From Arcanobacterium pluranimalium (GTDB lineage Bacteria; Actinomycetota; Actinomycetes; Actinomycetales; Actinomycetaceae): DNA of 64,000 bases. The notes beneath the pieces are model-generated. The model did no database searches. It saw only the letters and a program-made list of their open reading frames with translations, and was not told where the DNA came from. This document shows, in pieces, positions 1 through 64,000 of the stretch. Both the position numbers and the translations under genes were made by a program. Location: contig NZ_JAFBCS010000001.1 of assembly GCF_016907845.1 (NCBI RefSeq), positions 992,001-1,056,000 on the forward strand, read 5' to 3'. How positions within the stretch are numbered: position 1 is the first letter of the stretch; the number at the start of each line of letters is the position of its first letter.

Positions 1-1344
1 AACGCTCCTGAAGAGGGCGTAAAGAACGAAACCTTTGGATTGATTAAAGATCCATCCCTACAGCTATCGGACGGCTACCTCAACAAGACGCCGATCTTGC
101 AATACATTTTGCTCTCGATCTGCTTCCCAATGTGGGGCGCAGCCGCGAGCTTGAACGACATTCTCATCACCCAGTTCAAAGCCATCTTCGAACTGTCTGA
201 TTTCGCTTCAGCATTCGTGCAGTCCGCATTCTACGGCGGCTACTTCTTGCTCGCTATCCCAGCTTCGCGCGTTATTCGCAAGTGGAGCTACAAGTCGGGT
301 ATTTTGGTGGGCTTGAGCTTCTACATTATCGGCTGCACGCTGTTCTTCCCAGCTTCGCATATGGCTACCTACACGGTGTTCTTGGCGGCACTTTTCGCTA
401 TTGCAACTGGTCTTTCGTTCCTCGAGACTTCGTGCAACACCTACTCCTCGATGGTTGGCCCACGTCGTCTGGCAACACTGCGTCTCAACATTTCCCAGAC
501 GTTCTACCCACTCGGTTCCATTTTCGGAATTCTGTTGGGCAAGTACCTAATCTTCACCGAGGGCGATGCATTGCACAAGCAGCTCGGTGAACTCACTGGT
601 GCTGAGCGTACGCAGTTTGCTAATGAGATGCTTCAGCGCACCTTGCAGCCTTACCGCTTCATTATCATCGTGCTCGCAATTTTGTTCATCATCGTGGCTA
701 TTACGCAGTTCCCACACTGCAAGCCGATGCGCGCACATCACGAAGTGAAAGCCAGCATTGGTGAAACGCTGTCTTACCTGGTTAAGAATGCGAAGTTCCG
801 CGAGGGCATCCTGGCACAGTTCCTCTATGTTGGTATGCAGACGGCGGTGTGGTCGTTCACGATTCGCCTTGCGTTGAACCTTGACGATTCGCTCAACGAA
901 CGTGCAGCATCGAACTACATGGTGGCAGCGTTTATCGCGTTCTTCCTTGGTAAGGTGCTTGCAAATATCTTGATGACCAAGTTCAATGCTGATCTCGTGC
1001 TCATTGGTTACTCGGTTGCTGGTGTGCTCGCACTCGCTTACGTGATCGCTGTGCCTAATATGACCGCTGTTTACGCAGCCATTCTCACCTCTGGTCTGTT
1101 TGGCCCATGCTGGGCAACGATTTACGCCCGCACCCTCGATTCGATTGAGGATAAGCGCCACACCGAAACTGGTGGAGCTGTGATCGTTATGTCGATTATT
1201 GGTGGAGCTGTGATTCCAGTTATCCAGGGTCTTGTATCGGACAAGCTCGGTTCGATGCAGATGGCATTCTCGGTATCGCTCGTTTGCTTCGTGGCAGTAC
1301 TGGTTTACTTCCTGCGCCGCTACAAGGCTTCGAAGAACGCATGA
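1..1344 (+). CDS. fucP: FucP-type MFS sugar:H+ symporter (5' end outside window)
   Basis: Inner-membrane major facilitator protein, most like L-fucose:proton symporters. The frame is open to base 1 with no stop, so the true start probably lies upstream; a TTG at 40 is the first start codon seen inside the window and lacks a Shine-Dalgarno. About 12 hydrophobic segments are visible. The segments around 'LNDILITQF', 'QSAFYGGYF' and 'GLSFLETSCN' match the same places in E. coli FucP, as does the 'VIVMSIIGGAVIPV' stretch near the C-terminus. It is followed 19 bases later by a DUF4432 sugar-epimerase-like gene and then a PfkB kinase, so the three probably form the end of a sugar uptake and phosphorylation operon. 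The substrate could be fucose or another 6-deoxy or aldohexose sugar; the upstream genes needed to decide are not in view. Confidence 0.88.
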   Translation, partial: NAPEEGVKNETFGLIKDPSLQLSDGYLNKTPILQYILLSICFPMWGAAASLNDILITQFKAIFELSDFASAFVQSAFYGGYFLLAIPASRVIRKWSYKSGILVGLSFYIIGCTLFFPASHMATYTVFLAALFAIATGLSFLETSCNTYSSMVGPRRLATLRLNISQTFYPLGSIFGILLGKYLIFTEGDALHKQLGELTGAERTQFANEMLQRTLQPYRFIIIVLAILFIIVAITQFPHCKPMRAHHEVKASIGETLSYLVKNAKFREGILAQFLYVGMQTAVWSFTIRLALNLDDSLNERAASNYMVAAFIAFFLGKVLANILMTKFNADLVLIGYSVAGVLALAYVIAVPNMTAVYAAILTSGLFGPCWATIYARTLDSIEDKRHTETGGAVIVMSIIGGAVIPVIQGLVSDKLGSMQMAFSVSLVCFVAVLVYFLRRYKASKNA

Positions 1345-1363
1345 TTGGAGAGGGTGAATAATT

Positions 1364-2383
1364 ATGCTACGTATTCCATTGCATCGCAGCTCGTTCACAC
1401 AAACTGAGAGTGTTGTTGCACGTAACGAAGAGTTTAACGTCGTCGCCTTTACTTACCCTAAGGGTATTGAGTCGGTACGTATTGAAAACTCGCGCGGATA
1501 TGTTGAAGTCTTGCCGTTCATGGGGCAGATCATTTGGGACGCTTTCTTCGATGGAAAGTCCTTGCGTATGAAGAACATGTTCACAGCACCTCAGCCGTGT
1601 AAGGAGATCGTTGATACGTACGGCTGCTTCGCTTTCCATTCCGGTCTGCTCGCTAATGGCTGCCCAAGCCCTGAGGATACGCACCCGTTGCACGGTGAAT
1701 TCCCGACGGCGACGATGGATGAAGCTTGGTTGGAGATCGAGGGCGACGACGTTCGGATCGTTTCGTCCTACGAGTACGTGCAAGGCTTTGGCGCGCATTA
1801 CCGGGCACAGCCATCTGTACGGATGAGTGCTAAGTCTGCGCTGTTTGACATTGAGCTTGAGGTGACCAACCTTTCAGAATATGCGTCGATGCCGCTACAG
1901 TACATGTGCCATATGAACTACGCGTTCGTCAAGGATGGCATGATGCGTGAGTCTTTGCCTGAGGGTGCATTCCAGTTGCGTCGTTCAGTTCCAGCTCATG
2001 TTAATCCGACTCCGCGTTGGACGGAGATTAATGAGGAAATTTTGGCAGGGAAGATCGATGCGAATTCACTTGCACAAGCTGGCGAATTTGATCCAGAGAT
2101 CGTGTTCTTTGCTGATGACTTGCCGCAATATGGTGAAAAGGCCGAGTTCGAGTTGGAAGCGCCAGATGGCACCACGTTTGTGACTAAGTTTGATACCGCT
2201 TCGTTCCCGGTTGCAACGCGTTGGATTTTAGTTAATGCTGATCAGCAGGTTGCAGCTTTTGTACTTCCAGGTACGTCGCGTCCAGAAGGTTTCTTGGCAG
2301 CGAAAGCAGCAGGTATGTTGATTGAACTTGAGGCTGGCGCAACAAAGTCATTCTCAGTGACCACCGGAATTAAGGAGAACTAG
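1364..2383 (+). CDS. DUF4432 family, aldose 1-epimerase-like protein
   Basis: A 339-residue cytosolic protein of the galactose-mutarotase-like beta-sandwich superfamily (DUF4432 type). Recognisable parts are the N-terminal 'VLPFMGQIIWDAFFDGK' strand, the 'GCPSPEDTHPLHGEFP' loop with a conserved His, and the 'YMCHMNYAFV' segment that carries another His in this family. These proteins are thought to bind or interconvert sugar anomers, but no reaction is established for this branch. The ATG follows GGAGAGGG at a usable distance. It lies between a FucP-type permease and a ribokinase-like kinase with gaps of 19 and 1 bases, so it probably prepares the imported sugar for phosphorylation. No signal peptide is seen. 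Confidence 0.82.
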   Translation: MLRIPLHRSSFTQTESVVARNEEFNVVAFTYPKGIESVRIENSRGYVEVLPFMGQIIWDAFFDGKSLRMKNMFTAPQPCKEIVDTYGCFAFHSGLLANGCPSPEDTHPLHGEFPTATMDEAWLEIEGDDVRIVSSYEYVQGFGAHYRAQPSVRMSAKSALFDIELEVTNLSEYASMPLQYMCHMNYAFVKDGMMRESLPEGAFQLRRSVPAHVNPTPRWTEINEEILAGKIDANSLAQAGEFDPEIVFFADDLPQYGEKAEFELEAPDGTTFVTKFDTASFPVATRWILVNADQQVAAFVLPGTSRPEGFLAAKAAGMLIELEAGATKSFSVTTGIKEN

Positions 2384-2384
2384 G

Positions 2385-3305
2385 GTGGATATTGCAGTAA
2401 TCGGCTCAAATATGGTGGATTTGATTTCCTATATTCACCGGATGCCTAAAGAGGGCGAAACGATTGAAGCACCGGATTTCAAGCTTGGGTGTGGTGGAAA
2501 AGGAGCGAATCAGGCCGTTGCAGCTGCGCGTCTTGGATCGAAAGTTCTTATGCTCACCCGAGTGGGAAATGACGTATTTGCTGATAATACAATCCAAAAT
2601 TTTGAGGCTAACGGCATTGATACGAAGTATGTGCTGCGCACGGACGCTACCTCGGGTGTTGCCCCGATTTTCGTCGATCCTGAATCGCACAATTCGATCA
2701 TTATCGTTAAGGGCGCAAATGCGCAGCTTTCGCCGCAGGATATCGAAAATGCTAAAGACGATATCTCCAAGTGTAAGCTGATTGTTTTGCAGCTCGAAGT
2801 GCCGCTTGAGACTGTGTATGCCGCAATCCGCTTCGGTAAGGAGCACAACATCCCAGTGCTGCTTAATCCTGCTCCTGCACAGCCGGACTTAGTTTTGGCT
2901 GAGGTGAAAGACTGTGAGTATTTCGTTCCAAATGAATCGGAGCTTTCGCTGCTCACTGGAATGCCGGTGGATACGGTTGACGACGTACGCAATGCTGCTG
3001 GCGCACTGCTAGAAGCTGGTATGAAGAATGTTATCGTGACGCTGGGCTGGCGTGGTGTGCTGTGGGTGAGTGCTGATAAAGAAGTGCTCATTCCAGGTAC
3101 GCAGGTCAACGCGAAAGATACTACTGGCGCAGGCGACGCTTTCATCGGTTGCTTCAGCCATCATCTGGTACAAACCGGAGATGTGGAGGCTTCCTTGCGG
3201 ATGGCTAATCTCTATGCTGCTGATTCGGTGACTAAGCTTGGAACTCAAACCTCCTACGCGACGCGCGATGAGTTCCTCGCCGCGTTCCCTGATCAAGAAA
3301 TCTGA
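2385..3305 (+). CDS. rbsK: Ribokinase-like PfkB sugar kinase
   Basis: A 306-residue PfkB-family kinase of the ribokinase subgroup, transferring phosphate from ATP to a sugar in the cytosol. The N-terminal substrate motif 'GGKGANQAV' (about residues 36-44) and the C-terminal 'TTGAGDAF' signature with catalytic Asp near 251 are both intact. Length is typical of ribokinase. Start is GTG, one base after the stop of the DUF4432 gene, with AAGGAG just upstream, so translation is coupled. The match to ribokinase is good, but the FucP-type permease in the operon means the real substrate may not be ribose; deoxyribose or another pentose or ketose is possible. A strong hairpin follows about 50 bases after the stop. 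Confidence 0.85.
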   Translation: MDIAVIGSNMVDLISYIHRMPKEGETIEAPDFKLGCGGKGANQAVAAARLGSKVLMLTRVGNDVFADNTIQNFEANGIDTKYVLRTDATSGVAPIFVDPESHNSIIIVKGANAQLSPQDIENAKDDISKCKLIVLQLEVPLETVYAAIRFGKEHNIPVLLNPAPAQPDLVLAEVKDCEYFVPNESELSLLTGMPVDTVDDVRNAAGALLEAGMKNVIVTLGWRGVLWVSADKEVLIPGTQVNAKDTTGAGDAFIGCFSHHLVQTGDVEASLRMANLYAADSVTKLGTQTSYATRDEFLAAFPDQEI

Positions 3306-3355
3306 GAATAGCTAATCCTCATTAGTGGATGGAATAGGGCGTGAGCCCGCATGGG

Positions 3356-3403
3356 CTGTGCCCCAGATACGATGGAGCGATTGGCATCGTATCTGGGGCA
3401 CAG
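3356..3403. terminator. Hairpin between convergent rbsK and FNT genes
   Basis: Perfect 19-bp inverted repeat (arms 3356-3374 and 3385-3403, 10-base loop) between two convergent genes. The plus-strand side is followed by TATTTTGTT, so it probably ends rbsK transcription and may also stop the minus-strand gene. Confidence 0.75.
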
Positions 3404-3431
3404 TCGTATTTTGTTAGATTTTGGGAAAGTA

Positions 3432-4271
3432 CTACGCCTCAGAAGGAACAGCGACAACGCCGTCGTCGGAAATATGCGGAGCTTTTTGCGCAGCCTCGCG
3501 GATAGAACCAGACAACGCGAGCATCGAACCGCCCACAAGCAAACCGCCGCCAACGAGGTTGCCTAGGCCAACAAACAGGAAGTTTCGAGCCGCTTCGGCG
3601 AAGGTGGCTGCTGGCATTCCATGCATCAGTCCAAGTGAGAAGGTGGTCATATTAGCTACAACGTGCTCGAATCCCGAAGAAATAAAAGCTGCCACGCACA
3701 AGAAAATAATGATCATCTTTGCGGCATCATTCTTGGTGCGAGACTGACTCCAGATAGCAAAACATACCAAGACGTTACACATAATTCCGCGTGTGAACAG
3801 CGCTAACGATGATTTCCCTGCCTTTGCGGCAACGAGCATCTCCAGCATTCCCTGGGCAGGGGTGTCGCCTTGGAAAGCGTGAGTGCCGGTGACGATCGCC
3901 GAAAGCACAATCGCGCCGAGCAAATTGCCGATGAAGATCAAGAGTAGTACGACGACGGCGCGACGCCAGGTAATAAGCCTGCCAGCTGCTGCTTGGGGCA
4001 AGGCCATCATGGCCGAAGTAGCAAGATTAGAACCGCTAGTGACTACCAAAATGAGTCCCACACCGAAAGACAAACCGGCAATGAGCATAGCTGCAGGCTG
4101 ATGAGCTACGTAAAACGGACCGGCGGTTGCGAACATGGCGATGTCTGCAACTCCGATAAGAGCACCTGCCATCATCGTGGAAATCATAAAGGTTAGGGGC
4201 TTATGAACTTCGTGAGCCTTGTGGTGGCCGGACTTCATTTGGATAGCAAGATTATTATTTAGCGAGATCAC
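3432..4271 (-). CDS. Formate/nitrite transporter family channel
   Basis: A 279-residue FNT-family channel (FocA/NirC type) with six predicted membrane helices, passing small monovalent anions such as formate, nitrite or acetate. The 'SGFEHVVANMT' motif (about 199-209) carries the central pore histidine near 203, and 'GIMCNVLVC' (about 162-170) is the matching family motif in the first half of the duplication. The GTG start at 4271 has only a weak AGAGAA upstream; an ATG 11 codons later has none. The gene stands alone between terminators. With pta-ackA elsewhere in the window it fits export of fermentation acids. The FocA and NirC branches cannot be told apart by eye. Confidence 0.9.
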   Translation of the reverse strand: MISLNNNLAIQMKSGHHKAHEVHKPLTFMISTMMAGALIGVADIAMFATAGPFYVAHQPAAMLIAGLSFGVGLILVVTSGSNLATSAMMALPQAAAGRLITWRRAVVVLLLIFIGNLLGAIVLSAIVTGTHAFQGDTPAQGMLEMLVAAKAGKSSLALFTRGIMCNVLVCFAIWSQSRTKNDAAKMIIIFLCVAAFISSGFEHVVANMTTFSLGLMHGMPAATFAEAARNFLFVGLGNLVGGGLLVGGSMLALSGSIREAAQKAPHISDDGVVAVPSEA

Positions 4272-4417
4272 CTAGTTATTTTCTCTGACTTTCAGCTGAA
4301 ATGCCTAGGACTCCTTGCTGAAAATAGGGTCAGATTGTTCACATTGGTCTTAGTCGTTCACAGCAGGTCGTGAGTGCGCACTCTGAGCAGCGGGCAAATA
4401 AAGGCATCAAACAAATA

Positions 4418-4508
4418 AATGAGGCGGTACCCCCATCCCGATACCGCCCCATTTGTGTGGGTAATCCACACCGCCAAGAATCACATTATTAGAGCGTGGT
4501 GTGATTCT
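4418..4508 (-). terminator. Three stacked hairpins after the organophosphate antiporter gene
   Basis: Three inverted repeats lie in a row: 12 bp with one mismatch (4418-4429/4442-4453), 6 bp (GTGTGG/CCACAC, about 4455-4471) and 9 bp (4477-4485/4500-4508). They follow the stop of the minus-strand gene ending at 4517. None has a clear U tract in that direction, so termination is probable but not certain. Confidence 0.55.
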
Positions 4509-4516
4509 CTGAGTAT

Positions 4517-5899
4517 TTACTTGTTGCGAGCTGCGTGCTCGTCGATGAGCTTGCGCTCGTACTTGCCCACAATCATCATCAAGATGAAAGCCAGTGCCAC
4601 CACTACCACCAAGCAGATGTAGGTGACGTTCCAGCCGAAGTTGTGAATGAGCAGGCCGACGCCGGTCGATGCGAGCGATGCTCCTAGCAGGTAACCGAAA
4701 AGTCCGGTGAATCCAGCGGAAGTACCAGCAACGCTCTTTGGCGAGAGGTCAATAGCTTGCAGGCCGATGAGCATAACCGGACCGTAAATCAAACCGCCGA
4801 TAACTGCAATGAGGAGGTAGAACAGCCATGCCGGTGCACTAGCTGGCAGCTGCCAGTAGATCACGAGGGCGATGCCCACGCCAGCGATGAAGAGCATTCC
4901 AGCTCCCGACCGCCAGCCCTTGAACACCTTGTCCGAAATCCAACCACACAAAAGGGTGCCGATAATTCCGGCGATTTCGTAGATCGAGAATCCGAGAATG
5001 CCACCCTCAGTATTGGTAACGCCCAGCTCGGTAGTGAGGTAGATCGGAATCCAGTTCAGCACGCCATAACGCAGGGTGTACACAAACACATTTGCCACTG
5101 CTAGCAGCACGATTACTGGATTGGTGAGCACATGCGTCCACACCACTTTCAACCATGAGCCTTCGACTTCCGCGCCAGTATCCGATACTTTAGCGGGATC
5201 GTTATGGTATTCCTCGATTGGAGGCAGGCCAAGAGCCTCAGGATTGTCGTGAATGAGCAGGAATGCAATTGCTGCAACCACGAGTGCAATAATTGCTGGG
5301 AACCAGAATGCTGGCGTCCAGTCAGCCTTGTCACGCTGCCAATGTGCGAGTGCATAAGCAGCAGCGACGCCGACGCCGGCGCCACCGACGTTGTGTGCAC
5401 AGTTCCAGATCGATGTCTTCCAACCGCGCTCGGAGGTTGAGAACCACTGGACGAGCACGCGGCCCGAGGGAGGCCAGCCCATTCCCTGGAACCAACCGTT
5501 GAGGAACATGACCGTGGCAAATACGCCCACGCTGGCCGAGATAGCTGGGATAAAAGCAATTGCAAGATTTGTGATCGCAGACAGTGCAAGACCTAGAGGC
5601 AGGAAGTACCGTGCGTTGGCTCGGTCGGAGAGCATTGCCATAAAGAATTTGGACAGACCATAAGAGAACAACACCGCGTTAGCTACGATACCGATTCCCA
5701 CAGTGTTGAGGATGTCGTACTCTTTCAGCATTGCTGAGACGAGTGAAACGTTGTTTCGGATCAGATAAAAGCCAGCGTAACCAATAAAAATGCCCATAAA
5801 GGCGTTGAAGCGTGCCCGTTTGTAAACGGACGCGATCTGTGATTCTGGTAAACGCGGCGCTGGTCCGGGTGCGGACAAAAATCCGAGGCTGCTTGCCAT
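4517..5899 (-). CDS. Organophosphate:phosphate antiporter (GlpT/UhpT family)
   Basis: A 460-residue, 12-helix MFS protein of the OPA family, which swaps internal phosphate for glycerol 3-phosphate, hexose phosphate or phosphoglycerate. The signature 'FLNGWFQGMGWPP' (about 132-144) and 'NCAHNVGG' (about 166-173) are those of GlpT, PgtP and UhpT. Arg48 and His169 fall where GlpT has its phosphate-binding Arg45 and His165. The ATG is preceded by AGGAG with 5-base spacing. Upstream lie GTTACC palindromes and then a response regulator, kinase and ABC transporter on the same strand, which suggests induction by that system. 'NCAHN' leans towards GlpT/PgtP, but the substrate is not proven. Confidence 0.87.
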   Translation of the reverse strand: MASSLGFLSAPGPAPRLPESQIASVYKRARFNAFMGIFIGYAGFYLIRNNVSLVSAMLKEYDILNTVGIGIVANAVLFSYGLSKFFMAMLSDRANARYFLPLGLALSAITNLAIAFIPAISASVGVFATVMFLNGWFQGMGWPPSGRVLVQWFSTSERGWKTSIWNCAHNVGGAGVGVAAAYALAHWQRDKADWTPAFWFPAIIALVVAAIAFLLIHDNPEALGLPPIEEYHNDPAKVSDTGAEVEGSWLKVVWTHVLTNPVIVLLAVANVFVYTLRYGVLNWIPIYLTTELGVTNTEGGILGFSIYEIAGIIGTLLCGWISDKVFKGWRSGAGMLFIAGVGIALVIYWQLPASAPAWLFYLLIAVIGGLIYGPVMLIGLQAIDLSPKSVAGTSAGFTGLFGYLLGASLASTGVGLLIHNFGWNVTYICLVVVVALAFILMMIVGKYERKLIDEHAARNK

Positions 5900-5965
5900 G
5901 TTTGCTCCTTCAAATTGGTTGAAACCTCAATGTTTCAATGACACCTTCAAGGATGCATGGCAATA

Positions 5966-6015
5966 GGTAACGGTGTTACCGTCGCTCGGTTACATATGGT
6001 AACAGAACTGTTACC
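5966..6015 (-). promoter_or_regulatory. GTTACC palindrome cluster upstream of the antiporter
   Basis: Three overlapping inverted repeats built on GGTAAC/GTTACC: 5966-5980 (GGTAACGGTGTTACC), 5989-6003 (GTTACATATGGTAAC) and 5998-6015 (GGTAACAGAACTGTTACC). They sit 67-117 bases upstream of the antiporter start, a normal place for operator sites. The binding protein is unknown; the response regulator encoded just upstream is one candidate, a separate repressor another. Confidence 0.6.
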
Positions 6016-6024
6016 GAAAGGGGT

Positions 6025-6087
6025 GGCGGTAGAAATTAAAGGGACGGCATTGGAAATTATTGGAATGGCGGTAGAAATTATTGGGGC
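6025..6087. repeat. Three 21-bp direct repeats
   Basis: Three imperfect copies beginning at 6025, 6046 and 6067 (core GGCGGTAGAAATTA, middle copy GGCATTGGAAATTA). The 21-bp period is two helical turns, as expected of response-regulator sites. The last copy overlaps the 3' end of the response-regulator gene. Confidence 0.6.
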
Positions 6088-6806
6088 AGCTGCAATTCTT
6101 CGCTTTCTTCGCTCGCCGACGTAACTTCCAAAGTATACCCGCGTGAGCGCACCGAAATAATTTCAATATCGGTGATGCCCTGGAGCACAAGATCCCTGCG
6201 TAGGCGGTATATAGAGGTTTTGATCATTTCGCGGCCGCCGCTGCTTTCCGCTGTATTCCAAACCTGGGAGAGAATGTCACGATGGCTGACGACGTCGCCA
6301 TAGTTGCGAGCCAGCACGTCAAGTAAGCGAACCTGTGTTTCAGTGAGATCCATCCGCGTGTTTCGCCAGTAAACAGCACCTTCGGCGGAGCGAACACTGA
6401 GGTCACCGACGTCTACAGCTGGGAATACGTCGTGATCGCTGAAACGTCGCACTGCTACTGAGGCACGTAAGGCCAGTTCACGTGGAGAAAACGGTTTCGT
6501 CACGTAATCGTCTGCGCCTGCTTCAAGCCCGGCGATCCGATCGTCTTCATCTCCGAGTGCGGTGAGCAGGATAATTGGGAACTTCAATCGGTTGTGCCGA
6601 ATTTTCTTCGTGAGTTCGACTCCTGAACCGTTCGGTAGCATGACGTCCAAAACTGCGAGGTCGATCCAATGCCGTTGAATGATATTCCAGGCCTCAACGG
6701 TGTTTTTAGCACTTAGGCACTCGAATCCTTGAGTTTCAAGAGCAAATTTGACGATGGATACCATCTGCGCTTCGTCATCGACTACCAATGCTACTGGGTT
6801 CTTCAT
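6078..6806 (-). CDS. OmpR/PhoB-family response regulator
   Basis: A 242-residue two-domain DNA-binding response regulator. The receiver domain (about 3-115) has the acidic pair D10/D11, phospho-acceptor D54, switch T82 and K104. A winged-helix output domain follows (about 128-228), with 'RLRRDL' in the recognition helix area and 'VRSRGYTL' in the wing. The start overlaps the stop of the upstream kinase by ATGA, so the two form a translationally coupled pair. Its gene sits between an ABC transporter and an organophosphate antiporter on the same strand, so the antiporter promoter region with its 21-bp repeats and GTTACC palindromes is the likely target. HptR, UhpA and PgtA play similar roles elsewhere but HptR and UhpA belong to other output families. 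Confidence 0.92.
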   Translation of the reverse strand: MKNPVALVVDDEAQMVSIVKFALETQGFECLSAKNTVEAWNIIQRHWIDLAVLDVMLPNGSGVELTKKIRHNRLKFPIILLTALGDEDDRIAGLEAGADDYVTKPFSPRELALRASVAVRRFSDHDVFPAVDVGDLSVRSAEGAVYWRNTRMDLTETQVRLLDVLARNYGDVVSHRDILSQVWNTAESSGGREMIKTSIYRLRRDLVLQGITDIEIISVRSRGYTLEVTSASEESEELQLPQ

Positions 6807-7609
6807 TGAGGGCCTTTGCTTTCAACAATATGTTGGGGGAGGAGAATATGGATCACTGTTCCGATTCCTTCAGCTGAGTCTACTAGTATTTTGCCGTGGT
6901 GAACGTCAACGATTTTCTTTGAAACCATCATTCCGATGCCGCTACCTGGACGGCGAGTGCTTCCGGAGGAGAATGGCGTGAAGAGTTTTTCGAGGTCTTG
7001 GTTGTTCATGCCGCCTCCTCGATCTGTGATTGAGATATGAGCACCACTGCCTTCACCGTTTTCAATACGGACGATGATCGGATGCTCGCTATGGGCATGA
7101 CGTGCAGCATTGTTGATCAGATTCCAGATGAGTTGCCGAATGAGCTGCTTGTCTGCGTGGATGGGCAGTAGTCCTCCGGCGGCATCGACGTCGATGCGTA
7201 TCGAGAAAATTTTCCTGATCTCTTTTGCAGTATCAGCCACAATAGCTCGAATATCAATCTCTTGGAGTTGGAGCGGGCGAGTGTCCATATTGAGGTCGAT
7301 AAGAAAGTTTTCGGCGATGTCGATGGCTTGCCGGGAATTTTCGGAGATCGTTTCGATGAATGACCTTTGGAGATCGTTGAGCGGCCCAGGCGTTTCTTCG
7401 GCTAGTAACTCTGCAGCTCCTTGTACGAGCGACAACGGCGTGCGAATCTCGTGTGAGATCATAGCCGGGCGTTTTTCTAGGTAATCGTTGCGCTCTTTGA
7501 GCTGGTGGACTTCTCGATGCAAATCGCGATTACTGCGCCATTGCGAAGCTAGAATCACGAGCACGAGCATGACGAGCAGCGCCGTTAATACCATCATGAT
7601 TGGATTCAC
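6803..7609 (-). CDS. Sensor histidine kinase with minimal input domain
   Basis: A 268-residue kinase. One membrane helix (about 6-22) is followed directly by a short coiled linker, the HisKA motif 'MISHEIRTPLS' with phospho-acceptor H53, and a HATPase domain with N box 'NLINNAARHA' (163-172), 'DRGGG' (196-200) and 'GSGIGM' (222-227). There is no extracellular sensing domain. I place the start at GTG 7609, preceded by GGAG, 2 bases after the ATPase stop; longer readings would run into the ATPase gene. Because the protein has almost nothing outside the membrane, it probably senses through the ABC transporter encoded upstream, as BceS-type kinases do. It overlaps the regulator gene by 4 bases. 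Confidence 0.88.
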   Translation of the reverse strand: MNPIMMVLTALLVMLVLVILASQWRSNRDLHREVHQLKERNDYLEKRPAMISHEIRTPLSLVQGAAELLAEETPGPLNDLQRSFIETISENSRQAIDIAENFLIDLNMDTRPLQLQEIDIRAIVADTAKEIRKIFSIRIDVDAAGGLLPIHADKQLIRQLIWNLINNAARHAHSEHPIIVRIENGEGSGAHISITDRGGGMNNQDLEKLFTPFSSGSTRRPGSGIGMMVSKKIVDVHHGKILVDSAEGIGTVIHILLPQHIVESKGPQ

Positions 7610-7613
7610 CGTT

Positions 7614-8813
7614 TTATTCTCCAAATTCTTCGTGTGGAACTCGCCAGCCGTATTCGATATCGAGATGGACGACGTCGCCAATGCGTTTCGCTCCGTGATG
7701 TGACACTTCGTGTACCACGAGCGTACCTACTTCTGTTTCGACTTCATATTGATAATAGCTGCGCACGAAATATCTGTTGATAATTTTTCCAGTTAGCCGA
7801 GCGAGGTTGCTGCTGTTTGCGCTGGTGCTTGGGGCGCTGACGCTTGCGCTTGGGTGCGGGTTACTGGGGCTGGTGCTCAGTTTAGCGCTCGTACCTGTGC
7901 TAGCTTGCTCAGCCGACGTAATTCTAATTCGTTCAGCAGGTATACATAGCGCGGATTTTTCCGCATGCGTGTGTCCAGGGAAGATGCATTTTTTATGCCC
8001 GAGCAGCACGCCATTTTCAGGAGAGTTTGGATCTGTGCATACGTCAACAATATTGGGAATTCCCATAAAGCGCGCAACAAAGCGTGAATTCGGCTGCTCA
8101 TAGACTTGTTGTGGATTGGCGCACTGAACGATTTTCCCCGCGTTCATAACGGCCACGGAATCACCAAGAGCGCAGGCTTCGTCGACGTCATGAGTCACGT
8201 AGATTGCGGCAATATTCAGTCTTTGGATTTGCAGGAGAATATCTTTGCGAATGACTTTTCGGATGGCATCGTCAACATGGGTCAGTGGCTCATCAAGTAA
8301 TAAGAGCCGCGGGCGTCGAACTAAAGTTCGTGCTAGCGCCACACGTTGGCGCTGTCCTCCTGAAAGCTGCGGGGGCTTAGCTTGTGCGATTCCCGAAATA
8401 TTCATTTCGGCAAGCGCAATATCGATCATGTCCCGATATTTACGATCTGGTATGGCTGGATCATCAAGACCATATGCAACGTTTTGCCAAACGGTCATAT
8501 TTTCGAAAAGAGTCGGATCTTGAGAAACGTACCCCGAGGGGCGCCTATCAATCGGGCAGAAACTTATATCGTGTGAATCAATAGAAATAGAACCAGACGA
8601 TGCTTTAAGCAATCCGGCTATTGCTTGCACGAGCGTCGTCTTTCCGGAGCCAGATGGGCCGACGAGCGATAAAACTTTTCCCGGTTCGACTTCCAGATCA
8701 ATATTGCTCACAGTAGGCTCTGATCGGTCTCCTCGAAAGACGGTCAATCCATTAACTCTCAAGCCACGTTCGCTTTCATGGGAAACTTGTGATGAACTCT
8801 TAAATAGTTTCAT
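7614..8813 (-). CDS. ABC transporter ATP-binding protein (AfuC/FbpC-like)
   Basis: A 399-residue cytosolic ATPase for an importer. Walker A 'GPSGSGKT' (52-59), signature 'LSGGQ' (150-154), Walker B 'LLLDEP' (171-176) and switch His208 are intact. The C-terminal part carries a TOBE-like regulatory domain interrupted by a Ser/Thr/Pro-rich stretch (about 300-340). I choose ATG 8813, which has GGAGGGG 5 bases before it; it overlaps the permease gene by 14 bases. The subfamily includes iron, thiamine, spermidine and hexose-phosphate (AfuC) importers. With the OPA antiporter and two-component genes in the same run, phosphorylated sugars are the best guess and ferric iron the main alternative. Confidence 0.88.
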   Translation of the reverse strand: MKLFKSSSQVSHESERGLRVNGLTVFRGDRSEPTVSNIDLEVEPGKVLSLVGPSGSGKTTLVQAIAGLLKASSGSISIDSHDISFCPIDRRPSGYVSQDPTLFENMTVWQNVAYGLDDPAIPDRKYRDMIDIALAEMNISGIAQAKPPQLSGGQRQRVALARTLVRRPRLLLLDEPLTHVDDAIRKVIRKDILLQIQRLNIAAIYVTHDVDEACALGDSVAVMNAGKIVQCANPQQVYEQPNSRFVARFMGIPNIVDVCTDPNSPENGVLLGHKKCIFPGHTHAEKSALCIPAERIRITSAEQASTGTSAKLSTSPSNPHPSASVSAPSTSANSSNLARLTGKIINRYFVRSYYQYEVETEVGTLVVHEVSHHGAKRIGDVVHLDIEYGWRVPHEEFGE

Positions 8814-10416
8814 AGTGTCCCCTCCGATGTGAGAACAGAAGTACACCGGCGATACCTACGATGAAAAGCAAGATTGATAGTAATGAGGCGCTGGTGGTCA
8901 ATGCATAAACTGCGGCGTCATGGCCTTCTTCGGCCGCATTGAGGATACTAGGCCCTACCTGCGGGAACGAAGCAGAGTTCACAAAGACGGCGGGCGTATT
9001 GCGTGCGATCAGCAAGCCAATGAGTAGCGCGAAAGCAGGAATCCACACGGGAATGATTGTTGGCAAAATGATTGTGAAGAATATTCGGGTGCGCTTTGCG
9101 CCAAGATCCCGGGCAGCTAGAACTGCGGGCCGGTAAGATTCAAAAACTGAATAACTCACGAGGTGGGCGATAGGAAATGCGATGCTCATATAAGACATCG
9201 CTATTGCAAGATAGCCATTTCCATAACCGGCATTTCCGACCAATGGTGGAATGAGGTAGAAACTGCCGAATTTAATCCAGTCTTGATGGATAAAAGCTAT
9301 GAGTATTCCACCAGTAGTTAAAGAAATCAGCAAAAACACAACCATGCAGGTGTTAAACACTGCGGCAAACCGCGGATGCCAAAACGCTATTGATGCTGAA
9401 TAGAGGCTGAAAATCCAAGCGAGAAGGATCACTGGCACCACCGCGATAGTAGTGGACCAGATTGCTTGACCAAACGCCTGTGGCACGTTCGATTGAGCCA
9501 GCGAAAGCATGTGCACGATGCCGTTTTTTGCTATCATGACAACGATAAACACCGTTAACGCAGCGTAAATACTTCCTACAAAAATTCCGGCACGACCGAT
9601 CCCGCGAGTAAGTGGCACTGCTGCGAATGCTGCGCGTTCGTCGTCGGACACGGCTTTGCTATTGTTTCCAGAATGTTGCAGCGTGTCTGCAAGTAGCACG
9701 GCGGCTACAACTGATAACACGATCAGCGAAACGACGTGTGGGATAGCAGCTGCTTGCGAACCTCCCGAACTCAACACGTGCAAAATGTGGTTGGACAAAA
9801 ACGGCGTCGTTCCGCCAAAAACTAGATGTAACGATGGGTCGGCTAGGAGTATCCCTGTGCCGAGAACGAAAGATAGCATTCCTGCCCGGATAATGGCTGA
9901 ACGATGGGCTTTCCAGGTCCATCGCACGGAGCCTAGAGAAAGCTGCAAACCGTGAAGAAGCATCAATGAACTGAGCCGATCGAAAACGAAAAACTCAAGC
10001 AACACTGCCAGTGGGAAGATCGAGATGAACTGAGTTACATAAATAACTGCTTCTCCATAAGGCGATAAGTGAATGAAATCCGCACACAAAATAGAAGCTA
10101 ATGCGAGCGGAGAAATCGTGAGTGGAACATATAAAAGCCCTAGGCAGGCAATGAGTTTTCTTGCAGATACTGTGAGCAGAGTAATCGCTAGTGGCAAGGC
10201 AAAGAGGGTAGCTATGGCACTAGTGAGAGACGTAATGGCGAGTGAATATGCGAAATTGCGGGCGAAGGCTTTTCCAAAGTACTGCGGAAAGAAGAGAAAG
10301 AGCACCATAAAGAGTACAAAAGAGCAGCACAAAAGTGCCGTAATGAGTTTTTGTGCGTGGTGCACGCGCGTCACTAATGATCGCGGCAAGGCTAAAGGAC
10401 GCTTAATACTGACCAT
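8800..10416 (-). CDS. ABC transporter permease, fused double domain (AfuB/FbpB-like)
   Basis: A 538-residue inner-membrane protein with about 12 helices made of two permease halves, the arrangement of FbpB/AfuB/ThiP importers where one chain supplies both membrane domains. In the second half, 'LAARDLGAKRTRIFF' is the cytosolic loop that docks on the ATPase; the equivalent loop in the first half is less clear. It starts at ATG 10416, overlapping the binding-protein gene by 14 bases, with AGGTG upstream, and overlaps the ATPase gene by 14 bases at its end. The three genes are one transcriptional unit. Confidence 0.87.
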   Translation of the reverse strand: MVSIKRPLALPRSLVTRVHHAQKLITALLCCSFVLFMVLFLFFPQYFGKAFARNFAYSLAITSLTSAIATLFALPLAITLLTVSARKLIACLGLLYVPLTISPLALASILCADFIHLSPYGEAVIYVTQFISIFPLAVLLEFFVFDRLSSLMLLHGLQLSLGSVRWTWKAHRSAIIRAGMLSFVLGTGILLADPSLHLVFGGTTPFLSNHILHVLSSGGSQAAAIPHVVSLIVLSVVAAVLLADTLQHSGNNSKAVSDDERAAFAAVPLTRGIGRAGIFVGSIYAALTVFIVVMIAKNGIVHMLSLAQSNVPQAFGQAIWSTTIAVVPVILLAWIFSLYSASIAFWHPRFAAVFNTCMVVFLLISLTTGGILIAFIHQDWIKFGSFYLIPPLVGNAGYGNGYLAIAMSYMSIAFPIAHLVSYSVFESYRPAVLAARDLGAKRTRIFFTIILPTIIPVWIPAFALLIGLLIARNTPAVFVNSASFPQVGPSILNAAEEGHDAAVYALTTSASLLSILLFIVGIAGVLLFSHRRGHYETI

Positions 10417-11395
10417 TGCGCACCTGCCTAATCCAATTAGAAATCAAGTGTTCACGAAGATGCGCACTTGTAGTAATACGGTCTGTGTAGACTGGAGCGT
10501 TCATGTTATCGAGCGCATTTTTGAGATTGTTGGGAAGATTCGGCGAGATCGGATTCTGCAGTGCAGAACGCGCGCTGATCTCTTGTCCTTCATCAGATGC
10601 TGCATACTGCACAAACTTTTCTGCCAGTGCCGGATTGGGCGCGTTGCGCAGCTTCGATATTCCTCCGATTTCATAGCTGGTGCCGTCACGGGGATAGATA
10701 GTGGTGACTTTGGCACCTCGGGCGCGTTCGCGCTCGCAATAAGGAGCGAATGTGATGCCTACGTCGACTTTATTTCGGGCAACGAGTTTTGCTGGGGCTA
10801 TTCCTGAGTCGGTGTACGTCGATACTTTTTGATCAAGTTGCTCCAAGAAACGGTTCATCTCATATGTTGAATGAATCCGCAGGTATTGCACCCAAAGCAT
10901 GGTTCCTGCTGTTCCAGAGGTAGCGGGATTAGGAGCGGCCAGCGAGATATTTTCCGTGCGTACGAGTTCTTCCCAACTATGAGGAGCATCAACGGTATCC
11001 GCGACGCAAAACGCCAAGATACCGCCATAAATGCCAACCCAGGTCTGATTGAGCCCTTGAACACGGCTGACGTCAAGCAAGCCCGCTTCATCAGCAATAA
11101 CGTAGGCTTCAGTTGGTCCGCCGAACCAGACGTCGTAGTCATTGCGATACCGCACGTTCTTCACATGAGCCAGAGCTTCTGAAGTGGGCAAACGGACGAT
11201 TGACACTTTCTTATGCGTGCGTTTTTCAAAAGACTGTGCCAGAGCTTCACATGAATCGAGGTTATTAGAGCACATAACCTTAAGATCCGAGGCAGCTGGG
11301 CGCGCCACGATTCCAAGCACCAAGAAGAACACTAGTACAACAGCCGCAATCGCAAAGCGCGGGATCATCGACAGGAGCCAGCGAGACTTCACCAT
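10403..11395 (-). CDS. Extracellular solute-binding protein (AfuA/HptA/PgtC-like)
   Basis: A 330-residue binding protein with one N-terminal hydrophobic segment (about 12-32) and no lipobox Cys, so it is either membrane-anchored or a secreted protein. The motif 'NPATSGTAG' and the segments 'DVWFGGPTEAY' and 'TFAPYCERERA' are typical of the ferric/hexose-phosphate binding family (AfuA, FbpA, PgtC, HptA). The Tyr pair that binds iron in FbpA is not evident to me, which favours an anion ligand. No Shine-Dalgarno is seen; GGATATGGTG is repeated around the ATG. The gene begins 23 bases after the exonuclease stop, so it may be cotranscribed with it. It leads the run to the ABC, kinase and regulator genes. 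Confidence 0.85.
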   Translation of the reverse strand: MVKSRWLLSMIPRFAIAAVVLVFFLVLGIVARPAASDLKVMCSNNLDSCEALAQSFEKRTHKKVSIVRLPTSEALAHVKNVRYRNDYDVWFGGPTEAYVIADEAGLLDVSRVQGLNQTWVGIYGGILAFCVADTVDAPHSWEELVRTENISLAAPNPATSGTAGTMLWVQYLRIHSTYEMNRFLEQLDQKVSTYTDSGIAPAKLVARNKVDVGITFAPYCERERARGAKVTTIYPRDGTSYEIGGISKLRNAPNPALAEKFVQYAASDEGQEISARSALQNPISPNLPNNLKNALDNMNAPVYTDRITTSAHLREHLISNWIRQVRNGQY

Positions 11396-11418
11396 ATCCG
11401 CACCATATCCACAGCTGG

Positions 11419-12114
11419 CTACTTCGCTATAGGCCAGCCAACTGGCTGCGTATAGGGTCTACCGCGTTCAGCTGCTCGTTTGGCAAAATAATTTGCTGAT
11501 TCGATATACGTTTCAGATTGCTTACGCATGAGTTCATCGTGGCTCCAGCTGGCAGCGTCAGGGAATTTGCGCAACATAGCCCCGAGTACCCGCAACGTTA
11601 CCAGTACATCGGCTTCGGCGTTGTGGAAGGAGTCGTCCTCCCAGACACCATAGTGCTGAGCCACGAGCTCAAGGGTGCGTTTTCCTTTACGCCAGCGGTC
11701 GAGAGTCTTATCGAGAATAAACGGATCAACCACTGGTGATACCGACCTTTCGAGCCGTTCCTCGAGTGTGGGGAGGCCATGACGTGCCAGTTCTGTTTCG
11801 ATTAACGTCAAATCATACGAGGCATTAAAGGCCACGATCGCATGGTTTTGCTGGAGATGATAGTGAAGCAGCTCAGCCAATTCGCTCAGCACTTCTCGAA
11901 TTGGGCGTCCCTCACGCTGAGCTTTCTCAGTAGAGATGCCGTGTACACTCTGCGCATTCAAAGGAATCTCCACACCAGGATCTGCTAGCCAGTAGTGTTT
12001 CGTGACGCGCTCGCTATCAATGACGACCACAGATGCCGTCACGAGGCGCGCCTCGGTAGGATCCACGCCAGTAGTTTCCGTATCAAAACCAACAATTGGA
12101 TTGTGTGACCACAT
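11419..12114 (-). CDS. DnaQ-like DEDDh 3'-5' exonuclease
   Basis: A 231-residue stand-alone exonuclease of the DnaQ/DEDDh superfamily, cutting DNA or RNA from the 3' end with two metal ions. The catalytic set is visible: D11 and E13 in 'GFDTETTG', D100 in 'FNASYDLTLIE', H163 and D168 in 'FHNAEADV'. No polymerase, UvrC or BRCT part is attached, so it is not a fused epsilon subunit. The ATG is preceded by AGAGGA. It is divergent from guaB3. The exact job (proofreading accessory, repair or RNA processing) cannot be read from the sequence. Confidence 0.88.
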   Translation of the reverse strand: MWSHNPIVGFDTETTGVDPTEARLVTASVVVIDSERVTKHYWLADPGVEIPLNAQSVHGISTEKAQREGRPIREVLSELAELLHYHLQQNHAIVAFNASYDLTLIETELARHGLPTLEERLERSVSPVVDPFILDKTLDRWRKGKRTLELVAQHYGVWEDDSFHNAEADVLVTLRVLGAMLRKFPDAASWSHDELMRKQSETYIESANYFAKRAAERGRPYTQPVGWPIAK

Positions 12115-12218
12115 GATTCCTCTTTCTTTTCGTGTAAATAAGTATACGACGTAACTCCTGCCAAATTTCGTTGCCGCCTGTCTGACCTCCTCATCTCCAC
12201 TTTTGACAGCGAAAACGA

Positions 12219-12231
12219 TAGGCTAATCATG
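12219..12231 (+). promoter_or_regulatory. Likely leaderless promoter of guaB3
   Basis: TAGGCT (12219-12224), a TAnnnT-type -10 element, ends 6 bases before the GTG start at 12231. There is no Shine-Dalgarno, so transcription probably begins at the start codon. The same CGATAGGCTA word and spacing precede guaA. Confidence 0.5.
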
Positions 12232-13343
12232 TGAGTAATGAAGTTGAAATCGGCCGCGGAAAGCGTGCCAACGTTGGATATTCTTTTGACGATATTGCCG
12301 TTGTGCCCTCTCGGCGCACGCGTGACGCCGCCGATGTATCGGTATCATGGCAGCTAGATGCTTATCTTTTGGATGCTCCTATTATTGGTGCGCCGATGGA
12401 CTCCGTGACGTCGCCGGCCACGGCAATCACGATGGGCAAAATGGGCATGGTCGGCGTGCTCGATCTCGAGGGAATATGGACTCGCTACGAAGATCCAGAG
12501 CCTTTCTTGGAAGAAATTGCGCAATTGCCCGATCACCAGGTGTTTCAGCGCATGCAAGAGATTTATCGAGAGCCGGTAAAAGCTGAGCTCATCACCGCAA
12601 GATTGGAAGAAATTCGCAAAGCAGGCGTTCCGGTTGCTGGTGCACTATCGCCGCAGCGCACGCAAGAGTATTGGCGCACGGTGGCCGACGCTGGCGTCGA
12701 CCTTTTCGTCATTCGCGGCACCACGGTTTCTGCCGAGCATGTGTCCTCAAACCGTGAGCCTTTGAATCTCAAGCGATTCATTTACGAACTTGACGTTCCG
12801 GTCGTCGTTGGCGGGGCGGCATCGTACACTGCTGCTCTGCACCTGATGCGCACGGGTGCTGCGGGTGTGCTTGCTGGTTTCGGTGGAGGAGCGACGACGG
12901 CGAATCGCCGCACGGTGGGTGTTGCCGTTCCGATGGCGACGACGGTGGCGAACGTCGCCGCCGCGCGTCGTGAGTACATGGACGAAACCGGTGGTAGATA
13001 CGTGCATGTGATTGCTGATGGGCAAATTTCGACGTCCGGTGACTTGGTGAAAGCTATTGCTTGCGGAGCCGACGGCGTGATGCTCGGTACGGTGCTTGCG
13101 CGTGCCGATGAAGCGCCTGGTCGGGGCTATCATTGGGGAGCAGAAGCGCACCATAAGACTCTACTGCGTGGTGAGCGAGTGAAAGTTGAGCAAGTTGGCA
13201 GTTTGGAGACGATCATCAACGGTCCGTCGCTCGATGCTTCGGGCACTACGAACTTGATTGGTGCATTGCGGCATGCCATGGCGATGACTGGTTATTCGGA
13301 CGTTAAAGAATTCCAGCGAGTGCCCATCTCCGTAGGACAGTAA
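12231..13343 (+). CDS. guaB3: GuaB3-type IMP dehydrogenase-related protein
   Basis: A 370-residue TIM-barrel protein of the short, CBS-less IMPDH/GMP reductase group found in actinobacteria. 'EIGRGKRA', 'DDIAVVPSRRTRD', 'APMDSVTSPATAI' and 'HVIADGQISTSGD' match GuaB3 proteins closely. The loop that carries the catalytic Cys in IMP dehydrogenases reads 'GFGGGATTANR' here (about 216-226), without Cys, as is usual for this group. The reaction in purine nucleotide interconversion is therefore less certain than the family. It starts at GTG with no ribosome site, probably on a leaderless message. A 27-bp perfect hairpin follows the stop. Confidence 0.9.
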   Translation: MSNEVEIGRGKRANVGYSFDDIAVVPSRRTRDAADVSVSWQLDAYLLDAPIIGAPMDSVTSPATAITMGKMGMVGVLDLEGIWTRYEDPEPFLEEIAQLPDHQVFQRMQEIYREPVKAELITARLEEIRKAGVPVAGALSPQRTQEYWRTVADAGVDLFVIRGTTVSAEHVSSNREPLNLKRFIYELDVPVVVGGAASYTAALHLMRTGAAGVLAGFGGGATTANRRTVGVAVPMATTVANVAAARREYMDETGGRYVHVIADGQISTSGDLVKAIACGADGVMLGTVLARADEAPGRGYHWGAEAHHKTLLRGERVKVEQVGSLETIINGPSLDASGTTNLIGALRHAMAMTGYSDVKEFQRVPISVGQ

Positions 13344-13345
13344 CT

Positions 13346-13407
13346 TTTTGGGGCGTTTTTGGCAACATCTCGAAATATATCGAGATGTTGCCAAAAACGC
13401 CCCAAAA
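13346..13407. terminator. Perfect 27-bp hairpin after guaB3; copy A of an intergenic repeat
   Basis: Arms 13346-13372 and 13381-13407 pair without a mismatch around an 8-base AT loop. It begins 3 bases after the guaB3 stop. A diverged 62-base relative lies at 60838-60899, so this is both a terminator and a member of a small repeat family. Confidence 0.75.
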
Positions 13408-13414
13408 TTATGCA

Positions 13415-13450
13415 CGTGGGAACGCGCACGTACTCGTGCGCGTTCCCACG
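13415..13450. terminator. Perfect 16-bp hairpin between guaB3 and fumarase
   Basis: Arms 13415-13430 (CGTGGGAACGCGCACG) and 13435-13450 pair perfectly with a TACT loop. It lies 8 bases past the previous hairpin and faces the 3' end of the minus-strand fumarase gene. There is no U tract on either side. Confidence 0.55.
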
Positions 13451-13539
13451 CCCAAGGTGATATGCCCGGCCTGAGCTGGCACGTCACCCAAGGCGACACA
13501 TGCCGCGCCCAGAGTCATATACGCCCCGCGGCCTAAGGC

Positions 13540-15216
13540 TCACATGCCTGGACGTTTGCCCAGCGTAACGCTAATTTCTTGTGAGCCGGCGAAGAAGTCG
13601 TTACCCTTGTCGTCTACCACGATGAACGCCGGGAAATTCTCCACTTCAATGCGCCACACAGCCTCCATGCCCAGCTCAGGAAACTCGAGCTGCTCAACTT
13701 TCTTAATGCAGTCCTCAGCGAGCTGAGCTGCTGGGCCGCCAATAGAACCGAGGTAGAAACCGCCATGCTTGTGGCAAGCATCGGTCACTTGCTGTGAGCG
13801 GTTGCCTTTAGCGAGCATGACCATTGAGCCACCGAGCGCCTGGAATTGATCCACATAGGAGTCCATACGGCCAGCCGTGGTCGGACCAAAAGAACCAGAT
13901 GGCTTACCAGCAGGAGTTTTTGCAGGTCCTGCATAGTAAACTGGGTGATCTTTCAGATACCGTGGCATCTCGCCACCATTTTCGATGCGCTCGCGAATCT
14001 TTGCATGAGCAATATCGCGTGCAACGATCATTGGGCCGGTGAGTGAAAGACGTGTCTTAACAGGGTATTTGCTCAGCTCCGCCAGAATCTCAGCCATTGG
14101 CTTGTTGAGGTCGATATTAACCACGTCGCTATTATCCGAATGTCCGATCTCAGCGTCAGTGGTGGCAGGCAAGAACTGCCCTGGATTGTGCTCAAGCTGC
14201 TCAATGAAGATACCCTCAGGAGTGATCTTTCCTTTAGCTTGACGATCCGCCGAGCAAGAGACGGCTATTGCCACCGGCAAAGATGCACCGTGGCGGGGGA
14301 GACGAACCACGCGCACATCATGGCAGAAGTACTTTCCACCAAACTGCGCTCCAATCCCGATCTTGCGGGTGATGTCTAGAACTTTTTCTTCCATCTCCAC
14401 ATCGCGGAAGCCGAAACCTTCTTCGCCACCTTTGGTGGGCAGCTCATCGAGGTATTTTGCCGAGGCGTATTTTGCCGTCTTAAGCGCAAATTCTGCCGAG
14501 GTGCCGCCAATGACGATCGCCAAGTGGTATGGCGGGCAGGCGGCAGTGCCGAGCGAGCGAATCTTGCCCTCAAGGAATGGCATCATCGAGTCTGGATTCA
14601 AAATAGCTTTGGTTTCCTGGTACAGGTACGACTTATTGGCTGAACCACCGCCCTTAGACATAAACAGGAAGTGGTATTCGTTTTCGTGACCAGGGTGAGT
14701 ATCTGCGTAAAGCTCAATTTGTGCAGGTAGGTTGGTGCCGGTGTTCTTTTCTTCGAACATCGACAGCGGCGCATTTTGCGAATAGCGAAGATTGTACTTT
14801 TCGTAGGTGTTTTGCACGCCCTGGGAGAGCGCTTTTTCATCTACACCAGGAGTGAGCACATGCTGCCCGCGTTCGCCCTTGATAATCGCCGTGCCGGTAT
14901 CCTGGCACATTGGCAACTCGCCCTGGGCTGCAATATTGGCGTTGCGCAGCAGCGTTTTTGCCACGAAGCGGTCGTTTGGTGAAGCTTCCGGATCTTCAGT
15001 AATCTTGGCAACCTGCTTGAGATGTTCGGTGCGCAAGAAGTGGTTGATCTCGTAGAAAGCAGTTTCTGCAAGCAGCTCAAGTGCACTTTCCTCAACTTTG
15101 AGAAAAGTCATTCCGTCTGGCCCTTCTACAGTGCTCACGCCCTCAGTGGAAATGAGGCGGTACTGCGTTTTATCCGGACCCACTGGAAGCATGTCCTTGT
15201 ACTTGATTTCAGTCAT
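13540..15216 (-). CDS. fumA: Class I (iron-sulfur) fumarate hydratase
   Basis: A 558-residue class I fumarase, interconverting fumarate and malate with a [4Fe-4S] cluster. Cluster ligands C104 ('PMCQDTGTA'), C227 ('TAACPPYH') and C321 ('AVSCSADRQ') fall at the spacing of E. coli FumA (105, 224, 318). The N-terminal alpha domain and C-terminal beta domain are fused, as in FumA/FumB. AGGAG lies 5 bases before the ATG. The gene is monocistronic between hairpins. This type is oxygen-sensitive, so its presence fits a microaerophilic or facultative lifestyle. Some relatives also act on mesaconate or tartrate. Confidence 0.94.
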
Positions 15217-15266
15217 GGAACTCTCCTGATGACGCTCTATATCTATTCATATACAAGGATAATTCT

Positions 15267-15298
15267 GGGGCGGTTGAAATACTGGGTACAACCGCCCC
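15267..15298 (-). terminator. Hairpin after the GNAT gene
   Basis: Perfect 10-bp inverted repeat GGGGCGGTTG/CAACCGCCCC with a 12-base loop, downstream of the minus-strand acetyltransferase and upstream of the fumarase start. The U tract is weak. Confidence 0.55.
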
Positions 15299-15343
15299 AC
15301 CGCCGAAGAGCACGCCACTTAAAATGGCTTAAAACGGTGCAAT

Positions 15344-15850
15344 CTAGCCGTTATAGCGATATACGTTAGTCTCGCGTTGCGTAAAACCTGCTCGCCGGTA
15401 TAGTCGATTTGCTGCCTCGCGGCTCGGGCGAGAGGTGAGGTCAACCGACTTCACACCTTTTTTCTGCGCGAGGTCAATCGCTGCTTCCACAAGCTTTTGG
15501 CCAGCTCCTTGACCGCGAGCTGCCTCATCAACCACGACGTCCTCAATCCACGCACGCCAGCCGGTAGGAATCTCGAACGTCACCAAGGTGAGCATACCCA
15601 AGATAGGTGCGACGACGCCGTCGCCACCCTCGCTACCAGAGGTCACGTCATGCTCGCTACCAGTCGCGACGCCGCGCTCGTCGTCGCCCTTTTCGCCTCG
15701 GTAGACAAAGAGGTAAATATTGTCTTGCGCCAAAAAATCTTCGAGCTGTTCAATATTCATGGGCGCTGATGAACGTGAGAGCTGTGGGATTAGCTTGGCA
15801 AATGCACTTTCAAGCTCGGGTGAGGCGTCTTCGACTAGTTCTACAGGCAT
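15344..15850 (-). CDS. GNAT-family N-acetyltransferase
   Basis: A 168-residue acetyltransferase of the GNAT fold. The acetyl-CoA loop reads 'RGQGAGQKLVEAA' and the C-terminal 'AANRLYRRAGFTQRETNVYRY' block has the usual Tyr. An acidic, Gly-rich insert (about 53-80) separates the first helices from the core strands. Start chosen at ATG 15850, with AAAGGAT 4 bases before it, rather than the longer frame whose first 13 codons have no ribosome site. The substrate amine is unknown. It stands alone between fumarase and acetate kinase. Confidence 0.85.
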   Translation of the reverse strand: MPVELVEDASPELESAFAKLIPQLSRSSAPMNIEQLEDFLAQDNIYLFVYRGEKGDDERGVATGSEHDVTSGSEGGDGVVAPILGMLTLVTFEIPTGWRAWIEDVVVDEAARGQGAGQKLVEAAIDLAQKKGVKSVDLTSRPSREAANRLYRRAGFTQRETNVYRYNG

Positions 15851-15927
15851 AGTGATCCTTTCAATTATGTGCGTGTCAAGTGGGCACAAGGGCTTACTTA
15901 CACTTACTGCTCACTCTGGTAAGAGAA

Positions 15928-15985
15928 ACCGCTCGTGTCAATATGCCACGCCTAACGCATAGGCAAGCACATCAACACGAGCGGT
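15928..15985 (-). terminator. Hairpin after ackA
   Basis: Perfect 11-bp inverted repeat (ACCGCTCGTGT at 15928-15938, partner at 15975-15985) with a long loop that contains a smaller hairpin. It follows the acetate kinase stop on the minus strand. Confidence 0.5.
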
Positions 15986-16032
15986 ACAAACTCAGCTTTG
16001 CTAGAGGTCAGCTGGCCCAGTTGCTATAGAAC

Positions 16033-17205
16033 TCAGACGAGTTCCATTGCCTGCTGAGCGATAGCAAGCTCTTCGTTCGTTGGAACGACCATTACGCGCA
16101 CCGATGAATCTTCGGTGGAAATCGTGCGAGGTTCCTTTGAACGGACGCTGTTGAGGGCGTCGTCGATCTTGATACCGAATGCAGCGAGACGCTTGCACAC
16201 AGCTGCACGGAGGCGATCGTCGTTTTCACCAGCACCGGCAGTGAAGGTGATGACGTCGAGCCCACCCATAACCGCTGTGTATGCGCCAATGTAATGGAGC
16301 AGGCGGTGCACGTACACGTCAAGAGCTTCGATGGCATTGGCATCGCCCGAATCGGCGCGCTCCCAAACCTTGCGCATATCGTTATCGCCGGTCAGACCCT
16401 TCAAGCCCGACTTCTTATTGAATAGGGTGTCCACTTCGTCGGTGCTCATCCCGGCAACGCGCTGGAGATGGAATACCACGGCTGGATCGATATCACCGGT
16501 ACGAGTGCCCATCACCAGGCCCTCAAGCGGCGTCAATCCCATCGAGGTGTCTACTGCATGACCGTTGACGACGGCGGAAACAGATGCGCCGTTGCCCAGG
16601 TGCAGGACGATCTGCTTAAGATCCTCGCGGTCCAAAATCGCGGAAACCTTTTCCGAAATGTACTTGTGTGAGGTGCCGTGTGCGCCGTAGCGGCGAATTT
16701 CGTACTTTTCTGCCACCTCGCGGTCGAGCGCATAGACGGCGGCTTCGGCTGGAAGCTGCTGGAAGAACGCCGTATCGAAAACTGCCACGTGCGGCACGTC
16801 AAGCAGCTCACGAGCTACTTCAATGCCTTTCAAATGGGCAGGGTTATGAAGTGGTGCCAGCGGGCACAGTTCTTCGATTTTGGCTTGAACAGCGTCGTCA
16901 ATCACAGCAGCTTTGCTAAAGTACTTGCCACCTTGCACGACGCGGTGCCCAACGGCCTTAATATTCGCATCGGCGAGCTTTGGACCAACCGAATCGAACA
17001 GATCGAGAACCTTGCGCAGGCCATAGCCGTGGTCTGGAATGGTTTCGTCGATGTTGACCTCTTGGCCATTGTATTTATGCTCGATGTGGCCGATTTCTTC
17101 GCCAATACGTTCCACGAGTCCAGAAGCGAGCGAATCGCCGGTCTGCGGGTCTACGAGCTGGTATTTGATCGAAGATGAACCCGAGTTAATAACGAGAACA
17201 GTCAT
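16033..17205 (-). CDS. ackA: Acetate kinase
   Basis: A 390-residue acetate kinase, making ATP and acetate from acetyl phosphate. The N-terminal 'VLVINSGSSSIKYQL' phosphate-binding motif with Asn7, the 'HGTSHKYIS' block and 'TAGAGEND' near the C-terminus are all intact. I choose ATG 17205, which gives the usual N-terminus; a GTG two codons earlier is also possible, and the ribosome site (AGAAAG) is weak. It begins 20 bases after pta and both are on the minus strand, the classic acetate overflow pair. Confidence 0.96.
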   Translation of the reverse strand: MTVLVINSGSSSIKYQLVDPQTGDSLASGLVERIGEEIGHIEHKYNGQEVNIDETIPDHGYGLRKVLDLFDSVGPKLADANIKAVGHRVVQGGKYFSKAAVIDDAVQAKIEELCPLAPLHNPAHLKGIEVARELLDVPHVAVFDTAFFQQLPAEAAVYALDREVAEKYEIRRYGAHGTSHKYISEKVSAILDREDLKQIVLHLGNGASVSAVVNGHAVDTSMGLTPLEGLVMGTRTGDIDPAVVFHLQRVAGMSTDEVDTLFNKKSGLKGLTGDNDMRKVWERADSGDANAIEALDVYVHRLLHYIGAYTAVMGGLDVITFTAGAGENDDRLRAAVCKRLAAFGIKIDDALNSVRSKEPRTISTEDSSVRVMVVPTNEELAIAQQAMELV

Positions 17206-17225
17206 GAACACACTTTCTATATTTT

Positions 17226-18857
17226 TCAGCCCTGCGCTTGAATCGCAGTAATGGCAACAGTATTGACGATATCTTCAACGAGCGCTCCACGGGAGAGATC
17301 GTTGACAGGCTTGTTTAGTCCTTGCAGTACTGGGCCTACAGCCACAGCTCCAGCTGAGCGTTGCACGGCCTTGTAACCGATATTTCCAGCGTTGAGGTTC
17401 GGGAAAATGAACACATTTGCCTTGCCTGCAACTGGGGAATCAGGAAGCTTGGTAGCTGCAACTTTCGCATCCACAGCGGCGTCGTACTGGATTGGACCTT
17501 CGACGACGAGCTCAGGCTTGCGCTCGCGCACAATCCGGGTGGCTTCGACGACGGCGTCAACGTCTGGTCCTTTGCCAGAGGTGCCGGTGGAGTAGGAAAG
17601 CATTGCCACTCGAGGGTCGACGCCAAATTGAGCTGCGGTTTCTGCCGACGAAATGGCGATTGAGGCCAGCTGCTCTACCGTTGGATTAGTGGTAACTGCG
17701 CAGTCGCCATAAACGTAAACGCGGTCTTCCATGAGCATCAAGAAGCAGGAGGATACGAGATCAGCGCCGGGCTTCGTCTTAATGATTTGGAACGATGGAA
17801 CAATGGTGTGAGCTGTGGTATTGATGGCTCCCGAAACCATTCCATCGGCGTCACCCATATGAACCATCATGGTGCCGAAGTAGGAGAGATCTTTGACCGT
17901 TTCATAAGCTTGCTCGTACGTTACGCCTTTCTTTTCGCGCAGGCGAGCGAACTCAGTGGCGTATTTATCGAGCAGCTCAGGGTCTTCATTGGAGACGATC
18001 ACTGCCTGGGAGAGGTCAAGATTGAGCTGAGCTGCACGAGCGTGAATTGTTTCGGCATCGCCAAGCAAGGTGATGTCGGCGACTTCGCGAGCCAGCAGTT
18101 CATCGGCCGCGAGCAAGATGCGGTCGTCAGTGGATTCTGGCAGCACAATGCGCTTGCGGTTTGCACGAGCGCGGCCAATGAGCGAAGCAGTGAAGCTCAG
18201 TGGGGTGATCACATCCGAGCCGTGTTCCATCGCTGTCTTGAGAGCTGCAACGGCTTGCGCACCGAACTCACGCGGCGCGCCGTCAGGCAGCGAAATCACG
18301 GTGTTGTGATCGAGATCTTGTGGAGTTTTCTCTACGAAATCTGCAGGCGCATCGGTGATGATCATGCCGGAAATCGGGGCGTGCTCGTCCGAGATTTCGT
18401 TGGCGATGAGGTGCGCGATTGTTCCGATTTGTTCGCTGGAACGAAGCGCGCCGGAAAGAATTGGCAGCACGGAGGTGCCAAGGTTGGCAGCTGCGCGTCC
18501 AGTACGTGCAAGAACGCCGGGGTAGAGCGGATCGCCGTCAAGCAAACCGACGATGAGCACTGCGTCGAAATTGTGTGCGTAGTCTGTGTAACGTTTGACC
18601 AGCGCGTTCATTGCTTCGTTTTCGTCTGCCACTAAAGCCTGGCGGGTGCTTCCCCAGGCCAGATCGAGATCTTGTGGGCGACCAACGGCTTCGAGCAGCT
18701 CGCGGAAAGCGATATCGTCCTCAATCGGACCATTGGTAAATGCGCGGAATACGCCAAGGTTTTCGTAGTGCTCATTGAGTTTTTCGAGGCAAGCTTGAAC
18801 TACTCCGCGGGTTCCGGCGTTTCCTTCTGCCGCGGTCAAATAGACGCTCTTCGTCAC
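17226..18857 (-). CDS. pta: Phosphate acetyltransferase
   Basis: A 543-residue enzyme exchanging CoA of acetyl-CoA for phosphate to form acetyl phosphate. The C-terminal catalytic PTA_PTB domain (about 210-540) has 'VLPESTDDRIL', 'MVHMGDADGMVSGAI' and 'VFPNLNAGNIGYK'-type motifs (here 'FIFPNLNAGN'). The N-terminal part (about 1-200) resembles the P-loop-like and DRTGG-type region of long Pta proteins but is shorter than in E. coli, where the protein exceeds 700 residues. GGAGG lies 7 bases before the GTG start. It forms an operon with ackA. Confidence 0.94.
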   Translation of the reverse strand: MTKSVYLTAAEGNAGTRGVVQACLEKLNEHYENLGVFRAFTNGPIEDDIAFRELLEAVGRPQDLDLAWGSTRQALVADENEAMNALVKRYTDYAHNFDAVLIVGLLDGDPLYPGVLARTGRAAANLGTSVLPILSGALRSSEQIGTIAHLIANEISDEHAPISGMIITDAPADFVEKTPQDLDHNTVISLPDGAPREFGAQAVAALKTAMEHGSDVITPLSFTASLIGRARANRKRIVLPESTDDRILLAADELLAREVADITLLGDAETIHARAAQLNLDLSQAVIVSNEDPELLDKYATEFARLREKKGVTYEQAYETVKDLSYFGTMMVHMGDADGMVSGAINTTAHTIVPSFQIIKTKPGADLVSSCFLMLMEDRVYVYGDCAVTTNPTVEQLASIAISSAETAAQFGVDPRVAMLSYSTGTSGKGPDVDAVVEATRIVRERKPELVVEGPIQYDAAVDAKVAATKLPDSPVAGKANVFIFPNLNAGNIGYKAVQRSAGAVAVGPVLQGLNKPVNDLSRGALVEDIVNTVAITAIQAQG

Positions 18858-19157
18858 GAGAATTTCCTCCCTGAAGCGGGTTGCGCTTCAATAAATGTGA
18901 AACCGCTGGTAGCCAGGCACGTCCCTGGTTGCCGGGCACGCTCGTTGTGCTCTGCTTGAGGTAGCGTGCTCTGCTGGGTGGCAGCCGCCACTATGCATAT
19001 ATCATGCAAGTGGTGGAGCTACGTGCGATTTCCTATTTCTATTCCATCTTCGCACCAATGTCCTACAAAATGTGTGTTAAGTTGAAAAATCTGTAGTTTC
19101 TCACGTATTGCGTGTGATTTGCGTGATACGCTTCGGGGGAGTTTTGAAAGGGAGCGT
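18858..19157. other. Intergenic region between divergent pta and rlu genes
   Basis: 300 bases without a convincing gene. It must hold the promoters of both flanking genes. There are GGTAGC/GCCGGGCACG-type partial repeats near 18910-18975, but I see no clear hairpin, operator or small gene. Confidence 0.5.
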
Positions 19158-20120
19158 ATGCGTAAGAAGCGAAATGTGCGGCGTTCTCGCAGGATACGCG
19201 AGGTGCGGCCGCCGTTGCGGCGAGGGATTAATGCTTCGCGGATCGTGTTGCCCGATGGAGATTGGGCCACGCTGGGGCAGTGGGCGCATTTTCGTTTTGG
19301 CGACGACGTGTGGGAGGCCTTTCGTCATGGAGATTTTCTTGCCGACGGTGCAGTGGTGCTCGGTCCCGATACGCCATACGTTGCGCGCTCGCGGATTTGG
19401 ATTTTTCGCCCGGTGCTTGATGAACCCGATACGCCGATTGCACTCGATGTGCTTGCAGAAAATGAGCGTTTTATCGTAGTGGATAAGCCGCATGGGATGG
19501 CTACGATCCCGCGTGGCTCACACGTTGCCAATACGGTGACGGTGGCCGCACGCAGGCAGTTTGCTAATGACGAACTGGTATGTGCACATCGTTTAGATTT
19601 GGAAACGGCCGGTTTGGTGCTACTTACGAAAAAGATTGAGTATCGCAGCCTCTACCAAGATATGTTCCAGCGCCGAGAAATCGCGAAAGAATATGCAGCT
19701 ATTGCGACTGCGAGTGATCTTTTTGCCGACGGCGCTTGGCACCATTTTCAATTTCGGCTTGGCCGCCCACCTGGTCAAATGCATGTGGACGTGCTTGATG
19801 ACTGCGCACCGCTTGAGCAGGCAAATGGCGTGACGGACGTGCGCATGCTCGAATACGTCGATGTAGCCAAGCGTTACGCCCATTTTATTTTGAAGCCGAC
19901 GACGGGTTACACCCACCAACTGCGCACTACGATGAATCATGTGGGAGCGCCGATTTTTGGCGATCCGCTCTATCCGGTGAGGTTGAGCCTGGAAGATGAG
20001 GCGAAACGTGGACATTTCTTAAAGCTGCTAGCTGCGCGTTTGAGTTTCATTGACCCGGTTGATAAACGCGAATATTGCTTCGAGTCTCGCCAGCGTTTGG
20101 AGTTACCAAACGGGTATTGA
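19158..20120 (+). CDS. RluA-family pseudouridine synthase
   Basis: A 320-residue RNA pseudouridine synthase. The catalytic motif 'HRLDLETAGLVLL' carries the active-site Asp, and 'GYTHQLRTTMNHVGAPIFGDPLY' is the second family block. The basic N-terminus (rich in Arg/Lys over the first 25 residues) may help hold RNA. Start chosen at ATG 19158 with AAAGGGAG 4 bases upstream; a longer frame from 19119 lacks a ribosome site. The RNA position modified (rRNA or tRNA) is not evident. Confidence 0.9.
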   Translation: MRKKRNVRRSRRIREVRPPLRRGINASRIVLPDGDWATLGQWAHFRFGDDVWEAFRHGDFLADGAVVLGPDTPYVARSRIWIFRPVLDEPDTPIALDVLAENERFIVVDKPHGMATIPRGSHVANTVTVAARRQFANDELVCAHRLDLETAGLVLLTKKIEYRSLYQDMFQRREIAKEYAAIATASDLFADGAWHHFQFRLGRPPGQMHVDVLDDCAPLEQANGVTDVRMLEYVDVAKRYAHFILKPTTGYTHQLRTTMNHVGAPIFGDPLYPVRLSLEDEAKRGHFLKLLAARLSFIDPVDKREYCFESRQRLELPNGY

Positions 20121-20140
20121 GGAAATCAAGCGAGGTTGTA

Positions 20141-20164
20141 GACGATAAGACGATAAGACGATAA
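20141..20164. repeat. Short tandem repeat, 3 x 8 bp
   Basis: Three exact copies of GACGATAA between the pseudouridine synthase and the NUDIX gene, just before its ribosome-binding site. Copy number could vary among strains. Confidence 0.8.
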
Positions 20165-20188
20165 GGCGAGTGCTCAGGAGGTGCGAGA

Positions 20189-20590
20189 TTGAAGAAGTTG
20201 ATTCACGTTGTTGGCGCAGTGTGCGTCCGTGATGGAAGCATTTTAGCGGCTCAGCGAGGTGAGGGGCGCTCGTTAGCGGGGTTTTGGGAGTTCCCAGGCG
20301 GAAAGATTGAAGACGGCGAAAGCCCTCAGCAAGCCTTAGCGCGTGAGTTGCGCGAAGAATTGCTCACGGAGGTTGACGTTGGAGCGTTCGTTGCTCGTTC
20401 TGAGCACGAATACGAGTTCGGAACTGTGCGTTTGGACGCTTATTTTTGCACCGTCGTCGGCTCTTCGCCGCAGCTCACGGAACATCAAGCGATGCGGTGG
20501 TTGAGCGCTGACGAACTGTTCGACGTGCAGTGGGCGCCGGCCGATATTCCGATTATTGAGGAGCTGCGACGCAAGCTCCAGGCCGGTTAA
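20189..20590 (+). CDS. MutT-like NUDIX hydrolase
   Basis: A 133-residue NUDIX hydrolase resembling 8-oxo-dGTP diphosphatase. The NUDIX box is complete: G38, E44, R52, E53, E56 and E57 in the G-x5-E-x7-RE-x2-EE pattern. 'VVGAVCVRDGSILAAQRG' and 'GFWEFPGGK' are the MutT/CTP-pyrophosphohydrolase style flanks. TTG start at 20189, supported by a strong AGGAGGTG 5 bases upstream. It probably cleans oxidised nucleotides from the pool; other nucleoside di- or triphosphates are possible substrates. Confidence 0.9.
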   Translation: MKKLIHVVGAVCVRDGSILAAQRGEGRSLAGFWEFPGGKIEDGESPQQALARELREELLTEVDVGAFVARSEHEYEFGTVRLDAYFCTVVGSSPQLTEHQAMRWLSADELFDVQWAPADIPIIEELRRKLQAG

Positions 20591-20717
20591 CGCAGGCTGA
20601 CGCAACTCCACGCAGATTAACGGAAATCTGCGCCGAACGCCGTCCATTCTTTGACACTGAACCAAGCTTACATATGAGATTTTGCGAAATTATTTCGCGC
20701 TGAGCTGTGCCCTCCGA

Positions 20718-20730
20718 TAGGCTAGTTCCG
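20718..20730 (+). promoter_or_regulatory. Likely leaderless promoter of guaA
   Basis: TAGGCT at 20718-20723 ends 6 bases before GTG 20730, with no Shine-Dalgarno. Word and spacing are identical to those before guaB3 (12219-12231). Confidence 0.5.
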
Positions 20731-22301
20731 TGACTTTAGATGAACTTCGCCCAGTTGTAGTGGTTGATAATGGTGCCCAGTACGCCCAGTTGATTGCGCG
20801 CCGTGTTCGTGACGTGGGCTATTACTCCGAACTCGTGCCGCATTCATGGTCAGTTGAAAAGATTTTGGCTAAGAATCCGGCGGCGATTATTCTCTCTGGC
20901 GGTCCTGCCTCGGTGTATGCGCCAGGTTCGCCAGCGCTTGATCCTGCGCTTTTGCAAGCAGGTATCCCAGTTATGGGTATTTGCTACGGTTTCCAGCAGA
21001 TGGCGCAAGCCTTGGGTGGCGTCGTTGCCCAAACCGGACAGCGCGAGTATGGCGCTACTGAAGCGAGCGTCGTCGCCCCGAACGTTTTACTCCCGGGCGA
21101 CGACGGCGTCGAAAACGTGTGGATGAGCCACGGAGACGCTGTCACGGTTGCGCCGCAGGGTTTCACCGTAATTGCGACGACGCCGGGCGCGCCCGTTGCG
21201 GCGTTCGAGAATGTTGAAGCGAAGCAGTTTGGTGTGCAGTGGCATCCTGAGGTTGTGCATTCTGAGCACGGCAATGAGATGATTTTGCGCTTCTTGCGCG
21301 ACGGTGCTGGATTGAAAACGAACTGGGATTCCTCGGGAATTATTGACGACCAGATCGAGAAAATTCGTGCGCAAGTGGGGGATTCGCTCGTGATTTGCGC
21401 GCTTTCGGGTGGTGTGGATTCCTCGGTTGCGGCAGCGCTCGTGCACCGCGCGATTGGCGATCAGCTCACCTGTGTGTTCGTTGATCACGGTTTGCTTCGT
21501 GGCGGCGAAGCTGAGCAGGTCATCAATGACTATGCAGAAGCTCGTGGCATGAAGATTATGGCTGTGGATGAGTCAGAGCGTTTCTTGACTGCGCTCGCGG
21601 GCGTGACGGAGCCGGAGGAAAAGCGCAAGATTATTGGCCGCGAGTTCATTCGTTCGTTCGAAGCTGCACAGCGTAAGTTGATTGCTGAAGCTGGCGCGGA
21701 AGGGCGCGAGGTGAAGTTCCTCGTACAAGGCACGCTTTACCCAGATGTTGTTGAGTCTGGTGGCGGTGAAGGTACTGCCAATATTAAGTCGCACCACAAT
21801 GTGGGCGGTTTGCCAGAGGATCTCGATTTTGAACTGATTGAGCCGCTGCGTGATCTTTTCAAGGACGAAGTGCGTGCTATTGGTCTTGAGCTTGGACTTT
21901 CGGAGAAGCTCGTGTGGCGTCAGCCATTCCCAGGGCCAGGTTTGGGAATCCGCATCATTGGCGAAGTCACGCGCGAGCGTTTGGAGATTTTGCGCGCTGC
22001 AGATCTGATTGTGCGTGAAGAACTCACTAATGCAGGTTTGGATCGTGAGATTTGGCAGTGCCCAGTGGTGTTGCTGGCCGACGTGCGTTCGGTGGGTGTG
22101 CAAGGCGATGGGCGCACTTATGGGCATCCGATCGTTTTGCGGCCGGTGTCATCGGAGGACGCAATGAGCGCCGATTGGAGCAGGCTGCCGTATGACTTGC
22201 TGGCCAAGATTTCGAACCGTATTACCAATGAGGTTGCCGAAGTGAACCGAGTGGTGTTGGACTGCACGTCTAAGCCACCAGGGACGATCGAGTGGGAATA
22301 A
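20730..22301 (+). CDS. guaA: GMP synthase (glutamine-hydrolysing)
   Basis: A 523-residue GMP synthase, converting XMP to GMP. The N-terminal class I glutaminase domain has C85 in 'GICYGFQQ' and the His/Glu of 'WHPEVVHSE'. The ATP pyrophosphatase domain has the PP-loop 'SGGVDSS' (226-232), and the C-terminal dimerisation domain ends in the usual 'KPPGTIEWE'. Start GTG without ribosome site, probably leaderless. A good rho-independent terminator follows. Confidence 0.97.
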
Positions 22302-22331
22302 GACCGCATATTATTGTGAGATAGTTTTCTG

Positions 22332-22372
22332 AGTGATTCTGGAGTTGTTGAAAGGCTCCAGAATCACTTTTT
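22332..22372 (+). terminator. Rho-independent terminator of guaA
   Basis: Perfect 13-bp stem AGTGATTCTGGAG/CTCCAGAATCACT (22332-22344, 22356-22368) followed by a run of T. Confidence 0.85.
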
Positions 22373-22493
22373 ATATGGGGTAGCTACCAGAGTTTAAGTA
22401 CTATTTACAAATCTTATGGACGTTGAGTGAGAGTTGGACGTTGAATGAGAGTTGCTAATGTTATGTAGACAGTCAAGACTATAGTGAATACGC

Positions 22494-22506
22494 TATACTT
22501 TTGACG
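22494..22506 (+). promoter_or_regulatory. -10 element, likely leaderless start of abiEi
   Basis: TATACT at 22494-22499 ends 6 bases before GTG 22506 and no Shine-Dalgarno is present, so the antitoxin message probably starts at its first codon. Confidence 0.45.
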
Positions 22507-23030
22507 TGTCTAAAATGGATGCGGTGTATGAAGCGGTAGACGACTTTGGCCTGATAAGCTCGGCTGAAGCTGCAAAACTCGGCGTGTCCAATGTGGAACT
22601 TGTTCAATATGCACACATGGGAAAGCTAGTTCGCGTTGCGCGTGGAATCTATCGGATGCCGGTGTGGCCTTTCCAACCGCAGGCTCCTTATGCAATTGCG
22701 GTTAAGGCAGCTGGAGAAAATGCATTCCTTTATGGTGAATCTGTAATCGCACTTTTGGGCCTTGCCCCAACGAATCCGACAAAGATGTGGATTGCTTCCA
22801 CAAGACGCATTAGGCGCAATTTAGGCAGTGGCACGGTGCTGATTCGAACAAATGAAGTTAATCCTTGTTGGATTGAAGGCATTCCTTGCCAGTCGGTTGT
22901 GGAGGCGATCGTAGCAGCTGCGCCAACGATGGGTGTGAGTAGGGCGTTTGATGCGGCGCGCGAAGCACTGGCTCAAGGAATTCTTACCAACGAGGAGATG
23001 AAGGTGATTAGTGGAAAGCTGACGCAATGA
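22506..23030 (+). CDS. AbiEi-like type IV antitoxin
   Basis: A 174-residue protein of the AbiEi antitoxin/transcription regulator family. An N-terminal winged-helix domain (about 1-50, with 'LISSAEAAKLGVSNVELVQYA' spread over two helices and 'LVRVARGIYR' as the wing) is followed by the AbiEi C-terminal region with 'FLYGESVIALLGLAPT' and 'WIEGIPCQSVVEAIVAA'. Such proteins repress their own promoter and neutralise the nucleotidyltransferase toxin. The gene overlaps the toxin frame by ATGA. The locus is more AT-rich than its neighbours, as for acquired defence genes. The antitoxin appears intact although the toxin is not. Confidence 0.85.
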   Translation: MSKMDAVYEAVDDFGLISSAEAAKLGVSNVELVQYAHMGKLVRVARGIYRMPVWPFQPQAPYAIAVKAAGENAFLYGESVIALLGLAPTNPTKMWIASTRRIRRNLGSGTVLIRTNEVNPCWIEGIPCQSVVEAIVAAAPTMGVSRAFDAAREALAQGILTNEEMKVISGKLTQ

Positions 23031-23851
23031 GCAAAAAGCCAAATAGTATGCGCCATTTGGATGACGCTATACGGAGAATTGTCGGTGGTTCTCCACAAGA
23101 TTTTGTTCGTGTTCGTACTGCCATAGCGAATGTTATTGTAGCGAGTATGCTTCCAGCTGGTGTGATAAAGGGCGGAAGTGCGCTTAAGCTACGCTATGGC
23201 GATGCAACTACCCGCTTCACCACCGACCTCGACACGGCTACGAGCATGGATGTGTCTGTATATATTCAACATTTAAGTGAAGCGTTTCGCGAAGGTTGGG
23301 AAGGCTTTGGTGGTCGCGTAATCCCCAAAGAACCCGCATCTCCTGCCGGAATTCCAGAAGACTATATTATGTAACCGTATGATGTGAAGCTCACGTACCT
23401 AGGTAGATCTTGGTGTACAGTGCTGCTGGAAGTTGGACATGATGAGATAGGTGATGCGCAAGCACCAGATTGGATTCAAGTCTCAGATATTGCTGCAATC
23501 TTTGACAAGATAGGTATTCTAGTTCCAGGGCGTATTGCAGTCATGTCACTAGATCATCAGATTGCTCAGAAACTACACGCATCTTCAAGCCGAGGTGATA
23601 GGGCTCGAGACCTTGTAGATCTTCAACTTATTCTTAATAGGTCTGAGATAGACCTCGTAGTGACACGAAAGACGTGTGAACGCTTATCTGCCTACAGAAG
23701 AGCCCAGACGTGGCCGCCGGAAATTATCAAACAGCCTGGCTGGGAAAGTTTATATATGGAGCATGCTGAGGGGATGTCAGTAGCACAAACTCTCGACGAA
23801 GCGATCGAATGGGTCAATCTGCTTATTGACCGAATCAATAATGCGCATTAA
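23027..23851 (+). pseudogene. AbiEii-like nucleotidyltransferase toxin, interrupted by in-frame TAA
   Basis: Toxin partner of the preceding antitoxin. The first part (23027-23374) has the nucleotidyltransferase core 'GGSALKLRYG' and 'TTDLDTA', the Gly-Ser and DxD metal motifs. The reading frame stops at TAA 23372-23374, then continues in the same frame to 23851 with the expected 'QIAQKLHA...RARDLVDL' region of AbiEii. A single base change (for example CAA to TAA) explains it. Residues 1-115 alone would lack the C-terminal half, so the toxin is probably inactive unless the stop is read through. No frameshift is needed. Confidence 0.8.
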
Positions 23852-23855
23852 GTAC

Positions 23856-24539
23856 TTACCCGATTGCCTCAACCCACTCGCGCACAAGCTCGGCGGATAC
23901 TGGTTCATCAAAGCTGCCCCCTGCACGTACTTTCGACCCTATGTGGAAGTTTCGGTAGCCGGCGTCTTTCAAAGGTGGGACGAGTCCGAGGCTCAGCCCG
24001 CCTCCAATGAGTATGCGGTCGGCTGCCCAGTGGTTTGTTTTTGCCAGGCTGAGCAGGTTATTTAGCCCCGCGGTGACTCCCGCCGCCGAGCCTGCCGTGA
24101 GCACGGTATCTGGTGTATAGCTCAGGCTTTCCAATGCATTCCAGGCTTGCACGTAATCCTGTGCGTGGTCGATGGCGCGATGGAAGGTATAATTTGGCGC
24201 AGCCATATTTATCGAGCTCAAGAGGTTGTCGATACGAGCCTTATCGATTGTTCCGTTTTTGAGGAAGCCCAGCACGACGCCGTTCGCGCCAGCATCGTAA
24301 AAATCTTGGGCAAGCGTTGCAAGTTCGGCGATCTCAGACCGGTTGCGTATTTCGAAGCCCTCGCAATGACGCAACATCACGCGCACAGGTATATCGACGG
24401 CGTTACATACCTCGCGTACGAGTCCCGGTGTTGGCGAAAGACCGTCGGAGTCCATTGTGCCAACGAGTTCAATCCGGTGGGCGCCGCCTTTTTCGGTGGC
24501 GATGGCATCGGTTGCGTTGAGGCAAATAACTTCGAGCAT
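23856..24539 (-). CDS. cutC: CutC family protein
   Basis: A 227-residue TIM-barrel protein of the CutC family, historically tied to copper homeostasis, though its molecular role is unsettled. Typical segments are 'EVICLNATDAIATEKGGAHRIEL', read in two parts here as 'ATEKGGAHRIELV' near residue 14, plus 'VRVMLRHCEGF' and 'TFHRAIDH'. The family usually has 'IRPRGGDF' in the third block; here it reads 'VMLRHCEGF', a normal actinobacterial variant. The gene is convergent with the AbiE pair, ending 5 bases from it. No partner genes are adjacent. Confidence 0.86.
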   Translation of the reverse strand: MLEVICLNATDAIATEKGGAHRIELVGTMDSDGLSPTPGLVREVCNAVDIPVRVMLRHCEGFEIRNRSEIAELATLAQDFYDAGANGVVLGFLKNGTIDKARIDNLLSSINMAAPNYTFHRAIDHAQDYVQAWNALESLSYTPDTVLTAGSAAGVTAGLNNLLSLAKTNHWAADRILIGGGLSLGLVPPLKDAGYRNFHIGSKVRAGGSFDEPVSAELVREWVEAIG

Positions 24540-24869
24540 TGTGGCTACCTTTCTGTGGACGACGCCGGTGTTGAGTTGCGTTGTTGGCGTTCAGTCTATC
24601 TGCTCATTTGTGCGGGAACTAGTGGCGTATCTCGCTTTGTGTATTTATGCCCGCTGTTCAGTGGGGGGGTGGAAACAAGGCGTTGGCGTGTTGTGATGCC
24701 GGGGAGAACTCGTTTGGGATAGTAATGGATAATTTGTCGGTTATTTTATAGGCCGTTAGTCATTAAATGTTGAAATAAGTAGATAAATATTTGATTAGCA
24801 TATAGATTTATTGGTGATTCCAATTGTTATGGTTATTTTGGAATCGATTCTTCGTTTCCCACATGGAGG
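24540..24869. other. Intergenic region upstream of the repeat-rich surface protein
   Basis: 330 bases with no convincing gene. The right half (about 24720-24860) is strongly AT-rich and contains an 8-bp inverted repeat GATTCCAA/TTGGAATC (24816-24823, 24838-24845) shortly before the surface-protein start, a possible operator or leader hairpin. A G7 run lies near 24663. Confidence 0.5.
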
Positions 24870-27563
24870 GTGTATGTTTACACGAAAATTGCGGGGGGGG
24901 GGCTTCGTAAAAGGCTTTTAGCTGGTGCATCTGCGTCGGCTGTTGTTTTTGCGGGTCTGTTCTCGATTTCCCCAGTGGCTCACGCTGCCACGTATGATCT
25001 TGTTGCTACTAATGGTGGCACAGCGAAAATCGACACGATCACGTCTCTTGATGGTGCTACGACGTATACGGAAACCACGCCATTTACTGGTCGCATACCT
25101 GCGCGCTACAAGATTTCGGCGCATATTAATGATTATTCAGCTTATGCGGCTGGCGATCAGGTAAATATTTGTGTTGCCAACGATAAATCTAGCGTATTTA
25201 ACGTGAACTTCAAGAGTGTGGCACCTAATATTCCTCAAACGAATCCGATCTTCACTGCTTCGGTGAATAGTGGTAATTGTATAACCTTGACTCGTACCAG
25301 TCTTGCTGGTGGTGGGGCACTTGATTTCACCGCGGATGTGCTTGGCTGGCTGTGGGTAGCTGATAGCACGTTTGATACTGGTGCTACCGGAACGGCTGCT
25401 CTCAGTGTTGGTGTTAATCAGTACAAGATTGCATACAATATTCCAGCAACCCCTTATTGGACGCGCGATCAAATCGTAATGGATCCTTACACATTTGCAA
25501 ATAGTGTGCAAATTAATGCCACCGAGGATTCGACTGTGACTTTGCTTGCTGGGATTACAAACCAACCGTATCCTGCTGATTCTTCGCAAGATCAAGTTCT
25601 CTTGGGCAAGTTCACTCCGGCTGCTGGAAGTGCCATTACATCTGTGGATTATTCAGGTTTCATAGCTGCTATGCAGGGAGTATCTGCTACCAATGATTCA
25701 CTCTCTAACGTGTGGATGCAGGTTTCAACGTCGGTGAATCCTACCAAAGTCTCGATTAATCCGGATATGACTTATAGTCAAGCACAAACTGCATTGAAGC
25801 CAGGTCAGTTTGGAATCGTGAAAAATACTGATGGTTCATGGACGTACGCTGTAAACTTTGGTTCGCGCGTGGGCGGCACAGCATTTAGCCCGGCTGATGG
25901 TGATACGATTCCGGCAACGGATACGAACACTGTTAATGCTTTCAATCTTATGAAACAGCAGAATCTGATGTTTTCTACCGCGTTGCTTTCGACCAACCTT
26001 GTGTTCTCTGACCCTGCTTTGAAAGAGTCTGCCACAATGGAGGTAACAACTCCTAAAGGTACTTCGTCTACCACAATTTCTGATTCTCCTGTGTTTAATC
26101 AGGCTGTTGGTCAGACGGCTGTGAAGGTGCATTATGTTGATGTTAAAGGTAATGCGATTGGTACGGTGGATAACTATTATGGTTACCCGGCATCGAATCC
26201 TGATCCAGCAACAGGTGCGAAGACTCCTGATCAGGCTGTTGCTCCGAAGACCATCAATGGTTACGCTTTGGAAACTGATGCGGCGAAAGCTGCTACAGCT
26301 ATCGGCCAACCACAGGCCAATATTCGTACTGCTGCTGGTACGGTAGCGTTCCCTGATTCGGGTATGACTGAGGTGTACTACGTGTATAACCTGCTCGATT
26401 CTGATGGTGACGGCGTGTCTGATCTTGATGAGATTGCTAAGGGTACTGACCCGAACAAGGCTGATACTGATGGTGATGGCGTGTCTGATGGTGATGAGAT
26501 CACTAAGGGTACTGATCCGCTCAAGCCTGATACTGATGGTGATGGCCTGAACGATGGTGATGAGATTGCTAAGGGTACTGATCCATTGAAGCCTGATACT
26601 GACGGTGATGGCTTGTCTGATGGTGATGAGGTCAATAAGTATCACACCGATCCGAAGAATCCTGACACTGATGGTGACGGTGTCAATGATGGTGATGAGA
26701 TTGCTAAGGGTACTGATCCATTGAAGCCTGATACTGATGGTGATGGCTTGTCTGATGGTGATGAGATCGCTAAGGGTACTGATCCATTGAAGCCTGATAC
26801 TGACGGTGATGGCTTGTCTGATGGTGATGAGGTCAATAAGTATCACACCGATCCGAAGAATCCTGACACTGATGGTGACGGTGTCAATGATGGTGATGAG
26901 ATCGCTAAGGGTACTGATCCGCTCAAGCCTGATACTGATGGTGATGGTGTCAATGATGGTGATGAGATTACGCATGGTACTGATCCATTGAAGCCTGATA
27001 CTGATGGTGATGGCCTGAACGATGGTGATGAGATCACTAAGGGTACCGATCCATTGAAGCCTGATACTGACGGTGATGGTGTCAATGATGGTGATGAGAT
27101 TACGCATGGTACTGATCCGCTTGATTCACGGTCCTTCCCGTACCAGTTGACGCTTGATAAGAGCCGTGTTCATCGTGGTGAGCAGGTGACTGCTTCGTTG
27201 TCTGGTTTCAAGGCTGGGGAAGTGGTATCGCTTGAACTACACTCCTCCGTTATTGGACTGGTTCAGAACGTGACGATTGATGCAAAGGGAATGGCAACAG
27301 TTACCTTTACCGTGCCAGCGTCGGCTGAGCTTGGTGTACATCATGTGATGGCTGTGTCTGCTGGTGGTTATCTTGTCCAGCAGCAAGGTCAGTTGGAAGT
27401 GATTGCTGACTCGATCGCACTCGGCGATGCTAGTGCCGGTGGTGCTGGTGTGGCTGGTGGTCTTGCTAAGACTGGTTCGACCAGTCTTGGTCTTGGCCTG
27501 ATTGCCATGATGGCTAGCCTTGCTGGTGTCGGAGCTGTTACGGCACGCCGCAAAAACGCCTGA
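24870..27563 (+). CDS. Cell-wall-anchored surface protein with MucBP-like and TSP3-type repeats
   Basis: About 897 residues. Order: signal peptide ending 'SPVAHAA' (about residue 39), a large unassigned ectodomain (40-410), a MucBP-like domain (about 413-507, 'VKVHYVDVKGNAIG' to 'EVYYVYN'), eleven Asp-rich calcium-type repeats (509-753), an Ig-like domain, and a sorting signal 'LAKTG', membrane helix and 'RRKNA' tail. LAxTG points to a class E-type sortase. The frame shown begins at GTG 24870, which lies inside the GGAGGG ribosome site. The better ATG at 24874 is out of frame by one base because of a G10 tract at 24893; G11 or G8 would restore 'MFTRKLRGG' into the same protein. The gene is probably phase-variable or carries an assembly error. 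Confidence 0.87.
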   Translation: MYVYTKIAGGGLRKRLLAGASASAVVFAGLFSISPVAHAATYDLVATNGGTAKIDTITSLDGATTYTETTPFTGRIPARYKISAHINDYSAYAAGDQVNICVANDKSSVFNVNFKSVAPNIPQTNPIFTASVNSGNCITLTRTSLAGGGALDFTADVLGWLWVADSTFDTGATGTAALSVGVNQYKIAYNIPATPYWTRDQIVMDPYTFANSVQINATEDSTVTLLAGITNQPYPADSSQDQVLLGKFTPAAGSAITSVDYSGFIAAMQGVSATNDSLSNVWMQVSTSVNPTKVSINPDMTYSQAQTALKPGQFGIVKNTDGSWTYAVNFGSRVGGTAFSPADGDTIPATDTNTVNAFNLMKQQNLMFSTALLSTNLVFSDPALKESATMEVTTPKGTSSTTISDSPVFNQAVGQTAVKVHYVDVKGNAIGTVDNYYGYPASNPDPATGAKTPDQAVAPKTINGYALETDAAKAATAIGQPQANIRTAAGTVAFPDSGMTEVYYVYNLLDSDGDGVSDLDEIAKGTDPNKADTDGDGVSDGDEITKGTDPLKPDTDGDGLNDGDEIAKGTDPLKPDTDGDGLSDGDEVNKYHTDPKNPDTDGDGVNDGDEIAKGTDPLKPDTDGDGLSDGDEIAKGTDPLKPDTDGDGLSDGDEVNKYHTDPKNPDTDGDGVNDGDEIAKGTDPLKPDTDGDGVNDGDEITHGTDPLKPDTDGDGLNDGDEITKGTDPLKPDTDGDGVNDGDEITHGTDPLDSRSFPYQLTLDKSRVHRGEQVTASLSGFKAGEVVSLELHSSVIGLVQNVTIDAKGMATVTFTVPASAELGVHHVMAVSAGGYLVQQQGQLEVIADSIALGDASAGGAGVAGGLAKTGSTSLGLGLIAMMASLAGVGAVTARRKNA
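24893..24902 (+). repeat. Poly-G tract (G10) in the first codons of the surface protein
   Basis: Ten consecutive G bases within the first 11 codons. Changing the length by one base switches which start codon is in frame with the main protein, the hallmark of slipped-strand phase variation. Confidence 0.9.
26397..27128 (+). repeat. Eleven tandem 66/69-bp repeats encoding DTDGDG units
   Basis: Eleven repeats of 22 residues (two have 23), each 'DTDGDG-(L/V)-(S/N)-DGDE' plus 'GTDPLKP' or 'YHTDPKNP'. The pair 'DEVNKYHTDPKNP' plus the next unit occurs twice in nearly the same DNA, showing duplication of a multi-unit block. The DTDGDG loops resemble thrombospondin type 3 calcium repeats. Confidence 0.92.
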
Positions 27564-27941
27564 GTGTTATACCTGATATCAGCAACAGTTGTGTTGTGTG
27601 ATGAAGCAATGCCTGGTAGTGCAAGAACGCCTGTGAGGGGTGTGCATGCCGTGTGGTGTGTGTTGTGTGGGTGTTGCTGATGGTGTGCGTGGCGTGCGTG
27701 CTGGTTGCGTGTGCTGGTTTGTTACTGGTGCGGGGCTGGTTGCGTGTGCTGCGCTAATGACGGCGCATATTGCGCGTAGTGCGTGGAACGTGTTGCGTGT
27801 GGTGTGTGTCTGGTTGTGTGAGGCTGCTACACCCAAGGAGACACAGTGTGTTTCTTAGTAGTCACACTCAACAATATTCCTAGTCATAACCGGGTTTGGT
27901 CATGAAACATACCAGCCATGGGGACAGGAAGAACCAAAACA
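27564..27941. other. GT-rich intergenic stretch between convergent surface-protein genes
   Basis: From about 27590 to 27820 the plus strand is dominated by G and T in GTG/TGTG/GCGTG words with little A. Two overlapping frames of 70-85 codons exist (27640-27858 plus, 27579-27836 minus) but both are low-complexity, without ribosome site or recognisable domain, so I do not call a gene. Confidence 0.5.
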
Positions 27942-27974
27942 GGGGTGGGAGTGGGCTAAGCCCACTCCCACCCC
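27942..27974. terminator. Perfect 15-bp hairpin, terminator of the FG-GAP protein gene
   Basis: GGGGTGGGAGTGGGC/GCCCACTCCCACCCC with a 3-base loop, 20 bases past the minus-strand stop. On the minus strand it is followed by TGTTTTGG, a short U run. Confidence 0.75.
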
Positions 27975-27993
27975 CTCATATAAGCAAGCAATA

Positions 27994-30900
27994 CTACTCC
28001 GAGCGTCGGAGGAGTAGCCAATGCCTACTTGAGATCAGCGCTCCTGCGCCGATCAACGCCACGAGCAGAACAACAAGCGCAAAAGTCTTGGATCCGCTGG
28101 TAGCAAGGCTAAGGTTCTGAGAATTTCCCTGCGTCGTCGGGCCAATGCCAGAGCTATTCTTTTCGGACTGCTGCGAGGTAGCCGAATGGGGATCGTCGAG
28201 CGGTGAAACTGGCTGCGTGTCTACGAAGAGAGTATTCACATCCAGTGCTAAAAGGTGTGCGGCATGCGAATACCCCTCTTGACCAGCTGCTGGATCATCA
28301 ATCACTCCGTCAGCGCCAATCGCAAGCGTCTCTGATCCGAGGAAATCACCAATAAAAGCTACTGATCGCCCAAATCGGGCACGCTGCGCATCAGTATCTA
28401 TCCTCTTCACTTTCGCGCCCAACTCAGAGATATGCGTGATACCAGCCGGAATATCGCTGGTATGCAGCACAAATACGGCTCCATTTCCGCTTTCACCCCA
28501 CGCTCCTATCGCAAGTAGTGATTTCTCTGGCAGTGCGTCTACTGCCCAACCAAAACCGCTTTCAGTTTCAGAGCCGGTGAGCACGGAAATGCGTCCGTCG
28601 TCAAAAGGTCCAGACTCGACTCCACTGGCATATGCGCGGTCAGAATCGCCTACTCGTGAAGCTCCAGAAGTGGGTACGATGCGCCGATCGAGCGTCGTTG
28701 TGGCCGCACCGGAACCATAAACCAACGCAACGCCACCCGTCGTCGTATTGGTGATCTGACCGCCGTCGTAACCGATAACGAAATCTCCGAAACCATCATG
28801 ATCGACGTCTCCAACCGCAGCTATCGAATTTCCTGCACCTAAACGGTACGAAGCATCGTCCGAAATCGAAAGTGTGTAGCCAGGCGCTCCTTTTTGCAGG
28901 TCGAATAATGTGGTTTCGTGCGAACCGAACACTACCCAAGCAGTTCCAGGAACGGTTGCTCGATCAGAGAAAGAATTGAAATCTGCCAGCGCGTAATCGG
29001 TAAGCGCATCCCCATTAACATCTCCAACCGGTGTAAAAGCGCTGAGTGTATGTGCATCTGGAGTGCGCGCCTCAAACAGCACCGACCGGCTCTTGTACGA
29101 ATCGCGCAGATCAATAATTTCTCCATCGCGCTTGCCCGCCACGATTAGTGCAGTGCCGTATGCTCCCTTTTCGCCACGCGAGTATGGAGTATTGGAAATC
29201 ACGAAACCTACGTCAGCCAAACCGTCATGATTAACATCTCCGACTTTCGATACTTGATAACCAGCAGCACCCTTATCAAACGGCATCTGCACATAGTATC
29301 CATGCCGTGGATTGAGGTGGTTGAGATCCACATAAGGCAAGGTAGAGCCACCAAAAAGCACCCACACTCTTCCCATTGTGTGGGAATTGACGGCAATATC
29401 GTCTATGCCATCTCCATTGGCGTCACCAATGCAAGCAACTGATAGGCCAACTGCTGCGTCAACGGCCGGATCTTCCGTAGCCTTTGGACCCAAAATCGTA
29501 ATCACCGAAGAATCTGGCAGTGCGCTTCCGGCCGTTCCGCCAGGGATAATCTGCACTTGACCAGTCACATTGAGTAACCAGCCGTGAGTGGGAGTGGAAT
29601 CCTCATAATGAACGTCAAATTTCCATTCGGAGCGCACGGGGCTTGCAGTTACGATATCTGGCACCCTGTCTCCGGTTACGTCACAGCTTCCGCGCGCAAT
29701 CGAACTTCCTAATCCATTGGAAAATTCGCCCACCCAGCGCTTTTGAACTGGTGTGTTTATCGGAGAAATTGCCGCGGGTTGTAGTGGAGTGACTGGCGCC
29801 GGATATAGCGGTTTCACTGGTGGAGTCTTTTCGTGTTGGCGCCGCATATCGACGGTCCATAGGTCGATTTTCCCGTGAGAATCTGCGGTAAGCACTCCAG
29901 TGAGATTTTCGTCAGAATCGAAAGCTGGGATTGTTCCTACGAATGTGCCGCCGCTTCCCTCGTGTTCATCACTGGCAAGCCAGGCGCTTTGATTACTTGG
30001 AATAGAATCCAAGCCCAGAGACGTATTCCAATCCTTGCTTAAAGCAGGGCTGGAGACGACAATAGCTCCGGGATGTTCTTCGTTGTCTGGCCGCCCAATG
30101 ACGAGCGCGCCGGGATTGGCAACGTCGTATCCTTGCACATACGCCAGCGAAATTCCAATGCGCCCTTTAACCGTTTGACGAATGAGCGTACCTGCTTTCT
30201 CACCATTGTGAGTGACCGTTACGTCGGTGACGGAATCGAGTTGCGCACGTATTTCGTGCGGCTTCTCTAGTGATTGATTTTTCTTTCCAAAGACGACGGC
30301 GACGGCTCCCGTCGCGTTATTTGCTGCGGGAGCACCGATGGCGAAGTCGTCGACGTCGTCATTATTGACGTCTGCAATGCCGACGATCGAAGTTCCAAAC
30401 GCGTCTTTGTTTTCCGAGCTCATGCCAGTAATTTTCACAGCTGCCTGGCTGATATCTCCGATTTGTGCGCTGCTGGGATTAAGGGCATAGACGAGATTTT
30501 GATCGGGCAGGCCTAGGCCAAGGGTATTGGAATCGTTGAAAACGCTGCCTATCGCGCTAAGAGTGGCGCGTTCGTTGCTGCCAAGTTCCCAGGTTTTAGC
30601 GGGCTGCTGAGCCTCGATGCTCGAAAAATAATGGAGCTTGGATCCCGCCACAGCGGCAAATTCTGGCTCTTCAAAGGCCGGAGACGTTGCCGAGATTGCT
30701 TTCACGGGTGCGTCAAAATGATGGATTGCGTGCACTTTGAGCTGTGGAGCGAGCGAACCATCTTGAGTAGTAAGCGCGCCATCTGCGCGAGTGCTTGCCA
30801 CGTAAACCGTATGATCGTGAGCTAAAAGCAGCCCGTGTTTTTCTCCACGAGCAATTTTCACGCAGCTGACTTGCCACGGCTGAGATTTCTCTGAGGCAGG

Positions 30901-31308
30901 GGAATTCGCTACGGGAAGTGAGAAGCGAAGAACTTTTGCCTGCTCGGAAATCGGGTGGGAGACGTCGTCGGAATCAGAACCATATGGAATAAAAGGGATG
31001 ATATTGAGTTCGCTGCGTTCCGAATTGACGAAAATTGCGTCGTTTCGGTTATCTGCAACGACGTCGCAGCTCGCGGGAGGTGCGGTGCCGGCGTCGGTGT
31101 ACGTTACGCGCGCAGTTTTCCGAATCGAATCTCCATAGCGAGTGCCGTCAATTCCGCCCCAGATGCGGGCATCGGAATCGGCAACGGTGGCTTCTTGAGG
31201 TGAGCTTGTTGCTTGTGCTGCTGTGGGGGCGCTGCTGAGCAGTCCAATGGTAAATATGGCAGAACACAGGAATGAGCATGCGTGATGAGCTCGTCGCTTA
31301 ACCGTCAT
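27994..31308 (-). CDS. Cell-wall-anchored FG-GAP (integrin alpha-like) repeat protein
   Basis: A 1104-residue secreted protein. A signal peptide (hydrophobic 12-30, ending 'TAAQA') leads into many FG-GAP/VCBS-type blades with calcium loops such as 'IGDANGDGIDDIAV', 'VGDVNHDGLADVGF', 'VGDVNGDALTDYAL' and 'VGDVDHDGFGDFVI', implying one or two beta-propellers. The C-terminus has a sorting-signal layout: 'LATSG', a hydrophobic helix and 'RRSE'. LATSG departs from LPxTG or LAxTG by Ser in place of Thr. AGGA precedes the ATG. A DtxR/IdeR-like box lies 70 bases upstream, so iron may control it. The ligand is unknown; adhesion is a guess from family. Confidence 0.87.
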   Translation of the reverse strand: MTVKRRAHHACSFLCSAIFTIGLLSSAPTAAQATSSPQEATVADSDARIWGGIDGTRYGDSIRKTARVTYTDAGTAPPASCDVVADNRNDAIFVNSERSELNIIPFIPYGSDSDDVSHPISEQAKVLRFSLPVANSPASEKSQPWQVSCVKIARGEKHGLLLAHDHTVYVASTRADGALTTQDGSLAPQLKVHAIHHFDAPVKAISATSPAFEEPEFAAVAGSKLHYFSSIEAQQPAKTWELGSNERATLSAIGSVFNDSNTLGLGLPDQNLVYALNPSSAQIGDISQAAVKITGMSSENKDAFGTSIVGIADVNNDDVDDFAIGAPAANNATGAVAVVFGKKNQSLEKPHEIRAQLDSVTDVTVTHNGEKAGTLIRQTVKGRIGISLAYVQGYDVANPGALVIGRPDNEEHPGAIVVSSPALSKDWNTSLGLDSIPSNQSAWLASDEHEGSGGTFVGTIPAFDSDENLTGVLTADSHGKIDLWTVDMRRQHEKTPPVKPLYPAPVTPLQPAAISPINTPVQKRWVGEFSNGLGSSIARGSCDVTGDRVPDIVTASPVRSEWKFDVHYEDSTPTHGWLLNVTGQVQIIPGGTAGSALPDSSVITILGPKATEDPAVDAAVGLSVACIGDANGDGIDDIAVNSHTMGRVWVLFGGSTLPYVDLNHLNPRHGYYVQMPFDKGAAGYQVSKVGDVNHDGLADVGFVISNTPYSRGEKGAYGTALIVAGKRDGEIIDLRDSYKSRSVLFEARTPDAHTLSAFTPVGDVNGDALTDYALADFNSFSDRATVPGTAWVVFGSHETTLFDLQKGAPGYTLSISDDASYRLGAGNSIAAVGDVDHDGFGDFVIGYDGGQITNTTTGGVALVYGSGAATTTLDRRIVPTSGASRVGDSDRAYASGVESGPFDDGRISVLTGSETESGFGWAVDALPEKSLLAIGAWGESGNGAVFVLHTSDIPAGITHISELGAKVKRIDTDAQRARFGRSVAFIGDFLGSETLAIGADGVIDDPAAGQEGYSHAAHLLALDVNTLFVDTQPVSPLDDPHSATSQQSEKNSSGIGPTTQGNSQNLSLATSGSKTFALVVLLVALIGAGALISSRHWLLLRRSE

Positions 31309-31377
31309 AACTTCCTAACTAGTTTTCACATATGCGCGGGTATTCGATAATTTTTGCGAGTTACCAATGCCCTAAAA

Positions 31378-31396
31378 TTAGGTAAGGGTAACCTAA
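31378..31396 (-). promoter_or_regulatory. DtxR/IdeR-like iron box
   Basis: TTAGGTAAGGGTAACCTAA has perfect 6-base outer arms and matches the DtxR consensus TTAGGTTAGSCTAACCTAA at all but two positions if S is read as C or G. It lies 70 bases upstream of the FG-GAP gene. A further half-site AGGTTAGGTT follows at about 31402. Confidence 0.72.
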
Positions 31397-31501
31397 GTAA
31401 TAGGTTAGGTTTGTTGGGCGGGGGAGTCTATGAGGAAAGTCCTATATGTATGGATTTTGGCGTTTTATGCAGGTCTTGGTGCTGCCGCTTGGCACCAAAA
31501 A

Positions 31502-31538
31502 GGGCGGAAATCTGCCTATCTTAAGCAGATCTCCGCCC
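31502..31538 (-). terminator. Rho-independent terminator of pdxST
   Basis: 14-bp stem with one mismatch (31502-31515, 31525-31538); on the minus strand it is followed by TTTTTGG. It lies 19 bases past the pdxT stop. Confidence 0.8.
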
Positions 31539-31556
31539 AGTATGTGGGGTTAATCT

Positions 31557-32186
31557 CTAGATTAAACTGGTGAATAGTGAATATATGTGTGGGTGATCGT
31601 CGAGCTCAGGGTGGAAAGTGACCCCAATCTGATTCTCATATCGAACAGCTACGGGTGTGCCGTCGGCCAGGCGTGCCACAGTTTCCACGCCCTGGCCAAT
31701 ATCGGCAATATGTGGAGCGCGAATGAAAGTCATCGGAATAGAATTTTCGGGTGCGGCAGATCCTGTGCCGGTAGCTATTCCTGTGGTGCGGAAACTGCCC
31801 AGCTGGCGACCGTAAGCGTTGCGCACAACCGTCACCGGCAGGCTCGCGAAACCGGTGATCGGAACGCGCGACGACGTCGTTGCCACATGTGCCAATCCGC
31901 TTCCGTTGCCGCGTTCTACCTTGTGTGCGAGCAAAATCAGTCCAGCGCATGTGCCAAGCACTGGTGTGCCATCCAGAATCTTTGCGCGCAGCGCGTCAAA
32001 CATGCCCAACTCGTGCAGCAATTTGCTCTGAACGGTGCTCTCACCGCCTGGCAGCACGATTCCATCTAAATCTTGTGCGGCATCGGCGCCGTTGCGCAGT
32101 TCAACGGCATCGAACCCCAAATCTTCCACGCGGCGGCAATGCTCGATAAATGCACCTTGCACGGCGAGTACTCCGATTCTTTTCAC
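31557..32186 (-). CDS. pdxT: Pyridoxal 5'-phosphate synthase glutaminase subunit
   Basis: A 209-residue class I glutaminase that feeds ammonia to PdxS for PLP synthesis. 'IGVLAVQGAFIEH', 'LPGGESTVQSKLL', the nucleophile motif 'GTCAGLILLA' and 'VTFHPEL' with the catalytic His are in place. The GTG start follows GGAG by 5 bases. It lies 21 bases downstream of pdxS on the minus strand; the two products form the 12:12 PLP synthase complex. Confidence 0.95.
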   Translation of the reverse strand: MKRIGVLAVQGAFIEHCRRVEDLGFDAVELRNGADAAQDLDGIVLPGGESTVQSKLLHELGMFDALRAKILDGTPVLGTCAGLILLAHKVERGNGSGLAHVATTSSRVPITGFASLPVTVVRNAYGRQLGSFRTTGIATGTGSAAPENSIPMTFIRAPHIADIGQGVETVARLADGTPVAVRYENQIGVTFHPELDDHPHIYSLFTSLI

Positions 32187-32207
32187 GCGAACTCCTTGAG
32201 TGAATAA

Positions 32208-33083
32208 CTACTTTCCACGTTCGGCCATGAGCAGTTCGATCTCGGATTCGTTGATTCCGACCATGGCTTCGCCGAGATTTTCTGAAAGTTGTGCGATGAG
32301 CTTGGCATCTTTGAAATTTGTCACGGCTTTGACGATAGCCTGGGCGCGCTTGGTTGGATTTCCGGACTTGAAAATGCCCGATCCAACGAAAACTCCTTCT
32401 GCGCCGAGCTGCATCATCAGTGCGGCATCGGCTGGAGTGGCTACACCGCCCGCTGCAAAGTTCACCACTGGGAGTTTGCCGTGCTCATGCACAAATCGCA
32501 GCAGGTCAAGCGGCACTTGCAGTTGCTTTGCCTCCTCGAAAAGTTCATCGGATCGCAAACCTTGCGCTTTTCGCATTTGTGACTGGATCAAACGCATATG
32601 CGTCACTGCTTGCACTACATCGCCCGTGCCTGGTTCGCCTTTAGTGCGAATCATGGAGGCGCCCTCAGCAATGCGCCGTAAGGCTTCGCCAAGATCCTTT
32701 GCTCCACACACGAACGGCACCTTGAAGTCTGTTTTATTGATGTGAAAGACGCCGTCGGCTGGGGAGAGTACTTCGGATTCGTCGATATAGTCGATTTCCA
32801 AGGCTTCGAGAATCTGGGCTTCCACAAAATGCCCGATTCGTACCTTTGCCATTACTGGGATACTCACGGCGTCTTGGATTTCTTTGATTAGATGCGGATC
32901 GCTCATGCGAGAAACTCCGCCAGCAGCGCGAATGTCGGCAGGAATACGTTCGAGAGCCATCACGGCGCAGGCTCCTGCTTCTTCGGCAATCCGTGCCTGC
33001 TCTGCTGAGGTGACGTCCATAATGACGCCGCCTTTGAGCATTTGGGCAAGCTGTTTGTTGAGTTCATAGCGTGATTCGGTCAT
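32208..33083 (-). CDS. pdxS: Pyridoxal 5'-phosphate synthase subunit PdxS
   Basis: A 291-residue TIM-barrel synthase making PLP from ribose 5-phosphate, glyceraldehyde 3-phosphate and ammonia. Nearly every family block is visible: '[21 protein letters not shown]', seen here around residues 18-38, '[14 protein letters not shown]' with the active-site Lys, '[11 protein letters not shown]', and '[20 protein letters not shown]'. ATG 33083 is chosen for its AAGGAAG ribosome site; a start nine codons earlier lacks one. Divergent from pdxR, its likely activator. Confidence 0.97.
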
Positions 33084-33167
33084 GGTACTTCCTTGTTGAG
33101 CAGTATTCACTTCGGGTTGTATGGCTGCGTTACTTTTCTCAGGCCATTACCGGAAAGTATATGGACT

Positions 33168-33229
33168 AACTGATCTTGTGAAAAGATTCAGAATAGATAA
33201 AATTGATAAGGTCAGTTATGTGGTCAGTT
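33168..33229. promoter_or_regulatory. Putative PdxR operator in the pdxS-pdxR intergenic region
   Basis: Two exact direct repeats GGTCAGTT (33210-33217 and 33222-33229, period 12) and an upstream inverted near-copy AACTGATC (33168-33175). MocR/PdxR regulators bind direct plus inverted repeats between the divergent genes. Confidence 0.6.
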
Positions 33230-33254
33230 TGATTGCTGTGGGAAGTAGGCTGCG

Positions 33255-34856
33255 ATGGCAGAACAAAAAATCCTTACGTATAGCCTTGAAGGCCGTGGCG
33301 GCGAAAGCTTGTACTCATTCCTCTATAGCCAGATCAAAGGCGACATTGAAGCAGGCAGATTAGCATTTGGTCAAAAATTGCCATCGAAAAGGCGCCTTGC
33401 CCAGCATCTTGGCATATCGGTGATCACTGTTGAAAACGCCTATGCCCAGCTGGTTGCAGAAGGATATGTGAATGCGCGGGCACGCAGCGGCTATTACGTC
33501 TCACTTGGAAATTACGCGCAAGCGCCTCATATTAATAGCCGTCCCCACCATCTCCATGCCTCGACGAATAGCCATCCGCACAGTGGCGACGTACTCGGTA
33601 ACTCGCCCAGCGCTGCCAGAAGTGAGGTTCTGGCACACGGAGTGCCCGAGTGTGCGCAAAACACCGTGGACATTCGTGCCGACCTGCGCTCGAACGCGAT
33701 GCCTACCGGCGTCTTCCCCTATAAAAGGTGGGCAAAAACTGTGCGCGACGTACTTAGCCAAACGGAAGAAACGCAAATCCTTGCGCAGGTAGACCCATGC
33801 GGCGCGCCAGCATTGCGCGAGCAAATCGCAAGTTATCTTTACGAATTTCGGGGAATGGACGTCGATCCGCAGCAAATCGTGGTGGCGGCAGGCGCTCAAA
33901 CGCTCTATAGTCTGCTCATTCAGCTCTTAGGGCGCCACAGGAGTTATGCGGTTGAAGACCCAGGATACTGGCGATTAACGGAGATTTACCAGGCCAACGC
34001 CGTGTCCCTCACTTATGTTCCGCTTGACGACGACGGTATACGCACCGATATTTTGCAGCTCATGGATGTGGACGTAGCTCATGTGATGCCCTCACATCAA
34101 TTTCCAACTGGCACGGTGACGTCGATCAGCAGGCGATATGAGTTATTGGCCTGGGCGGCGCAGAGGCAAAGGTACCTAATTGAAGACGATTACGACGTCG
34201 AGTTTAGGCTGGCAGGCCGGCCGATCCCGAGCCTTTTTGGTATGGACGCCACAGGCAGTGTGATTTATGTAAATACGTTTTCGAAGAGTTTGGGGTCGAT
34301 GTTTCGCATCGGGTATATGGTGTTGCCTATGCCGCTTGCGCAGCGTTTTCGCAAAGAGTTCAGCTTTTATAGCGGCACAGTTTCTACGATTGAGCAGCTC
34401 ACGCTGGCGCGTTTTATTGAGACGGGCGCTTATGAGCGGCATATCAATCGGCTGCGTGGAAAATACCGAGCGATTCGTGACTCTTTGTTAGGTGAGATTG
34501 CTGCCAGCGGGCTTGGTGAGTTGTGTGCTGTCAAGGGGCAAGATGCGGGTTTGCACTTCGAATTGCGTGTTGAAGTGCCGGCTGCAGAAGATGCGATTTG
34601 TGAACGAATGTTGGCACGGGGTGTGCGGCTGATGCCGATGAATCGTTTCTATCAAAAAATAGACGATAACCAGCGCGAATCTAGGTTTGTGGTGAGTTAT
34701 GGATCCTTGGCGGAGAGCGAAATTCCTTATGTGGTGGACTCTTTGAGCGAGGCTGTGCGTGAGCTGCGAGAGGGCTGTGTACTGCGAAGTGAGGGGCGGT
34801 CCGCCTCCGAGACAGCGATGAGTCCACGAAGTGGCCAAAATCTGACCGATTTATGA
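33255..34856 (+). CDS. pdxR: MocR/PdxR-family transcriptional regulator
   Basis: A 533-residue fusion of a GntR winged-helix domain (about 15-85, 'LPSKRRLAQHLGISVITVENAYAQL' spanning the recognition helix) to a fold-type I aminotransferase domain (about 140-510). The PLP lysine is probably in 'NTFSKSLGSMFRIGY', and 'YLIEDDYDVEF' is the DxY motif. A His/Ser-rich linker joins the parts. The gene is divergent from pdxS, as in other actinobacteria where PdxR activates pdxST when PLP is low. GGAAGTAGG precedes the ATG. The last 35 residues look unstructured. Confidence 0.92.
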   Translation: MAEQKILTYSLEGRGGESLYSFLYSQIKGDIEAGRLAFGQKLPSKRRLAQHLGISVITVENAYAQLVAEGYVNARARSGYYVSLGNYAQAPHINSRPHHLHASTNSHPHSGDVLGNSPSAARSEVLAHGVPECAQNTVDIRADLRSNAMPTGVFPYKRWAKTVRDVLSQTEETQILAQVDPCGAPALREQIASYLYEFRGMDVDPQQIVVAAGAQTLYSLLIQLLGRHRSYAVEDPGYWRLTEIYQANAVSLTYVPLDDDGIRTDILQLMDVDVAHVMPSHQFPTGTVTSISRRYELLAWAAQRQRYLIEDDYDVEFRLAGRPIPSLFGMDATGSVIYVNTFSKSLGSMFRIGYMVLPMPLAQRFRKEFSFYSGTVSTIEQLTLARFIETGAYERHINRLRGKYRAIRDSLLGEIAASGLGELCAVKGQDAGLHFELRVEVPAAEDAICERMLARGVRLMPMNRFYQKIDDNQRESRFVVSYGSLAESEIPYVVDSLSEAVRELREGCVLRSEGRSASETAMSPRSGQNLTDL

Positions 34857-34933
34857 GACGTAAGGAATCTTCTCTGTGCTTCGATTAGCCTTTTCGGTGT
34901 GCTCATGGACTCCTACACTCTAAGAGGTAAGCA

Positions 34934-36382
34934 ATGAATGGCGATGGTCGTCTCAGCCACGTCTTAGACCCCAGCGATAAAGGCCAAGATGAATGTGGTG
35001 TTTTTGGCGTTTGGGCGCCCGGCAAAGAAGTCGCACATCTGGCGTACTTCGGACTCTACGCACTCCAGCACCGTGGGCAAGAAGCTGCCGGAATCGCGAC
35101 GAGCAACGGTGAAAATATCCTCATCTATAAAGATATTGGTTTAGTATCCCAGGTATTTCACGAAAAGGCCCTCGCTTCGCTAGATGGTCACCTCGCCATC
35201 GGGCACGTTCGCTATGCCACCACAGGTCAAGGCTCGTGGGTCAACGCACAGCCCACTTTAGGAGCCACCGAATTTGGCACAATCGCTTTGGCGCATAACG
35301 GAAATTTGGTCAATGCTCCTGAGTTAATCGCACAAGTGCAGGAAATCTCTGGCGCCGATTTGCGTGGAGAAATTGGGCATGGATCGTCAACCGACACCGC
35401 CGTCGTCACCGCTCTACTAGGTGCCACACGCGGCAAGGCAAGCATTGAAGACGTAGCGATGGACACGCTCCCGCTGCTCAAAGGTGCATTTTCGCTCGTC
35501 TTTATGGATGAACAGAAGCTGTACGCAGCTCGCGATCCGCAAGGATTTCGCCCGTTGGTGCTAGGAAGTCTGGACGACGGTTGGGTAGTTGCGTCTGAAA
35601 CCGCAGCTCTCGATATCGTCGGGGCAAAATTTGAGCGAGAAATCGCGCCGGGCGAATTTGTGGTGATCGACGGCGACGGCGTGCGCTCGCGTACGTTCGC
35701 AGCATCGAAACCGCGTGGTTGCGCTTTCGAATACGTGTATCTTTCGCGGCCAGATACGGTGATTTCTGGGCGAAATATCAATTCTGTTCGCAATGAAATG
35801 GGCCGAATTCTCGCGCGTGAGCACAAAGTCGATGCGGATATTGTGATCGCGACTCCAGACTCGGGTACGCCTGCAGCCATTGGTTACGCTCAAGAATCTG
35901 GTATTCCATACGCGCAGGGGCTTGTGAAAAACGCTTATGTTGGGCGCACCTTCATCCAGCCCACCCAAGAGATGCGCCAACGCGGAATTCGCCTCAAACT
36001 CAATCCATTGCGCGAGGTGATCCAAGGGCAGCGGATTGTGGTAGTTGACGATTCGATTGTGCGAGGCAATACGCAGTACGCTTTGGTGAAAACGCTGCGA
36101 GAAGCAGGGGCTGCGCAGGTGCATGTGCGAATTTCCTCACCGCCAGTTCAGTGGCCATGCTTTTTCGGAATCGATTTCCCCACGCGAGCTGAACTCATCG
36201 CCAATTCTTTGAATCTTGAGCAGATCTGTGAGCAAATTGGAGCCGATAGCTTGGGTTATCTTTCGCACGAAGGTATGGTTCGGGCGATCGGGTTGCCGGT
36301 AGATAAACTGTGTTTTGCCTGCTTTAACGGGGATTATCCGATTCCAGTTGACGTGCATACCGCACGCATTTCTGGTTGCTAG
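34934..36382 (+). CDS. purF: Amidophosphoribosyltransferase
   Basis: A 482-residue enzyme of the first committed purine step, converting PRPP and glutamine to phosphoribosylamine. After a 20-residue propeptide, C21 in 'DECGVFGVW' is the glutaminase nucleophile, exposed after processing. The PRPP site is 'IVVVDDSIVRGNT' (about 368-380). Cys residues that could hold a 4Fe-4S cluster appear near the C-terminus ('CFFGIDFP' and 'CFACFNGDYP'), as in the B. subtilis-type enzyme. GAGGT precedes the ATG. No purine riboswitch is seen upstream. Confidence 0.96.
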   Translation: MNGDGRLSHVLDPSDKGQDECGVFGVWAPGKEVAHLAYFGLYALQHRGQEAAGIATSNGENILIYKDIGLVSQVFHEKALASLDGHLAIGHVRYATTGQGSWVNAQPTLGATEFGTIALAHNGNLVNAPELIAQVQEISGADLRGEIGHGSSTDTAVVTALLGATRGKASIEDVAMDTLPLLKGAFSLVFMDEQKLYAARDPQGFRPLVLGSLDDGWVVASETAALDIVGAKFEREIAPGEFVVIDGDGVRSRTFAASKPRGCAFEYVYLSRPDTVISGRNINSVRNEMGRILAREHKVDADIVIATPDSGTPAAIGYAQESGIPYAQGLVKNAYVGRTFIQPTQEMRQRGIRLKLNPLREVIQGQRIVVVDDSIVRGNTQYALVKTLREAGAAQVHVRISSPPVQWPCFFGIDFPTRAELIANSLNLEQICEQIGADSLGYLSHEGMVRAIGLPVDKLCFACFNGDYPIPVDVHTARISGC

Positions 36383-36433
36383 TACAGTCGCAATCAAAAT
36401 TGGCAGGAGCAGTAGCGTACTCTTAGAGATGTT

Positions 36434-39142
36434 ATGAACGCTTCACAGAATTCTCAAGATGCATTTTCGGCAGCGATGGAACGTCTCCGAGCGCGAGTTG
36501 CAGCTGCTCAAGAGACGGCGGGTTCGTCGTCGCCTTCCGATTTGGCTCGCGAACCAGCGCAGGCGACTCATCGCGGCGTCGGCGCAAATGGTGTGGGACA
36601 GAATCACGGTAGGGACGATCGGGATGGCAGCGCGGCAGGCGCGCACTTATCGACTGCTCAGCAGGCTTATCTTGATTCGATGCTGGCCGGTTTGAACCCG
36701 CGCCAGCGTGAAGCGGTGGTCCACCGTGGCGGGCATTTACTTGTTATCGCGGGCGCGGGATCAGGTAAAACGCGCGTTCTCACCACCAGGATTTCTTATC
36801 TCATTGCCACGCGCCAGGTTCAAGCAGGGGAAATTCTGGCGATCACCTTTACAAATAAAGCTGCTAAAGAAATGCGTGAGCGCCTAGAAACGATGCTCGG
36901 GCCGGTCGCGCAGCGCATGTGGATTTCGACGTTCCACTCCGCGTGTGTGCGGATTTTGCGCGCTGAACACAAAGCCATTGGCATGCGTTCAACCTTCACC
37001 ATTTATGACGCTGCTGATTCACAGCGCTTAATGAAGATGATTTGCGCTGAGGAAAATATAGATTCCAAGCAATTTCCTCCGAAAACTCTTTCTCATAAGG
37101 TGTCTGATCTCAAAAACGAGATGATTGATCCTCATGAATTTGCCCGCCAGGCAGTCGATAAAGAAGAGCTGGTGCTTGCGCAGGCGTATATGGCTTATCA
37201 GCAGCGGCTGCGCGCTGCACATGCGATGGATTTTGACGATCTCATTATGCAAACTGTGGTTTTGCTGCGCGAAAATCCGCTCATTGCTGAGCACTACCGG
37301 CGCAGGTTCAGGCACGTTTTGATCGACGAATATCAAGATACCAACACGGCTCAATACCAGCTCGTGCGCGCTTTAGTCGGCGAGGAAGACGAGGCCGTGC
37401 ATGGCGAACTCACCGTGGTCGGAGACGCCGATCAATCCATTTACGCATTCCGTGGCGCTACGATTCGCAATATTGAGAGTTTTGAGGAAGATTTTCCTAA
37501 TGCCACCACTATTTTGCTTGAGCAAAATTACCGGTCAACCCAAAATATTCTCACCGCGGCTAACTCGGTGATTGCGCATAACGAGAGCCGACGCGTGAAA
37601 AAACTCTGGACCGATTCGGGCGATGGACACAAACTTGTTGGTTATGTGGCTGATGCGGAATCGGACGAAGCAAGCTTCGTTATTGATGAAATCGACCGCT
37701 TGCACGATCGCGGCTATAAGTACTCTGACATGGCCGTTTTCTACCGAGCCAATGCTCAGTCTCGCTCGATAGAAGACTTCCTTGTGCGATCAGGAATTCC
37801 ATATCGCGTGGTTGGCGGCACCAAGTTTTACGACCGTAAAGAAATCAAAGATGCAGTGGCATATTTGCAGGCGATAGTGAATCCGGATGATACGGTCTCG
37901 TTGCGCCGCGTGATCAATGAACCCAAGCGGGGAATTGGAGCAAAAGCCCAGGATATGGTGGCATTTCATGCGAATCGTTGGCATATTTCTTTTGGAGCAG
38001 CGCTCGGCGATATTGTGCATCCTGATCCGCAACGTGGGGAAGTGTCTGGTTTAACTCCGCGTGCTCGCAATGCGATGTCTACATTCGTCACGATGCTTGA
38101 ACAGCTGCGCGAAAAAGCTGTTGCGGGCGCTGCACCAGCCGATATTCTCGACGAAGTGATGGATGCGTCTGGATATTTAGAAGCCTTGCAGACTTCGGCT
38201 GATCCACAAGATGAAGTGCGTTTGGAAAACTTGGCTGAACTTCATTCGGTGGCATCTGATTTCCGGGTACTCAATCCTGATGGCACCCTCGGCGATTTCC
38301 TCGATCAGATCTCGCTAGTGGCAGATTCAGATCAGCTGCCAGACGGCGGTGGCGAATCTGAGGGTGAAGTGGTGCTTATGACCATTCATACCGCTAAAGG
38401 TTTGGAATTCCCGGTAGTCTTCGTCACTGGCATGGAAGATGGCACTTTTCCTCATATTCGCTCTTTGGGATCGAGCTTGGAGTTGGCCGAAGAACGGCGT
38501 CTAGCATACGTCGCGCTGACTCGAGCACGTGAACGCCTGTACATTTCCCGGGCGGCCACGCGTTCGCAGTGGGGCGCTCCGCAAGAGCTTCCGCCGTCGC
38601 GATTCTTGGAAGAAATTCCGGCCTCGGTCATTGAATGGAAGCGCGAGACGTCGTCAATCGAATCTTTGCGCGGATCAGGTTATGGTTCGTGGGGTATACG
38701 CTCTGCAGGTGGATACGGTAGTGGATCTGGCAGCGGATACGGGCGCGGTCGTTCTACTCGTTTCTTTGACGACGACGATTTCGCTCCTCCCGTTGGCAGC
38801 GGAAAATTTGTGCCTGGCAAACTCGGCGAAGAGATCGACATTCATGCTGCACAAAAGGATCGTGAAGCTGAACTAGAAACGGGATCGGGCAGTGCTTCAG
38901 GGCAAGGAGCAGTGCAACGCGGAGACGAAAGCGCTGCGGGATCTGCGGGGCAGACGGCGTCTGTGGCGGTGGCAGATACCGGCGGACTCAGCGTAGGCGA
39001 TAAGGTACGGCACAAGTCCTTTGGTGAAGGCGTGGTGGTGTCTTTCGAGGGGCAAGGCAAATCTACAGTGGCGAAAGTCAAGTTCAAGAACGGTGCTACA
39101 AAGCGCTTAATGCTGCGGTTTGCTCCGCTTGAGAAGTGCTAA
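36434..39142 (+). CDS. pcrA: UvrD/PcrA-type ATP-dependent DNA helicase
   Basis: A 902-residue superfamily 1A helicase unwinding DNA 3' to 5' in repair and replication. Motif I 'GAGSGKT' (about 107-113), motif II 'LIDEYQDTN', motif III 'GDADQSIYAFRGA', motif IV 'LEQNYRST', motif V 'MTIHTAKGLEFPVVF' and motif VI 'AYVALTRARERLY' are all intact. The first 75 residues are low-complexity and the C-terminal region is Gly/Ser-rich, ending in a Tudor-like 'VGDKVRHKSFGEGVVVSF' domain usual for PcrA. No clear Shine-Dalgarno precedes the ATG. Confidence 0.96.
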   Translation: MNASQNSQDAFSAAMERLRARVAAAQETAGSSSPSDLAREPAQATHRGVGANGVGQNHGRDDRDGSAAGAHLSTAQQAYLDSMLAGLNPRQREAVVHRGGHLLVIAGAGSGKTRVLTTRISYLIATRQVQAGEILAITFTNKAAKEMRERLETMLGPVAQRMWISTFHSACVRILRAEHKAIGMRSTFTIYDAADSQRLMKMICAEENIDSKQFPPKTLSHKVSDLKNEMIDPHEFARQAVDKEELVLAQAYMAYQQRLRAAHAMDFDDLIMQTVVLLRENPLIAEHYRRRFRHVLIDEYQDTNTAQYQLVRALVGEEDEAVHGELTVVGDADQSIYAFRGATIRNIESFEEDFPNATTILLEQNYRSTQNILTAANSVIAHNESRRVKKLWTDSGDGHKLVGYVADAESDEASFVIDEIDRLHDRGYKYSDMAVFYRANAQSRSIEDFLVRSGIPYRVVGGTKFYDRKEIKDAVAYLQAIVNPDDTVSLRRVINEPKRGIGAKAQDMVAFHANRWHISFGAALGDIVHPDPQRGEVSGLTPRARNAMSTFVTMLEQLREKAVAGAAPADILDEVMDASGYLEALQTSADPQDEVRLENLAELHSVASDFRVLNPDGTLGDFLDQISLVADSDQLPDGGGESEGEVVLMTIHTAKGLEFPVVFVTGMEDGTFPHIRSLGSSLELAEERRLAYVALTRARERLYISRAATRSQWGAPQELPPSRFLEEIPASVIEWKRETSSIESLRGSGYGSWGIRSAGGYGSGSGSGYGRGRSTRFFDDDDFAPPVGSGKFVPGKLGEEIDIHAAQKDREAELETGSGSASGQGAVQRGDESAAGSAGQTASVAVADTGGLSVGDKVRHKSFGEGVVVSFEGQGKSTVAKVKFKNGATKRLMLRFAPLEKC

Positions 39143-39309
39143 AGGCATTGATCACAACGATTCATGTGGTGGTGGAATTTCGACATTCACGAACGCAATA
39201 TTCGAAAAACTCCCAAAAGCTAGGCAAAAAGTCCTAAGCTATAAGTGTTGAACGGTTAGCTCGTACGAGTAATGCCGCCTAAACGTAAAGTAGATCGGAA
39301 GGAATCTCC

Positions 39310-40482
39310 GTGGATTTATATGAGTACCAAGCCCGCGATCTTTTTGCGGAATACGACGTTCCCGTCTTGGCAGGCATCGTTGCCTCCACAGCGGACGAAG
39401 CGGCTCAAGCAGCGCAGCAGCTCCTTGAACATGGCGACCTCGTCGTTGTAAAAGCACAAGTCAAAACAGGTGGTCGTGGAAAAGCTGGCGGCGTGAAATT
39501 AGCGCGATCAGTGGACGAAGCCCGCGAGAAAGCTCAAGAGATCCTGGGTATGGATATTAAGGGTCATACGGTGCATAAAGTCCTCATTGCTGCAGGTGCT
39601 GAAATTGCACAAGAGTACTATTTCTCGGTACTCCTCGATCGCTCTGAGCGGCGTTACTTGGCCATGTGCTCCAAAGAAGGAGGCATGGAAATCGAGAAAC
39701 TCGCTGCTGAACGCCCTGAAGCATTGGCAAAAGTGCCGGTTGATCCGCGAGTAGGCATAGATAAAGGAAAAGCGGAGGAAATCGTTCGCGAAGCAGGATT
39801 TGACGGCGAACTTGGTGCAAAGATCGTGCCAGTGATCGAAAATCTCTGGAGTGTTTATGCGGGTGAGGACGCCACGTTAGTTGAAGTAAATCCACTGGTG
39901 CAAACGGCGTCGGGAGAAATTATCGCCCTTGACGGTAAGGTGACGGTCGACGATAACGCGCGCTTCCGCCACGAGAATCATGCAGTTTTGGTAGACAAAG
40001 CTACTGAAAATCCACTGGAAGCCAAAGCTAAAGCGCTCGGTTTGAACTACGTGAAGCTCGAGGGCGGGCAGGTCGGAATTATTGGTAACGGGGCTGGATT
40101 GGTTATGTCCACGCTCGATGTTGTTGCCTATGCTGGTGAGAAATATGGTGTTGGGCCAGCTAACTTCCTCGATATCGGTGGTGGCGCTGATGCTACGGTG
40201 ATGTCTAATGGACTCGATGTGATTTTGAATGACGACGACGTCCACTCCGTTTTCGTCAATGTATTCGGCGGAATTACGGCGTGTGACCAGGTAGCTCAAG
40301 GAATCGTTAAGGCGCTGGAAATCTTGGGCGAGGACGCAAAGAAGCCTATTGTGGTGCGTCTTGATGGAAATAATGTGGAGCGTGGACGCGAGATTTTGGC
40401 GCAAGCTAATCATCCGCTCGTCACTTTGGTCGATACAATGGATGGCGCCGCTGCTAAAGCCGCCGAATTAGCTGCGAAGTAG
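39310..40482 (+). CDS. sucC: Succinyl-CoA ligase, beta subunit
   Basis: A 390-residue ADP- or GDP-forming subunit of succinyl-CoA synthetase. ATP-grasp domain with '[17 protein letters not shown]', '[18 protein letters not shown]' and '[19 protein letters not shown]', then the CoA-ligase domain with '[16 protein letters not shown]'. The GTG start follows GGAAGGA by 6 bases. sucD begins 12 bases after the stop, so the two form one operon. With class I fumarase it indicates at least part of a TCA cycle. Confidence 0.96.
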
Positions 40483-40494
40483 GGTGAAATAACG

Positions 40495-41418
40495 ATGGCA
40501 ATTTTCTTATTTGAAAACGACAAAGTAATCGTTCAGGGCATGACGGGTTCGGAAGGCTCGAAGCACACGCGTCGTATGCTTGGAGCAGGCACGAAAATCG
40601 TCGCTGGAACGAATCCTCGCAAAGCTGGAACGTCAGTTGATTTTGAGGTTGAGCCGATTGGCTACGGCAAGGAAAACCGGGAAGCTGGAGTGGTATCCGT
40701 GCCGGTCTATGGCACGGTGGCCGATGCAAAAGCAGCTACGGGAGCTGAGGTCTCGGTAATTTTCGTGCCGCCGGCATTTACCAAGGCTGCGGTGATTGAA
40801 GCTGTGGACGCTGGTATGCGGCTTGTGGTGGTGATTACTGAGGGTGTGCCGGTGAAAGACACCGCGGAATTCTTCTCATATGCGCAGGCGCATGGCGTGC
40901 AGATCATTGGCCCGAACTGCCCAGGAATCATTTCTCCAGCACAGTCCAATGTGGGAATTACCCCGCCAGACATTACTGGACCAGGCAAGATCGGGTTGGT
41001 GTCCAAATCCGGAACGCTCACCTATCAGATGATGTACGAGCTGTCTGATATTGGTTTCACTACCTGCATTGGTATTGGTGGAGACCCAGTTATTGGCACC
41101 ACGCATATCGATGCTTTGCGGGCTTTTGAAGAAGATCCCGAGACGGAATTGATCGTGATGATCGGTGAGATCGGGGGAGATGCCGAAGAGCGTGCCGCTG
41201 CTTATATTAAAGAGCACGTGACTAAGCCAGTAGTTGGTTACGTGGCAGGCTTTACAGCTCCGGAGGGTAAAACGATGGGGCACGCCGGTGCCATCGTTTC
41301 CGGATCGTCCGGAACTGCGGCAGCCAAGAAAGCGGCACTTGAAGCTGTGGGAGTTCGAGTTGGAAAGACTCCTACTGAGACTGCCAATCTAGCTCGGGAA
41401 ATCCTTAATAAGCGCTGA
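40495..41418 (+). CDS. sucD: Succinyl-CoA ligase, alpha subunit
   Basis: A 307-residue alpha subunit. The CoA-binding Rossmann domain begins '[19 protein letters not shown]', and the phosphohistidine is H263 in '[14 protein letters not shown]'. '[10 protein letters not shown]' and 'NCPGIISP' are the other family blocks. Forms the catalytic complex with SucC. Start ATG with GGTGA upstream. Followed by an unusual row of hairpins. Confidence 0.97.
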
Positions 41419-41454
41419 GCGCTGAGGACTAAGGGCTGATTAGCTCAAAGTGAT

Positions 41455-41482
41455 GTGTTCACTGCATTAATGCAGTGAACAC
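41455..41482 (+). terminator. Hairpin 1 of 4 after sucD
   Basis: Perfect 12-bp stem GTGTTCACTGCA/TGCAGTGAACAC with a TTAA loop, 37 bases past the sucD stop. Confidence 0.65.
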
Positions 41483-41528
41483 ACTGGCTCAGCTTAGCTT
41501 GGAGTAGCTTGGCTTGACGTAACGTAAG

Positions 41529-41577
41529 GCGGGGTGGGAACGCGACGAGACATCTTAGCGTCGCGCTCCCACCCCGC
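41529..41577 (+). terminator. Hairpin 2 of 4 after sucD
   Basis: 19-bp stem with one mismatch (41529-41547, 41559-41577) followed by TTTC. It is the best terminator candidate of the group. Confidence 0.65.
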
Positions 41578-41593
41578 TTTCAATTGCCACTTG

Positions 41594-41642
41594 GCGGTGG
41601 GGCGGCACTTTCTACCGACTGCAGAAAGTGCCGCCCCACCGC
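41594..41642. terminator. Hairpin 3 of 4 after sucD
   Basis: Perfect 20-bp stem (41594-41613, 41623-41642) with a 9-base loop; no U tract follows. Confidence 0.5.
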
Positions 41643-41644
41643 TC

Positions 41645-41674
41645 AGTGTTGCTCTTACAGGTGAGAGCAACACT
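41645..41674. terminator. Hairpin 4 of 4 after sucD
   Basis: Perfect 11-bp stem AGTGTTGCTCT/AGAGCAACACT with an 8-base loop, two bases after hairpin 3. The remaining bases to the next start (41675-41889) hold short TGGCAAC repeats and presumably the promoter of the GPH gene. Confidence 0.5.
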
Positions 41675-41889
41675 CTTCTATCGCAGGTGTTGCCGTTTGT
41701 TGCCGTGCTGGCAGGAGAACTTCTGGCAACTTTTGGCAACATCATTTTCTCCGTTTCGTGCCGTGTAAGGATTATTGCCAACAGGGCCACACATCGTTGT
41801 GAACTGCCCTCATAGCAGAAAAGGGCTGCGCTCAAGCAGTGATGCTTGATGCTCAACCACCATCAACGGTGATTTCAGAAGGAGAGACG

Positions 41890-43341
41890 ATGGCACAAAC
41901 GCCTGCGCTCAACGGACGTTCAATTCGTCCATTTGGTTTCCGAGACAAGATCGGCTACATGTTTGGCGATTTCGGAAACGATTTCACGTTCATCTTGCAA
42001 GCCATGTTCTTCATGGTTTTCTACACCACGGTTGTAGGCATTAATCCAGCACATGTTGGTACTTTGCTCCTGGTAGCGCGCGTCGTCGACGGTTTTACTG
42101 ACGTGGGCATGGGCATTTTGGTGGACCGACTCCCGGTCAAAGATGGTGGACACAAGTTCAAGCGGTGGATCAAATTCATTGCAATTCCTGTGGCTGTGGC
42201 TTCGGCACTGATGTATATGTCGTTTGTTGGCGATTTCTCAAGCTACACCCTGAAGCTGGTGTGGATGTGCGCCACATATTTCTTGTGGGGATCTATCTTC
42301 TACACTGCGATTAATATTCCTTATGGCTCAATGGCGTCGGTGGTTTCTTCAAACCCAGATCACCGAGCTCAGCTTTCCGTTTACCGCACTACCGGCGCGA
42401 CGCTCGCACAGCTAGTGATTATGACGGTGCTACCTTTGGTTGCTTTCACGAAGAATGCCAAGGGCGTCGCAGTCATGGATGGCACCAGCATGACCGTTTC
42501 CGCTGCTATCTGTTCCGTGCTTGCAGTAGTGTGCTACGTGCTGTGCTATTTCAACGTTGAAGAGCGCGTACCTTCAACTGTGAAATCGAAGTCTGAAGGC
42601 GGCAATGGCATTGGCAAGATGCTTTCGGCGATTTTCACTAACCGTGCTTTGCTCGGTCTCATTGTGGCAGCTCTTCTTTTGCTGGTTGCTAACCTGTTCC
42701 TTGGCGGAATGCTTTCGTTCTTGTTCATGTCGTACTTCGGAAACGGAAAGATCCAGTCTGCAGCCACGCTGGTTGGCCTGCTTCCTGCGCTGTCGTTGAT
42801 CTTCATTGCTCCGTGGGCGTCGAAGAAGTGGGGCAAGACCGAAGTGGGCGCGATTTCCATGCTCATTGCCGGCGTCGTGCTTGTTGCGGCCAATTTCATG
42901 TACATCAAGAGCGCAACTGTGTGGATCATTTTCTACGGTATCGCCATGTTCTTTATCTCCGTATTCAACTACCTTGTGTGGGCATTCATCACCGACGTAA
43001 TCGATTACCAGGAAGTGCGTACTGGTCAGCGCGACGACGCTACGGTTTACGCCGTCTACTCCTGGGCACGCAAGCTCGGGCAGGCGCTCGCGGGCGGACT
43101 TACCGGCTGGGCACTGGGCTGGATTGGCTACAACGCCGAAGCTGCCAAATCCGGCGTGGCCCAAGCTCAAGAGGTAATTGATGGCGTCTACACCACAGCT
43201 AACCTCGTCCCAGGTATCGGCTGTATCTTGGTTGGTTTGGCACTCATCTTCCTCTACCCGTTGAAGAAGAAGCAGATCGAGGCAAATGTGGCGACGCTCA
43301 ACGAACGTCGCGCAGCTGCCGCAGCGAACGCCGTCGACTGA
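41890..43341 (+). CDS. GPH-family sugar:cation symporter
   Basis: A 483-residue, 12-helix membrane symporter of the glycoside-pentoside-hexuronide family (MelB, UidB, XylP relatives). 'YMFGDFGNDFTF' in helix 1, 'RVVDGFTDVGMGILVDR' in helices 2-3 and 'DVIDYQEVRTGQRDDAT' near helix 10 are the classic motifs; the Asp residues in helix 2 bind the coupling cation in MelB. I start at ATG 41890, preceded by AAGGAG; an in-frame ATG 17 codons earlier lacks one. The next genes encode a cytoplasmic GH3 glycosidase and a HAD phosphatase, so it likely imports a disaccharide or glycoside that the GH3 enzyme splits. Confidence 0.9.
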   Translation: MAQTPALNGRSIRPFGFRDKIGYMFGDFGNDFTFILQAMFFMVFYTTVVGINPAHVGTLLLVARVVDGFTDVGMGILVDRLPVKDGGHKFKRWIKFIAIPVAVASALMYMSFVGDFSSYTLKLVWMCATYFLWGSIFYTAINIPYGSMASVVSSNPDHRAQLSVYRTTGATLAQLVIMTVLPLVAFTKNAKGVAVMDGTSMTVSAAICSVLAVVCYVLCYFNVEERVPSTVKSKSEGGNGIGKMLSAIFTNRALLGLIVAALLLLVANLFLGGMLSFLFMSYFGNGKIQSAATLVGLLPALSLIFIAPWASKKWGKTEVGAISMLIAGVVLVAANFMYIKSATVWIIFYGIAMFFISVFNYLVWAFITDVIDYQEVRTGQRDDATVYAVYSWARKLGQALAGGLTGWALGWIGYNAEAAKSGVAQAQEVIDGVYTTANLVPGIGCILVGLALIFLYPLKKKQIEANVATLNERRAAAAANAVD

Positions 43342-43352
43342 CGCTACCTTTC

Positions 43353-43396
43353 GGAGGGCTGCTGTGAATGGAAAATTCAGGCGGCCCTCCTTTCTT
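43353..43396 (+). terminator. Hairpin between the GPH and GH3 genes
   Basis: Imperfect stem with perfect 7-bp base GGAGGGC/GCCCTCC and an inner GTGAAT-type stem, followed by TTTCTT. It could partly terminate or attenuate transcription into the GH3 gene. Confidence 0.55.
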
Positions 43397-43448
43397 CAAT
43401 AACAAGTTTTTACTAGCTGGATAACTTACAAGGTTTTCGAAGGAGCCA

Positions 43449-45224
43449 ATGATGGTGGATCTAACTGCCGCGCCGTTTAATTTGGACGACGACGCAATCG
43501 CTTGGGTGCGTTCGACGATTAACGCGATGAGTATTGAGGAGAAGATTGGACAGCTTTTCGTCAATATGGGTGCGCAGCGCACCGAGGAATATCTCACTGA
43601 GGTGCTCGATAACTACCACATTGGCGCAGTTCGCTACAATCCAGGTACTGCTGAGGAAGTATGGGAGCAGAATTATATTCTGCAAACCAAATCTAAGATT
43701 CCGCTGCTCATTGCCGCTAATACTGAAGCCGGCGGCAATGGTGCCTGCACAGATGGTACCTATGTGGGCTTTGAAGTAAAAGTAGGCGCTACCAACGATC
43801 CTAAGTGGGCCTATGAAATGGGACGTGTATCGGGTATTGAAGCAAGTGCCATCGGCTGTAACTGGTCTTTCGCTCCAATTGTGGACATCATGCGCAATTG
43901 GCGCAATCCGATTATTTCTAATCGTTCCTTCGGTGCTGATCCTGATCTGGTTCTAGAAATGTCTCGTGCCTACATGAAAGGCATTATGGAATCGGGCATC
44001 TTGCCAGCTGCCAAACATTTCCCAGGTGATGGCATTGACGAACGCGATCAGCACCTTTCGGCGTCGGTAAATTCCTATTCAACTGAGGAATGGGACGCCA
44101 CCTTTGGCAAAGTTTATAAAGGTCTTATCGACGACGGCCTGCCCTCGCTCATGGTAGGGCACATTATGCTGCCGAGTTACCAGCAGCATTTCAATCCGAA
44201 CATGACGATTGACGATCTCTTGCCAGCTACCTTGAGCAAAGAAATTTTGACGGATCTGTTGCGCGGAAAGCTCGGCTTTAACGGCGTCGTCGTAACAGAT
44301 GCTTCGCATATGGTAGGACTCACGGGCGCGATGCCACGCCGCGACCTGCTCCCGACGGCTATTGCTGCTGGTTGCGACCTTTTCTTGTTCTTCAACGATC
44401 CGGATGAGGACTTTGAGTGGATGTTTGATGGCTACCGCCGCGGCATTATCACCGAAGAGCGCTTGCAAGAAGCTCTGGAGCGAATCCTTGGCTTGAAAGC
44501 GCGATTAGGTCTACATTCGACGCCGCGCGAACAGATTCTTCCTCCAAAAGCAGAGGCTATGCAGCGGATTGGTATGCCGCAAAACGTTGCCATTGCGAGC
44601 GAACTCACCGATCGTGCGATCACGCTCGTGAAGAACAAGCAGCCTCAGAACTTGCCGCTTAGCCCGGAAAAGACGAAGCGGGTGCTGGTAGTTTCGGTGT
44701 CTGGTCCAAGCAATCCGATCTCGCGCGCATTTGGCGGCGGCGGCGAAAACGTGCACCCTGCTGATCGTGTTGCCGATAAGCTGCGCGAACGCGGTTACGA
44801 GGTGACGCGCCACGAGTCTTTGCTCGATAAATTGGCGCAGATGAGCCCTGAGGAGCAGGCGACGGCGGTGAAGAACGTTTACGCAGGAAAGGCACCTATC
44901 GCTAATCTCACGAAGAACTATGACCTCGTGCTATTAATTTCAAAGATTGATGGCATGATGCAGCCAACCGAGCGCGTGATGTGGCCCGCTACTAAAGGCA
45001 CAGTGGATATCCCATGGTACGTATTCGAAATTCCTACCATTTATGTTTCTACTGCTACGCCTTATGCATTGGTGGACGTTCCCCAGGTCAAGACGTACAT
45101 CAACACTTACGACGACAAAGACTTCACGCTGGATTTGCTACTTGACAAGCTCGAGGGTAAGTCTGAATTCGTAGGGATCAGCCCTGTTGATGCTTTCTGC
45201 GGAAAAATTGACGCACAGATCTGA
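43449..45224 (+). CDS. Cytoplasmic glycoside hydrolase family 3 (NagZ-like)
   Basis: A 591-residue GH3 enzyme without signal peptide. The N-terminal barrel (about 10-360) has 'KHFPGDGIDERDQH' (189-202) with the Asp-x-His dyad (D200, H202) that marks beta-N-acetylhexosaminidases and some GH3 phosphorylases, and the nucleophile D284 in 'VVVTDASHM'. A second alpha/beta domain (about 400-590) is present, unlike short NagZ. GAAGGAG precedes the paired ATG codons. Lying between a GPH symporter and a HAD phosphatase it probably splits an imported N-acetylglucosamine or related beta-glycoside. Whether it hydrolyses or phosphorolyses the bond is open. Confidence 0.87.
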   Translation: MMVDLTAAPFNLDDDAIAWVRSTINAMSIEEKIGQLFVNMGAQRTEEYLTEVLDNYHIGAVRYNPGTAEEVWEQNYILQTKSKIPLLIAANTEAGGNGACTDGTYVGFEVKVGATNDPKWAYEMGRVSGIEASAIGCNWSFAPIVDIMRNWRNPIISNRSFGADPDLVLEMSRAYMKGIMESGILPAAKHFPGDGIDERDQHLSASVNSYSTEEWDATFGKVYKGLIDDGLPSLMVGHIMLPSYQQHFNPNMTIDDLLPATLSKEILTDLLRGKLGFNGVVVTDASHMVGLTGAMPRRDLLPTAIAAGCDLFLFFNDPDEDFEWMFDGYRRGIITEERLQEALERILGLKARLGLHSTPREQILPPKAEAMQRIGMPQNVAIASELTDRAITLVKNKQPQNLPLSPEKTKRVLVVSVSGPSNPISRAFGGGGENVHPADRVADKLRERGYEVTRHESLLDKLAQMSPEEQATAVKNVYAGKAPIANLTKNYDLVLLISKIDGMMQPTERVMWPATKGTVDIPWYVFEIPTIYVSTATPYALVDVPQVKTYINTYDDKDFTLDLLLDKLEGKSEFVGISPVDAFCGKIDAQI

Positions 45225-45233
45225 GGACACACA

Positions 45234-46139
45234 ATGAATATTCCAGCTGCTGCTCAGGTACTTCTTGATTTCCAACCTGAAAAGGATTTCTTCATCGGGA
45301 TCGACTCCGATGGTTGTGCGATTGACGCGATGGATATTAAGCACTACGAGTGCTTTACCCCTTGCTACATCAAGTATTTTGATCTGCAACCTATCTCGAC
45401 GCTCGTGCGCGAGACCGCGATCTTCGTGAATTTGCATTCGACGACGCGCGGGAAAAACCGATGGGTGACTTTAGATTTGATTTTTGATCGGCTCAAGGAA
45501 CGCCCCGAAGTTATCGAGCGAGGTGTGGAGCTTCCCGACGGCGGTGAGTTGAAGAAATTCCTCGCATCGGGTCTGCCGCTTTCGGCTGATGGTATCGAAA
45601 AATTTGCCGCTGAGAACCCGTCAGAGGAAATCGATCGGTGCATTGCCTGGGGAAATGGCGTCAACGAACTGGTGGCGTGGATGGTTCATGGCTGCGCGCC
45701 GTTCCCTGGTGTGCGTGAGGCATTTGAGGAGATGACGGCGGTGGCAGATTGCATGACTGTCTCGGCTGCTTCAATGCAATTTCTTGAGCGAGAATGGGGC
45801 GAGCACGGGCTTGATGACTATATGAAAGTGCTGGCTGGGCAGGAGATGGGCACGAAAGCTCAACACCTTGAATACGCCGCCAAAGGAAAGTACGCCGATG
45901 ATCATATTTTGTTGATCGGTGACGCTCCTGGTGATCGAGACGCCGCTTTCAGCCAAGGTGTGCTGTGGTATCCGATCAATCCTGGTGGGGAAGCCCAATC
46001 GTGGCATCGATTCAAAGATGAAGCTTTGAAGAAATTCATCTCTGGCACTTACCGCGGAGCTTATATGGACTCCTTGGTTGCGGAATACGAAGCCTTATTG
46101 CCAGCGACGCCGCCGTGGCCTACTGTATCGGCGAAGTAG
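45234..46139 (+). CDS. HAD-superfamily phosphatase
   Basis: A 301-residue haloacid-dehalogenase-fold hydrolase. Motif I is 'GIDSDGCAIDAMD' with D24 and D26, motif II probably 'MTVSAAS', motif III a Lys near 'GTKAQHLEYA', and motif IV 'ILLIGDAPGDRDAA'. A large helical cap lies between motifs I and II. GAGG precedes the ATG, 9 bases after the GH3 stop, so the two are cotranscribed. The substrate may be a sugar phosphate from the GPH/GH3 route; this is inference from neighbours only. Confidence 0.83.
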   Translation: MNIPAAAQVLLDFQPEKDFFIGIDSDGCAIDAMDIKHYECFTPCYIKYFDLQPISTLVRETAIFVNLHSTTRGKNRWVTLDLIFDRLKERPEVIERGVELPDGGELKKFLASGLPLSADGIEKFAAENPSEEIDRCIAWGNGVNELVAWMVHGCAPFPGVREAFEEMTAVADCMTVSAASMQFLEREWGEHGLDDYMKVLAGQEMGTKAQHLEYAAKGKYADDHILLIGDAPGDRDAAFSQGVLWYPINPGGEAQSWHRFKDEALKKFISGTYRGAYMDSLVAEYEALLPATPPWPTVSAK

Positions 46140-46163
46140 GTAGGCGCTCACTTAGGTAGGTGC

Positions 46164-46943
46164 TCACTGTGGCGGCTGGTGCTTCATACGCAAGGTAAGC
46201 AGCTCTTGAACCGATTGCTGCGATAGCGACATCGCTGCGGGAAAACGGCCGTTGAGGTCGTTGGATGAGTCTTGCTCAGTGGTGAAGAACTCTGGAAGTA
46301 TTTTTTGCGCGGTTTTAATATCGTCAAATACTGTGCGCAGATGATGCGATAATAGTTGCTCAGCGCCGTCTAGGTCGTGCGCGCGAATTCGATCGAAGAT
46401 TTCGCAGTGCTGTTCATAAAAAATGATGGGTGGCGTGGATTCTTGATATCCGAGGTAGCGTGCTCGGTCAAGATGTGGCTTGGTCGTTGCCACGACGTCC
46501 CATGAGCGCCAATGATTGGCGAGCTTCATCAACGAGGCATGGAAAATTTCATCAAGTATGAAGAAAGCTCGGGCATCGTGGGACTCAGCTGCATTCTTTT
46601 GCTGCGCGAGGTTGTTGGTGATCTCTTGAACTAGTGCAGGGTCGAGTTGAGCTGGAATAGATCGCAAGGAGGCGATTTCGATAGCTTCACGGAGGAACTG
46701 GGTTTCGCGAACGAGTTCGAGGTTGATCTTGGTGACGAAAGTTCCTTTTCGGGGAAACACTTCGATTAGCCCGTCTTTATCGAGCAATACTAGTGCTTCG
46801 CGTACCGGGGTTCGCGATACGTTGAGCTGCGTTGCGAGTTCGGTTTCAGACAGTGCCATCCCTGGTAGGAAAGTGAGATTGATGATTCGTGTTCGAATCT
46901 CTTGATAGACCGATTCGCGGGTAGACGTTGTGTTTTTCACCAA
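46164..46943 (-). CDS. GntR/FadR-family regulator of the hexuronate operon
   Basis: A 259-residue repressor or activator with an N-terminal winged helix (about 10-75, 'LSETELATQLNVSRTPVREAL' across the recognition helix) and a C-terminal FCD ligand-binding domain (about 85-220) whose 'DEIFH' and 'HCEIFDRI' segments carry the usual metal-binding Asp and His. The start is either TTG 46943 or GTG 46940; AGGA lies at a better distance for the TTG. It is divergent from the Nramp-like/uxu operon and three 13-bp repeats sit between them, so it most likely senses a uronate or its product like UxuR/ExuR. Confidence 0.88.
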   Translation of the reverse strand: MVKNTTSTRESVYQEIRTRIINLTFLPGMALSETELATQLNVSRTPVREALVLLDKDGLIEVFPRKGTFVTKINLELVRETQFLREAIEIASLRSIPAQLDPALVQEITNNLAQQKNAAESHDARAFFILDEIFHASLMKLANHWRSWDVVATTKPHLDRARYLGYQESTPPIIFYEQHCEIFDRIRAHDLDGAEQLLSHHLRTVFDDIKTAQKILPEFFTTEQDSSNDLNGRFPAAMSLSQQSVQELLTLRMKHQPPQ

Positions 46944-47073
46944 ATCTGCTTCCTAAGGTGGCTCAAGTTAATTGAACGCAATTCTCTATGGGTTGAAGAA
47001 CCTTCTCTATGAAGAATATTGCCAATGATCGAAATATGCCATCGCGATTGACAATAAGAACACAATTCCATAG

Positions 47074-47112
47074 TATACAAGCAATGTATACAAGAGTTGT
47101 ATGCAAGACGGG
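47074..47112. promoter_or_regulatory. Three 13-bp direct repeats, likely operator of the uxu operon
   Basis: TATACAAG recurs at 47074 and 47087 and as TATGCAAG at 47100, with an exact 13-bp period. The first two are within near-palindromes of the type GTATAC. The position between the GntR gene and its divergent operon fits a regulator site. Confidence 0.6.
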
Positions 47113-47168
47113 CTCAGTACTTTTGCTTGAGTTCACAGTAAACATCTGTAGTTTGCAAAGGAGCGAAC

Positions 47169-48590
47169 ATGGCAGCATCGGAAGTCAACGAAACCGTAAC
47201 GGAAACTACCATTACGGACGATCCGTACACTCTCGATCCTAAAAATATACAAGAACCACCACGCACCTTTAAGGGGTCGCTAAAATTCCTCGGACCAGGA
47301 ATGATCACATCCGCAGCCGTGGTGGGCTCAGGAGAACTACTCACAGCCACAACTCTCGGCGCCAAAGCTGGGTTTATTCTGTTCTGGCTCGTGTTTGTTT
47401 CCACTTTCGTCAAGGTGTTCGTGCAGATTGAACTCGCGCGTTGGTCGATTTCAACTGGTAAGCCAGCCATCACTGGATTTAATGAGATGGGGCCAAAAGT
47501 CAAAGGCCACGGCTGGATGGTATGGCTCGTACTGTCGATGTTCATACAGTTTGCAATCGGGCAGGCAGGCGTGCTCTCCGCAGCAGCTTTCGCGTTCTCG
47601 GCTCTCATGCCGATCGGTGGGGATCCGTTCTCGCTGCTCTCGATTGGAATATGGGTCGCAATTCTCGCTTCTATCGCCATCGCAGTGCACTGGTTCAACC
47701 GGTACGACATGTTGGAGAAAATCTCGACTGTGCTCGTAGTGCTCGTGACGGTCTTCGCCGTCGCCGTCGTCTTTGCGCTGTTTGGAACCGAATACAGCTG
47801 GGGACTGGCTGAAATATCACAGGGAATGCGCTTTAAAATCGGCGTAGGTTCTTTCGGAATCGCCTTGGCAATGTTCGGCCTTACAGGCGTCGGCGCTGGT
47901 GAAGTGACCACCTACACCTATTGGATTGTCGAAAAAGGCTACGCCGCGTGGGCCGGACCAAACGATGGCTCTATGCAGTGGGTCAATCGCGCTCGCGGCT
48001 GGATCAAAGTGATGAAAGTCGATGCGTGGGTTTCGTGGTTCATTTACACAATCTCGACCGCAGCTTTCTACGTCCTCGGTGCAGCAGTGCTCAACCCACA
48101 AGGACTCGTGCCACAAGGAAACGAAGTGATGACCACCATCTCCTCGATTTTCGAAACTGTAGTTGGATCGTGGGGAGGTGCGCTATTCATGATTGGCGGT
48201 GGAGTGGCACTGTTTAAGACGATTCTCGCCAATGTGCCTGGATTCGCGCGTTTGACCACCAATACGCTTTCCGTTTTAGGTGCGTTTAACTGGAACGACG
48301 CCGCGCGACGTGACCGTTGGATGCGCGTCACAATGGTGATTTTGCCTATCACCTGGGCCATCTTGGGTACGGTTGCCAAATCCCCGCTTGCACTGCTCGT
48401 GTTGGCAGGCGTTTTGAATGCGATCTTCCTTATGGGCGTGGCGGTATCAACGCTGCAATTACAGCGCGTGCAAACCGACGACAAGGTAAAAGACGGAGTT
48501 CTTTTCCAAGTTCTGCTCATCATCTCGGCATTCGCGATCTTTGCCCTGGGTCTTTACTCACTCTGGGGTCAGCTGAGCAGCCTTATGTGA
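47169..48590 (+). CDS. Nramp-fold transporter without the metal-binding motif, uronate operon
   Basis: A 473-residue membrane protein with about 11 helices and the Nramp (SLC11) fold: 'FLGPGMITSAAVVGSGELLTAT' occupies helix 1 (read about 40-60). In true Nramps helix 1 carries DPGN; here residues 53-56 read GSGE. The helix 6 metal motif (MPH) is also absent; this region reads 'FGLTGVGAGEVTTY' (about 236-250). The protein therefore probably does not carry Mn or Fe. AGGAG precedes the ATG. As the first gene of an operon with idnD-like, uxuB, uxuA, eda, kdgK and uxaC genes, with no other uronate carrier in that run, it is a good candidate for a uronate or aldonate transporter. That role is inference. 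Confidence 0.82.
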   Translation: MAASEVNETVTETTITDDPYTLDPKNIQEPPRTFKGSLKFLGPGMITSAAVVGSGELLTATTLGAKAGFILFWLVFVSTFVKVFVQIELARWSISTGKPAITGFNEMGPKVKGHGWMVWLVLSMFIQFAIGQAGVLSAAAFAFSALMPIGGDPFSLLSIGIWVAILASIAIAVHWFNRYDMLEKISTVLVVLVTVFAVAVVFALFGTEYSWGLAEISQGMRFKIGVGSFGIALAMFGLTGVGAGEVTTYTYWIVEKGYAAWAGPNDGSMQWVNRARGWIKVMKVDAWVSWFIYTISTAAFYVLGAAVLNPQGLVPQGNEVMTTISSIFETVVGSWGGALFMIGGGVALFKTILANVPGFARLTTNTLSVLGAFNWNDAARRDRWMRVTMVILPITWAILGTVAKSPLALLVLAGVLNAIFLMGVAVSTLQLQRVQTDDKVKDGVLFQVLLIISAFAIFALGLYSLWGQLSSLM

Positions 48591-48644
48591 TCACCGCAAA
48601 CGATAAAAACACAGACAACGAACGAAAATGATAAGAGGCGAACA

Positions 48645-49670
48645 ATGAAAGCAGTAGTTGTGCACGGACCTAAGGATCTGCGCATTGATGAGGTGGCTGA
48701 TCCGGTATGTGGACCTGTAGATGTGCTGGTGCGCATGGAGTGGGGAGGGATCTGCGGTTCTGATGTGGCATATTGGCGCTCAGGAATCTCAGGCACAGCC
48801 GTTTTGCGTGATCCGCTGATTCTCGGGCATGAAGTTGCTGGTTATGTGGCGGAAGTCGGATCAGAGGTAGACGGAGTCGAGGTCGGTGCAAAAGTAGCGC
48901 TCTATCCTGCGAGTTTGGTGGGTGACTATCAAGTTGCTGAGGATATGCGGGCGCGGACTAACTTGTGGCCCGAAGTACGATATTTCGGTTCAGCTGCTTT
49001 TTTGCCACACGAGCAAGGGGGATTTTCAAAATTCCGCATTGTTCGCCCTGATCAATTGCGTTTCTTGCCGCAGGGAGTGACGACGAAAGCTGGAGCATTA
49101 GCCGAACCTTTCGCCGTCGCTATCCATGCGGTACGACGCGCGGGCGACGTCGCAGATAAAACGGTGTTAGTGAACGGTGCTGGTCCGATCGGTTCCCTGG
49201 CTGTCGCAGCTGCCAAAGCTTACGGTGCCCGTCACGTTACTGTAGCTGACCTCAGCGAGCAGGCGCTCGATATCGCCCGCGCTATGGGCGCTGACTGCAC
49301 AATTAATATTTTGCAGGGACAGGAGCTGCCACAAGACGTCGATATCGCTATTGAAGCCTCCGGTGCGCCAGCGGCGATTGGTGGCGTCATCAGCGCAACT
49401 CGTCGCGGCGGAGTGGTGGTGCAGGTCGGTAATCTTCCAGGTGGAGACGTAAGTGCAACCCTTGGAAATATCGTCACTCGTGAGATTGAGTACCGTGGCT
49501 CATATCGCTTCGCCGATGAAATGGATGAGGCGATCCGGCTCCTCGATGGGGTTGTTGATATTTCGCCGCTTCAAACCCATGAATTTGACATTTTGCAAGC
49601 TTGCGAGGCATTTGACGTCGCCGCTGATAGATCGAGCGGATCCTCGAAAGTGATGTTGAAGCTGTCATAA
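48645..49670 (+). CDS. MDR-family sugar-acid dehydrogenase (IdnD-like)
   Basis: A 341-residue zinc-type dehydrogenase most like L-idonate 5-dehydrogenase. Catalytic zinc ligands C37, H62 and E63 ('GGICGSD', 'ILGHEVAG') and the NAD(P) Rossmann motif 'VNGAGPIGSLAV' are intact. The lobe that normally holds four structural-zinc Cys residues is replaced by a Cys-free stretch (about 92-116) before 'YFGSAAFLPHEQGGF'. AGAGG precedes the ATG. It lies 54 bases after the Nramp-like gene and before uxuB, so it probably oxidises a hexonate to a keto-acid that joins the uronate route. Exact substrate unknown. Confidence 0.85.
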   Translation: MKAVVVHGPKDLRIDEVADPVCGPVDVLVRMEWGGICGSDVAYWRSGISGTAVLRDPLILGHEVAGYVAEVGSEVDGVEVGAKVALYPASLVGDYQVAEDMRARTNLWPEVRYFGSAAFLPHEQGGFSKFRIVRPDQLRFLPQGVTTKAGALAEPFAVAIHAVRRAGDVADKTVLVNGAGPIGSLAVAAAKAYGARHVTVADLSEQALDIARAMGADCTINILQGQELPQDVDIAIEASGAPAAIGGVISATRRGGVVVQVGNLPGGDVSATLGNIVTREIEYRGSYRFADEMDEAIRLLDGVVDISPLQTHEFDILQACEAFDVAADRSSGSSKVMLKLS

Positions 49671-49688
49671 CGCATCACAATGAAGCTG

Positions 49689-49735
49689 ATGTTGGCAACT
49701 TTAGGCAACTAAACGGAAGCCAAAGTTGCCAGCAT
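49689..49735 (+). terminator. Hairpin inside the hexuronate operon
   Basis: 14-bp stem with one G-U pair (49689-49702, 49722-49735) built on TTGGCAACTTT/AAAGTTGCC. It lies between the IdnD-like gene and uxuB without a U tract, so it may attenuate or stabilise the message rather than end it. Confidence 0.5.
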
Positions 49736-49830
49736 TAGAATTTAGATAACAGACAAGGTTGTAGGTGTTTTCTAGAGGCGAGGGCGCAAGAAAATGCTCA
49801 ATCTTCGAACCAATTCGTAATCGAGGAAAG

Positions 49831-51420
49831 ATGCAACTCAATTTAGAAAATCTTGATTCCTTGGCACAGCTCGCACCCCAGTTCGATGTGGAGCAGATGC
49901 AAGCACAAGGTAAAGAAAATCCGCGGTGGATTCACATTGGTCCGGGAAATATTTTCCGCATTTTTATCGCGAGGATCGCACACGATCTCATTGCGGCTGG
50001 TCACGAGTGGCCAGTGACCGCCGTCATCCCAATGGATCCGGTGGAACTCGACGTGCAGCTCGCAAAACACGATCTTATGACCTTGGGCGTAACACTCAAT
50101 CCGGACGGTGAACGCGATATCAAAGTTATCGCCGGCATGTGTGAGGGCTTAGCTACGCGTCGTCGTGAAGATTTTGAACGCTTAGTTGAGATCATTCGAA
50201 GCGAGTCTGTCTCACTGATGAGCTTTACTATTACCGAAAAAGGCTATGCCATTCACGATGCGCAAGGTCTGTTGCAAACTGCTGTGGAAGAAGAGATCGC
50301 TTCCGATCCATTCGGATACCATGCCCACACGATGGCTCTCGTGGCTGGATTGTTGTGGCATCGCTTTAATGCTGGTGGCGCGCCAATTACTTTGCTCTCG
50401 ACCGATAACTTCTCCCATAACGGCGATAAGTTGCGCGAATCGGTTCTCACGATTGCGCGTGGGTGGGCACAAGCTGGCACAGTTCCAGAGCAATTCATCA
50501 CCTGGCTTGGCGATGAAGCGAATGTTGCGTTCCCAATTTCAGTGATCGACAAGATCACTCCGCGTCCGAATGACTCGATCGCGGCTGAGCTGGCACAAAT
50601 AGGATTCACTGATATGGCCGTGGAGACTCCCAACCGCGCACCATATGCCGGTTTTGTGAACGCCGAGCCTACCGAATACCTCATTATTGAGGACAAATTC
50701 GCTGGTGAACGCCCGCCTTTTGAAGATTTTGGTGTGAGTATCGTGGATCGAAAAGTCTGTGATGACTTTGAGAATATGAAAGTCACGACCTGCCTTAATC
50801 CATTGCACACAGCGCTTGCCGTAGCAGGGTGCCTGTTGCGATTCCCAACGATTGATTCGGAAATGCGCGATGAGGCTCTCGCGGCGCTCGTCAACCAGCT
50901 GGGCTGGAACGAAGGCCTGCCCGTCGTCGTCGATCCCGGTATTGTGAAACCGGAAGACTTCCTGCGCGAAGTGCTCGAGGTGCGCTTCCCGAACCGCTAT
51001 CTACCAGACGATCCGGCGCGTATTGCGATGGACACCTCCCAGAAGATTCCGATCCGTTTTGGTGAGACGATCAAGAAGTACATCGAGCGCGGTATGGATT
51101 TGGATTCGCTGCACGCGATGCCACTAGTTTTCGCGTTATGGTGCCGTTATCTTATGGCAGTTGCAGACGACGGCGAAGAACTTACGCTTTCGCCAGATCC
51201 TTTGCTTGAGGAGTTGCAAGCGCATGTAGCACATATCCGCTTGGGCGAAGAAACTGACGTTCATGCAGCTCTTGAGCCTATTCTTTCCAATAAACAAATT
51301 TTCGGTGTCGATCTGTATGACACACCACTCGCAACTAAGGTGGAGAAGCTCTTCGCCGAACTAATTTCAGCCCCTGGCGCGGTGCGCGCTACGCTCGACA
51401 AGGAGATGAACACCAAATGA
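49831..51420 (+). CDS. uxuB: Fructuronate reductase / mannitol-dehydrogenase family
   Basis: A 529-residue long-chain polyol dehydrogenase that reduces D-fructuronate to D-mannonate with NADH. The family's K-x5-N-x2-H catalytic set is K317, N323 and H326 in '[11 protein letters not shown]'. '[15 protein letters not shown]' is the N-terminal nucleotide-binding segment, and '[12 protein letters not shown]' a family block. I choose ATG 49831, right after GAGGAAAG; an earlier in-frame ATG has no ribosome site. Its stop overlaps the uxuA start by ATGA. Neighbours make fructuronate the favoured substrate over mannitol or tagaturonate. Confidence 0.9.
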
Positions 51421-52496
51421 AAATGACATTCCGCTGGTACGGCGAAGGATACGATCCAATTCCGCTTCAGTACATCAAGCAGATTCCAGAAATGACCGGA
51501 ATCATGGGTGTGCTATCTGGTAAGCAAGCAGGGGAAGTTTGGGAAGAAGCCGAAATCGGTGAGCTTATTGGTGGTGTGAACGAAGCTGGTCTCGAATGTG
51601 AAGTTATCGAGTCGGTGAATGTGCATGAGGACATTAAGCTTGGTCTGAGCACGCGCGATGAGTACATCGAAAACTACAATAAGAGCCTTGAGAATCTTGC
51701 GAAGTTTGGTGTGAAAGTTGTGGTTTACAACTTTATGCCGGTATTTGACTGGCTGCGCACCGAGCTTGCGCACGTCACTGACGATGGCTCGAATTGTCTT
51801 TACTACGATCACGCACAGATCGAGGGCATGACCCCGCGCGATATTGTGGAAATTACCGCAAAAGAATCAGGTGGACTCACGCTGCCGGGTTGGGAGCCTG
51901 AGCGTTTGGAACGCCTCGATGAAGTCATGCGTTTGTATGAAGACGTCGATCACAACAAGATGCGCGACAACTACCGTTACTTCCTAGAGGGCATTATCCC
52001 CACCGCTGAAAAAGTTGGCATCAAGATGGCCTGCCATCCTGACGACCCAGCTTGGGATCTTTTCGGCCTGCCACGTATTTATCGCAATCGCGATGATATG
52101 GACAAGATCGCGAAGCTTTACGATTCGCAGTACAACGGCTTCTGCATCTGTTCCGGTTCGCTCGGTTCGAACCCAGATAACGATGTGCCAGCTATTTTCC
52201 GTGAATTTGGTGAGCGTGGCTTGATGAACGCAGCGCATGTGCGCAACGTGAAGTACTTAGGGCCGAAGAAATTCCACGAGGCTCCGCACCCGTCGTCTAC
52301 CGGCGATCTCGACATGTTCGCCATCATGGAAGCGATTTACGATACCAATCCGGATGTTTATATTCGCCCAGATCACGGCCGTATGATTTGGGGCGAGACT
52401 GGACGCCCCGGCTATCCGCTCTACGATCGCGCCCTCGGTGCGGTGTACTTGAACGGCTTGTGGGAATCAATTCACAAGATGAAGACTCGTAACTAG
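51417..52496 (+). CDS. uxuA: Mannonate dehydratase
   Basis: A 359-residue TIM-barrel enzyme that dehydrates D-mannonate to 2-keto-3-deoxygluconate. The start '[15 protein letters not shown]', '[13 protein letters not shown]', '[15 protein letters not shown]' and '[13 protein letters not shown]' are hallmark UxuA blocks with the metal-binding Cys and His residues. Length matches the shorter UxuA proteins of Gram-positive bacteria. It overlaps uxuB by 4 bases, so the two steps fructuronate to mannonate to KDG are translationally coupled. Confidence 0.95.
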
Positions 52497-52525
52497 GAAA
52501 TCTACGACTAGGAAAGAAGAAGGAA

Positions 52526-53167
52526 ATGGCTATCCCATCTGCTCGTCCGTTCTTGGAAAAGAACCCGATTGTGCCAGTTGTGGTGCTGGATCGAGAAGAA
52601 GATGCGCTACCAACTGCAAAAGCGCTGGTGGCAGGCGGTATTACATCGGCTGAAGTCACCTTTCGTACGCCAGTAGCTGCGCAAGCAATTGCGCAGATGG
52701 CACAAGTGGAGGGAATCACGGTTGGCGCTGGAACTGTTGTAACTGCAGATCAGGCGAATCGTGCGATTGATGCCGGCGCACAATTCTTGGTTTCACCAGG
52801 CTTTTCTACTGAGGTAGCGAATGTAGCTAGTGAGCGCGAGGTTGCATTCTTGCCTGGCATCGCCAATCCAACCGATATTATGGCTGCTTTGGCATTTGAC
52901 CTTGACGTAATGAAATTCTTCCCGGCGGTGCCGCTCGGGGGACTGCCGTTGGTCAAAGCAATGGCAGCGCCGTTCCCTCAGCTCAAATTCATGCCTACGG
53001 GCGGCATTGGTCCAGACAACATCCGTGAATGGCTCGCAATTGACGTGATTGCTTCAGTGGGTGGCTCTTGGATGGTGACTCGGCAGATGGTTGCCGAGGG
53101 GCAATTCGACGAGATCACGCGCCTTTCAGCTGAGGCGATGGAGATTGTTGGGCAGGTGCGGTCATGA
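52526..53167 (+). CDS. eda: KDPG aldolase
   Basis: A 213-residue class I aldolase splitting 2-keto-3-deoxy-6-phosphogluconate into pyruvate and glyceraldehyde 3-phosphate. The Schiff-base lysine is K130 in 'VMKFFPA', and the general acid/base E43 is in 'SAEVTFRT'. 'GAGTVVTADQANRAIDAGAQF' spans the phosphate-loop region near 67-87. GGAA precedes the ATG. Overlaps the kinase gene by 4 bases. Confidence 0.95.
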   Translation: MAIPSARPFLEKNPIVPVVVLDREEDALPTAKALVAGGITSAEVTFRTPVAAQAIAQMAQVEGITVGAGTVVTADQANRAIDAGAQFLVSPGFSTEVANVASEREVAFLPGIANPTDIMAALAFDLDVMKFFPAVPLGGLPLVKAMAAPFPQLKFMPTGGIGPDNIREWLAIDVIASVGGSWMVTRQMVAEGQFDEITRLSAEAMEIVGQVRS

Positions 53168-54267
53168 GCGCTTTGCAACTTCGGCCAGCAAATGAGTGCC
53201 GCTACGACATCCTCTCTTTGGGCGAGGTAATGTTGCGCCTTGATCCAGGTGAAGGGCGTATTCGCACTGCTCGATCATTCAAAGCCTCCGAAGGTGGCGG
53301 TGAATACAATGTGGCACGCGGTATGCGACGCTGCTTCGGAAAGCGAGCCGGCGTCGTCACTGCCCTGGTAGCAGACGAGATCGGAAAGCTTGTTGAAGAT
53401 TGTATTCTTCAAGGCGGCGTCGATACGTCGTTCATCAAGTGGGTGGAATCCGACGGCGTTGGGCGCACCGTGCGCAATGGTTTGAACTTCACCGAGCGCG
53501 GCTTTGGCCTGCGTGGAGCGGTAGGGAACAACGATCGCGGCAACACCGCCGTCTCCCAAATGAATGCCGACGACGTGGACTGGGAGCACCTATTTGGTGA
53601 GCTCGGCGTGCGTTGGTTCCACACGGGTGGAATTTTTACGGCACTGTCTGAAAGCGCTGCTGAGGTGGCCAAGCAGGCGATGGCGACCGCGAAGAAATAC
53701 GGCACGATCGTCTCCTACGATCTCAATTATCGTCCGTCGCTATGGAAGTCTATTGGCGGTCAGGAAAAATGCCAAGAAGTAAACCGTGAGCTGGCACAAT
53801 ACGTCGATGTGATGATCGGTAACGAAGAAGACTTCACGGCTTCGCTCGGATTCCACGTTGAAGGCGCAAACGAGAATCTTGACAATCTCGAAGTTGAGTC
53901 ATTCAAAAAGATGATTGAAATGGCCGCAGCCGCTTACCCGAATTTCCAGGTGGTGGCGACGACGATGCGTCAGGTTCGCACCGCTACCGTCAACGATTGG
54001 GGTGCGATAGCCTGGGAGCGCGAGCAAGGATTTGCTCAGGCTACGCAGCGCGACGGTTTGGAAATCCTCGATCGCGTGGGCGGAGGAGATTCTTTCGCTT
54101 CAGGATTGATCTATGGCTTGATGGAGTTTGGAGACGTCGCCAAAGCGGTGGAATATGGTGCTGCGCATGGTGCCCTTGCCATGACGACACCGGGGGATAC
54201 GTCGATGGCTTCACTGGCAGAAGTTGAGCGACTTGTGGGCGGCGGTAGCGCTCGCGTGCAGCGATAA
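53164..54267 (+). CDS. kdgK: 2-keto-3-deoxygluconate kinase (PfkB family)
   Basis: A 367-residue PfkB-family kinase phosphorylating KDG for the aldolase encoded just upstream. 'LGEVMLRLDPGEGRI' and 'GGGEYNVARGM' form the N-terminal sugar-binding part, and 'RVGGGDSFASGLIYGLM' holds the catalytic Asp; the anion-hole triple Gly is the KdgK variant of GAGD. It is longer than E. coli KdgK by about 55 residues because of insertions in the middle. Start ATG overlaps eda by ATGA. Confidence 0.92.
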   Translation: MSALQLRPANECRYDILSLGEVMLRLDPGEGRIRTARSFKASEGGGEYNVARGMRRCFGKRAGVVTALVADEIGKLVEDCILQGGVDTSFIKWVESDGVGRTVRNGLNFTERGFGLRGAVGNNDRGNTAVSQMNADDVDWEHLFGELGVRWFHTGGIFTALSESAAEVAKQAMATAKKYGTIVSYDLNYRPSLWKSIGGQEKCQEVNRELAQYVDVMIGNEEDFTASLGFHVEGANENLDNLEVESFKKMIEMAAAAYPNFQVVATTMRQVRTATVNDWGAIAWEREQGFAQATQRDGLEILDRVGGGDSFASGLIYGLMEFGDVAKAVEYGAAHGALAMTTPGDTSMASLAEVERLVGGGSARVQR

Positions 54268-54283
54268 GAGTGGGAGAAATATC

Positions 54284-55693
54284 GTGAAAATGCCACTGGT
54301 GTTGGATGACGATCGGCTTTTTCCGGTTGAGCCTAATGCGCGGGCGATTGCGCGTGACCTTTACGAGAGTGTTGCGCATGAGCCGATTATTTCGCCCCAC
54401 GGGCATGTTGATCCGCGGCTTTTGCTTGATAACAAGCCATTTTCTGATGCTGCGAACCTCTTCTTGACTTATGATCATTATGTGTTTCGGCTGCTCAACT
54501 CGGCCGGAGTTGATTTGCATGAGTTGGGAGTGGGGAAGTCGGATCCGGTAGATCCGCGCGCTGCTTGGCGGATTTTCTGCCGGCATTGGCGGCTTTTTGA
54601 CGGTACTTCTTCGGGGTATTGGCTCACGCACGAACTCGTGACGCTGTTTGGGATCGACTGCGAACCCAGTGAAGAGACAGCGGACGAGATTTTTGACGCG
54701 ATTCAGGAGAAATTGGCTCAGCCCGAGTTCCGCCCGCGTGCATTATTCGATTCGTTCCCGATTTCTTTTTTGGCGACGACGGATGACCCGCTTGACTCTC
54801 TGGAATACCATGCGGTGCTTGCGAACGATCCGAGTTTCTCGGGTCGAGTGGTGCCCACGTGGCGTCCAGACGCATATGTGAATGCGCGTAAACCGGAGTT
54901 TATATCGCGAGTGGAAGCTCTCACGGCATCGGTAAATGCGCCGGTAGATAGCTTGGCTGGCTACCTCGAGGCATTGCGTGCTTCCCGCGCTCGCTTTATC
55001 GAACACGGAGCTGTCTCTGCCGATTTTGGTGTTGCACATCCGCTCACGGTTGATCTTGATGATGCAGAACTTGAGACGCTGTATCGGAAAGCCGTGATCG
55101 GCAGTTTGACCGCTGAGGAAGCTGATGCTTTCGAGGGTGCGATGCTGTTGCGCTTTGCTGGTATGAGCGTCGATGACGGTTTGGTTATGACGATTCACCC
55201 CGGTGTGCTGCGTAATCATCACGAGCAATCTTTTGAGAGCTTTGGAGCGGACACCGGCCACGATATTCCAGTGGCAACAGAGTTCACCAAGGCACTCCGC
55301 CCTATGCTCAACAAATATGGGAGTAATCGCGATTTGCACGTGGTGCTCTTTACGCTCGATGAGACGGTGTATTCGCGTGAAATCGCTCCGCTTGCTGGTT
55401 TTTATCCCAGCGTATTTATTGGGGCGCCGTGGTGGTTTATCGATGCGCCGGATGCTATTGCGCGATTCCGAGCTGCTACAACGGAAACAGCCGGGTTCTC
55501 TCGTGCATCTGGGTTCATTGATGACACTCGTGCTTTCCTATCTATCCCGGCGCGCCATGATATGTCGCGCCGAGTGGATTCGGCATTCTTGGCGCGTTAT
55601 GTGGCCCAAGGGCGCATCTCCTTGGCGGCTGCGCAGCACTGGATTAAGCACCTGACTGTTGACCAGCCAAAAAAAGTTTTCAAAATCGACTAA
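54284..55693 (+). CDS. uxaC: Glucuronate/galacturonate isomerase
   Basis: A 469-residue amidohydrolase-fold isomerase converting D-glucuronate to D-fructuronate (and galacturonate to tagaturonate). The metal motif 'SPHGHVDP' has H39 and H41, 'FLATTDDPLDSLEYH' and 'WWFIDAPDAI' are other UxaC blocks. GTG 54284 is chosen for its GGAG; a longer frame overlapping kdgK lacks one. It closes the hexuronate operon, although it catalyses the first step. No uxaA/uxaB for the galacturonate branch are seen, so glucuronate is the likely natural substrate. Confidence 0.95.
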   Translation: MKMPLVLDDDRLFPVEPNARAIARDLYESVAHEPIISPHGHVDPRLLLDNKPFSDAANLFLTYDHYVFRLLNSAGVDLHELGVGKSDPVDPRAAWRIFCRHWRLFDGTSSGYWLTHELVTLFGIDCEPSEETADEIFDAIQEKLAQPEFRPRALFDSFPISFLATTDDPLDSLEYHAVLANDPSFSGRVVPTWRPDAYVNARKPEFISRVEALTASVNAPVDSLAGYLEALRASRARFIEHGAVSADFGVAHPLTVDLDDAELETLYRKAVIGSLTAEEADAFEGAMLLRFAGMSVDDGLVMTIHPGVLRNHHEQSFESFGADTGHDIPVATEFTKALRPMLNKYGSNRDLHVVLFTLDETVYSREIAPLAGFYPSVFIGAPWWFIDAPDAIARFRAATTETAGFSRASGFIDDTRAFLSIPARHDMSRRVDSAFLARYVAQGRISLAAAQHWIKHLTVDQPKKVFKID

Positions 55694-55740
55694 CAAGCTT
55701 CGGGCGGCTAATAGGCGCTCATCTGATGCTTGGTTGAACT

Positions 55741-55785
55741 GTGCTGGCGGCGTATTGAGAGCAACACGCCGCCAGCACTTCTTCG
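55741..55785 (+). terminator. Terminator of the hexuronate operon
   Basis: Perfect 13-bp stem GTGCTGGCGGCGT/ACGCCGCCAGCAC (55741-55753, 55766-55778), then TTCTTCG. Confidence 0.7.
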
Positions 55786-55817
55786 TAAAAATGCGCATTT
55801 GCGAAACTATTGAAGTG

Positions 55818-57416
55818 ATGCAAGAAAAAACAATTGACCTCAGATCTGTATTTCCAGTGTTTCGCGCGGTGAATCAGCCACTTGTATTCACTTGGCTTGG
55901 CGCAATGCTGTGTGCTGTCTTTTTCTACGCAATCACAGCGTCGTCGCCATTACTTGGCAATATTGCCTGGAGCGATGCTGCGCGTTTTGGCACTCAGTGG
56001 TGGCTCACGTCATTTGGCGCGCAGCTGGAGGTAGGGCAGGGCACGCTCTCGCTTATTCCGAGCCTCTATACAGCATTGATTGTATTTTCTGCATATTTTG
56101 CGCTGCGCAGGATTGGCATTTTTGCATGGGCTGATGTGGCTTTTTCTGCCGTTTTTGCTGCGGTCACTATTGCGATCATTGGTCTTGCCTCCGCTGCTCA
56201 AGGCTCATGGTGGATTGCTATTATCGGCGCTGCTTTGAGTTTTGCTGTGGTGGCAATATGGGCTGGTCGTGAAGAGTTGCTCATGAATTTGCCATGGTGG
56301 CCGTATCTGACGCGAGCTTGGCCAATTTTGCGCGTCCTGCTCCTAGCTACCTGTTTAGCAGCGTTAATAGTATTTCTTATCGGTTTCGTAGCTGGAATCA
56401 GCAATGTGCGCCAAATTAACGACTCCTATTTCCAAAATGCAATTGGTACAGCAAGTATGGTGTTGGTGCAGCTCATGTACTTGCCAACGTATCTTTTGTG
56501 GGCGCTTGCTTGGGTGTTCGGTGCTGGTTTTTCGATAGGGGCTGATACGAGTTTTGCCATCATGGGTAATACGCTCGGGCCATTGCCGGCTATTCCAGTT
56601 TTTGGTGCACTGCCTAGTTATGGAACTGGTTTTGCGTGGTTAATCGCCCTGCCTATCCTTGGATATTGCCTGCTTGGCGCGGTGTGTATGCGCGTTGGTT
56701 GGCTCAATAAGCAATCTCTGGCTCCGGCAGTTACTGACACTTCTTCCGTTTGTACGTCTGAGCTTTCGTCAGACGACGGCGTTCCAGCAGCGCAAAATCC
56801 GAAGCGAGTTCCGTTTGGATTTTTCGCGAGTGACCGTGGAAATTTGCTTGTTAATGCCCTCATTGCCGGCAGTATATTCGTATTCTTGTGCTCGTTGTCT
56901 GCATTGATAGCCTCGGGAAGCCTCGGGCCAGGCCGGATGGCAGTGATTGGCTCTCGACCTGCTCTCGTTGCTGCATATGCGCTGCTGGTGGGAGTGCTGC
57001 CGTTTGTTTTCGCAGCAATGCTTGCGCATCCAGATACGATCAAGGAGCTGCAGTCATTAGCAAAGGCGAGCCGGCGTAGTCCGAGTTCCGCTGCGAAAAA
57101 AGAAACGAACTCGTCGTCCATAGCGCCTGTAACGGATGTGCAACCTGCAACAGAATCTGAAACGGATTCGCCGGCTGTAGCACCCCCGACAGAAACGCAG
57201 CCAGCAACAGTGCCTACAACAAGTGCGCCCGTAACAAACGCTCCCACAACAGGCACGCCGGCAACCGACATGCTTGCGCGGGATATCGAACAGGAAACCG
57301 TGCAGGAAACCAAGCAGAAGCTCACAGCGTCCCACTCCGCCCCGTCGTCTCAAAATTCGGAAGAAAAAAGCGCAAATGCTGATACAAAACCTGAGAAGTT
57401 CAGCGAGAACTCATAA
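55818..57416 (+). CDS. PerM-like (DUF6350) multi-pass membrane protein
   Basis: A 532-residue membrane protein with about 9-10 helices over the first 410 residues and a long Ser/Thr/Pro/Glu-rich cytosolic tail (about 415-532). Its place directly before purH and DUF3017, and its general make-up, match the actinobacterial DUF6350/PerM family, linked in mycobacteria to cell division and stress survival. ATG 55818 is my start (weak TTGAAG upstream); longer readings overlap the preceding terminator. The tail repeats 'APPTE', 'PATVPTT', 'APVTNAPTTGTPATD'-like words. Function here is not shown by the sequence. Confidence 0.72.
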   Translation: MQEKTIDLRSVFPVFRAVNQPLVFTWLGAMLCAVFFYAITASSPLLGNIAWSDAARFGTQWWLTSFGAQLEVGQGTLSLIPSLYTALIVFSAYFALRRIGIFAWADVAFSAVFAAVTIAIIGLASAAQGSWWIAIIGAALSFAVVAIWAGREELLMNLPWWPYLTRAWPILRVLLLATCLAALIVFLIGFVAGISNVRQINDSYFQNAIGTASMVLVQLMYLPTYLLWALAWVFGAGFSIGADTSFAIMGNTLGPLPAIPVFGALPSYGTGFAWLIALPILGYCLLGAVCMRVGWLNKQSLAPAVTDTSSVCTSELSSDDGVPAAQNPKRVPFGFFASDRGNLLVNALIAGSIFVFLCSLSALIASGSLGPGRMAVIGSRPALVAAYALLVGVLPFVFAAMLAHPDTIKELQSLAKASRRSPSSAAKKETNSSSIAPVTDVQPATESETDSPAVAPPTETQPATVPTTSAPVTNAPTTGTPATDMLARDIEQETVQETKQKLTASHSAPSSQNSEEKSANADTKPEKFSENS

Positions 57417-57497
57417 TTGCTCCTAAACTGGGAGAGGCGAGAAGCGTCAAAACGCCTGCAGCCGTCACAAAACCCCAGCAAACGAGGAGTAAGGTTT

Positions 57498-59126
57498 ATG
57501 AAAATCCCATTCAAACGCGCAATTCTTTCGGTTTACTACAAAGATGGGATTATCGACCTCGCAAAAGCTCTCGTTGAATCAGGATGCGAAATTATTTCTA
57601 CCGGCTCAACAGCTGCGACGATCCGCGCTGCGGGCCTGCCCGTAACTTCGGTCAGTGATATTACTAAGTTCCCAGAGTGCTTTGACGGACGCGTGAAAAC
57701 GCTCCATCCCCTGATTCATGGTGGGATCCTCGCCAATCGCGAGCTAAAAACCCACCAAGATCAGCTTGTTGAGCTGGGCATTCAGCCTATCGATTTGGTC
57801 GTCGTCAATCTTTATCCTTTCCAAGAAACAGTTGCTTCGGGCGCCGCGATCCCAGAGTGCGTGGAACAGATCGATATCGGCGGCCCAACCATGATTCGTG
57901 CCGCTGCAAAAAACCACGCCTCAGTGGCGGTGATCGTCGATCCATCGCGCTACCAAGATGCCATCGACGCAGCTCATGACGGAGGCTTCGACGCCGCAGC
58001 CCGCCGTTGTCTGGCAGCTGAAGCTTTCGCACACACCGCGCAATACGACGCTGCGGTGGCACAATGGACGTCCCAAACCCTCATTGGCGCGCACGTGCCT
58101 GAGTACCGCGGAGGCGCTTGGCTCAAGCAGGCTGATCTGCGCTACGGTGAAAATCCACATCAGCAGGCGGCGCTTTATGTGCGTGCTGGCTCGGCTACGG
58201 GTCTTGCCCATGCAACGCAGCTTGGCGGGAAAGAGATGTCGTACAACAACTATCAAGACGTCGATGCAGCCATCCGAGCAGCTTACGACCATAGCGAGCC
58301 TGCGGTGGCCGTGGTCAAGCACGCCAACCCATGTGGAGTTGCCATCGCCGATCGCATTGAGCTTGCCTATGAACGTGCCCACGCCTGCGATCCGCAATCC
58401 GCCTACGGGGGCGTTATTGCAGCTAACCGCGAAGTGAACCTCGCGATGGCACAGCAAGTTAAACCGATCTTCACTGAAGTTATCGCCGCTCCTAGCTATG
58501 AGCCAGCCGCCTTAGAGCTTCTGCAAACGAAGAAGAATCTGCGCATTTTAGTGGTTGAGCCGGAGCAGGCGACTACTGAAACTAAAGAAATCTCAGGTGG
58601 TCTCCTCGTGCAAGAGCGCGACACGCTCAACGCTGCAGGTGACGACCCGCAAAACTGGACGCTCGTCGCAGGAGAGCCGGCCGATTCAGCCACGATGCGT
58701 GATCTTGAATTCGCTTGGCGCGCGATTCGTTCTGTTCGCTCGAATGCTATCTTGCTTGCCAACGACGGCGCTACAGTCGGTATTGGAATGGGGCAGGTCA
58801 ACCGAGTCGATTCGTGCCGACTCTCGGTAGAGCGCGCCAATACGCTCGGGATAAGTGTTGCGAGCGACGTTGAAACTGCCGGTGGCGCTGCTGCCGATCA
58901 CGACGCCGCTGGTCAGGCTGGCGGCACTCCGGAACGCGCGCGTGGTTCAGTGGCTGCTTCGGATGCGTTCTTCCCGTTTGCCGATGGTTTCCAAGTTCTT
59001 GCCGACGCCGGTGTGCGTGCGGTTGTGCAGCCAGGAGGCTCAATTCGTGATGACGAAGTGATCGAGGCCGCCAAAGCGGCTGGCGTCACAATGTATTTCA
59101 CTGGAGCTCGGCACTTCGCACACTGA
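57498..59126 (+). CDS. purH: Bifunctional AICAR transformylase / IMP cyclohydrolase
   Basis: A 542-residue enzyme for the last two steps of IMP synthesis. The N-terminal cyclohydrolase part has '[19 protein letters not shown]' read around residues 20-38, '[15 protein letters not shown]' and 'NLYPF'; the transformylase part has '[12 protein letters not shown]' with the catalytic Lys-His and '[20 protein letters not shown]'. A Gly/Ala-rich, weakly conserved insert (about 457-490) precedes '[13 protein letters not shown]'. Start ATG 57498 after GAGGAG. Follows the PerM-like gene by 81 bases. Confidence 0.96.
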
Positions 59127-59150
59127 GCTGTAAACCGATAAAGTGGAGTT

Positions 59151-59435
59151 GTGAAAGGCTTACCCCCGGTTGGTTATTATATAGCGATGCTTGGAACGCT
59201 CGTGCTGGTGCTCGTCGTTGGCATGACGTTTGGCGTGCGTGCTGCGGCGTTGACGCTGTCTGGTGCACTGGTGATCTTGGCAGGCGTGCGCTGGAGTCGT
59301 TTTCGCCATCTTGTGCCACGGATTCGCTCAACGTCGATTGACGTCATCACTTTGTGCGTCCTTGCAACCGCGTTGGCATATTTTGGCATGTGGGGCGATA
59401 CGCCTAATATTGTTCAAAATTCGGGGGTCATGTGA
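59151..59435 (+). CDS. DUF3017 small membrane protein
   Basis: A 94-residue protein with three predicted membrane helices, matching the DUF3017 family found next to purH in many actinobacteria. GTG start with GGAG just upstream. Its last bases overlap the next gene (ATGTGA). Function unknown. Confidence 0.8.
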   Translation: MKGLPPVGYYIAMLGTLVLVLVVGMTFGVRAAALTLSGALVILAGVRWSRFRHLVPRIRSTSIDVITLCVLATALAYFGMWGDTPNIVQNSGVM

Positions 59436-60727
59436 GTCCGCTGCTTACGAATATTCTTTTTGTTCTCCTCTTCACGCTGATCGGCGCTTTCTTTGCCGCT
59501 TCTGAAATGGCGCTGGTTTCGCTGCGTGATACACAGATTGAATCGATGGCTTTCCGCTCGCGGTCAGGAAAAAAGATTCAAGAGCTCACCGCAGATTCGA
59601 ATCGGTTTTTGTCGGCAGTGCAAGTCGGCGTGACTCTCGCGGGCTTCTTTTCGGCGTCGTTCGGTGCTGCGGAGATCGCTCCGTTAATGGTGCCTTGGCT
59701 CGAGAACTACATGGGATCGAGCGCTGCTATCAACACGGCTTTTATTGTGACCACAGTGTTTATTTCGTATCTGTCGATCGTTTTTGGTGAGTTGGTTCCA
59801 AAGCGTTTGGCGATGCAGAGCGCAGAGACGTTCGCGCTGGTAGTGGCATATCCTTTAAGCATTATTACTGCTTTACTGCGGCCAGTGATCTGGTTTTTGG
59901 GACTTTCCACGAATATCGTTTTGCGCATTTTGGGGCGTGATCCAAACGAGAAACGTGAGGAGATGGACGCCGAGGAGCTGCGCACTTACGTTGCTGGCTA
60001 CGAGGCGATTCCGGAAACTGAGCGCTCGATGGTTGTTGATTTGCTCTCGGTGGGAACGCGTTCCGTTGAAGAAGTGATGACGCCGCGCACCGAAGTTGAT
60101 TTTCTCGATGCGAGTACGCCATTGACTGAGGTTCGCGCCAAGGTCAACGAATTGGAGCATTCGCGTTATCCGGTGCGAGACAATTCCAACGACGACGAAG
60201 TGATCGGCTTTATCCATATCCGCGATCTCATCGCTCCTGATCCGAAGCTTAAAACTGTGCGTGATATTGTGCGACCAGTGATTTTCTTCCCCGAGGGAAA
60301 GCCAGTGCTTGCTGCGCTAACTGAAATGCGGAACCAGAACGCGCATTTGGCGATCATCGTTGACGAGTACGGTGGCACGGACGGGCTGGTGACCATTGAG
60401 GACGTGGTGGAAGAGTTCGTGGGAGAGATCCAAGACGAATACGATGCCGACGCTCCCGCAATGGTTGAAATAACCGCTGGTGGGGAAGTCTCTGGTCTGT
60501 TGGGACGTGCGGAAGTAAGTAAATACATCAATCTCGAATTGCCAGATGGTCCTTTTGACACTCTAGGTGGCTTTATCGTCAATGAGCTGGGAAGAATGCC
60601 AGAAGTGGGCGATCAAGTGGAGCTTGATGGCGTGCGGTTCACGGTTCGTGCGATGGATCAACGCCGAATTGATCGAGTTTATGCCGAAATTATTAAGGAC
60701 GATCCTGCCACACAAGCAGAATCCTAA
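59432..60727 (+). CDS. CNNM/CBS-domain transporter-like protein (CorC/HlyC family)
   Basis: A 431-residue membrane protein often named hemolysin-related. An N-terminal CNNM (DUF21) domain with four hydrophobic segments (about 1-185), two CBS domains (about 200-340, 'MTPRTEVDFLDASTPLTEV' beginning the first and 'VDEYGGTDGLVTIEDVVEE' ending the pair) and a C-terminal CorC/HlyC domain (about 350-425) are in order. Relatives handle Mg2+ or Na+ at the membrane; the hemolysin label is historical. GTG start overlaps DUF3017 by 4 bases. Followed by a 19-bp hairpin. Confidence 0.9.
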   Translation: MSPLLTNILFVLLFTLIGAFFAASEMALVSLRDTQIESMAFRSRSGKKIQELTADSNRFLSAVQVGVTLAGFFSASFGAAEIAPLMVPWLENYMGSSAAINTAFIVTTVFISYLSIVFGELVPKRLAMQSAETFALVVAYPLSIITALLRPVIWFLGLSTNIVLRILGRDPNEKREEMDAEELRTYVAGYEAIPETERSMVVDLLSVGTRSVEEVMTPRTEVDFLDASTPLTEVRAKVNELEHSRYPVRDNSNDDEVIGFIHIRDLIAPDPKLKTVRDIVRPVIFFPEGKPVLAALTEMRNQNAHLAIIVDEYGGTDGLVTIEDVVEEFVGEIQDEYDADAPAMVEITAGGEVSGLLGRAEVSKYINLELPDGPFDTLGGFIVNELGRMPEVGDQVELDGVRFTVRAMDQRRIDRVYAEIIKDDPATQAES

Positions 60728-60743
60728 ATGATCGCGTAACGGC

Positions 60744-60784
60744 AGGTGGAGGGGCAAGCTAGAAACTAGCTTGCCCCTCCACCT
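60744..60784 (+). terminator. Perfect 19-bp hairpin after the CNNM gene
   Basis: Arms 60744-60762 and 60766-60784 pair perfectly around an AAA loop, 17 bases past the stop. There is no U tract, but the stem is very stable. Confidence 0.65.
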
Positions 60785-60837
60785 ATGAGTGCATCGCCGA
60801 ATGCATATTGAGGTCTTGCCGCGGTGTGGTCGCCGAG

Positions 60838-60899
60838 TTTTGGTGTGGATTTTGCATGATCTCGATATATGTGGAGATGTTTGCGAAATCGCCCCAAAA
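60838..60899. repeat. Degenerate intergenic hairpin repeat (copy B)
   Basis: 62 bases sharing TTTTGG, the GATCTCG-ATATAT centre, GAGATGTT and CGCCCCAAAA with the perfect hairpin at 13346-13407, which has the same length. The arms of this copy no longer pair fully. Confidence 0.6.
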
Positions 60900-60968
60900 G
60901 GTGAGGATTCAAGGCCGGATTGTGTGTTTGGGTTGGTGCGTCGGGGTTGTACTCCCGGGGTAAAGGAC

Positions 60969-61007
60969 GGTTTAAGGGCCAGAGCACAAAGCTCTGGCCC
61001 TTAAACC
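60969..61007 (-). terminator. Perfect 17-bp hairpin after pfk
   Basis: GGTTTAAGGGCCAGAGC and its exact complement around ACAAA, 21 bases past the minus-strand pfk stop. Weak U content follows. Confidence 0.7.
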
Positions 61008-61027
61008 CGATTGCTTGCCGTGAATTG

Positions 61028-63355
61028 TTAATCTTCAATCACGAGTGGCAGCGTGCCGATTTTCTTCTCAAAATGTTGATCGGCTACCACATAAAGCACA
61101 TCTTTAAGATCGTGCCACCACGCGTCGTACGGGAGACGAGTTTCCATATCGATAAGGTCGCTCATATGCGAGATCGGGAACTCGTCGATCACTCCGTCAT
61201 GCTGGCCAACGTGGATAGCACCGTCTTTGCCCTGTTCAAACTGCTTGTACAATACGTCAATAGCTTTGTGCATCATGCGCACAGCGAGAGTTCGATCAAA
61301 CGGAGTGGGGTTACCACCTTGTTGCATATGGCCAAGAATAGAGGAGCGCACGTCAAAGAGTCCGCCGCCCTCTTCTTCGAAAATGCGGGAAATGAAATCA
61401 GTGGTGTAATACTCCGAAGCGTCCTCATTGCGAATTACCAGGTAGAGATTGCGTCCGCCCTTAAAAGCGTTAATCATTCGCGCCGTATCTTCGGCAAGCT
61501 GTGGCAACGTAATTCCGGTTTCGGAAAGATAGACCTGCTCAGCTCCGGTGGTGATAGCACTCATCAAGGCTAGGTAACCGCAACGCCGACCCATCGTTTC
61601 AGCAACAAAGCAACGTTGCGATGCTGAGGCCGACTGCTTAATTCGGTCAAGCACCTGCGCATTGTTGTTTAAGGCAGTATCGGCACCGATTGCAAGCTCA
61701 GAACCAGGGAGATTATTGTCGATGCTGGCTGGAACGCAGATGATCGGAATACGGAAAGCTGGGTAGCGGTCACGTTCGCGTACCATCTCGTAAGCTGCTT
61801 TGTAACCTTTGAATCCACCGATGATAATCAGTGCATCAATTTGTGCATTCTCGATCCCGCGTGAGAGCTGGTAAAACTGATCCACAGACGGAATCGTGCG
61901 TCGGGTGCCAAGTTCTGCACCGCCGTCTTCGACCCACCCTTCAACGTCTCCCCAGTTGAGCTCGCGCACTTTGCTCTCAAGCAGACCGAGCATACCGCCG
62001 TCGACTCCCAGCATAGTAAAACCTCGGTCAAGTCCGAGCTTGACGGCAGCACGAGCAGCAGCATTCATGCCTGGTGCGAGGCCTCCCGCGTGCACGATGG
62101 CGACGCGCGGTGAGGTGGGAAGCGAGTATTTCGGTGTCGGAACGGGCGAAGAGATCGTTTCGAAAATATCGATCATCTCGCGGTAGCCTTTTCCGCGCGA
62201 CGAGATGGCCGCATCCCAGTTACCTGCAGCTAGATAGTCTTTGACGGCACGCGTGTTCTGGATCGTCTCCATCATTGGCAGGCGCACGAGTCGGTTGCGT
62301 CGCGTTCCAATGATGACAGGTTCGTTTGAGTCGGTAGCATGGATGACGTCGTGTGCTGCAGTATAGCCGAGCAGGGTTGGCATCCAGCGGTCGTAGGCCG
62401 ACGGCGTTCCGCCACGTTGCACATGGCCAAGGGAGGTGACGCGCGCGTCCTCGCCGAGTTTTTGTTCCAGAATTTCTTTAACCATGGTGGCGGTGATCGG
62501 ATTCCCGGCGCGGTCTGTTGCACCCTCGGCCACAATCACCATCGAGTCGCGGCGGCCATGAGCACGCCCGATACGCAATTTCTCGCACATCGCATCCTCC
62601 CAGCCGTCGGCTGGTGGAAGCTCAGGAACAAACACGTAATCGCAGCCACCGGCGATGGCGCTCATTAAGGCGAGGTAACCACAGCGGCGTCCCATCACTT
62701 CAATCACAAAGGTGCGCTGATGCGAAGCGGCCGTCGAGGAAAGCGCATCGAGAGCTTCGACGATCCGGTGAAGTGCTGAATCAGCGCCCACGGTCATATC
62801 GGTGCCTACGAGGTCGTTGTCGATTGACCCCACGACGCCAGCGATGTGTAGTTTTTGATGTTTCGCAGCCAGATCGGAAGAAATTGCTCCTTCAGCTGCG
62901 AGTTCGTTAATGAGTTCTGGCCAAAGCTCGCGCAGTTCATCAGCGCCGGAGAGCGTGCCGTCACCGCCAATGATGACCAAACGGTCAATCCCATGCTCGA
63001 CCAGATTTTTCACGGCCTGCTTGATGCCGGCTCGTTCCCGGAATTCGGCGCAGCGGGCAGTGCCAATATGGGTGCCACCAGCAGCGAGGATTCCAGAAAC
63101 GTCATTCCACGTCATTTCTTGGATAAGATCTTCGCCGAATACCGCTCCTTTCCATCCCTCGCGAATGGCAAACGGAATTGCTCCTTCATGAAGAGCGGTG
63201 CGCACAACGGCGCGCACAACTGCATTCATTCCTTGAGCGTCGCCACCAGACGTGAGCACTCCGATTCGCACCGCCTCTGTTCGAGTTTGTGACTCAGTGG
63301 TGGTGGCATTAAATGGAAAATCAGAATGCTGCACAGAATGATCAACTTCGCTCAT
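61028..63355 (-). CDS. Double-domain (eukaryotic-type) ATP-dependent 6-phosphofructokinase
   Basis: A 775-residue tandem phosphofructokinase. The N-half (about 29-400) is catalytic: 'TSGGDAQGMNAVVRAVVR', 'GGDGT' (131-135, the ATP-type Gly) and 'GSIDNDLVGTDMT' with general base D179. The C-half (about 416-775) is a diverged copy: 'IGGFKGYKAA' replaces GGDGT and 'ASIDNN' (543-548) replaces SIDND, as in the regulatory half of animal and fungal enzymes. 'GHVQRGGTPSAYDR' and 'GHMQQGGNPTPFDR' mark the two halves. Bacterial PfkA has one such domain of about 320 residues. ATG 63355 follows GAGGAG; an upstream extension of 40 codons has none. Divergent from pgi. Allostery by citrate or fructose 2,6-bisphosphate is possible but unproven. 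Confidence 0.93.
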   Translation of the reverse strand: MSEVDHSVQHSDFPFNATTTESQTRTEAVRIGVLTSGGDAQGMNAVVRAVVRTALHEGAIPFAIREGWKGAVFGEDLIQEMTWNDVSGILAAGGTHIGTARCAEFRERAGIKQAVKNLVEHGIDRLVIIGGDGTLSGADELRELWPELINELAAEGAISSDLAAKHQKLHIAGVVGSIDNDLVGTDMTVGADSALHRIVEALDALSSTAASHQRTFVIEVMGRRCGYLALMSAIAGGCDYVFVPELPPADGWEDAMCEKLRIGRAHGRRDSMVIVAEGATDRAGNPITATMVKEILEQKLGEDARVTSLGHVQRGGTPSAYDRWMPTLLGYTAAHDVIHATDSNEPVIIGTRRNRLVRLPMMETIQNTRAVKDYLAAGNWDAAISSRGKGYREMIDIFETISSPVPTPKYSLPTSPRVAIVHAGGLAPGMNAAARAAVKLGLDRGFTMLGVDGGMLGLLESKVRELNWGDVEGWVEDGGAELGTRRTIPSVDQFYQLSRGIENAQIDALIIIGGFKGYKAAYEMVRERDRYPAFRIPIICVPASIDNNLPGSELAIGADTALNNNAQVLDRIKQSASASQRCFVAETMGRRCGYLALMSAITTGAEQVYLSETGITLPQLAEDTARMINAFKGGRNLYLVIRNEDASEYYTTDFISRIFEEEGGGLFDVRSSILGHMQQGGNPTPFDRTLAVRMMHKAIDVLYKQFEQGKDGAIHVGQHDGVIDEFPISHMSDLIDMETRLPYDAWWHDLKDVLYVVADQHFEKKIGTLPLVIED

Positions 63356-63368
63356 CTGCCTGCTCCTC

Positions 63369-63401
63369 TTCTTGTGCGTTCTTGTACGGTTTCTTGTGCG
63401 G
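63369..63401. repeat. Three short direct repeats in the pfk leader
   Basis: TTCTTGTGCG, TTCTTGTACGG and TTCTTGTGCGG start at 63369, 63379 and 63391, just upstream of the pfk ribosome site. The rest of the 323-base gap to pgi (63402-63678) has an AT-rich patch with AGATCAAATTAATCT near 63492, a possible operator, and must hold both promoters. Confidence 0.6.
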
Positions 63402-63678
63402 TAGTACTTACGCGGTAATGAATACGCGACGGTGTGAAGCCGCCGGTTACAGCGCCGTTGGCACACACCCCACAATATGATACGTGATTTAGATCAAATT
63501 AATCTGATCTCCTCAGTGTAAATCCCTAAAAATTGGAAAGCGTGCAGTAGCTGTGAACGATGTGTTCGCCGGGACGTTGGAATGGTTAAGCGGCAATAGT
63601 GGCGGGTAACATATTTTGTGCGGCTACAACCCATTGAAATATCTCGTGCCGCATATTCCATTTTGAGGAGTTACGTCT

Positions 63679-64000
63679 ATGGCAATGCCAATTGATGCCA
63701 CACAAACACCTGCTTGGGCGAAGCTTGCCAAGCTTCGCGATGAGCTACGAGTAGATTTTCGTACGTGGTTCGAGACTGATCCTGAGCGGGCGCAGCGCCA
63801 TTCTCACCAGGCCGGTGAGCTTTTTGTTGACCTTTCGAAGTCGTATATCACCGATGAGATCAAAGAAGCCTTGCTTGAGCTGGCACGCGACGTGCAGCTG
63901 AGCGAGCGTCGCGATGCGATGTTTGCTGGTGAAAAAATCAACGTCACAGAGGGGCGCTCGGTTCTTCACACGGCTTTGCGTCAACCAGAGGGCAATTCGG
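63679..64000 (+). CDS. pgi: Glucose-6-phosphate isomerase (3' end outside window)
   Basis: The first 107 codons of a Pgi-like protein, open to the window end. 'ERAQRHSHQAGELFVDLSKSYI' (about 36-57) and 'KINVTEGRSVLHTALR' (about 85-101) are N-terminal Pgi blocks. GAGGAG lies 8 bases before ATG 63679. It would interconvert glucose 6-phosphate and fructose 6-phosphate, one step before the divergent phosphofructokinase. Confidence 0.93.
   Translation, partial: MAMPIDATQTPAWAKLAKLRDELRVDFRTWFETDPERAQRHSHQAGELFVDLSKSYITDEIKEALLELARDVQLSERRDAMFAGEKINVTEGRSVLHTALRQPEGNS

Follow-up and report, generated by a model that had tools for sequence, protein, structure and literature searches.

To our knowledge, a metal ion is the substrate in every firmly demonstrated case of transport by a protein of the SLC11/Nramp family (PF01566). 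The Nramp-related Mg2+ transporters (NRMTs) are marked by the motif DxxG-TxxA/T (PMC8806188). A 2026 preprint on BfraNramp deals with Nramp-related proteins lacking DPGN and MPH, and an excerpt of it calls the Nramp-related groups besides the NRMT-like and G-motif 3 groups ‘entirely uncharacterized’ (PMC12873925). Bacillus subtilis YcsG was once annotated as a 5-oxoproline importer, an annotation that is disputed (PMC10448178), and a switch of the LeuT fold between organic solutes and metals was raised for the Nramp outgroup by Shin et al. (PMC4072509). As to sugar acids, Haemophilus influenzae breaks down L-gulonate by means of GulD, UxuB, UxuA, KdgK and KdgA, with a TRAP carrier, GulPQM (PMC5788505). 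An alginate locus with an Nramp gene is named in one legend (PMC6431674), and the excerpts of PMC3924187 and PMC9007349 contain nothing that bears on a link between Nramp proteins and sugar acids. Among the matches listed from the open-access literature, none was noticed to connect Nramp proteins with sugar-acid transport.

The window, the whole 64-kb stretch of Arcanobacterium pluranimalium DNA that was analysed, contains a run of genes for an Nramp-fold protein, a Zn-type dehydrogenase (ZnADH), UxuB, UxuA, Eda, KdgK and UxaC, with a GntR-FCD regulator gene divergent from it (Table 1). The original prediction placed the Nramp gene at the head of an operon with uxuB, uxuA, eda, kdgK and uxaC, divergent from a GntR regulator; the regulator and the leading position were borne out, and the second gene of the run, encoding the Zn-type dehydrogenase, had been omitted. 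UxuB and KdgK are recognised by family-level matches only (mannitol dehydrogenase and PfkB), under the NCBIfam equivalog cut-offs, and the start codons of uxuB and uxaC are our choice. The Nramp and dehydrogenase genes are separated by 54 bp and the dehydrogenase gene and uxuB by about 160 bp, the remaining junctions being gaps of 25–29 bp or 4-bp overlaps. Because of the 160-bp gap, co-transcription of the Nramp–ZnADH pair with uxuB is considered only likely. Of the two proteins encoded between the GPH symporter and the regulator, the 591-aa one is presumably a GH3 enzyme, and the 301-aa one matched no family in a Pfam search and displays HAD-like motifs by eye.

Table 1. Features of the hexuronate gene run and its surroundings, in window coordinates.
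Feature	Coordinates	Strand	Basis or remark
GPH-family (glycoside-pentoside-hexuronide) cation symporter	41893..43341	+	TIGR00792 296.7 bits, cut-off 231.35
591-aa protein of conserved block	43449..45224	+	syntenic copy in L209, 79% identical
301-aa protein of conserved block	45234..46139	+	syntenic copy in L209 (G020), 62% identical
Segment without counterpart in the orthologous block of G020 (GntR, Nramp, ZnADH)	46140..49833		synteny
GntR-FCD regulator, divergent	46164..46943	-	PF00392, PF07729
Three TTGTATACAA-like repeats, exact 13-bp spacing, candidate GntR operators	47071..47106		over the -10 of the promoter match
Nramp-related (GSGE clade) transporter, 473 aa, ATG start	47169..48590	+	PF01566, NF037982; heads the gene run
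GSGE, residues 53–56, helix 1	47325..47336	+	opposite canonical DPGN
TGVGAGE, residues 239–245, helix 6, no MPH	47883..47903	+	Glu245 conserved
Zn-type medium-chain dehydrogenase, L-idonate 5-dehydrogenase-like	48645..49670	+	PF00107/PF08240
uxuB, mannitol-dehydrogenase-family fructuronate reductase	49834..51420	+	PF08125, PF01232; named by context
uxuA, D-mannonate dehydratase	51417..52496	+	PF03786 462 bits; TIGR00695 over cut-off
eda, KDPG aldolase	52526..53167	+	PF01081; TIGR01182 over cut-off
kdgK, PfkB-family kinase	53164..54267	+	PF00294; role by context
uxaC, glucuronate isomerase	54293..55693	+	PF02614; NF002794 over cut-off

The membrane protein that heads the run passes the Pfam Nramp cut-off (49.2 bits against 29.8) and scores 134.3 bits (cut-off 50) with NF037982, the ‘Nramp family divalent metal transporter’ model. 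A profile–profile comparison with 12 canonical Nramps gave a probability of 96.5 and an E value of 7.4e-10 over 381 columns, and all PDB sequence matches, four for the protein itself and 11 for a profile of its clade, were Nramp-family chains. The Nramp pattern claimed for this protein is thus confirmed, as is, by the alignments, the claim that helix 1 reads GSGE at the DPGN site and that helix 6 is without MPH. DPGN occurs in all 14 canonical rows compared; Glu56 falls in the column of its Asn, not of its Asp. Among 61 full-length rows of the GSGE clade, a count which leaves out four truncated rows and includes one row twice (L112 and L129 are one plasmid), Gly53 and Glu56 never vary, position 54 holds Ser in 51 rows and Ala in ten, and Glu245 is kept in 60 and replaced by Asp in the remaining one, the helix-6 register being less certain, as the gap falls at different places with MAFFT and with hhalign. 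In helix 3, Gly134 (61/61 rows) occupies the position of a Glu found in 14/14 canonical rows (MAFFT). None of the canonical Asp, Asn, Met, His and helix-3 Glu, all present in the 14 canonical rows, was found in the GSGE-clade rows aligned. Since G[S/A]GE is retained in every full-length row, its presence is not due to chance. Lys82 in helix 2 was considered as a clade-specific carboxylate ligand and rejected, being common to 10 of 12 other Nramp-related proteins. A structure predicted from a two-sequence alignment had a mean pLDDT of 34.9 and was useless.

In a quick tree of 86 rows, built by maximum likelihood, the 60 GSGE proteins form a single clade (SH-aLRT 95) that excludes 14 canonical Nramps and 12 other Nramp-related proteins. 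The signature of the clade, G[S/A]GE with TGV[G/A]xx[E/D], is present in the window protein, which falls in subclade I (support 99, 19 rows). L116 and L117 branch deepest in the clade; both are long branches of unsure placement, and truncated loci were put into subclades by hand, by identity and motif. At E <= 1e-40, close relatives are present in 42 genomes out of 396 in the order and in 7 out of 394 in the class, with the source genome counted; for the phylum, a cut-off of E <= 1e-25 gave 8 genomes out of 396. A scan of genome contigs for close relatives returned A. bovis alone, whose orthologue is 95% identical, and a scan of viral contigs for further relatives found none. There were 20 plasmid matches, the more similar of which add Alphaproteobacteria, Rubrobacter, Streptomyces, Microscilla and a haloarchaeon. 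The clade is seen in Actinomycetota, Alphaproteobacteria, Bacteroidota and Halobacteria, its coverage outside Actinomycetota consisting of a few plasmid records.

Comparison with related genomes divides the locus into an older block and an added segment. In G020, a member of the same family but of another genus, the order is GPH – GH3 – 296-aa protein – uxuB – uxuA – eda – kdgK – uxaC, all genes pointing the same way; UxuA is 90% identical to that of the window, and the block contains no Nramp, ZnADH or GntR gene. The spacer between the 296-aa protein gene and uxuB is 130 bp in G020 versus about 3,694 bp in the window. The genes flanking it, at 62% and 64% identity, are orthologous, and the GntR, Nramp and ZnADH genes were therefore either gained in the window lineage or lost in that of G020. 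A second genome of the same family, G010, has a divergent IclR gene and then GntP permease – uxuB-uxuA-eda-kdgK, with neither uxaC nor ZnADH alongside. Its GntP (PF02447) shares 60% identity with E. coli GntP, which bears the RefSeq name fructuronate transporter; its gene lies directly before uxuB, and the corresponding operon is thus headed by a sugar-acid permease that belongs to another, unrelated family. A third relative with UxuA (G021) showed no such arrangement in the 13 kb around its locus. Within the genus, two of 10 genomes have both the GSGE Nramp and UxuA, and the other eight have neither.

The older block also bears on the argument that the run holds no other uronate carrier, which proved weaker than it looked, because the ancestral block already contains a GPH symporter. 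Its gene ends 3.8 kb upstream of the Nramp gene, belongs to the part conserved in G020 and has a syntenic copy there (L209) at 49% identity. The source genome has two further MFS_2 matches over the cut-off and no TRAP DctM. A GSGE gene was found within seven genes of uxaC at none of 20 uxaC loci from other genomes. Carriers were recognised at nine of these: TRAP (L189, L205), ABC (L190, L191, L194), MFS_2/GPH (L199, L202) and, by similarity, GPH (L192, L197); 10 proteins were scanned in the process, two of which were VKOR and not carriers.

Upstream of the Nramp gene there is a sigma70-like promoter match (47048–47076), at chance level when taken alone (four found versus 3.1 expected). The three repeats listed in Table 1 are three of the four TTGTATACAA-like matches (at most one mismatch) in the 64-kb window, where 1.0 is expected and 3 of 100 shuffles reach four. 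The fourth site is TTGCATACAA, at 25429–25438. A. bovis keeps all three repeat positions, at two, two and one mismatches. Such sites (at most two mismatches, -250 to +60 of the gene) are present at none of the 19 subclade I loci besides A. bovis (L061), which leaves the operator idea unsupported outside the genus. The TNGTNNNACNA pattern has no site within the GntR–Nramp spacer. An M-box riboswitch is present in a subset of NRMT Mg2+ transporters; in the region 46000–50000 no metal riboswitch, the M-box included, was found, a point against metal import. An Rfam MIR161 match at 49052–49144, inside the dehydrogenase gene, is far under the gathering score and is taken as chance.

The dehydrogenase encoded next to the Nramp protein is 35% identical to E. 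coli IdnD, 29% to LgoD and 26% to RspB; IdnD is the best match of four E. coli enzymes (the fourth being Ahr), a comparison that held no polyol dehydrogenase and gives no substrate assignment. In subclade I, a ZnADH gene lies within five genes of the Nramp gene, downstream and on the same strand, at 15 of 21 loci. In E. coli, such dehydrogenases are encoded beside permeases, as in idnD-idnT and lgoD-lgoT. The window has family-level matches for all five enzyme types of the L-gulonate pathway, the GulD sequence itself lying outside the comparison.

The genes around GSGE members were surveyed at 65 loci. Genes were called by a codon-usage model; the calls for L112, L114 and L117 match the PLSDB annotation by eye, barring some starts and small genes. 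A core sugar-acid gene lies within five genes at 26 of 65 GSGE loci (25 of 64 with the duplicate plasmid counted once) versus one of 26 other PF01566 loci, one more control locus, L157, having been lost by the gene caller. This contrast is inflated, because the survey markers are proteins from the GSGE loci themselves, picked after the loci had been seen, and the counts are not independent events, since many loci are closely related. By group, the core gene is present at 2/21 loci of subclade I, 17/20 of subclade II, 5/11 of subclade III, 1/11 of subclade IV and 1/2 of the deep relatives, and in the controls at 1/14 canonical and 0/12 other Nramp-related loci; one subclade thus supplies 17 of the 26 GSGE loci. 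The original prediction named relatives that are never near sugar-acid genes as evidence against it, and these counts show otherwise.

Several loci may serve as examples. L109 has genes for an aldehyde dehydrogenase (ALDH), a KDPG aldolase, an IlvD/Edd dehydratase and a mandelate-racemase-type enzyme; L114 and L115 have a four-carbon acid sugar kinase, PdxA, an aldo/keto reductase and an aldolase, with no second permease. A UxaA-family hydrolase gene neighbours the GSGE gene at L112, a mannonate dehydratase gene at L117 (the haloarchaeal plasmid), and a family-43 glycosidase gene with SusCD-type genes at L116. Within seven genes on either side, as far as the locus reaches, no other protein with at least four predicted transmembrane segments was found at L108, L109, L114, L115, L126 and L130. 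Some side observations concern second transporters. Two sugar-acid neighbourhoods encode another Nramp-related protein: one at L112:15364-16761 (GSGEF with GAGGANNL), 22% identical to the window protein, and one at L104:6838-8208 (GTGDL), 21% identical. NhaA-type Na+/H+ antiporter genes adjoin Nramp-related genes at L107:7665-8912 and L139, a hint of sodium coupling.

Several results count against a sugar-acid role. In subclade I, to which the window protein belongs, uxuBA are next door at two of 21 loci, those of the window and A. bovis, and L062 has phosphoketolase, Pta, acetate kinase and TIM-barrel genes in place of uxuBA. No common theme emerged from the neighbours scanned at eight of the 11 subclade IV loci. 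In subclade III, L128 and L131, from Rubrobacter-like genomes, are urate catabolism operons: L128 has xanthine-dehydrogenase-type, uricase and OHCU decarboxylase genes together with its own xanthine/uracil-type permease, and L131 has uricase and a MOFRL-family gene, which we take to encode glycerate kinase. The GSGE gene at L125, also of subclade III, has genes for argininosuccinate synthase, ArsR, an LMW phosphatase and a methyltransferase as neighbours; these surroundings resemble an arsenic cluster, and the gene order at L127 is the same. Other carriers are also encoded in GSGE clusters, namely KdgT (L085), SLC13 (L111) and MFS (L081). L104 has its second Nramp and a TauE gene nearby, and L113 lies behind a siderophore-type cluster.

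The most probable reading, at roughly 0.58, is that the Nramp-fold protein acts as a cation-coupled importer of a sugar acid or a closely related organic acid. It draws on the sugar-acid neighbourhoods of three of the four GSGE subclades and of the haloarchaeal relative, and on the GntP-type permease that directly precedes uxuB in G010. The proposal of an SLC11-fold transporter for sugar acids gains from these neighbourhoods and from the GntP analogy, and needs amendment as to its cargo: as GSGE genes were found near none of the 20 uxaC loci and the Nramp gene arrived with a dehydrogenase, a hexonate that enters before UxuB appears a likelier substrate than D-glucuronate itself. The simplest reading would make the protein the carrier of an added hexonate branch. 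In such a branch, the protein, with its LeuT-type fold, would import a hexonate, the likeliest being L-gulonate or one closely related to it, although L-gulonate in particular is an unlikely choice when taken singly. The dehydrogenase would oxidise C5 of the hexonate, giving D-fructuronate, whose breakdown UxuB, UxuA, KdgK and Eda would complete. The Nramp–ZnADH module would then open a second way into a pathway for which UxaC, perhaps supplied by the GPH symporter, may provide another. The most likely role of Glu56 and Glu245 would be in binding either the coupling cation or the sugar hydroxyls.

The main rival, somewhat improbable to us, is an importer of Mn2+ or a similar divalent metal that supplies the metal-dependent enzymes of the co-expressed pathway. 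UxuA-type, PdxA-type and HpaI-type enzymes use divalent metals; mannonate dehydratase being a metal enzyme, a metal supplier would also fit beside it, and PdxA/kinase-type genes lie near 14 of the 65 GSGE loci. The two conserved acidic residues of helices 1 and 6 are available to such an importer, but the canonical Nramp metal-site residues and the NRMT motif are both absent from the window protein. Metal import agrees with the NCBI family name of NF037982, divalent metal transporter, and with excerpts reporting that an Acinetobacter baumannii strain deleted for mumT contains less Mn and grows less well on urea (PMC5050338) and that overexpression of ycsG in B. subtilis raises cell Mn (PMC10448178). 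The supply of Mn2+ is weakened as an explanation because the partner in the module is a Zn-type dehydrogenase and not UxuA, and because the orthologous UxuA operons of G020 and G010 do without the Nramp gene. In subclade II, a 2-hydroxyacid dehydrogenase, not known as a Mn enzyme, is the commonest neighbour (17/20 loci), and the source genome encodes a canonical MntH separately, with DPGN, its one further PF01566 gene.

It is decidedly improbable that the protein imports some other small, polar compound (a polyol or ketose, for example) for the Zn-type dehydrogenase, with the proximity of uxuB incidental. A PDB search with the dehydrogenase gave 191 bits for human sorbitol dehydrogenase and 188 bits for L-idonate 5-dehydrogenase, and uxuBA are not next door at 19 of 21 subclade I loci. 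Against this reading stand the best match to IdnD among the four E. coli enzymes and the acid-specific enzymes that neighbour subclade II and III loci and the archaeal relative. UxaC, moreover, is present in 20/20 subclade I Nramp genomes versus 11/26 other GSGE genomes and 85/198 genomes in the order, a contrast confounded by lineage, as 13 of the 20 share one genus code.

Least probable is a carrier of a sugar acid chelated with a divalent metal, which would make the metal and organic-acid readings both partly right and has a parallel in CitM-type carriers, which move citrate as such a chelate: the conserved Glu56 and Glu245 beside sugar-acid genes fit it, as do the altered Mn levels described in excerpts for Nramp-family proteins of other catabolic operons, but the canonical metal ligands are absent.

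Returning to import of a sugar acid, a broader proposal can be put forward tentatively, as somewhat less probable than its opposite: that the GSGE proteins as a whole make up a widespread family of carriers for organic anions (sugar acids) in the SLC11/Nramp superfamily, in which the paired Glu residues of helices 1 and 6 replace the metal site and bind either a chelated metal or a coupling cation. Should this hold, a non-metal cargo would be of a new kind for the Nramp family and would show the LeuT fold's switch between organic solutes and metals, the superfamily having moved between the two on one fold. The NCBI annotation of the clade as ‘divalent metal transporter’ would be corrected, the aldonate, uronate and tetronate pathways would gain uptake steps that they now lack, and re-testing as substrate carriers would be merited for the disputed Nramp-related proteins of 5-oxoproline, urea and urate operons. 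An added module beside an intact older block makes the present locus a clean, testable case.

Compared with the canonical SLC11/Nramp proteins (MntH, DMT1), the window protein shares membership of PF01566 and profile similarity along the chain; it differs in lacking DPGN, MPH and the helix-3 Glu and in being encoded in a catabolic operon. The NRMTs, including EleNRMT, are likewise Nramp-related and without the canonical site, whereas the window protein has GxxE in helix 1, lacks DxxG-TxxA/T and has no M-box in the region given above. B. subtilis YcsG/MntG and A. baumannii MumT are Nramp-family proteins of catabolic operons too, but of different pathways, those of 5-oxoproline and urea, and with evidence for Mn2+ (PMC10448178, PMC5050338). 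The GntP family (E. coli GntP and IdnT; PF02447) is unrelated and occupies the position before uxuB in G010 as well as a place in the E. coli idn operon. The GulPQM-GulD-UxuB-UxuA-KdgK-KdgA system of H. influenzae, as excerpted, has the same five enzyme types as the window, at the family level, with a TRAP carrier there (PMC5788505) and the Nramp-fold protein as the proposed carrier here.
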